Both the position numbers and the translations under genes were made by a program. The notes beneath the pieces are model-generated. The model was given only the letters and a program-made list of their open reading frames with translations, was not told the DNA's origin and ran no database searches. Positions 1 to 24,277 of a stretch of DNA of 24,277 nt are shown piece by piece. The DNA is taken from positions 13,801 through 38,077 of IMG/VR virus record IMGVR_UViG_3300029309_000009; one strand, 5' to 3'. This stretch comes from a virus. Within the stretch, counting starts at the first letter, position 1. Each line of letters starts with the position of its first letter.

Positions 1-83
1 GTCAGATTAGACTTATTTTCTAATATAGAAATAACCCTCCTGCAATGGTTTGTCAGTTTAAAGTTCGGGCGATTATCCTCCAT
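1..83 (-). CDS. Partial hypothetical gene running off the left edge
   Basis: An open frame starts at ATG 83 with MEDNRPNFKLTNHC and stays open to base 1, giving at least 27 codons. It follows the stop of the coiled-coil gene (88-90) by a few bases, as elsewhere in this packed array. There is no clear ribosome-binding site before the ATG, so the start is uncertain. No family is recognisable. It does not resemble the missing C-terminal half of the DNA polymerase, which should carry a YxDTD-type motif near its start. Confidence 0.4.
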   Translation of the reverse strand, partial: MEDNRPNFKLTNHCRRVISILENKSNL

Positions 84-87
84 AGGT

Positions 88-267
88 TTACAACTCATTG
101 ACAAACCAATCACCTTTGAGTTTAAGTGTTTCTTGTAATTCTCTAATTGCTTTAAACATTTTTGCATTATTGCTATTTTGTTCTGTTAGATAATCTAAGT
201 CCAACTCTAATCCTTTTACTTTATTCTCTAATTTTTCTATTTTAATTAGTAATCCTTCTACATTCAT
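88..267 (-). CDS. Small coiled-coil protein
   Basis: A 59-residue frame, MNVEGLLIKIEKLENKVKGL to ...WFVNEL. GGTGAT lies just before the ATG, matching the motif used by many genes here. The first 50 residues show regular hydrophobic heptad spacing (L, I, L, V, L, L, L), so a helical coiled coil is likely. The stop of the preceding gene overlaps its ATG (ATGA). Its function is unknown; a small oligomerising accessory or structural protein is possible. Confidence 0.6.
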   Translation of the reverse strand: MNVEGLLIKIEKLENKVKGLELDLDYLTEQNSNNAKMFKAIRELQETLKLKGDWFVNEL

Positions 268-395
268 ATTATCACCGTTACTATTGTTAAGATGGTTGCT
301 ATGTTTACAATATTTACCATCATTAATATCTTATTTGATTTTGCTATCATAGCCAGCAATTCTTCTAACAACTCATTTGTCTTATCCATCATCAT
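264..395 (-). CDS. Tiny predicted membrane protein
   Basis: A 43-residue frame beginning with three consecutive ATG codons (395, 392, 389). The first half is helical (DKTNELLEELLAMIAKSNKI). The second half is a continuous hydrophobic stretch rich in V, I, L, A and T that reaches the C terminus and could form one membrane helix. It overlaps the next start by ATGA. The exact start among the three ATGs cannot be decided. No family is recognised. Confidence 0.5.
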   Translation of the reverse strand: MMMDKTNELLEELLAMIAKSNKILMMVNIVNIATILTIVTVII

Positions 396-552
396 TATTA
401 TTCACTTCCAATAAATCGGCAATGTCTATAATCTTAGCATTGCGCTTTAAGTTATTCATCATCTGAAATAACTCCTTTACTTCTTGTAAAGTGGTTTCCC
501 AAGTTTCTTCTGTATCATACGATACTTCTACTGTTACATATTTTTTATTCAT
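382..552 (-). CDS. Small hypothetical protein
   Basis: A 56-residue frame, MNKKYVTVEVSYDTEETWE to ...LLEVNNNDDG. The ribosome-binding site is strong (GGAGG, 9 bases before the ATG). Its start overlaps the stop of the upstream membrane-protein gene (ATGA), indicating translational coupling. A beta-strand-like N terminus is followed by a helical, acidic C-terminal half. No known family is recognised. Confidence 0.6.
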   Translation of the reverse strand: MNKKYVTVEVSYDTEETWETTLQEVKELFQMMNNLKRNAKIIDIADLLEVNNNDDG

Positions 553-809
553 GCTGTTTCCTCCAATGAAAAGAAATTCAGTATTACTCCTAATGCTACT
601 AAGACAGGTAAAATTGTCATAATAAAAATGAAGTAAATTAAATTCACTCCGAACTGAATTGTATTATATTTAATATGGCCCTTTCTAAATAATACTCTTA
701 GTCCCAAAGGTAGGAAAAATGTTAGATATAATAAAATTCCAAATATATAGACTAGCAATTCTCCTGTCGGTAATTCTAATATATTTTCTAGTATATTTGA
801 TTTAATCAT
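549..809 (-). CDS. Small two-helix membrane protein
   Basis: An 86-residue protein with two long hydrophobic segments, at about residues 18-40 and 53-80, separated by a short basic loop (RVLFRKGHIKYN). The positive loop suggests that both termini face outside or that the loop is cytoplasmic. Its ATG overlaps the stop of the polymerase gene (ATGA), and the ribosome-binding site AAGGAG lies inside the polymerase coding end, so the two genes are co-translated. It carries no polymerase motif, so it is not the missing part of the enzyme. Function unknown. Confidence 0.65.
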   Translation of the reverse strand: MIKSNILENILELPTGELLVYIFGILLYLTFFLPLGLRVLFRKGHIKYNTIQFGVNLIYFIFIMTILPVLVALGVILNFFSLEETA

Positions 810-2533
810 ATTTTCATCTCCTTTGCTTTGAATGCTGCACTTCTTATTGCTTCTCTAGCACTAGCAGTAATGCTTTCTGCTAAAGTTACATTTGACCAAC
901 CGAATCCTGTAAAAGCCAAAATGCCATAAAATGAAGCCATCAATCTTTTTACAGCCATTTGGTTATTATGCCACTTTGCATATTCAGATTCATCGCCTTG
1001 ATTTTTAGCCTCTTTCATTCTTGTTTTATATTGATTCCTTAATTCTTTCAATTCTAAAACTGCCTTTGGTAATAGTCCCAATTTATCGGTTTTAAAATAA
1101 ACCATATCTTTCTTATCACATATGCTGAAATCCTTTGGAGTTGCTAGATTAGCAGCAAAAGAAGTAGGGGTATCGCTGACAGTTTCAAATGAAATATTTC
1201 TAGCCAATATCATTGAAGGATATAGGCCAGCAAAATCAAATGCTGCTACTCCCTTATGTAATCCATTAGTGTTTTCGCTTAATGGATTATAGACCATCGC
1301 ACCTTGATATGACAGACTCTCTTTACAGGATTTACAAATTTTTGATTTCTTGTCATTTATAGTCCCACAACTATTACACTTTTTGTCTTTAGGTCTAAAT
1401 CCTGTTGGGGCTTTCCAAGAAGCATTTCGCATAAAATATACTCCTCCCATATGACTTGCATAAAAGCAAGAATCGAATGGGGCAACTAGTAGCCTTTGAA
1501 GCGCAATAATGGCTTCGCTACAAAAGTTAGTTTCGTCTATTTCTACCATTAGTTCTACATCTATCAAAGCATATTTCAGATAAGTCTCTGTATCTTCTAG
1601 CCAAGCCTTACGATAAAATTCATTTGGGTCGGGAAACTTCTCAGATTCTAATTTGTTTTTTCCTAGAATAGTTTCTGAAATATAATTTAAACTTAAAGAA
1701 GGTAAGGTTCCTCTTTGAGAATCATTCCATTGTCTTTCAAATGCCAAATCTAAATTTAAGCAAATCCTTCCTCCAATTGGTTGTGATATAGGAGAAAATC
1801 CCTCCTCCAATTTAGAAAAAGAATAGCCGTTCTTAGTTTCTTTAACATCTGAAACTGTTGCATATGGAGATAGTCTTAAAGGATTAATACCTAATGCACA
1901 GCATCTATCAATAAGTTTAGGCAAATCGAACTTTAGACCAAACCAAGCAATTAGCATATCGGGGTCTTTGTCTATCATAGTATTAATGAAATGTTCAAGC
2001 ATCGCTTTTTCATTAGCAAATACATGAAGATTAATTTCATCAGAATCTAATTTCGTTTCTTCTGTTATATTAGGAAACCACACCCATTGGGTATATTCCA
2101 AATCATAATTATCATACGCTACAATAGTAGTAATACAATCATGATATTCTCCGCCTTGTTGCCATTCCATATCCCAATACCATTTACGCATATCGTATTC
2201 CGGAAGTTCCGTCAAGTTATCAATTGCATATCTATGATGGTATTTTACATCTGCTTCCCAAGTCTGCTTGAACAAATCTTTTGCTTTTTTTACATCTTCT
2301 GCATTTTCTACATAAACTCTTTTTAGTTTCTCTCCCTGTAAATTTACCCAATCTCCATTTTCATATTCAAACTCTCTTTCTATATATTTAGAAGGATTAT
2401 ATTTTTTTATTTCTTTATGTTCCTCCTTCACATAAAAATATGGGCGAAAGGGTTTGAACTCTCTTTTCAATTCTCCGTTTTCTCTCCAACTAAGATAAAT
2501 ACTTTTATTGTCACAAAATTTTGATATTATCAT
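806..2533 (-). CDS. polB: Family B DNA polymerase, large fragment lacking motif C
   Basis: This is the replicative family B polymerase, N-terminal and partial palm portion, 575 residues. The 3'-5' exonuclease motifs are visible: Exo I with D121 and E123 (WDMEW), Exo II around D203 (WFGLKFDLP) and Exo III Y321-D325 (YALID). A Cys4 zinc ribbon (C386, C389, C400, C403) precedes the polymerase domain. Motif A is DFAGLYPS (D433-S440) and motif B is KRLMASFYG (K529-G537). The protein stops about 38 residues after motif B, just where motif C (YxDTDS, the second metal-binding aspartates), the rest of the palm and the thumb should follow. Full-length relatives are usually 750-900 residues. The PCNA gene is immediately upstream. 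A separate small subunit carrying motif C is expected, as in the split PolB of Methanothermobacter. The fold and family are certain; the split is seen directly, but how it is completed is inference. Confidence 0.93.
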   Translation of the reverse strand: MIISKFCDNKSIYLSWRENGELKREFKPFRPYFYVKEEHKEIKKYNPSKYIEREFEYENGDWVNLQGEKLKRVYVENAEDVKKAKDLFKQTWEADVKYHHRYAIDNLTELPEYDMRKWYWDMEWQQGGEYHDCITTIVAYDNYDLEYTQWVWFPNITEETKLDSDEINLHVFANEKAMLEHFINTMIDKDPDMLIAWFGLKFDLPKLIDRCCALGINPLRLSPYATVSDVKETKNGYSFSKLEEGFSPISQPIGGRICLNLDLAFERQWNDSQRGTLPSLSLNYISETILGKNKLESEKFPDPNEFYRKAWLEDTETYLKYALIDVELMVEIDETNFCSEAIIALQRLLVAPFDSCFYASHMGGVYFMRNASWKAPTGFRPKDKKCNSCGTINDKKSKICKSCKESLSYQGAMVYNPLSENTNGLHKGVAAFDFAGLYPSMILARNISFETVSDTPTSFAANLATPKDFSICDKKDMVYFKTDKLGLLPKAVLELKELRNQYKTRMKEAKNQGDESEYAKWHNNQMAVKRLMASFYGILAFTGFGWSNVTLAESITASAREAIRSAAFKAKEMKI

Positions 2534-2537
2534 CCTA

Positions 2538-3278
2538 TCAACTCACATGAGGCGCACGTATTAATTTTCTATCTTCTCCAATCAAAAGTAGGGGGAAATC
2601 ATCTTTTGCATAAAAATTAATTTTACCTTTGAAAAATTTATGCAGTGGCCCCGACCATTCTACTGTTGCTTCTTCTCCTATTTTATTAGAGACAGACATG
2701 ACTTCCTCATATTTGTTAGAATTTGAAGTTCTACTACTAATAATAATTTCATCTCCACAATCTAAACGATAAACTCCGCTTTTTATTAATTCACAAAGAC
2801 CCATTGTATTTTTGAAAACATTTGAATCTAATGTAAAACAAGATTCAAATTTAGAACTTCCAAACATAAACAGAGTTTGTGGTTCTTCTTCATATTCTAT
2901 ATGTTTTAACATTCCTCTAATCCTAGTAATAGCATTCATATTAGAATGAGAAACTATTCTAGGTAAGACTACCTTTTGATTTTCACAGGAAACTGTTAGA
3001 ACATCCTCTCCTAAAAATGTGGCTTCGCCATTAAATTTCTTTAGGAAAGAAGTTAAAGTTTTGGCATCTAAAATAAACTCTCCACTTTCTGAACCCTCAA
3101 CGGGTATAGAAATAGTCAAGGAAAGAGCAGAATCAGCATTCCATAATTCTAACGTATTATTAACCAATATCAAATATACGCAATCATCTAAACTTCCGTT
3201 AGAGATGCCATATTTGCCCTTACCTTGAATATCTTCAAGAGCCTTCTCCATAATTTTACTATCAACATTAAACTTCAT
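2538..3278 (-). CDS. pcn: PCNA-like sliding clamp
   Basis: At 246 residues this has the length of archaeal/eukaryotic PCNA, the ring that tethers polymerase, ligase and other partners to DNA. Supporting features are an N terminus of the clamp type (MKFNVDSKIMEKALEDI), alternating beta-strand and helix pattern in two similar halves, and a C terminus of the form KINFYAKDDFPLLLIGE...LIRAPHV, matching the PCNA ending with its YPL and (I/A)PR-type strand. Sequence similarity is otherwise weak, as is common for viral clamps. It sits directly between the RecA-like ATPase and the polymerase, with an ATGA overlap at its start. The RFC genes in the same window and the PIP box on RFC-L support the assignment. 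Confidence 0.78.
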   Translation of the reverse strand: MKFNVDSKIMEKALEDIQGKGKYGISNGSLDDCVYLILVNNTLELWNADSALSLTISIPVEGSESGEFILDAKTLTSFLKKFNGEATFLGEDVLTVSCENQKVVLPRIVSHSNMNAITRIRGMLKHIEYEEEPQTLFMFGSSKFESCFTLDSNVFKNTMGLCELIKSGVYRLDCGDEIIISSRTSNSNKYEEVMSVSNKIGEEATVEWSGPLHKFFKGKINFYAKDDFPLLLIGEDRKLIRAPHVS

Positions 3279-4114
3279 ATTTTACCCTCTTGTAATTCCG
3301 GAACTCCGTTCCACTTAATATTAGGAGGCTTTCCTTCTCTAACAGTCCAAACCTTTCCTACTAAATTTCCATTAGTTCTACTACCAACTAGTTCTGCCAA
3401 GAAATGTAATTCTCCTTTTATCTTTTTCTTATAGCAATGAATTTCTTGTTCTAATTTTCCACCCCAATCACGCCATGCAGGAATCATTCCTACCGGAGAA
3501 TTGTCTTGATACTTTTCAGTTTCGTGGGTAATGTAAATAACGTCACAATTCAAATGGTATATTGTTTCTAACAAATGGTAGAAAGTTTTGTTTCTAGGGC
3601 CATATTGATAGGGCATCATTTTCGTAACTATTGTTGGATTAGGATTCACTTTGTAGATACATTTGTCATACCAAGAATCCACACCATCCATAACGAAAAT
3701 TGGTTTTTCTCCTTCGTCTAATTTTCCCCTAACATACTTTACAAAAGCATGAGAATTTTCCTCACTTTGCTTAATATCAATTACATTGTCTTTGTCTAAA
3801 ACAATCGGACAATAAACCTCAATATTTTCTGAAGCATCATGACATTCAAACCAAGTAGATTCTACTCCTCTATCCCAATCTAAAACGTATATTTTTCTAT
3901 CGGGAAAATCCAACGCTATTCCAGTTTTTCCTGTTTTGGGTTCTCCCCAAATACCTAATACCATTCTAGCCTTTCTAGACTTTCTTTTGCTTTCAATATA
4001 CTTGGCAAACGATGAATTAAATTCATCCTGTTTTTTTCCGAATATACTTTTCTTTTTTTCTTCTGCGTCTGTTATTGCTTTTTGCATTAATTTATTGTTG
4101 CTTGTAATTGCCAT
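3275..4114 (-). CDS. RecA-like ATPase, Sak4-type single-strand annealing/recombination protein
   Basis: A single RecA/AAA core protein. The Walker A motif is GEPKTGKT near residue 58. The strand YVLDWDRG follows, and FVMDGVDSW fits Walker B. VIYITHE is a sensor-like strand. This is the pattern of phage nucleotide-binding proteins of the Sak4/AAA_24 type, short RecA/RadA relatives that act in recombination-dependent replication together with an SSB. A lysine-rich N terminus (about 50 residues) precedes the core. I place the start at ATG 4114 because AGGTGG lies 5 bases before it; an upstream in-frame GTG at 4123 is possible. It is next to PCNA. The exact subfamily is inferred. Confidence 0.72.
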   Translation of the reverse strand: MAITSNNKLMQKAITDAEEKKKSIFGKKQDEFNSSFAKYIESKRKSRKARMVLGIWGEPKTGKTGIALDFPDRKIYVLDWDRGVESTWFECHDASENIEVYCPIVLDKDNVIDIKQSEENSHAFVKYVRGKLDEGEKPIFVMDGVDSWYDKCIYKVNPNPTIVTKMMPYQYGPRNKTFYHLLETIYHLNCDVIYITHETEKYQDNSPVGMIPAWRDWGGKLEQEIHCYKKKIKGELHFLAELVGSRTNGNLVGKVWTVREGKPPNIKWNGVPELQEGKI

Positions 4115-4355
4115 ACTTACCACCTATCTCATATCTACTAATATCTATTTCTTGACCTCTAAATTTAGTCCAAATACTTAGAATGTTTTCTGCCATATAT
4201 TTATCGCAAACAAATCTAATTTCTTTATCTCTATAATGTAGTTTAAGCATTATTCCTTCTTCACTTTGTCTCCATGTAATAAAGTCCACATTGGCTATAT
4301 CTGCCAAATAACTACCGGACTTTAGAACATATCTTTCATCTATTAATTCATTCAT
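4092..4355 (-). CDS. Hypothetical protein before the recombinase gene
   Basis: An 87-residue protein starting MNELIDERYVLKSGSY, preceded by AGAGG about 7 bases upstream. It overlaps the recombinase gene. The predicted pattern is mixed alpha/beta with a central strand pair (GIMLKLHYRDKEIRFVC). It is the first gene after a hairpin followed by seven T on the coding strand, so it may need its own transcription start or depend on read-through. No family recognised. Confidence 0.6.
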   Translation of the reverse strand: MNELIDERYVLKSGSYLADIANVDFITWRQSEEGIMLKLHYRDKEIRFVCDKYMAENILSIWTKFRGQEIDISRYEIGGKYGNYKQQ

Positions 4356-4367
4356 TTAAATTCCTCT

Positions 4368-4392
4368 AAAAAAATATGGGCCTCGCACCCAT
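4368..4392 (-). terminator. Hairpin followed by T7 (intrinsic-terminator-like)
   Basis: On the minus strand ATGGG-TGCGAGG-CCCAT forms a 5-bp stem with a 7-base loop and is followed at once by ATTTTTTT (A run at 4368-4374 on the plus strand). Archaeal termination mainly needs the T-run, so this is a plausible stop between the ssDNA-binding gene and the recombinase/PCNA/polymerase block. Confidence 0.5.
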
Positions 4393-4435
4393 TTGAATGT
4401 CAATTTCCCCACAAGTCACATTTACCTTGCACAAG

Positions 4436-4457
4436 ACTAATCTCCCTAGAGATTAGT
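4436..4457 (-). terminator. Perfect 9-bp hairpin just after the 404-residue gene
   Basis: ACTAATCTC-TAGG-GAGATTAGT on the minus strand is a perfect 9-bp stem with a 4-base loop, beginning 8 bases after the stop codon at 4465. No T-run follows directly. It could protect the upstream mRNA end, form part of a bipartite terminator with the second hairpin at 4376-4392, or mark a processing site. Confidence 0.5.
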
Positions 4458-4464
4458 TAGAGTT

Positions 4465-5679
4465 TCAAACAAACCAATCATCATCAGTTTCTTCTGCTTG
4501 CTCAATTTCTATTGGCGAACCAACTTTTTCTACAACCAAAAGGCCGGATACGTTTATAGTTACGGGTTCCGCACCTTCTTCGGTAATTCTTTGAGAAGTT
4601 CTACCAATAACAATTATGTTACTTCCTATTCCAAAATCAATATTGATATGTTCGGGAATCCAGCAAGTTGTCATATTGCTTCCAGCATCATAATCAAATT
4701 CAGCATTTAAATCGGTAATATTGAGAACCCTGTTTCCGTTTGAAAACGGAGACATATTCATATTACAGACAGTTCCATCGGTTATTACATATCTTTCTTT
4801 TACAGGAAGCATGGATAGGTTTCCGTGTTGTCTATCAATATCAACTAACTCTACTACCTTACTATCGAAAACACTTGTAATGATTTCAATAAAGTCATAG
4901 TTTGACATGTCTCTATATTCTGAACTTTCAGGGTCTAGGCTATCGTTCATAACTAAACTAGAAAGAGTTACATCAGTATATCCATAAATGTCATCCGAGT
5001 TTTCATTTTTAATGACAGACATATGTAAAAACTCAAAACAGTTTGGAGAGAAATCAAGACAGCCATCTTTCTTATAACTAAAGAAATACGGTTTCATTTC
5101 TGTGCTTTCTCCTACCATTCCATAGAAAACTCCTGTTCTTCTAAATTCTTTAGAAGGTAGGGGTTTTCCAAAGTTTCTGTTCTTTCCACCGTTAGGATAA
5201 GTATCAACAGAATCTAGAGGTATAATCATACTTCCATCTATTTCTTCTGCACCTTCCGGTAGGTTTTTCACTATGCGCTCTTGATATTCTCCACGCATTA
5301 CTCTCAATATTTTCCAGCCGCCATCTGTTTCTTCAGCAGTGGCAATCATGGTTGCTTCTAAGGCTGCATCGGGATTTCTAGCAAATTCCTCTTTTGCTTT
5401 ATTCCTATTCCAAACCATAGTATCTCTAGGTGATTCTAGAGACACAAAGAAACCAAATGCCTTCTTAGACAATTGGTTATTTCCTGTGTTTGGATTGGTC
5501 TTTTGTCTTCGGCTTTGCGCTACATGGCTACGCCAAAGTCCAAGACCAAGAGGGTTGTCTATTTCTACCCCATTCTCCTTGCAAATATCTTCATATTTGG
5601 TAAGTCCTTCCTCCGGACTTAGACCAAGAAGATTTGCGCCTTGTTCTATTTCGTTCTTCAATTTTTCATTCATTTTCAT
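4465..5679 (-). CDS. Putative ssDNA-binding (RPA-like) protein with acidic C-terminal tip
   Basis: A 404-residue protein between RFC small subunit and the recombinase. The C-terminal third looks like an OB-fold: beta-rich runs (ILNITDLNAEFDYDAG, SNIIVIGRTSQ, VTINVSGLLVVEKVG) followed by an acidic tail ending EETDDDWFV. Acidic tails with a terminal aromatic are typical of single-stranded DNA-binding proteins, where they recruit partners. The N-terminal part contains a helical segment (LLGLSPEEGLTKYEDICKE) and a region of unclear fold. A replication fork encoded this fully would need an SSB, and no other candidate is seen. The assignment rests on context and the tail rather than a diagnostic motif. 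The ribosome-binding site GGAGG precedes two nearby ATGs (5679, 5673). Confidence 0.45.
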   Translation of the reverse strand: MKMNEKLKNEIEQGANLLGLSPEEGLTKYEDICKENGVEIDNPLGLGLWRSHVAQSRRQKTNPNTGNNQLSKKAFGFFVSLESPRDTMVWNRNKAKEEFARNPDAALEATMIATAEETDGGWKILRVMRGEYQERIVKNLPEGAEEIDGSMIIPLDSVDTYPNGGKNRNFGKPLPSKEFRRTGVFYGMVGESTEMKPYFFSYKKDGCLDFSPNCFEFLHMSVIKNENSDDIYGYTDVTLSSLVMNDSLDPESSEYRDMSNYDFIEIITSVFDSKVVELVDIDRQHGNLSMLPVKERYVITDGTVCNMNMSPFSNGNRVLNITDLNAEFDYDAGSNMTTCWIPEHINIDFGIGSNIIVIGRTSQRITEEGAEPVTINVSGLLVVEKVGSPIEIEQAEETDDDWFV

Positions 5680-5689
5680 TTTCCTCCTT

Positions 5690-6601
5690 TCACATTAGTT
5701 GTCCTACCATCCAAGAGACCAATACTCTTGGGGTCATGGTAGTGGACCGATATTCGCTTTCTCCTATTACTCTCAAAAATTTGTATTTCATATTGTTATC
5801 TAAAGTTGCACTGATAACTACATCATGTAAAGATACACAAATGTCTTTGACGGTTCTTCCGTCATAGAGTAAATTGTGTAGTGTAGTTAGAACGTCTGTA
5901 TTTTTATTTATTATGTTATTTACTATATCTTCATATTCTTGTAGTCCTTCTTGAACTTGCACATTGAGGGGTCTATTAGATGAAATCGCTGCTTGCAATT
6001 CGGTTATTGCCCTCCTTAAATCACCACCATATACACCTATAAAGCCCTGCATTTCAGTTTTGGAAGGTCTATTGGGTATGTTTTCTTTTTCTAGTATGTC
6101 GAATAGTATTGATTCGACTACCGATAAAGATAGGGGCTTAAAGTGATAATTTGCACACCTACTTTGTAGGGCAAAAATAATTTTAGTTCTATCATTACAA
6201 GTAATAATGAATCTAACATTTTCAGAATATCTCTCCATTATTCTTTTTAAAGAGTTTTGAGCATCATTAGTCATCCCTCCCATTTCGTCTAATAGTATTA
6301 TTCTAAATGGAACATCTCCCAGTTTTCCACTTTGAGCAATTTCTTTAATTCTAGTTCTAACTGTCTCTAATCTCCTATCATCAGAAGCGTTAATTTCAAA
6401 GAAATTATCTAGTGCGTTTTCTCCTAGTAGCGTTTTTGCTAGGGCTAAACCTGCTGCGGTTTTTCCTGTTCCGGAAGAACCATAAAATAATACGTTAGGC
6501 ATATTTCTTAGTTCTACCCAATTCTCCGCATCCATTACAAAATGTTCTTGTCCTTTTATCCCACTTAGTAGAGAGGGCCTATATTTTTCACTCCATAGCA
6601 T
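5690..6601 (-). CDS. rfcS: Replication factor C small subunit (clamp loader ATPase)
   Basis: A 303-residue AAA+ ATPase that opens and loads PCNA. The start is diagnostic: MLWSEKYRP. Walker A is GSSGTGKT (41-48), followed by the RFC box EINASDDR, Walker B IILLDEMGG (about 101-109), sensor 1 ITCN (about 133-136) and the arginine-finger motif SRC at 147-149 that reaches into the neighbouring subunit. The usual DEAD-type Walker B is changed after DE. The lid and a helical collar domain follow. Length is slightly below the usual 315-330. The RFC-large-like gene is two genes upstream, so a complete loader could be virus-encoded. Confidence 0.95.
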   Translation of the reverse strand: MLWSEKYRPSLLSGIKGQEHFVMDAENWVELRNMPNVLFYGSSGTGKTAAGLALAKTLLGENALDNFFEINASDDRRLETVRTRIKEIAQSGKLGDVPFRIILLDEMGGMTNDAQNSLKRIMERYSENVRFIITCNDRTKIIFALQSRCANYHFKPLSLSVVESILFDILEKENIPNRPSKTEMQGFIGVYGGDLRRAITELQAAISSNRPLNVQVQEGLQEYEDIVNNIINKNTDVLTTLHNLLYDGRTVKDICVSLHDVVISATLDNNMKYKFLRVIGESEYRSTTMTPRVLVSWMVGQLM

Positions 6602-6804
6602 TATAATCTCTCCAACTTGGATTCTATTTGTGCTATTAACTTATACACGATTTCGCTTAACCAACCATGAGGTTCTTCAATATCAACATCTCCTATATTA
6701 CCTAAAATATCAGTAATATAACCTTCTGCTCTATTAGCCCACTCAAGTAGTTGTTCTAGTTGTTCGGCTTCGTATGCTTTTTCTTTTAATTCATCACTTT
6801 TCAT
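6601..6804 (-). CDS. Small helical hypothetical protein
   Basis: A 67-residue acidic, helix-rich protein (MKSDELKEKAYEAEQLEQ...). The ribosome-binding site GGAGG lies 8 bases before the ATG, and the start overlaps the end of the winged-helix gene. It is translated directly ahead of RFC small subunit, whose ATG overlaps its stop region. No family recognised. Confidence 0.6.
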   Translation of the reverse strand: MKSDELKEKAYEAEQLEQLLEWANRAEGYITDILGNIGDVDIEEPHGWLSEIVYKLIAQIESKLERL

Positions 6805-7036
6805 TTTTAATCCTCCAATATCTTATTCTTTTTTCCTTCCAAGTTCTACCCTGTATCTCTACCTTTTCGTATTTAGCAGGATGGTGGCATAGAAGTCCAG
6901 CCACTTGTCTATATGTTGGTATATTTTTAAATCCTAAATCTAATAATTCATCATATATTTCTCTTGTAGAGAGAGTCCTATTATCTTCTAAAATTTTTGT
7001 CATTAGTTCTAAACATCTTCCTGTATTTTCACCCAT
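6794..7036 (-). CDS. Small winged-helix DNA-binding protein
   Basis: About 80 residues. The segment TREIYDELLDLGFKNIPTYR followed by QVAGLLCHHPAKYEKVEI and RYWRIK reads as helix-turn-helix plus a beta wing, a fold common among small phage and archaeal transcription regulators. The ATG at 7036 overlaps the stop of the RFC-large-like gene; an upstream in-frame GTG at 7045 is an alternative start. It is embedded between the two clamp-loader genes, so it could regulate the replication block, but the target is unknown. Confidence 0.5.
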   Translation of the reverse strand: MGENTGRCLELMTKILEDNRTLSTREIYDELLDLGFKNIPTYRQVAGLLCHHPAKYEKVEIQGRTWKEKRIRYWRIKNEK

Positions 7037-7877
7037 AATAATCACTCAATTTATTCTGTTTAATTTTCTTTTTTGGTTTTCTAATTCTTTTTTCTCCAAG
7101 CCCCAACAGCCTACATTCACTATTATTCAATTTAGTCTTAGCCCATCGGGTAAAGTTTTCATCTTCACACAATTGAAGAAGTAGTCTTTCTTCTCCGGAT
7201 TTTAATCCTAATCTCCTACAAAGATATGGAACTTTGGAATAAGTTCCTCTCTTGGGAAAGGATGGTCTTGTGTAGTTTTTGCCTTGATAAGTATAGGCTA
7301 ACAGTTCGTAGAAATATCTCTGCGACCATCTTCTTCTGACTACACTATCTACAAATATTAATCTATTCGGATGAATATTTTCAACAAGCCAAGACATTAT
7401 TTGTGTGTCTGATGGCTTATTTATTTTTAGCATTTCAGCAATACTATCTCTATCTGAAACTTTAAGATAATCTAAAATCATACTAAACATATCTCTTTCA
7501 AACGAGAATGGTGCTTCACTTCTAGGAGCCAACTTTAGTATGTCATTTCTAAGATAAATATCAGAACCGGCTCTCTTGAACTTAACCATATTCTTAATAT
7601 CTTTAGGAATACTTTTTTGATTCAAAGAAGTCATTACTATCTGACCGCCATAGTTTCTTAGAACATTTAGAATCTGTTCTTTATTAGGCTTGTAATGTAA
7701 GTCTTCGATTATTATTCCCCTATCTCTAGGTATAGAATTAACATCGGGGATTTCTATTGTATTCGCATAATAAACAATAGGGTCATCAAACATTTCTTTT
7801 GCCATAGTTGTCTTGCCGCTCCCATGCTTACCTGTAATTACAATACTTCTATCTTTACTCATTGATGTAAGTCCCAT
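7029..7877 (-). CDS. rfcL: RFC large-subunit-like clamp loader ATPase with C-terminal PIP box
   Basis: A 282-residue ATPase. Walker A is GKHGSGKTT (from about residue 16), Walker B GIIIEDL (54-60), and a sensor-like strand IVMTSLN follows. The middle region, WLVENIHPNRLIFVDSVVRR with RYFYELLAYTY after it, matches the collar region of archaeal RFC large subunits (W-x-x-EN, LSRAD-like region, a Y/W-rich helix). The protein ends in a lysine-rich stretch and QNKLSDYYG, an exact PCNA-interacting (PIP) box Q-x-x-L-x-x-Y-Y at residues 274-281, as archaeal RFC-L also has. It lacks the EKYRP start and is shorter than cellular RFC-L (about 450-500), so it is a reduced, divergent form. The likely partner is the RFC small subunit encoded nearby. 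Confidence 0.75.
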   Translation of the reverse strand: MGLTSMSKDRSIVITGKHGSGKTTMAKEMFDDPIVYYANTIEIPDVNSIPRDRGIIIEDLHYKPNKEQILNVLRNYGGQIVMTSLNQKSIPKDIKNMVKFKRAGSDIYLRNDILKLAPRSEAPFSFERDMFSMILDYLKVSDRDSIAEMLKINKPSDTQIMSWLVENIHPNRLIFVDSVVRRRWSQRYFYELLAYTYQGKNYTRPSFPKRGTYSKVPYLCRRLGLKSGEERLLLQLCEDENFTRWAKTKLNNSECRLLGLGEKRIRKPKKKIKQNKLSDYYG

Positions 7878-8275
7878 TAAATCAATCCCTTTATTTTTAA
7901 TATTTCATCTAGTCCTTCTAGAGTTAGATGTTTTTTATTATACATTAATTCTATTATTGTTCTAAAATCTGACCATTGGTTTCTAGCATCGGCATATTCT
8001 AAAGGAATCATATCTGATATTATTTTCAATGACGATATTCTAGAAATAGTTAATATTGGTTTTTTCCTCAGTTTCGATTCTATTTCTCTAATATGAGAAG
8101 ATATTCCGACTTGCCATAAACTCCTAGAAACTTGATTAAGGAAAGGCATCTCCGCCCTAATTTGCAATTTAGGTTTTATTGTATAGCCCAAAGTGCTTCT
8201 ATAATCGCTTTCTACTCTTATCTCGCAATTAGCCAAACCAATAAAAACTCCTATCATTGTATCTTTACTAAACAT
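7877..8275 (-). CDS. LAGLIDADG-like domain protein, probably not a nuclease
   Basis: 132 residues with the layout of a single LAGLIDADG homing-endonuclease domain: an N-terminal helix IGVFIGLANCEI in the place of the signature, then strands YTIKPKLQIR, a helix (PFLNQVSRSLWQVGI), a basic strand region (REIESKLRKKPILTIS) and a helix (SLKIISDMIP). The acidic residue normally closing the signature helix (D or E that binds metal) appears to be absent (GLANCE). This suggests a DNA-binding role without cleavage, or domestication. It lies between the ligase neighbourhood and RFC-L with short overlaps, so it is part of the replication block and not an inserted mobile gene. Fold assignment is by eye. 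Confidence 0.45.
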   Translation of the reverse strand: MFSKDTMIGVFIGLANCEIRVESDYRSTLGYTIKPKLQIRAEMPFLNQVSRSLWQVGISSHIREIESKLRKKPILTISRISSLKIISDMIPLEYADARNQWSDFRTIIELMYNKKHLTLEGLDEILKIKGLI

Positions 8276-8624
8276 TATTCTCTACCGCCTTTGCGTTTAT
8301 AAAATCACATTTTAATCTAATAAATTTAAAAAAGAACTCGCACGTTTCTTTGATGTATTCCGAAATATCTGTTTTGTCTTCCGGCAATACTATTGAAAGA
8401 TTAGTCCCTTGAAAGGTATTTAAGGCACTTGCTTCCTCCTCTCCTATTTCTTTTACAAATACGAAATGTAGGGGGTCTTCTTCCACTGCCAAGAGATGTA
8501 GGCTTATTCCTTTAGATAATAATTCGCAATGTTCTTCTGTTAAGTTGGGGCCAAAAACCATAAAACTAATTGTTGTCACAGTTCCATATTTTTCCATCCA
8601 TTCGCCAAGTTCGGGTTCTATCAT
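8268..8624 (-). CDS. Hypothetical protein after DNA ligase
   Basis: About 118 residues, MIEPELGEWMEKYGTVTTI..., of mixed alpha/beta character and acidic. AGGA lies about 10 bases before ATG 8624; an in-frame TTG at 8633 that overlaps the ligase stop (TTGA) is the alternative start and would fit the TTG usage elsewhere in the window. It is co-transcribed with ligase and overlaps the LAGLIDADG-like gene by a few bases. No family recognised. Confidence 0.6.
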   Translation of the reverse strand: MIEPELGEWMEKYGTVTTISFMVFGPNLTEEHCELLSKGISLHLLAVEEDPLHFVFVKEIGEEEASALNTFQGTNLSIVLPEDKTDISEYIKETCEFFFKFIRLKCDFINAKAVENNV

Positions 8625-8629
8625 ATATA

Positions 8630-10174
8630 TCAAAATCCTGCCATAGTTTGAATAACATCTGAAACAGTATTAATATCTACAACATATTTATCTTCTCTAA
8701 TTCTTACTACTCTTGGAAACCTCAAACCTAAGTTTCCTTTCTTATCTCTAGAAATCAAGTCTGCACTCACTTGCAAAACTATTTTAGGAACAAAATAATA
8801 TGTTCCCGATTTTACATCTTCTATCGTTGTTCTCAAACGATTTGTTAAAGATAGCATCTCTCTTTCAGAAAGACCTGTTCCAACAGAACCAATTCCTAAG
8901 AACCCATTTTCATCTTTTACGGCTATGTCAAAAGATGCAAAAAATCCCGACCTAGCCCCTTCTCCATATCTAGCAGAAGTAATTACAACATCTAAATCTA
9001 TTCTAGGAGGTTTATACTTAGCCCACCCTACACTTCTTTTTCCTGCTTCGTAAGGCAAACTATCGTCTTTGATAATGATGCCCTCAAATCCGTCATTGAT
9101 TGCTCTATTGTAAAATGCTAGAACATCTCCTCCTTTTTCCATTCTATGTGCTTGGTCGGGTAAGTCTTTCATTTTTACTAACCTTTCAGAATAAGGTAGG
9201 TTGATTAATGTTTCAAGTTCATATTTGAGACAATCAAATATTACCCATTTAACTTTGACCTTTTCTATTGCTTCTTCGTGGTTTTTAGAGTGAACTCTAG
9301 TTCCCATTAGTTTGTGTTCAGCAGGAGAACCATCTTCCTTTATTGGATATATCTCCCCATCTAGAATACATCTAAGAATAGGATATTGTTGCACTTTCTC
9401 TACCACATCTTGAAACTGAGGAGTGACTATATTCCCTTTGCGATTAAAGATAATTACATTGACTCCTTCTTTGTGAATCTGATACCTGTTACCATCATAC
9501 TTGTAATCCACTATTTTATTCTTAGGCCATTTATTCATAGGTAATTCTTTTGCAAGCATTGGCTTGACGAATTTTCCATGACTAAGATTAGTCGGTGGAT
9601 TTTCATTCATTTCATAATAAGTTATTAAAGTAGAAATATCATTAAAATTATTGTCGCTTTTGACTTCCTTTAATTTCTTATCATAAATCTTGGCTATCAT
9701 TTTTTGAACAGTTCCTACATTAATTCCATTTCTAGGAACCCTTAACCAATATCTGCAAAACCATTTTCTTTCTAAGGAAGACATATCTTTGAATAATTCT
9801 GAAAAGATAATATATTCTTCAGAAGAAATACCGCCACAATCCAAACTTAAAACATTTAAAAATCTGTTAAGTGGTATTTCCATTTCACTTTCTTTACTAT
9901 AATCTAAAGCCTCAGAAACATCTCCAATATCTTCAAGCGCATCATAGAAAGCATCTATCTCACTTTCAAAAATATTAAGACATTTGGCTATCCACTTTTT
10001 TGCTTTGGATATGCCTATATTATTAGAAGGATATTCCATCGCCAATATCTGAAACAATATTTTTTTATCGTTGGATTTGAACTTAGATATTTCATCGCTG
10101 ATTAACTTTATTTGATTAGTAGGCTTCTTATGTTCTAGAGCCTGTAATAATCTTGCCATCATCTTCATCGTCAT
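8630..10174 (-). CDS. lig: ATP-dependent DNA ligase
   Basis: A full-length 514-residue ligase that seals nicks using ATP, joining Okazaki fragments at the fork. An N-terminal helical DNA-binding domain covers about residues 1-195. The adenylation domain has motif I KYDGNR with the AMP-accepting lysine K225, motif III LDGEIY (271-276), motif IV FEGIIIK (about 364-370) and motif V WAKYKP (about 384). The C-terminal OB-fold follows, with the final motif RFPRVVRIREDK. Length and domain order match archaeal LigI-type enzymes (about 550). The start lies inside the upstream gene; ATGs at 10174, 10168, 10162 and 10159 are all possible, with GAAGGGAAG before the first. Confidence 0.96.
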   Translation of the reverse strand: MTMKMMARLLQALEHKKPTNQIKLISDEISKFKSNDKKILFQILAMEYPSNNIGISKAKKWIAKCLNIFESEIDAFYDALEDIGDVSEALDYSKESEMEIPLNRFLNVLSLDCGGISSEEYIIFSELFKDMSSLERKWFCRYWLRVPRNGINVGTVQKMIAKIYDKKLKEVKSDNNFNDISTLITYYEMNENPPTNLSHGKFVKPMLAKELPMNKWPKNKIVDYKYDGNRYQIHKEGVNVIIFNRKGNIVTPQFQDVVEKVQQYPILRCILDGEIYPIKEDGSPAEHKLMGTRVHSKNHEEAIEKVKVKWVIFDCLKYELETLINLPYSERLVKMKDLPDQAHRMEKGGDVLAFYNRAINDGFEGIIIKDDSLPYEAGKRSVGWAKYKPPRIDLDVVITSARYGEGARSGFFASFDIAVKDENGFLGIGSVGTGLSEREMLSLTNRLRTTIEDVKSGTYYFVPKIVLQVSADLISRDKKGNLGLRFPRVVRIREDKYVVDINTVSDVIQTMAGF

Positions 10175-10580
10175 CTTTCTTCCCTTCTATTGTAAAATCT
10201 TTTTGCATTTTAGAAACAACCGCATTTGTTAGTTCATGGTTGATTCTAGGTATATTTTTAATCATATTATTTAGAGTCTCAACAATATCTTCTCTATCCA
10301 CACTCCTAGCCCCATCTGCTAGATATGCCAAATATGCTATCGTTATAGGTTGAGCAGTTTCATGCAACTGCATGGTATTCGTTCTCATTTCCCAATAAAA
10401 TATAAAAGAACCTTTCACTGCTACATTTGCACCTTTAGAAATAGAAGGCCATGATTCTTTGAACAGTTCTAAAACTTCAGTTTCATCAAGTCTTTTTTCT
10501 ATTGTCTTGGCCCATTTAGAAAACTCTTTTTCGTCATTGTATGCTTTTACAAGCGTGTCAATATCCAAATCATTCTTCAT
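10128..10580 (-). CDS. Hypothetical protein upstream of DNA ligase
   Basis: A 150-residue, mostly helical protein starting MKNDLDIDTLVKAYNDEKEF and ending in a very acidic segment (GKKDDDEDDGKI). A central strand SFIFYWEMRTNTMQL suggests a mixed fold. GAGAGG precedes the ATG. It overlaps the ligase start by 47 bases, so translation of the two is probably coupled. No family recognised. Confidence 0.6.
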   Translation of the reverse strand: MKNDLDIDTLVKAYNDEKEFSKWAKTIEKRLDETEVLELFKESWPSISKGANVAVKGSFIFYWEMRTNTMQLHETAQPITIAYLAYLADGARSVDREDIVETLNNMIKNIPRINHELTNAVVSKMQKDFTIEGKKDDDEDDGKIITGSRT

Positions 10581-10797
10581 TGTTATTCCTCTCCATCAAT
10601 ATTCTAGTTAGTATAGAATGGACTTTTATCGCCTCATCCATATTCATTCTTATTCCCTTTTTAGTCGGCTTATCATTTGAATACCATCTAAAATCTACAA
10701 CTTCTGTTTTCCAGTATTCACCGGAATATATCTGAATTTCATCAGTTGCATTTCTTACTATTCTTCCTTGTAATTTTAAATCACTCAATTCATCCAC
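10570..10797 (-). CDS. PC4/YdbC-like ssDNA-binding protein
   Basis: 75 residues with GTG start. The stretch WKTEVVDFRWYSND, then KPTKKGIRMNMDEAIKVHSI, matches the PC4 pattern: curved beta strands, a K-P-(T/G)-K-K-G-(I/V) turn, then a C-terminal helix starting after a short strand. PC4-like proteins bind single-stranded or melted DNA as dimers and act in transcription or replication. With TFB in the same genome, a role in promoter opening is conceivable; a second ssDNA-binding protein for replication is equally possible. Assignment is from pattern recognition only. Confidence 0.5.
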   Translation of the reverse strand: MDELSDLKLQGRIVRNATDEIQIYSGEYWKTEVVDFRWYSNDKPTKKGIRMNMDEAIKVHSILTRILMERNNNEE

Positions 10798-11183
10798 CCC
10801 TGTTTAAATTTATCTAGTTCTGATTTAGAAATAAAGTATCTAGGAGTATCTAAAGCATCTAATCTATTTACTACCCAACATGCGCCACCTAAACTAGAAA
10901 TCTGAACTATCTCATATTGTCCTTCATCTAAATTTACTATTTCAGTTGTAGATACTTCGGGAACTAAACCATACATTCTAGTTAATTCTCCTGCAACTTC
11001 GTGTATATTATCACGAACATACTTTATGATGTGCGCTCTTTGAATCGGAATTTTAGGTGCAACTTTTATTTTTAATAAGCCCGTCATTTTACAAACACGA
11101 CATTTGTTTCCTTCACAAATAGGGCATTTAACTTCAGCCGCATGTGGAGCCGGTAGTGTCACTGTCACTGCTCTTTTTTTCAA
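10785..11183 (-). CDS. Zinc-knuckle hypothetical protein with TTG start
   Basis: About 132 residues. A short zinc-binding loop, CPICEGNKCRVC (two CxxC pairs, DnaJ-like spacing), sits near the N terminus, followed by a helical and beta-rich domain of unknown type ending FKQGWMN. I place the start at TTG 11183 because GGAGG lies 7 bases before it and the TTG overlaps the stop of the preceding microgene as TTGA. An in-frame GTG at 11201 has no ribosome-binding site. Role unknown. Confidence 0.6.
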   Translation of the reverse strand: MKKRAVTVTLPAPHAAEVKCPICEGNKCRVCKMTGLLKIKVAPKIPIQRAHIIKYVRDNIHEVAGELTRMYGLVPEVSTTEIVNLDEGQYEIVQISSLGGACWVVNRLDALDTPRYFISKSELDKFKQGWMN

Positions 11184-11269
11184 CTTTCTTCCTCCACACA
11201 CTTTTTACATTTGCCGAATCTTCTAGCATAATAACTAGTCATGTTCTTAGGACATACAGGACATTTCAT
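11180..11269 (-). CDS. 29-residue zinc-ribbon microprotein
   Basis: MKCPVCPKNMTSYYARRFGK then CKKCVEEES: two CxxC pairs separated by 14 residues, which can bind one zinc. The ATG overlaps the preceding stop (ATGA) and the stop overlaps the next TTG start (TTGA), so it is coupled on both sides and is very likely translated. It is one of several tiny Cys4 proteins in the window. Confidence 0.65.
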   Translation of the reverse strand: MKCPVCPKNMTSYYARRFGKCKKCVEEES

Positions 11270-11382
11270 TTCATTTCTCTCCTATCAACACTAAGAGTTC
11301 CGTCATCGTTCTTAATCAGAATAGTCATAGAACCATCCTCATAAACGATAGTCATCCTTACAATAGTTTTATCATCAAACAT
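11266..11382 (-). CDS. 38-residue hypothetical protein
   Basis: MFDDKTIVRMTIVYEDGSMT to ...SVDRREMK, with an alternating pattern predicting a small beta hairpin or sheet. GAGGAGG lies directly upstream at good distance, and the stop overlaps the next ATG. Its pattern (strand, EDGSM turn, strand, DDGT turn) resembles the small protein encoded at 20588-20746 (ADGTM turn), which may be a distant relative. Function unknown. Confidence 0.55.
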   Translation of the reverse strand: MFDDKTIVRMTIVYEDGSMTILIKNDDGTLSVDRREMK

Positions 11383-11384
11383 AA

Positions 11385-11663
11385 CTATTCCTCCTCCTCT
11401 AATAGTTTCTGAGCATATCTCATTGCTAAAGTAAACAGTGGTAATGTCTTATCTATTTGTTGTTTCTTTTTAGGATTATGAGTATAAAAACGAACCTTCG
11501 GATTAAAAGCATCTACTTTCTTATCATTTTCTTCCCAAAATAATTCTACTTTAAATTTGGAATTCATAAGCCACCAAGGATGTTCTTCGGTCCACTTATA
11601 CTTACTTAATTCTCTTTCTAATCTAAAGATTTCTTCCGACATTTTTTCTTCTCTATTATTCAT
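11385..11663 (-). CDS. Hypothetical protein, Trp- and Lys-rich
   Basis: 92 residues from ATG 11663 (MNNREEKMSEEIFRLERELS). An upstream in-frame start would overlap the previous gene, but GGGAGG lies 7 bases before 11663 and decides the start. A helical N terminus is followed by a strand-rich centre (WWLMNSKFKVELFWEE) and a C-terminal helix ending LLEEEE. No family recognised. Confidence 0.6.
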   Translation of the reverse strand: MNNREEKMSEEIFRLERELSKYKWTEEHPWWLMNSKFKVELFWEENDKKVDAFNPKVRFYTHNPKKKQQIDKTLPLFTLAMRYAQKLLEEEE

Positions 11664-11665
11664 AT

Positions 11666-11980
11666 TTATTCCTCCCACTTTTTCTTGTAATGACTCTTTG
11701 TTTTGGGTTTCCAAGTGCCTTCTCTAATCGCCTTTTCTCTTGCTCGATTGTAGGCATTCTTTTTCTTGCGCCATTCTTCATTTTGCATGTTCTTTTTGTA
11801 ACGCTCCCTCTGCTCCTTACCTTTTGATTTCTCATGATGAGTTCTTGGTAAAGCGTTTAACCTCGTTAGTTCCTCAACTATCACATTAAAACTTCTTGTG
11901 AAGCCTCCGCTAGTGATTGCGGCAACCTTTATTGCATCAATCTGCAATTGCATTGCATCTCTTATCTCTTGACTATTCAT
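11666..11980 (-). CDS. Small protein with very basic C-terminal half
   Basis: 104 residues from ATG 11980 (MNSQEIRDAMQLQIDAI), chosen because GGAGG at the end of the GroEL gene lies 7 bases before it. The N-terminal half is helical and uncharged. From residue 50 the protein is dominated by K, R and E (KSKGKEQRERYKKNMQ...YKKKWEE), typical of nucleic-acid-binding tails. It follows the chaperonin gene directly. Function unknown. Confidence 0.55.
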   Translation of the reverse strand: MNSQEIRDAMQLQIDAIKVAAITSGGFTRSFNVIVEELTRLNALPRTHHEKSKGKEQRERYKKNMQNEEWRKKKNAYNRAREKAIREGTWKPKTKSHYKKKWEE

Positions 11981-11982
11981 AT

Positions 11983-13491
11983 TCATTCCTCCAATAATAC
12001 TGCAACATCTGTTGTCAAGAATAATATTGCAATAGACATGGCAACAGTAAAACTGCTAATAGTAACTTTAGCAGGGTCAATAACTCCTGCGTTTGATAAA
12101 CATTCCATTTCTCTAGTTAGAGCATTGAAACCAAAAGTGTTGGGATAACCAAGTTGTATTGAATATAAGTCAAAGCCATTTGAAAGATATTTGATAGGTT
12201 GTAGCAACGAATCTGTTACAATACTTTCCAACTTAGAATCAATACTTCCCTCTAAAGGAACAGTAGCATTAGCAAGACCTAATCCTCCACCAACTATTAT
12301 TCCTCCCTCCAAAGCGGCTTTTGTTGCGTTAATCGCATCATCTAACCTTTCTTTAGTTTCTCTCATTTCTATACTAGAACCTGCCCCTACTGTAATTACT
12401 GCAACTCCTCCTTTGAGTCTACTCATTCTTTTTTGTAGTCTAAGTTTATCGTGGTTTGATTTTGATTCGTCATATCTTAATTTTAAAGAAGATACTCTAT
12501 CATCTACGTTTTCCTTTCCTCCAATCAAAACAGTAGAAGCCGAACTAATAGTAGCCTTTTCACAAGAGCCAAAATCTTCAAAGGACACAGTAGTAATATC
12601 ATCATTGTTTTCATCGCTGAATACTTTACCGCCCATTAGTGCAGAAATATCTCCTAACTCATCTAATTGTGCATCTCCAAAATTAGGAGCCTTTACAATA
12701 CAAGCCTGTATTCTTCCATCTACAATATTCATTACTGTGTTGTTAAGCGCAGAACCCTGTATTGCTTTTGCAAAGATTAGAATTGGTCTTCCTTTTGAAG
12801 AAGCAATTTCCAAAGCAGGAAGAATATCTGCAAAATTAATCAAGTGTTTATTAGTTGCTAGAATTAGAGGATTCTTCAATTCACAAATACCGGATGGGTC
12901 ATTTGCCATCAGATGACTAAAGTAACCTTCATCTATTTCTAATCCATCCGTAATTTCATAAGTAGTTTCTAATTGATTTCCTTCATTGACTGTAATAATT
13001 CCATCACGGCCAACAATATCAATAACTTCTGAAATTAGTTCTCCCATTGTTTTGTCATTGTTAGATGCAATAGTAGCGACATGTAGAATATTTTCATCTG
13101 TTACTTCTTTAGTTTGTTGGGCAATTCCATGTAGGACAATATCTCTAATCTTTTCTAAATTAGATTTAACTGTATGAATATCATCAATCTCATATTTAGA
13201 GAGACCATTACATAATGCTGCTGCGATTAAACAAGCAGTAGTAGTTCCATCTCCTGCATTTGATTGCGCTTTAGAAGCAATATTCTGAACTAACTTTATT
13301 CCCATACTAACATAAGGGTCGGGATGAGAAATATACTTTGCAATAGTTACACCATCATTGATAATAATTGGAGGATTACCTTGTAGAATTACATTACGTG
13401 CTTGTGGGCCTAATGTCGGTCTTACTGTATCTGCCACAAGATTAATTCCTTGTAGTAGTTTTTCTTTAACTTCTTCTCCAAATAAAATCAT
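11983..13491 (-). CDS. groEL: Group I chaperonin (GroEL/Cpn60)
   Basis: A 502-residue ATP-driven folding chamber subunit. It is group I (bacterial type), not a thermosome. It has VADTVRPTLGPQARNVIL and DGVTIAKYI with D46, then the phosphate loop GDGTTT at 81-86. The apical segments EGYFSHLMANDP and VKAPNFGD match GroEL GYLSPYF and VKAPGFGD. KLRLQKRMSRLKGGVAVITVGA follows, then RLDDAINATKAALEGG carrying the catalytic aspartate (near 384), then GFNALT and GVIDPAKVT. The protein ends right after FLTTDVAVLLEE, so the flexible GGM-rich tail is missing and the protein is about 40 residues short. A GroES-like gene lies two genes upstream in the same coupled run. It probably folds virion proteins. 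Confidence 0.94.
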   Translation of the reverse strand: MILFGEEVKEKLLQGINLVADTVRPTLGPQARNVILQGNPPIIINDGVTIAKYISHPDPYVSMGIKLVQNIASKAQSNAGDGTTTACLIAAALCNGLSKYEIDDIHTVKSNLEKIRDIVLHGIAQQTKEVTDENILHVATIASNNDKTMGELISEVIDIVGRDGIITVNEGNQLETTYEITDGLEIDEGYFSHLMANDPSGICELKNPLILATNKHLINFADILPALEIASSKGRPILIFAKAIQGSALNNTVMNIVDGRIQACIVKAPNFGDAQLDELGDISALMGGKVFSDENNDDITTVSFEDFGSCEKATISSASTVLIGGKENVDDRVSSLKLRYDESKSNHDKLRLQKRMSRLKGGVAVITVGAGSSIEMRETKERLDDAINATKAALEGGIIVGGGLGLANATVPLEGSIDSKLESIVTDSLLQPIKYLSNGFDLYSIQLGYPNTFGFNALTREMECLSNAGVIDPAKVTISSFTVAMSIAILFLTTDVAVLLEE

Positions 13492-13772
13492 TTAATCATC
13501 TCCATTAATTTTAGGTTGTGTTCAATTAGTTCAATAGTGCCGCTTCGTATATCGCCACCTGCTTCAATAGCCTCAAGACAAGTCTTTGCTATTCCACGCA
13601 ACCGCTTGACTTCGGCTAGAAGTTTTGGTGCGTCTGCTATGAGTTGTGCGTCTTGAATCGTAAGGTTAGATGCAACAATGCGATTTTCGGGTGGGGCTAC
13701 TGATAATACAGTGTTGCCGGAAACAACCCATTGCTGTATGTTTTCATAATCGTATTTGTCTGTGTCATTCAT
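13488..13772 (-). CDS. Hypothetical phage-type small protein
   Basis: 94 residues lying between the GroES-like and GroEL genes, joined to both by ATGA overlaps. The segment IVASNLTIQDAQLIADAPKL and following LAEVKRLRG is typical of small phage proteins in which an alanine-rich DAxLIAxAPxLLxE helix is conserved, usually without known function. The N terminus contains beta-type segments. Its position inside the chaperonin pair could mean a role in folding, but nothing in the sequence shows that. Confidence 0.6.
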   Translation of the reverse strand: MNDTDKYDYENIQQWVVSGNTVLSVAPPENRIVASNLTIQDAQLIADAPKLLAEVKRLRGIAKTCLEAIEAGGDIRSGTIELIEHNLKLMEMIK

Positions 13773-13999
13773 TCAATCACCCCATAAATATAATCCACAT
13801 CAATAATCCAATAGTCACTACTTTTGTAGGCGACCTTGTTAATATCAAAATGTATTTTATCTCCTACCTTTAGACCATTGGTAATTCCTTTAGTTCCCCA
13901 ATGAACAATACCTTTGTCTAAACTTTCACTTTTTATTCCGCTTGCGCTTTCTTCTGTTAATGGTAAAAAACCAATCCATTTTCCTATTGTTTTAATCAT
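13769..13999 (-). CDS. groES: Short GroES-like co-chaperonin
   Basis: 76 residues, against 90-100 for cellular GroES. The C-terminal part follows the GroES plan closely: KGIVHWGTKG (GxVxxVGxG strand), LKVGDKIHFDINKVAYK (VKVGDxVxF...), YWIIDVDYIYGVIE (EYLIxxExDILAVIE). Upstream, PLTEESASGI fits the start of the mobile loop that docks on GroEL with its hydrophobic tip. The N-terminal strand (LxDRV equivalent) is replaced by IGKWIGFLP and the loop is shortened. Located two genes before GroEL in the same coupled run. It is probably the lid of the viral chaperonin, comparable in role to the unrelated-looking gp31 of phage T4. Similarity is by eye. Confidence 0.6.
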   Translation of the reverse strand: MIKTIGKWIGFLPLTEESASGIKSESLDKGIVHWGTKGITNGLKVGDKIHFDINKVAYKSSDYWIIDVDYIYGVIE

Positions 14000-14265
14000 T
14001 TCTTCTTCACCTTAAATTTATTATCTCTTGCAATTTGGCAACATACTCTAATCTTGCTTGTAGAGTGTAAATTCCAAAAATCTCCTTCTTTCCAACCAAA
14101 CTTTGCTTCAACATATTTACAAAGTTCTTTTCGATTCATATTATCAAATTCCTCATCTATCTGAATACCAAGAATAGGGCCACCTTCATTCTTTAGGAAT
14201 GAATCTAAGAATACATAGATTCTACCCATAAGAGCAATTGTTATTTTAAGCATCCACTGAATCAT
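13996..14265 (-). CDS. Hypothetical protein between the JAMM and GroES-like genes
   Basis: 89 residues. The first 25 are hydrophobic (MIQWMLKITIALMGRIYVFL) and may be a membrane or signal segment. The remainder is soluble (EFDNMNRKELCKYVEAKFGW...) and ends KFKVKKK. GGTGA precedes the start, which overlaps the JAMM stop (ATGA). A downstream start at MNRKELCKY would remove the hydrophobic part. It has no visible E2-like or ubiquitin-like feature. No family recognised. Confidence 0.5.
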   Translation of the reverse strand: MIQWMLKITIALMGRIYVFLDSFLKNEGGPILGIQIDEEFDNMNRKELCKYVEAKFGWKEGDFWNLHSTSKIRVCCQIARDNKFKVKKK

Positions 14266-14708
14266 ATCATTTCACCTATCATTAGTTGTCTTTCTTCATT
14301 TTCCCAAATCCAATTCCTACCTCTTAGAGTATTGAACCAAAGTCCTCTTTCTTCTTTACCTAAAACAATTGCTTTTTTCATTAGGGGTCTCCAAGTGTCA
14401 ATAGTTTTCCAATCTATTCCACTCCAATATGCTTGACCAAAGGGATGAGTGTGAATCCAGCACTTAATAGGTAACTTCATTCCAACGGGATTTATTGTAA
14501 AATCTACATAGCCCGAAGTTCCCTTACTAATATGTAGTCTGTCATTTGAATCTATTACTACTTGAACTTCAAGATTAGGAAGATACTCAGTAGAGGCTTT
14601 CCATATTTCGTCTAAAAATTCATCAGTAACTTTAGGATTTAATTCCCAAGTAGAAACTATTCCAACTTTATAATCTGCATCGTTTTCATTTTCCATCATT
14701 TCGGTCAT
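14262..14708 (-). CDS. JAMM/MPN-family metallopeptidase
   Basis: 148 residues with a complete JAMM zinc motif: WIHTHPFGQAYWSGID, that is H86-x-H88-P-x-G...S96-x-x-D99. A glutamate in the preceding strand (E47 in NLEVQVV) is the candidate catalytic acid. Enzymes of this family cut isopeptide or C-terminal bonds of ubiquitin-like proteins, or release a cysteine from a Ubl carrier. The gene is joined by an ATGA overlap to the E1-like gene directly upstream, the usual pairing in prokaryotic Ubl systems and in PRTRC clusters. A Ubl with Gly-Gly end lies 3.5 kb upstream on the same strand. In tailed phages JAMM proteins can also act in tail assembly, usually fused to NlpC/P60; no such fusion is present. 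Confidence 0.85.
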   Translation of the reverse strand: MTEMMENENDADYKVGIVSTWELNPKVTDEFLDEIWKASTEYLPNLEVQVVIDSNDRLHISKGTSGYVDFTINPVGMKLPIKCWIHTHPFGQAYWSGIDWKTIDTWRPLMKKAIVLGKEERGLWFNTLRGRNWIWENEERQLMIGEMI

Positions 14709-15259
14709 ACATTTACCACCTTAAAAAGCCCAACATCTTCATGATTAAACCATCTTTGAATCCATTCTGCTGCCATTCCTGCTATTGCTACTTGCATAAA
14801 ATGAACGCCTTTATTTGAACCATCCCAAGAATCTCCTTGACAAGAAAAACTTCCATCGGGGCCAGCAAGCATGGTCTCCCATTGTTCCGGATTAGAATCG
14901 GAACTAATAAACGCTGCATTACGGCCCTGCGCTCTCAAATCTAACCAAGAAACCTTTTCAGTTCTATACAGAGTTCTTCTAAGACTTAGATTATCTACAC
15001 AAGATACAACTAAATCATATCCTTTGATTTGTTTTGAAGTTCTTATAGCGTAAGGGATGTTCTTTACAGAATACCTTACTGCCATTACTGTTGATTTATT
15101 TACTCCAATATCTTCATCTTCATAATTCTGATAGGGAATATTTTTCTTCTCTACAATATCGGGGTCTGCTACTGTAATATCATACAATCCTGTTTTATAC
15201 AGTAGAGGGATAAGGAAACTTCCTATTCCACCTGCTCCAATAACTAATATTTTTCTCAT
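14705..15259 (-). CDS. E1/ThiF-like adenylating enzyme
   Basis: 184 residues with the ThiF/MoeB/E1 Rossmann fold. The nucleotide loop is GAGGIGS (8-14). DPDIVEKKNIPYQ (32-44) corresponds to the DxDxVExSNLxRQ motif, with the usual Arg before Gln replaced by Tyr. K55 sits in the IGVNKS loop. SCVDN (86-90) carries the catalytic aspartate, and C140 (SFSCQG) is a candidate conjugating cysteine. The protein is shorter than MoeB or ThiF (about 250) and has no CxxC zinc site. It would activate the C-terminal glycine of a Ubl with ATP. The spacing from C140 to the helix AIAGMAAEWIQRW resembles ThiF proteins of PRTRC systems. Overlaps the JAMM gene by ATGA. Confidence 0.82.
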   Translation of the reverse strand: MRKILVIGAGGIGSFLIPLLYKTGLYDITVADPDIVEKKNIPYQNYEDEDIGVNKSTVMAVRYSVKNIPYAIRTSKQIKGYDLVVSCVDNLSLRRTLYRTEKVSWLDLRAQGRNAAFISSDSNPEQWETMLAGPDGSFSCQGDSWDGSNKGVHFMQVAIAGMAAEWIQRWFNHEDVGLFKVVNV

Positions 15260-15438
15260 TCATACCACTTCCTTTTTGATTTAAATTCTACTCCACAATT
15301 TTCCATAATTCGCTTTACACTGTAAATTATTTCTTCCTTCGCTTTTTGGGTAGGCACATAACCTGTGCAACTACCTTCAAAATTCAATATATATTCAACT
15401 AAATAATTAGTCATATTTACATAATCTTTCTTTAGCAA
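15256..15438 (-). CDS. 60-residue hypothetical protein with TTG start
   Basis: A mostly helical protein (TNYLVEYILNFEGSCTGYVP, then TQKAKEEIIYSVKRIMEN). GGAG lies 8 bases before TTG 15438, which supports this start over ATG 15414. It overlaps the E1-like start by ATGA, so it is translated with the E1/JAMM pair. Two cysteines are present. Could be a substrate or adaptor of that system, but this is position only. Confidence 0.55.
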   Translation of the reverse strand: MLKKDYVNMTNYLVEYILNFEGSCTGYVPTQKAKEEIIYSVKRIMENCGVEFKSKRKWYE

Positions 15439-15439
15439 C

Positions 15440-15637
15440 TTAATCTCTCCTAATTATTTCTTTAACTAACAACTCTTGATAGTTATCCATCCAACTACCT
15501 AGAACTTTACGGGCTTCTCTTGGATTCAGACCATATTGTTTCTGCAAATAAGGAGAAGCACCAAACATATTGGTTTTTCCGCTTTGTCGTAATTCTTCTA
15601 AATATACATAGTATTCAATCCATTCTTCATTTATCAT
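15440..15637 (-). CDS. 65-residue helical hypothetical protein
   Basis: MINEEWIEYYVYLEELRQSG followed by ASPYLQKQYGLNPREARKVL: the second part reads like a helix-turn-helix with a Y-L-x-x-x-Y-G-L-x-x-x-E-A helix pair common in small phage proteins. It overlaps the end of the upstream coiled-coil gene. Function unknown. Confidence 0.55.
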   Translation of the reverse strand: MINEEWIEYYVYLEELRQSGKTNMFGASPYLQKQYGLNPREARKVLGSWMDNYQELLVKEIIRRD

Positions 15638-16067
15638 TTTTATTCCTCTTTTTTATTTCTTCTATCTGTCTAGCATGTTTACGTGTTGTTATAGTCAAGT
15701 CTTCTTTGCTGTCTTCTAACTTGATAATTCTATTGTTAAGTTTAACAACCTGTAATTTCATTTCGGGCGCAATATTTTCAATCTCTTTTCTAATTGCATC
15801 TTTAATCTCGTTCTTAGTTTTTAACGAAACATACATATTGTTTAATCTACGCTCAAGCATTTCGACTTTATCTGTTACGTTTTTGAGTGAAACTTCTGTA
15901 TTCTGCAACAATCTAATAATTTCTCCTTTAGACATTTCTTCATAAGGTTGGGAAACCATAGCGTTACGATTTCTTCTTCTACAAGTTTGACAAATAGTTT
16001 CTCTTGATTTCAATGAAACTTTCATAAACCGACTTCCGCACCTTTTACAATCAACTGTATAACTCAT
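15627..16067 (-). CDS. Zinc-ribbon coiled-coil protein
   Basis: 146 residues. An N-terminal Cys4 ribbon (CKRCGSRF...TICQTCRRR, two CxxC pairs about 19 apart) is followed by a long charged coiled coil (about residues 45-146: GEIIRLLQNTEVSLKNV, KVEMLERRLNNM, KLNNRIIKLEDS). GGTGAT precedes the ATG. Such a layout suits a dimeric nucleic-acid- or protein-binding scaffold. It follows TFB closely, and a role in transcription is possible but unproven. Confidence 0.65.
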   Translation of the reverse strand: MSYTVDCKRCGSRFMKVSLKSRETICQTCRRRNRNAMVSQPYEEMSKGEIIRLLQNTEVSLKNVTDKVEMLERRLNNMYVSLKTKNEIKDAIRKEIENIAPEMKLQVVKLNNRIIKLEDSKEDLTITTRKHARQIEEIKKRNKNDK

Positions 16068-16077
16068 TTTATCACCA

Positions 16078-16212
16078 TCATATTTTTTGATAGGTTATCA
16101 TTCCTATCTTTCTATTATTTACTACTAAATAGATAATATCATTTTTAATTATTATTTCTGTTACATCATCTACATATTTACTAAGCCATTCTAATATTTC
16201 TTTATTTTTCAT
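16078..16212 (-). CDS. 44-residue hypothetical protein
   Basis: MKNKEILEWLSKYVDDVTEI to ...MITYQKI, filling the gap between TFB and the zinc-ribbon coiled-coil gene. The ATG lies inside the end of TFB. A helix followed by a three-strand pattern (IIIKNDIIYLVVNNRKIGMI) is likely. The stop overlaps the Shine-Dalgarno region of the next gene. No family recognised. Confidence 0.5.
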   Translation of the reverse strand: MKNKEILEWLSKYVDDVTEIIIKNDIIYLVVNNRKIGMITYQKI

Positions 16213-17047
16213 TTTCATTCCTCACAAAATCACTTATTGCTCTACCACGAACTTCTTTCAAACTATTGAATCCTAATAGTTTCAGTATTTTTTGCGCTTG
16301 CTCTCTAATAGAACAAACTGCAAATCCCACACTTTTTGCCAAATCTTTCTGTTTTATCTGCATCATATTAGCAGTAGATACAATCAAACAAATTGCTGCA
16401 CAATATGTTCTGCCTTTAGTAAAGTAATTTCTTTCAAGAACAGGGTTTATTGTAACATGTAATTCTTGACACGAAGTAATAAACTCCGCACTATCTTCTA
16501 TATCTCTAGAAGTCTTATCTAATAGTGATACTAGATTATCTCTAGCATAAACTGAAGAATTTCCAAAATGCTTTGCAATCAACCTTGTTAATTTGTTCAC
16601 CTTACGCATATCGCAATCAAACTCTTTTCTAACTTCACTCATCCTTATGGCTATCCCATTTTCTTTCAGCACATAATAAACTAAAGCAGTGGCCCTATTT
16701 TCATAACTATATTTATTGCTAAATACATGTCCTCTAAAACAAGAGATGTAGCATTCTTCTACTCTATCTCTCAAAGGATGATTTATCGCTATTGAAGATA
16801 ATACTAAATTACAAAATACTAATCCTGTTTGAATATTTATTTCAGAAGAAATGTATTTATTTTTATTAGTCGTTCCTAAAGTATTTCTAAAAGTCGCTTC
16901 ATGTATTATTTCACCGGATGGACTATACTGAGAAACACTTTGCTCAAATATATCTGTTACTTCCACAAGGCCGCAGTTATCGCAAATTCTTTCTCCCATT
17001 CTTTCATCAAAACTAAACTTATCTAATCCACATTCTTTGCACGACAT
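16202..17047 (-). CDS. tfb: Archaeal transcription initiation factor B (TFB)
   Basis: 281 residues, close to cellular TFB (about 300). The N-terminal zinc ribbon has C3, C6, C22 and C25 (CKEC...CDNCGLV). It is followed by the B-reader/linker region (SGEIIHEATFRNTLGTTNK) that enters the polymerase active-site cleft. Two cyclin-like repeats then recognise the TATA-TBP complex and BRE. The second repeat has the DNA-contacting helix QKDLAKSVGFAVCSIREQAQ. TFB recruits host RNA polymerase to promoters, so a viral copy could redirect transcription to viral promoters. The ribbon and cyclin pattern make the call firm; preferred promoter elements cannot be read. It overlaps the 430-residue unknown gene. 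Confidence 0.93.
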   Translation of the reverse strand: MSCKECGLDKFSFDERMGERICDNCGLVEVTDIFEQSVSQYSPSGEIIHEATFRNTLGTTNKNKYISSEINIQTGLVFCNLVLSSIAINHPLRDRVEECYISCFRGHVFSNKYSYENRATALVYYVLKENGIAIRMSEVRKEFDCDMRKVNKLTRLIAKHFGNSSVYARDNLVSLLDKTSRDIEDSAEFITSCQELHVTINPVLERNYFTKGRTYCAAICLIVSTANMMQIKQKDLAKSVGFAVCSIREQAQKILKLLGFNSLKEVRGRAISDFVRNENEK

Positions 17048-18315
17048 ATCAATTCACCTATATTGTTATTTAATAAATATTCAAAATCTAATCTATGGTT
17101 TGACATATCTTCTTCATACAAATATGCGTTAATAGTGCTAATTAATTTAGTAGCAACACGGTCATTCAAAAAGGCATATCCTCTAGCAACCATTTGGTCT
17201 CCAATAGATTGCGCTCCTCCCATCGCTAAATTATCAACACAAATTGGCCCTAGCCACATTGGAACTTTCTTTGTTTCAAAGGTGTCTATCCAATCTCCAT
17301 CCTCGTTTTTTATTTGGCCTGTCTTTTCTTTTATATGCTGAATATTATACACATAGGTATTCACAGATTGTCTGCTTTCTCTATTGCTAACTTTTTGTAT
17401 CTTCCAATCATACAATTGACCTCTAACAAATAGCCACTCATTATTAGTTTTATCTATTTTCATTAATTTATATCCATCAATTTTTATTTTTTTATGACTG
17501 GCATCTTCCTCTACGTGTTCTACATGATAGAAGAATTTAGTCGGCATTAATTCGCAAGTTTCAAGAATTAACTCTTTGGCTCTTTTTTCTACAATATCTT
17601 TTGTTCTATTTTGAGATAGAAAAGCAATCATTATTTTTAGTTCTGATTCTGAAGGGTCTTTACCTACTAGATTTTTGTATAGTAGAGCGGGAGACATTCT
17701 ATACCACTTTCCTCTTTTATTGTTATTCCTAAACGAATTGACAAAGGTAACTAACTCTGACTCGCTTATCTCTCCCCATACAGAATCAGATAATTCTATT
17801 GCATATTTACCTCTCCCTATCTTTTCTACATTTAGTCTAACATCTTGTCTTTGATAGTCAGCGTAAAAGTAATATGGCACTCTATTTTCTAGAACATATA
17901 GTATAGGTTCCGGAACACTTACTGCTTTCAAATATACTTTCATCAAATTGTCATAGTCTCTTTGTTCTTCAAAGAAGCAAGCATATGTCACTCTTGCAAA
18001 AATATTACATGCTATTTTTAGCCCAAATTGCCTTCCATTCAAATAATATTTACCATCGTATTTTATATGAATAGGATAGGTATTATCTGCAAACCAATAA
18101 ATTCTTTCAAAATTCCATTGACCTCCACCTGCTCTAGATATTATGTTTCTCCAAGTTCGGCACAACCCTTCATGATAGGGGTCTCCCTTAGAAGACCAAT
18201 TAGGTTCTACATAGTCTCTTTGAGGAGAATGTATCCACTTGTCATCTCTCATATTTTGGATTTCATATCTCATTGCTAATCTGCTATCTTGCATTACCAT
18301 TTCTATTATTCCCAT
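17023..18315 (-). CDS. 430-residue unknown protein upstream of TFB
   Basis: I do not recognise this protein. It is rich in aromatic residues (KWIHSPQRDY, YPIHIKYDGKYY, VPYYFYADYQ). It contains a helical segment WYRMSPALLYKNLVGKDPSE followed by ELKIMIAFLSQNRTKDIVEK, and a strand-rich C-terminal third (WLFVRGQLYDWKI, PMWLGPICVDNLAMG). There are no Walker, nuclease or zinc motifs and no membrane segment. GTGATTAA precedes ATG 18315; ATG 18294 is an alternative. It overlaps TFB by 25 bases, so the two are probably made together. Confidence 0.75.
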   Translation of the reverse strand: MGIIEMVMQDSRLAMRYEIQNMRDDKWIHSPQRDYVEPNWSSKGDPYHEGLCRTWRNIISRAGGGQWNFERIYWFADNTYPIHIKYDGKYYLNGRQFGLKIACNIFARVTYACFFEEQRDYDNLMKVYLKAVSVPEPILYVLENRVPYYFYADYQRQDVRLNVEKIGRGKYAIELSDSVWGEISESELVTFVNSFRNNNKRGKWYRMSPALLYKNLVGKDPSESELKIMIAFLSQNRTKDIVEKRAKELILETCELMPTKFFYHVEHVEEDASHKKIKIDGYKLMKIDKTNNEWLFVRGQLYDWKIQKVSNRESRQSVNTYVYNIQHIKEKTGQIKNEDGDWIDTFETKKVPMWLGPICVDNLAMGGAQSIGDQMVARGYAFLNDRVATKLISTINAYLYEEDMSNHRLDFEYLLNNNIGELICRAKNVD

Positions 18316-18319
18316 TTAA

Positions 18320-18487
18320 TCACATCACATATGTATTGTTTTTTAATTGCTTATCGCAATCATCATGTATTTCGTTTTTCATTTCTTGAGGTAAGATAAG
18401 TTGCCCTCCACAAATCCTACATTTAGTCGCTATTCTTTTTTTATAAGACCAAATGCTTTTTTCGTATTCGGGGTCTTTTTCTTTCAT
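18320..18487 (-). CDS. 55-residue zinc-finger protein
   Basis: MKEKDPEYEKSIWSYKKR then KCRICGGQLIL, with a later H41 and C44 (IHDDC): a CxxC...HxxC arrangement able to bind zinc. The ATG overlaps the stop of the upstream gene (ATGA) and its stop lies 5 bases before the next start. One of the family of small Cys-rich proteins in this window. Function unknown. Confidence 0.6.
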   Translation of the reverse strand: MKEKDPEYEKSIWSYKKRIATKCRICGGQLILPQEMKNEIHDDCDKQLKNNTYVM

Positions 18488-18753
18488 TGTAACTCACCAT
18501 GATATTCTAAAGCGGCTTTTCTGTTTGGTAGTTCGGTCTTTAACCAAACCATGAATCCTTTTTCTACCGCTTCGGGAATACTCCAAAGACATTTTCTAAA
18601 TGCTTGGCACATAACCCATTGTTTTTCTTTATCTGATTTGCCCTCTAGATTATCAAATACCATTTGTAATTTAGTTCTATCTAAAGGACTTAAATCTCCA
18701 AAAAAGGATTCTATTACTATTCTACATTCTTCGGCATTATCAAACCATTTCAT
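18484..18753 (-). CDS. 89-residue helical hypothetical protein
   Basis: MKWFDNAEECRIVIESFFGD..., helix-rich throughout, with segment DRTKLQMVFDNLEGKSDKEK and a C-terminal helix. GGAGAG lies 6 bases before the ATG. It is the first gene after the hairpin that follows the ubiquitin-like gene. No family recognised. Confidence 0.6.
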   Translation of the reverse strand: MKWFDNAEECRIVIESFFGDLSPLDRTKLQMVFDNLEGKSDKEKQWVMCQAFRKCLWSIPEAVEKGFMVWLKTELPNRKAALEYHGELQ

Positions 18754-18772
18754 GTAAAACTCTCCAAGAAAC

Positions 18773-18802
18773 GGGAGGAGAGTTACCCCTATCTCTCCTC
18801 CC
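18773..18802 (-). terminator. Perfect 10-bp GC-rich hairpin after the ubiquitin-like gene
   Basis: GGGAGGAGAG and CTCTCCTCCC form a perfect 10-bp stem with a 10-base loop, starting 14 bases after the stop at 18817. The strand after it is GTTTCTTGG, only mildly T-rich. The arm also contains GGAGG, so it could hide or mimic a ribosome-binding site. Likely terminator, attenuator or mRNA-end protector. Confidence 0.55.
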
Positions 18803-18816
18803 TAATTAGTTGTAAT

Positions 18817-19017
18817 TCAACCACCGACAATAGCCGGAGTTAAAACAACTGAATCAACATCATCCCAATTGACGTTTGAAAGGTTCTCTCTTGAGACCAT
18901 TTCTCCGTCAATAAATACCCAATCAGTAGGATGGGTATTTATCTGTTCTATTACTTCACTAGCCTCAAGGGTTAGTGAAGTGTGTCCTGTTTCATTCAAA
19001 ATTGTCAAACTTATCAT
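18817..19017 (-). CDS. Ubiquitin-like / ThiS-MoaD-type beta-grasp protein ending in Gly-Gly
   Basis: 66 residues, the usual size for ThiS. The order fits a beta-grasp: strand ISLTILNET, strand TSLTLEAS, helix EVIEQINTH, then WVFIDGEMVSRENLSN (the ThiS LAINxxIVPRExW element), the hairpin WDDVDSVVLTPAIVGG, and the stop immediately after G65-G66. The free C-terminal Gly-Gly is what an E1-like enzyme adenylates. AGAGGTGA precedes ATG 19017. An E1/ThiF-like gene and a JAMM gene lie 3.5 kb downstream on the same strand, so a complete minimal set is present. The product could be a protein tag or a sulfur carrier. It could also be a ThiS for thiamine, but no thi genes are present. Confidence 0.75.
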   Translation of the reverse strand: MISLTILNETGHTSLTLEASEVIEQINTHPTDWVFIDGEMVSRENLSNVNWDDVDSVVLTPAIVGG

Positions 19018-19051
19018 TCATTTCACCTCTTTCTATTTTTTATAGTTCGCA

Positions 19052-20182
19052 TTACCTATTAAAGCCCTGCGTTTTTAACTCCTCGATTAACTCACTTGCC
19101 CGTCTTTTTGACAATTCATCAACCGTAAAAGCATACCCCAAATCGAGCAAAAATTTCTTTTGCTTATCTGTGGCAGGAGTATCTTCGTATATTTCCTTTA
19201 GTTTCTTTAGTTGGCTAGAACTTATTTCAAATAAAGGAATTTGCATTTTATGATGCAAGTCTTGGAGGAAAGTTCTCTCCCACCGACTAAAAGATTCATT
19301 TTGAATATCCTTTGAGAAATCCGGAATACCGTAATATTCACAATTATCTAAAAATATTTCTTCTTGCATCTTCTCTCTTTCTTCTGCTAACATTAATACT
19401 GTAATATCTCTCATCAATTTATGTCTCTTGACATTTTTTAATCTATGTGCATTCTTCCTATCTTCGTCATCGCATTTACTTCTAAATTCTTCTATTCTAG
19501 CATAGAACATAATTAAATCAGTCCACAACTTTTCTGTTGGATACCCTCTAGTAGTTTGCTGATTTTTAGGATTGTCGGGATGGTTCCATCTCCAAACAAT
19601 TGATGCCATTTTATATCTAGAGGTTGCCGGAGAACCACTAGAACCCTTTCTTATTACTGTAATTGGCATAGGCTTTTGATATTCAGAATTAAAAGCCCAC
19701 TTCTTAACTTTCACATTTAACCTAACGTCATATTCTTTGATTGCGTCAAACATCTTTGTAAATAGTTCTCCATTCTTATGCCACCAAGCAGTTTGCATCA
19801 TTGATGCGACTCTAATTTTGAGCCATTCATCTATCATTTCATCTGTTACTAAAGTCTCATCTATTCCTGCTGTCATTGAAATTTGTTTCAATATATGATA
19901 TGAATTTATGTGGTCAGAACCAACAAGAATCATATTTCCATTCTCTATATTCTCCACTTCAAAATGATATTCTATTCTATGACCACAAAGACATTGCTTT
20001 GGGGATTCCCACCAATCCGGTATTTCATCGTCTCCCCAATATACATTTCCTGTTGCCATCCATTCTTTTTGGGCATCTTCATAATTGTCTGCCACAGATA
20101 ATTCTGTCATTCTTTCTATTAGTTTCCTATCGTAATGACCTGTTCCTAATCTTCTTCTAGGCTGTATTATTCTTTCCATCAT
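19052..20182 (-). CDS. 376-residue hypothetical protein with CxCG element
   Basis: The N-terminal part has CLCGHRIEYHFEVENIENGN followed by ILVGSDHI. This matches a zinc-type element seen in many phage proteins (CxCG...I.N..(N/G)...VGS.C), although here the final Cys is His. The C-terminal end, PATDKQKKFLLDLGYAFT then LSKRRASELIEEL, matches a short helical motif (T-x-K-Q-x-x-x-L-x-x-L-G ... S-x-x-x-A-S-x-L-I) widespread in phage and plasmid proteins of unknown role. The middle is basic and Trp-rich. Probably nucleic-acid related; function unknown. Confidence 0.65.
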   Translation of the reverse strand: MMERIIQPRRRLGTGHYDRKLIERMTELSVADNYEDAQKEWMATGNVYWGDDEIPDWWESPKQCLCGHRIEYHFEVENIENGNMILVGSDHINSYHILKQISMTAGIDETLVTDEMIDEWLKIRVASMMQTAWWHKNGELFTKMFDAIKEYDVRLNVKVKKWAFNSEYQKPMPITVIRKGSSGSPATSRYKMASIVWRWNHPDNPKNQQTTRGYPTEKLWTDLIMFYARIEEFRSKCDDEDRKNAHRLKNVKRHKLMRDITVLMLAEEREKMQEEIFLDNCEYYGIPDFSKDIQNESFSRWERTFLQDLHHKMQIPLFEISSSQLKKLKEIYEDTPATDKQKKFLLDLGYAFTVDELSKRRASELIEELKTQGFNR

Positions 20183-20352
20183 TTAACACCTCTCTTTACT
20201 CTAACTTCTATCTTTCCATTCGGTTTAGATACAATCACTGCACAAGAATAGCAGATTCTTTTCCGACTTCTATCACAAACTGCACTTGCAGGAGTGTTGG
20301 GACAAACCTCGCAATAACCTAAACTACTTTCCATTTTTGATAATCCTACCAT
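20179..20352 (-). CDS. 57-residue Cys-rich zinc-binding protein
   Basis: CEVCPNT...VCDRSRKRICYSC: five cysteines in a CxxC-x8-C-x7-CxxC arrangement, similar to a small B-box or treble-clef zinc site. The C-terminal tail is basic (VSKPNGKIEVRVKRGVK). The stop overlaps the next ATG (ATGA). The start is ATG 20352, preceded by GAGGCG. Function unknown. Confidence 0.6.
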   Translation of the reverse strand: MVGLSKMESSLGYCEVCPNTPASAVCDRSRKRICYSCAVIVSKPNGKIEVRVKRGVK

Positions 20353-20354
20353 AT

Positions 20355-20591
20355 TTATTCGCCTCTATCCATTACTTCATATTGATATTGTTCTCTCAAA
20401 TAAGCATCTAATATACCAGTTACTTTCTTTGGGAACACCTCAAATATTCCATTAATTATTCCTCTATTCATACATATCCAAATCTTATGATAGTTATTAA
20501 TTAATATTTTGGGCATTCCATCATCGTTCTTTTTTATAATGACGGGAGGTAATTCCTCATCGTCAATCATCATAAATTCTATCTCTTTCAT
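20355..20591 (-). CDS. 78-residue hypothetical protein
   Basis: MKEIEFMMIDDEELPPVIIK..., beginning with acidic strand-like segments and a helix near the C terminus (ILDAYLREQYQYEV). I use ATG 20591, which overlaps the preceding stop as ATGA; an upstream in-frame GTG at 20603 is possible. No family recognised. Confidence 0.55.
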   Translation of the reverse strand: MKEIEFMMIDDEELPPVIIKKNDDGMPKILINNYHKIWICMNRGIINGIFEVFPKKVTGILDAYLREQYQYEVMDRGE

Positions 20592-20746
20592 TCTTTCACC
20601 CACTCTACTTTTATTTTACCTTCTGACCTTACTAGTATTGCCATCGTTCCATCAGCATATGCTATGAATACTGTGCCTACATCAGATAGGTCTAGTTCTA
20701 ATTCTTCTGAATCAAATTCTTCTTTTATCTTAGCATTAAATTTCAT
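20588..20746 (-). CDS. 52-residue acidic hypothetical protein
   Basis: MKFNAKIKEEFDSEELELDL then VGTVFIAYADGTMAILVRSE: an acidic N terminus and two strands joined by an ADGT turn. GGAG lies 9 bases before ATG 20746, which also overlaps the stop of the zinc microprotein (ATGA), so this start is preferred to ATG 20773. Function unknown. Confidence 0.55.
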   Translation of the reverse strand: MKFNAKIKEEFDSEELELDLSDVGTVFIAYADGTMAILVRSEGKIKVEWVKE

Positions 20747-20847
20747 TTTTTCATCTCCATTATTTTCATCCATTCTTTTTTACATTCTTCACAAATATGT
20801 TTCAAACTTACAAATGTGTTTTTGTTTTTACAAATCATACATCTCAA
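20743..20847 (-). CDS. 34-residue zinc-ribbon microprotein with TTG start
   Basis: LRCMICKNKNTFVSLKHICE then ECKKEW: CxxC and CxxC separated by 12 residues, a minimal zinc ribbon. TTG 20847 overlaps the previous stop (TTGA) with GGAG 8 bases upstream, and its own stop overlaps the next ATG (ATGA). The same architecture as the 29-residue protein at 11180-11269. Confidence 0.6.
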   Translation of the reverse strand: MRCMICKNKNTFVSLKHICEECKKEWMKIMEMKK

Positions 20848-21473
20848 CTTAACATCTCCAAGTTTAATCCATAGACTTTGTTTAGTTCTTTTCTAACTTC
20901 ATTTTTTCTTTCTATTATTTTCTTAACCGGCCACCAATTTGGCATTCTATCTTTTTTCCATTCTGCAAATTTCCATTTCCCCTCAACGTAATAGTGCCGA
21001 TAAGATTCTATTACGAAATCCCAACAATGTTTTCCATGAGAGTTGGGTATCCTATACTTATCAAACATAGCAATACTTACAGGAGTCAATTCACTTTCGT
21101 CATAGTCAAAAGTAAAACTGTCTAGTATTCTTTTTTCCGTTCCGTGAATTTTACCATATCTGTAAGTATATTCCTTACAAAGTGCAAGAGCATGATTGTA
21201 TAGCCACATATAGTTCGCTTTGTTCTGTCTAGCCCAAATAGTGCTAGGATGATTAAGCATAGCAGGTTTCATCATATAGGAATAATGTGATTCCTTGTGA
21301 AACTTCTTCAACTCTTTTAGAGAAGGCTCTCTGCCGTGACAATTCCAAAACAAAAAGTAAAGAGAATTGGTATGTAACATCTGACAACTTTCCGTTGGCA
21401 TTTTTACTACATGCTTGTCTAACATCTGTTTTGCTGATTCCACAGGACATTCTGATAATGCAAATATGTTCAT
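20844..21473 (-). CDS. Conserved phage protein of the type labelled pyrimidine-dimer DNA glycosylase
   Basis: 209 residues. The start MNIFALSECPVESAKQMLDK followed by HVVKMPTESCQML matches a protein found widely in marine phages and some archaea (typically MNIFVLDxDPxxxAxxxxDKHVVKMxxExxQxL). It also has HPSTIWARQNKANYMWLYNH and LCKEYTYRYGK. Databases often label this family as a pyrimidine-dimer glycosylase, a UV-damage repair activity, but the label is weakly founded and the sequence does not resemble T4 endonuclease V. Conserved DKHVVK and HPSTIWAR patches could be active-site residues. Family membership is fairly sure; function is not. Confidence 0.6.
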   Translation of the reverse strand: MNIFALSECPVESAKQMLDKHVVKMPTESCQMLHTNSLYFLFWNCHGREPSLKELKKFHKESHYSYMMKPAMLNHPSTIWARQNKANYMWLYNHALALCKEYTYRYGKIHGTEKRILDSFTFDYDESELTPVSIAMFDKYRIPNSHGKHCWDFVIESYRHYYVEGKWKFAEWKKDRMPNWWPVKKIIERKNEVRKELNKVYGLNLEMLS

Positions 21474-21682
21474 GCTTCCATCCCCTTTTGGTGGCCTTCT
21501 AATTCAATTATAGTTTGCAACAAGGTATCTTTAGTCTTTTCATAGTTGCCTTCATCTAAATGATATAAGCAAACACATAACCTTTCGACTAAGGTTCTAA
21601 AAAGTTCTTTTTGCAGTTTTCTTAACTTTGCACATTCTCTTTCTACAATTTCTATTATTGCTTTTTTAAGTTCATCATTCAT
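21470..21682 (-). CDS. 70-residue helical hypothetical protein
   Basis: MNDELKKAIIEIVERECAKL..., continuously helical with two long heptad-like segments (KLQKELFRTLVERLCVCLYH; TKDTLLQTIIELEGHQ). GAGGAG lies 8 bases before the ATG. Overlaps the next gene by ATGA. No family recognised. Confidence 0.6.
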   Translation of the reverse strand: MNDELKKAIIEIVERECAKLRKLQKELFRTLVERLCVCLYHLDEGNYEKTKDTLLQTIIELEGHQKGMEA

Positions 21683-21694
21683 TTCATCATCTCC

Positions 21695-21829
21695 TCATGC
21701 GTGTTGCTGAACAAAATCTCTGCCCATTTCTTCTTGTATGCTATCTACCATTTTCATATATTCATCTACCATAGATGCTAGTTCGTGAACTGTGTAGATT
21801 TCCATCAACAAAATTATTCTATCTTTCAT
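21695..21829 (-). CDS. 44-residue helical hypothetical protein
   Basis: MKDRIILLMEIYTVHELASM..., helical throughout. GGTGAT lies 5 bases before ATG 21829, which decides this start against upstream in-frame ATGs (to 21877) that would overlap the previous gene extensively. Function unknown. Confidence 0.5.
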   Translation of the reverse strand: MKDRIILLMEIYTVHELASMVDEYMKMVDSIQEEMGRDFVQQHA

Positions 21830-22073
21830 TATAATCACCATCTCTATATCTTGAGTATTTTCTATGGTCTGCATCATCCATTAACTTTTCATGGTCTATC
21901 CATTCATAAGTATCTTCCGCAATCCTAGTAATTTCTTCCTCTACAAATTCACTTGCTTCATCGGGAGCATTTACTAAATCTTCTAATAAACTCATTAGTT
22001 CCTTTTCAGACATATTTGCTTTTAACAAATCATAGGCTGTTTTAAACCCGCACCATTCTAATATATTTTCCAT
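21819..22073 (-). CDS. 84-residue acidic helical protein
   Basis: MENILEWCGFKTAYDLLKAN..., strongly acidic (ELMSLLEDLVNAPDEASEFV, EEEITRIAEDTYEWIDHE) and ending in DHRKYSRYRDGDYNER. GGAG precedes the start. High acidity and small size recall viral inhibitors that mimic DNA, but this is only a possibility. No family recognised. Confidence 0.55.
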   Translation of the reverse strand: MENILEWCGFKTAYDLLKANMSEKELMSLLEDLVNAPDEASEFVEEEITRIAEDTYEWIDHEKLMDDADHRKYSRYRDGDYNER

Positions 22074-22075
22074 AT

Positions 22076-22258
22076 TTACATTCTCCTTAACGATTCTTGG
22101 TATGCTAAATAAGAGGACATACCGGCCTCTTTCAATTTCTTGAATATCTTTTTTCTATTGTTTTCTAAATCCCAACTGCGATTCAAAAACTCCCTTTTGA
22201 ATAAACGGTGGTCTCCTATCGGGATTATATCTTTCATATACTTCTTCATAACAACCAC
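22076..22258 (-). CDS. Possible small gene overlapping the zinc-finger gene
   Basis: A 60-codon frame ending SYLAYQESLRRM. The last 26 codons or so lie in an otherwise empty gap of about 80 bases and look protein-like. The rest overlaps the 22155-22418 gene in another frame by more than 100 bases. Either the gene starts early and overlaps, or it is a very short ORF beginning near a TTG or ATG around 22120-22132. The start is undecided. Confidence 0.35.
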   Translation of the reverse strand: MVVMKKYMKDIIPIGDHRLFKREFLNRSWDLENNRKKIFKKLKEAGMSSYLAYQESLRRM

Positions 22259-22418
22259 TACAAATTTTAATTAATATTTTATTTTCAACGTCTGTCAAAT
22301 CTATTTTCTTAAATTCGACTAACATGAAGTGTGATGCACCTAAACCACAAATGCAACACTTGGGTCTAGATGGCTGCTTTTTTTCTGAAACGAAAAAACT
22401 CTTAATCCATTCTATCAT
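22155..22418 (-). CDS. Zinc-finger protein, first sizeable gene after the control region
   Basis: About 87 residues from ATG 22418 (MIEWIKSFFVSEKK), preceded by AGGTG; a GTG at 22427 is an alternative. Two cysteine pairs, CCICG (about residue 24) and CSGCYEEVYERY (about 60), are about 30 apart and can bind zinc as in treble-clef fingers. The C-terminal tail is basic (NPDRRPPFIQKG). It is the first larger gene of the long leftward array, so it may be an early-expressed regulator. Function unknown. Confidence 0.6.
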   Translation of the reverse strand: MIEWIKSFFVSEKKQPSRPKCCICGLGASHFMLVEFKKIDLTDVENKILIKICSGCYEEVYERYNPDRRPPFIQKGVFESQLGFRKQ

Positions 22419-22511
22419 TAGGAACACCTGTTGTCGGGAATAGGTTCATGGAGAAGTTGCCCACTATCTACAAGTTCACTAACCTTTTCCTATTATTACT
22501 GTATAAACCGA

Positions 22512-22601
22512 CTAGAATTTAACATACTTTAAAATCAGATAAAGCACAATACTCGCTTCACAAATACGAAGCAACCAAAGCCCTATCTTCTTTTTATTCA
22601 T
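22512..22601 (-). CDS. 29-residue membrane microprotein
   Basis: MNKKKIGLWLLRICEASIVLYLILKYVKF in two parts: a positively charged start (NKKK) and a hydrophobic segment of about 18 residues closing with KYVKF, a typical one-helix microprotein. GGTGAT lies 4 bases before the ATG. It lies in the control region between 22831 and 22427. Function unknown. Confidence 0.45.
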   Translation of the reverse strand: MNKKKIGLWLLRICEASIVLYLILKYVKF

Positions 22602-22654
22602 AAAATCACCATTGGAGGAGGGGGAACATAATTGTCTTTAGGCTCCTCGTTCAA
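22598..22654 (-). CDS. Possible 18-codon leader peptide
   Basis: TTG 22654 opens LNEEPKDNYVPPPPMVIL, with AGGAGG 6 bases upstream and a stop overlapping the next ATG (ATGA). The four proline codons (CCCCCTCCTCCA) are complementary to its own ribosome-binding site, so it could work as a leader peptide or attenuator. Very short; translation is unproven. Confidence 0.3.
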   Translation of the reverse strand: MNEEPKDNYVPPPPMVIL

Positions 22655-22664
22655 CCCCTGCCTC
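22613..22664. promoter_or_regulatory. Stem-loop pairing a ribosome-binding site with a CCTCCTCC tract
   Basis: GGAGGAGGGG near 22614-22623 pairs with CCCCTGCCTCC near 22655-22665 over about 10 bp with one bulged base. On the minus-strand RNA this places the AGGAGG before TTG 22654 in a stem. It would block initiation unless opened, for example by a ribosome. On the plus strand the stem is followed by a T-run, but no plus-strand gene needs a terminator here. Confidence 0.4.
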
Positions 22665-22830
22665 CTAGATTTTTTAAAAATAATTATTATTTAGGCTTTT
22701 TGAAAACCTAACTAATGTCTCACTTGAACACAACTTCATCGAGATGACCTCCGACCCTCCCTCCATTAATAACCTAGATGCCCTTTATTGTGTAACATTT
22801 GACACTTTATAAATTACATAATTTTTAGGA

Positions 22831-23313
22831 TTAAAGATTTTTTTCTTCATTTGCGATTAGTGTGGAAGTTTCATAGCCTAATCCCTCTAGCGTTCCATCC
22901 CATAATTTATTCTTGAACCTTCTGTGAAGAACCGTTTTTATTTTACCTTCCTCAACCTTAGCATATTCTTCAGCACTAGCATATCCACCGCCACCGCTTT
23001 TCCCATGCTTCAGATGTAGGCCACTAGGAACCATATTGAAATATACTATTGAAGCCTCATATACCATCTTACTTACCTTATCAATGGTCACTTTTACAGA
23101 GACAGGTTTCGTCAATCTAACGCCTTGCCTAAATGGAGAATTTGCCCTACCCTTTAGGAGACCTCTGATAGAAGAAATGACTCGACTTCTTTCATCAGCA
23201 TTTTCACTACCTATCCGTATCTGTAATTTAACAACATCTGCAATGCTTCCTAATTCTTCCTTATTTATCTCGATGTATGATTCTACTATCTCAACAGTTT
23301 CTAGCCACTCCAT
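22831..23313 (-). CDS. 160-residue hypothetical protein next to the putative origin
   Basis: MEWLETVEIVESYIEINKEE..., mixed alpha/beta. A strand region (VKLQIRIGSENA; VSVKVTIDKVSKMVYEASIV) surrounds a helix with basic residues (SRVISSIRGLLKGRANS). There is also a flexible glycine loop (KHGKSGGGGYASAEEY) and a basic stretch (KTVLHRRFKNKLW). It is the only gene between the repeat-rich region and the control region, with its own TATA-like promoter and a palindrome beside it. A repeat-binding or regulatory protein would fit the position, but no family is recognised. Confidence 0.65.
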   Translation of the reverse strand: MEWLETVEIVESYIEINKEELGSIADVVKLQIRIGSENADERSRVISSIRGLLKGRANSPFRQGVRLTKPVSVKVTIDKVSKMVYEASIVYFNMVPSGLHLKHGKSGGGGYASAEEYAKVEEGKIKTVLHRRFKNKLWDGTLEGLGYETSTLIANEEKNL

Positions 23314-23361
23314 AATTACCTACTTTTACATTATCTAATAAAGCCCCTTTTTCATAAGTGT

Positions 23362-23383
23362 GTAATATATACGCACATTGCGT
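23362..23383 (-). promoter_or_regulatory. TATA-like box with adjacent palindrome (candidate operator)
   Basis: On the minus strand GTATATATTAC lies about 50 bases before ATG 23313, so a start about 25 bases downstream leaves a leader near 25 nt. Immediately upstream, at the BRE position, is ACGCA-ATG-TGCGT (23371-23383), a perfect 5-bp inverted repeat. A repressor bound there would compete with TFB/TBP. Confidence 0.45.
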
Positions 23384-23519
23384 AAAGGTAATTTATGCTA
23401 GGATTAACTATTGACATAAAATAAATTTACAGATTTTATACGGAATTAGTTTTGCCACATGTAAAAAATACACTACATAGAATCCATGAGACATAACATG
23501 AGACAAAGGTAAAAGCAAC

Positions 23520-23545
23520 ACTGAAACCCATTTAGCCGTTTCAGT
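23520..23545. repeat. Perfect 8-bp inverted repeat in the iteron cluster
   Basis: ACTGAAAC-(10)-GTTTCAGT forms a perfect hairpin. It is nested in a larger dyad, because ATGAGAC copies lie on its left and GTCTCAT copies on its right. A centre for initiator binding or strand extrusion is plausible. Confidence 0.55.
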
Positions 23546-23651
23546 CTCATGTCTCATGTCTCAACGCCCTAAGAGAGAGATATAATAGAGAGAGAGAAGA
23601 TAGGAGAGATATGATATGAGATTATGAGATTATGAGATTGAATAATAATAA

Positions 23652-23674
23652 ATGATAGACTGAAAGCCTATCAT
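23652..23674. repeat. Perfect 7-bp inverted repeat ATGATAG/CTATCAT
   Basis: ATGATAG, a 9-base loop (ACTGAAAGC) and CTATCAT. The loop repeats ACTGAAA of the neighbouring hairpin at 23520, and it lies just before the tandem TTCAGTCTCAT repeats. Confidence 0.5.
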
Positions 23675-23722
23675 CTTCAGTCTCATTTCAGTCTCATCGC
23701 ATCTACCATGAGACACACCCCG

Positions 23723-23812
23723 TAAATACTATATCACATATAATAAAAATATTAAATATTATATTCCCTATATAGTATAAGAGCAATTGAAATATATACT
23801 AACTACAATAAC
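23723..23812. other. AT-rich block next to the iterons (possible unwinding element)
   Basis: About 90 bases that are roughly 80 percent A+T or more by eye, with runs such as ATAAAAATATTAAATATTAT, directly after the last ATGAGAC copy. Easily melted DNA beside iterons is the usual arrangement at origins. It also contains TATA-like strings. The rest of 23813-23905 shows only a small CCC-TTCG-GGG hairpin after the next gene's end. Confidence 0.45.
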
Positions 23813-23888
23813 CTAAAATCAAGGATTATTTTTATACCCATTTTAAAGAAGGGACTTATATTATGTTTAGGTCGTGCTTTGTTTAATG

Positions 23889-23900
23889 ACCCCGAAGGGC
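23889..23900 (-). terminator. Short UUCG-loop hairpin after the 80-residue gene
   Basis: On the minus strand GCCC-TTCG-GGGT lies just past the stop at 23906. The UUCG tetraloop is unusually stable despite the short stem. No long T-run follows, so a role as terminator or mRNA-end protector is tentative. Confidence 0.35.
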
Positions 23901-23905
23901 AATCC

Positions 23906-24148
23906 TCAATCCTCCTTTTTTATCAATCTCCATTGTGGGTAATACCATACTTCAGTGCCGATAGGACAGTGCATGATTCGCTCATAGGTTCCTTCCCCGC
24001 TCGGCAGCCAGCCTTCTTCAAGCATCTCATCATACCATTCATCAAAGTCTTTAGCCTTGATGTATATCACTGCGGGTTTATCTAGTAATTCACCTGTTAC
24101 AGAGTGTTCAATGATTACTCTGTGTAACTTTGGAAAGCGTTTGCTCAT
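23906..24148 (-). CDS. 80-residue hypothetical protein
   Basis: MSKRFPKLHRVIIEHSVTGE..., mixed alpha/beta: strands VIIEHSVTG, AVIYIKA and EVWYYPQWRLI with the helix FDEWYDEMLEEGW. GGAGG 8 bases before ATG 24148 decides the start over in-frame starts further upstream, which overlap the preceding gene. Resembles small phage proteins with a single strand-helix-strand domain; no family recognised. Confidence 0.6.
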   Translation of the reverse strand: MSKRFPKLHRVIIEHSVTGELLDKPAVIYIKAKDFDEWYDEMLEEGWLPSGEGTYERIMHCPIGTEVWYYPQWRLIKKED

Positions 24149-24150
24149 GT

Positions 24151-24277
24151 TCATTCCTCCTTTACGTCCAATATACTTTCCATAGGCCATAGGGATTCCC
24201 CTGTAATAATAGATTTGAAATTAGGGTCGAACCCTTGAGAGATGGTCAATAACTGTTCAAGTTTATAATTCTCATTT
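24151..24277 (-). CDS. C-terminal part of a gene entering from the right edge
   Basis: An open frame runs in from the right edge through EQLLTISQGFDPNFKSIITG to ...ESILDVKEE and a stop at 24151-24153. The stop lies 3 bases before the next ATG and the ribosome-binding site GGAGG sits in its last codons, as in the other gene junctions here. At least 41 codons; family unknown. Confidence 0.45.
   Translation of the reverse strand, partial: NENYKLEQLLTISQGFDPNFKSIITGESLWPMESILDVKEE

Follow-up and report, generated by a model that had tools for sequence, protein, structure and literature searches.

The window analysed here, a stretch of 24,277 nucleotides of viral DNA (positions 13,801 to 38,077 of the IMG/VR record IMGVR_UViG_3300029309_000009), carries in the replication gene cluster of the virus the genes of a ubiquitin-like protein (Ubl), an E1-like activating enzyme, and a JAMM peptidase, which probably provide a minimal, E2-less Ubl cycle resembling the archaeal SAMP/UbaA/JAMM system and common to Poseidoniales and their tailed viruses. 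By comparative genomics, the membership of all three genes in one functional unit is close to shown. The three open reading frames pointed out in the first-pass annotation are present on the same (minus) strand, and the E1 and JAMM motifs named there, the bare C-terminal Gly-Gly of the Ubl, and the overlap of the JAMM and E1 genes were all found in them. Its interpretation of these genes as a viral ubiquitin-like system is now supported by structure prediction, by invariant catalytic residues, and by strict co-occurrence in viruses, and independently by host homologues that also co-occur and are fused in some genomes.

The 85.9 kb tailed archaeal virus that contains the window most likely belongs to the magroviruses of Poseidoniales (Marine Group II). 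This assignment is by description, comparing gene content with the ICTV profile of Magrovirus (Magrovirales; PMC10768690): the virus combines Caudoviricetes structural genes with PolB, clamp loader, ligase, TFB, and chaperonin genes, its record of 85.9 kb standing beside a genome size of about 90–110 kb in the profile. The ocean viruses of this family most likely infect marine archaea. The chaperonin gene (Cpn60, 11983–13491, minus strand; Pfam Cpn60_TCP1, E 5e-36) lies downstream of the JAMM gene and is a neighbour kept in most viral loci, and we do not claim it as a member of the Ubl cycle.

The Ubl (18817–19017, minus strand) is a 66-residue protein that ends in AIVGG directly before the stop codon, with the Gly-Gly codons at 18820–18825. 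Its AlphaFold2 model (pLDDT 86), with elements in the order strand-strand-helix-strand-strand-helix-strand, is predicted to adopt the beta-grasp fold of the ThiS/MoaD/ubiquitin modifiers, as had been proposed from the sequence. Structural alignment with VIA-align gave Z scores of 5.1 for MoaD (3rpf), 4.5 for ThiS (1zud), 4.5 for TtuB (5gha), and 4.2–4.5 for ubiquitins; in a Foldseek search against the PDB the E-values were weak (best 0.098), and many of the matches listed were Ubls. No Pfam model was reached by the Ubl, and for the ThiS family (PF02597) only one of 23 Ubl members attains an E-value of 0.033. The Gly-Gly end postulated as a conserved feature is indeed kept, since VGG, followed by zero to two residues, is the C-terminal end of all viral homologues. 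The bare form is found in 42 of 178 viral Ubls, including that of the window, and most viral Ubls other than that of the window continue for one or two residues beyond Gly-Gly, so that an exposed C-terminal Gly-Gly would be available either directly or through presumed trimming. All viral Ubls are single-copy.

The E1-like enzyme (14705–15259, minus strand; 184 residues) has a ThiF fold. It matches the Pfam ThiF family (PF00899) with an E-value of 8e-17 and 61.6 bits, against a curated cut-off of 28.1, and its AlphaFold2 model (pLDDT 88, pTM 0.88) superimposes with Z of about 20 on UBA3, the SUMO E1, ThiF, and MoeB, placing it in the E1-like/ThiF superfamily both by sequence model and by fold. 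The motifs GAGGIGS, D32xD34, and SCVDN are present, as is Cys140 (codon 14840–14842) in the catalytic position. Among the E1 homologues the ATP-site residues (GxGGxG, DxD, N, Q, K, and D) and the catalytic Cys position are invariant, the exception being the Asn of NLxRQ, which is replaced by Gln in two homologues from Methanosarcinales. That the family extends to E1 homologues in Methanosarcinales for which no Ubl was detected counts against the proposed cycle. Most residues of the ATP site are retained in the enzyme, as is the position of the catalytic Cys, and the cysteine of the SCQ motif is found in 203/203 viral E1 reading frames. Compared with canonical E1s, the protein starts some 40 residues further on and lacks the N-terminal segment that contains the arginine finger, and the arginine of NLxRQ is replaced by Tyr or His, so its chemistry could differ from that of ThiF, MoeB, and UbaA. 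A DLR motif (D107, R109) specific to the family is invariant and might take the place of the missing arginine. The zinc-knuckle CxxC pair is absent from the viral and Poseidoniales sequences, which thus lack these features of canonical ThiF, MoeB, and UbaA, and the score of the E1 lies under all NCBIfam cut-offs. A quick tree unites the viral E1s in a single, long-branched clade (support 100) next to that of the hosts (88), a topology that gives no support to a recent acquisition of the viral gene from a sampled host.

The JAMM/MPN+ metallopeptidase (14262–14708, minus strand; 148 residues) is encoded by a gene sharing a 4-nt ATGA overlap with that of E1. It carries HTHPFGQAYWSGID, with the HxH...S..D motif at 14412–14453, and the upstream Glu47 (14568–14570), which together make up the complete E...HxH...S..D active-site set. 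Residues E47, H86, H88, S96, and D99 do not vary among 18 sequences from viruses and hosts. A profile match connects the protein with AMSH-like proteases (E 0.0011); no Pfam model was reached, and host copies score 13.5–16.5 bits against Prok-JAB (PF14464), under the cut-off of 25.

Co-occurrence of the three genes in related genomes, which the first-pass annotation had expected, proved to be strict. The order Ubl-TFB-E1-JAMM on one strand is found in 171/171 viral loci holding all three genes, which comprise 91 distinct Ubl/E1/JAMM triples and are not all independent, as some contigs are represented repeatedly. Both Ubl and JAMM are present at 55/55 E1 loci with sufficient flank (8 kb or more upstream of E1 and 3.5 kb or more downstream), as well as in all ten contigs of 80 kb or more that were selected by PolB. 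This sharing of the three-gene set among viruses is far beyond chance. The possibility that three unrelated genes are neighbours by accident, which might be suggested by the distance of about 3.6 kb between Ubl and E1 in the window (viral median 3.5 kb) and by the genes lying between them, is refuted by these loci together with the co-occurrence and fusions in hosts, and is hardly credible. Invariably located between Ubl and E1 in the viral loci is the gene of a TFB-like transcription factor (16202–17047, minus strand; Pfam TFIIB zinc ribbon, E 3e-6, slightly under the cut-off), which may be functionally linked to the Ubl set. The best host matches of the viral TFB are general TFBs rather than the TFBs of the host cluster, and its arrival together with a host Ubl cluster is not supported. 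The helical gene denoted H4 in the hosts was searched for in viruses and was not found. Among 50,697 phage records there was no sequence match for Ubl or JAMM, and the E1 search of the phage collection returned only distant ThiF proteins. In Acinetobacter phage ME3, Xanthomonas phage PhiXhv-15, and crAss-like loci, the small proteins encoded near ThiF are not Gly-Gly proteins.

In 146 genomes of the order Poseidoniales, all three genes are present in 62 and none of them in 70, with Fisher p values of 5e-29, 6e-34, and 6e-27 for co-occurrence. The host homologues are chromosomal, for example on a contig of 2.06 Mb, and their loci adjoin genes of enolase, ribonucleotide reductase, and a tyw1-like protein, named by eye from their sequences. 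The host Ubl is often encoded as a tandem poly-Ubl gene with two to four copies, with Gly-Gly at 39/39 internal junctions. Fusions of (Ubl)2 with E1 are found in host genomes, as are fusions of E1 with JAMM, the latter in several, and nearly all hosts additionally carry a separate UbaA/MoeB-like E1 of about 400 residues. In a sample of 243 genomes of the phylum, the 28 genomes with a Ubl match all belonged to those already sampled from the order, and the newly drawn genomes gave none. The host homologues, with their poly-Ubl genes and fusions, and the one or two residues after Gly-Gly in most other viral Ubls extend the earlier description of the system.

In the mechanism that we envisage, JAMM would cut the Ubl at Gly-Gly, removing the extra one or two residues of most viral Ubls; alternatively, it may release individual repeats from the poly-Ubl and Ubl-E1 precursors of the hosts. 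The 42 viral Ubls with a bare Gly-Gly would need no such trimming. Judging by its fold and invariant residues, E1 would then adenylate the C terminus of the Ubl and keep the latter as a thioester on Cys140, from which, by analogy with SAMPs and UbaA, it might be moved to lysines of targets without a dedicated E2, and JAMM could finally take the tag off again. During infection, the virus most likely employs its own set for tagging proteins of the host or of the virus itself. Transcription initiation factors are candidate targets because the TFB gene is always inside the viral cluster, and the SAMP2/UbaA/TBP2 case in Haloferax offers a precedent for both E2-less tagging and a tagged transcription factor in archaea (PMC4895103).

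An E1 and a Ubl could also operate as a sulfur carrier, an option that the first-pass annotation had kept beside protein tagging. Here the Ubl thiocarboxylate would supply sulfur for tRNA thiolation or a cofactor, and JAMM would trim the carrier or set the product free, in the manner of CysO/Mec or of sulfur transfer for quinolobactin. MoaD, ThiS, and TtuB are among the best structural neighbours of the Ubl, E1 and JAMM accompany ThiS/MoaD-like proteins in known sulfur operons (PMC1779556), and the viral Ubls are single-copy. However, the Pfam hits over the virus, from a scan covering all but some small reading frames of the window, include no rhodanese, cysteine desulfurase, tRNA thiolase (TtuA/NcsA), ThiG, MoaE, or E2 domain, in agreement with the first-pass statement that E2, rhodanese, and thiamine- or molybdopterin-type genes are missing, and the linked sulfur-transfer or acceptor enzymes that mark a sulfur-carrier operon were not found. 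Tandem poly-Ubl genes and Ubl-E1 fusions would be unusual for a catalytically recycled carrier, and hosts nearly all have the separate UbaA/MoeB-like enzyme, making sulfur transfer unlikely. Poly-Ubl has Gly-Gly at its junctions, as do polyubiquitin precursors, and this favours a protein modifier that is produced in quantity and processed by a peptidase. Since poly-Ubl genes are present and no sulfur genes were found, the gene content leans toward protein conjugation.

Compatible with a tagging mechanism, and concerned with its purpose, is the idea of counter-defence, in which the hosts would use their set for antiviral tagging and the virus would use its copy to compete with that set or to strip its tags from virion proteins. 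In passages of PMC12660748, bacterial Ubl systems are cited as tagging phage proteins, many JAMM deSAMPylases are described there on Borg elements, and only about half of the host genomes contain the set. We nevertheless regard this purpose as rather doubtful, as the virus carries the whole cycle and not the peptidase alone, the host loci lie among housekeeping-type genes with no obvious defence island, and the PADLOC matches reflect generic E1 homology and nothing beyond. Very improbable is a peptide modification of the MccB/PaaA type, in which E1 would adenylate a peptide on the way to a small-molecule product, with no relation to the Ubl: MccB is the top PDB sequence match of the E1 profile, but the invariant Cys in the catalytic position, the strict co-occurrence with Ubl, and the Ubl-E1 fusions speak against it.

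Complete ubiquitin-like cycles are known from cells, and parts of them from phages and plasmids. We can tentatively speculate, at somewhat less than even confidence, that magroviruses are the first viruses known with a complete and self-sufficient Ubl tagging cycle (modifier, activating enzyme, and deconjugase), which would be related to an E2-less poly-Ubl system of Poseidoniales and serve the virus in reprogramming the cell that it infects, with transcription initiation factors as one example of what might be tagged. The retention of the complete set by essentially every recovered relative in a widespread group of ocean viruses suggests that tagging matters to infection. On the host side, a family of archaeal poly-Ubl genes, accompanied by fusions of Ubl to E1 and of E1 to JAMM but by no detected E2, would offer a simple natural model of ubiquitin-type signalling with a minimal set of enzymes. 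A viral ThiF gene was noted earlier (RaFAH 2021). In the literature covered, which did not extend to Philosof 2017, Zhou 2023, and Prabhu 2025, we found no earlier account of the complete set in viruses, of poly-Ubl in the hosts, or of the fusions, and ubiquitin, JAB, and ThiF are unmentioned in the magrovirus papers examined.

The closest known counterpart, the SAMP/UbaA/HvJAMM system of Haloferax volcanii, shares a Gly-Gly beta-grasp modifier, a single E1, the absence of E2 and E3, and a JAMM desampylase, with the transcription factor TBP2 as a known target (PMC4895103). In contrast, the E1 described here is short (184–220 residues), has neither the arginine-finger segment nor the NLxRQ arginine nor the zinc knuckle, and scores 35.6 bits against a cut-off of 450 for the UbaA equivalog; tandem poly-Ubl, Ubl-E1 and E1-JAMM fusions, and the extra UbaA/MoeB-like E1 of the hosts, as well as viral encoding, also set it apart. 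Bacterial polyUbl operons (type 6e of Iyer et al. 2006) likewise have tandem Ubls, seen here in the hosts, and a JAB/JAMM fused or adjacent to E1, but they include E2/RWD-like and metal-binding proteins and place JAB N-terminal to E1, whereas in the archaeal and viral set JAMM is C-terminal in the fusions and no E2-like domain was detected. The PRTRC ThiF/JAB/Ubl cassettes of plasmids and phages also combine E1, JAB, and Ubl on mobile elements, and a PRTRC_ThiF is among the nearest phage ThiF proteins by fold; however, the E1 scores 42 bits against the TIGR03736 cut-off of 144.75, and no E2 or ParB partner was found here. Bil and CBASS Cap2-Cap3 tie E1 and JAMM to antiviral or viral biology but contain E2 domains, and only generic E1 similarity to them was seen with PADLOC. 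The TAPI/TAPK proteins of Lambda/T1 tail assembly pair a viral Ubl with a JAB peptidase (JAB/NlpC) in a tail module without E1, whereas here E1 is present and the genes are in the replication cluster. The JAMM deSAMPylases of Borgs (PMC12660748) also belong to an archaeal mobile element and are thought to act on SAMP-like tags, whereas the tailed virus described here additionally carries the tag and E1, in single copy.

The three open reading frames proposed in the first-pass annotation are present exactly where it placed them. The gene of the JAMM metallopeptidase (14262–14708) and that of the E1 (14705–15259) overlap by ATGA, and the Ubl gene lies at 18817–19017. The Ubl is predicted to be a β-grasp protein (model pLDDT 86). 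Its Foldseek E-values were weak (best 0.098), and upon realignment MoaD, ThiS, TtuB, and ubiquitins were among the best matches (Z 4.2–5.1); protein L, unrelated but of similar fold, scores alike, so these matches show fold rather than family. NETGHT, W33, D37, and VGG are invariant across 23 viral relatives. The predicted structure of the E1 (pLDDT 88) matches UBA3, SUMO E1, ThiF, and MoeB at Z ~20. Aligned with canonical ThiF/MoeB-type sequences, the E1 family keeps D32, D34, Q44, K55, D89, and R94, and Cys140 falls in the catalytic-cysteine column. The family starts ~40 residues later than these sequences, the Arg of NLxRQ is replaced by Tyr or His, and a CxxC zinc knuckle is missing from the aligned members, except for one pair in two Methanosarcinales homologues. 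A D-L-R motif (107–109) is invariant and specific to this E1 family. In JAMM, which matches the profile of AMSH-like proteases weakly, E47, H86, H88, S96, and D99 are invariant in viral and host sequences.

Viral relatives of the Ubl and E1 were gathered from IMG/VR. The order Ubl–TFB–E1–JAMM on one strand is found in all 171 viral loci holding the three genes (91 distinct triples; some contigs were entered twice in the viral counts), and both Ubl and JAMM accompany the E1 at each of the 55 E1 loci whose flanks reach 8 kb or more upstream and 3.5 kb or more downstream. Every viral Ubl ends in VGG followed by 0–2 further residues (none in 42 of 178), the SCQ cysteine is present in 203/203 E1 frames (106 distinct E1s), and the full JAMM motif in 195/200, the other five ending before it or being cut. 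An independent choice of records by their polymerase gave ten of 80 kb or more, each with both Ubl and JAMM; neither was seen in two shorter ones, fragments of 73.8 and 49.9 kb. A single record has JAMM split over two frames (G159). The record IMGVR_UViG_3300021958_000021 (184,733 bases) carries two copies of the Ubl locus (L019, L121) separated by ~93 kb, which looks like an end-to-end joining of two magrovirus genomes. Magrovirus-like contigs with E1 and JAMM genes (L212, L213, L214), binned in Maricaulis and Altibacter MAGs, are contamination of public MAGs.

Searching genomes with the viral E1 revealed E1–JAMM or Ubl–E1–JAMM sets in MAGs of Poseidoniaceae and Thalassarchaeum and in related contigs, bordered by chromosomal genes and in one case carried on a 2.06 Mb contig. 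Among 146 genomes of the order Poseidoniales, an assignment taken from named loci within them (L224, L247, L218), the family E1 (E < 1e-33) was found in 69, Ubl in 69, and JAMM in 71, with all three in 62 and none in 70; pairwise co-occurrence gave Fisher p values of 5e-29, 6e-34, and 6e-27, which ignore shared ancestry. Nearly all of these genomes have a second, UbaA/MoeB-like E1 (~400 residues, weak match). In a phylum sample of 243 genomes, Ubl was found only in those already known from the order. E1 homologues sharing the YQ, DLR, and SCQ motifs also occur in a Methanosarcinales MAG and Methanoperedens (L216, 5998–6582; L219, 5905–6489), with no Ubl detected genome-wide by the Ubl profile and no JAMM motif nearby.

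Many of the host Ubls consist of 2–4 tandem copies. Each of the 39 internal junctions examined has GG, and the last GG is usually followed by 1–4 residues. The di-Ubl gene of one genome that has E1 and JAMM (G007; L297, 1234–1698) carries AG instead at both repeat ends, possibly marking a non-cleavable or inactive Ubl. Two Ubls are fused to the E1 in three genomes (G135, G104, G036), and the E1 to JAMM in G069, G076, and others. Co-occurrence and fusion together come close to showing that the Ubl, the E1, and JAMM form one functional unit. A possible fourth component of the host set is a helical-looking protein of ~80 residues without a Pfam match, encoded 3′ of JAMM in most host loci (e.g., L311, 6039–6281); a search for this gene in the viruses found none. 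Some host sets (nine loci) have TFB-like genes nearby, although the viral TFB is nearer to general host TFBs than to these.

Judging from fold, residues, and established E1 chemistry, the E1 would activate the Ubl by adenylation and a thioester at Cys140. The poly-Ubl and Ubl–E1 precursors would have to be cut at GG, the obvious candidate for this step being JAMM, and the Ubl might then be moved onto proteins without an E2, as in the SAMP precedent (PMC4895103). The main alternative, that the three proteins serve sulfur transfer, is allowed by the fold neighbours of the Ubl, but no sulfur-transfer partner appeared among the Pfam hits over the virus, and poly-Ubl genes better suit a bulk protein modifier. 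The viral copy may remodel host proteins, modify virion proteins, or oppose a host defence based on tagging. The viral E1s group as one clade next to that of the hosts in a quick tree, and the split thus looks old.

Iyer et al. 2006 (PMC1779556) described bacterial E1/JAB/Ubl operons, among them polyUbl with JAB–E1 fusions, as well as Ubl/JAB pairs of phage tails, and many JAMM deSAMPylases are found on Borg elements (PMC12660748). The RaFAH study (PMC8276007), in its available portions, lists a MoeB/ThiF-family gene among the auxiliary genes found most often in predicted archaeal viruses and ties it to ubiquitination, naming there no Ubl or JAMM partner. A literature coverage that lacked key magrovirus papers turned up no earlier account of a complete set in viruses, of poly-Ubl genes in Poseidoniales, or of the Ubl–E1 and E1–JAMM fusions.

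The whole virus record (85,884 bases, of which the window is 13801–38077) encodes outside the window a portal, large terminase, SU10-type major capsid protein, prohead protease, and tail tube, and inside it a family B DNA polymerase, clamp loader, ligase, TFB, and chaperonin. This content matches the magroviruses of Poseidoniales as described by ICTV (PMC10768690), the comparison being with that description rather than with reference records. The closest phage-collection entries to the polymerase are haloarchaeal tailed viruses (~26% identity). The presumed sliding clamp (window 2538–3278, minus strand) has a weak Pfam match to the bacterial β-clamp N-terminal domain (E 0.0034) and no match to archaeal PCNA. 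At 8630–10174 (minus strand) the window encodes a full ATP-dependent DNA ligase, and a further DNA-ligase-domain protein is encoded elsewhere in the same virus (loci L456–L459). Additionally, a predicted pyrimidine-dimer DNA glycosylase (20844–21473, minus strand; Pfam Pyr_excise, E 1.7e-7) would be a fitting repair enzyme for a virus of the sunlit ocean.
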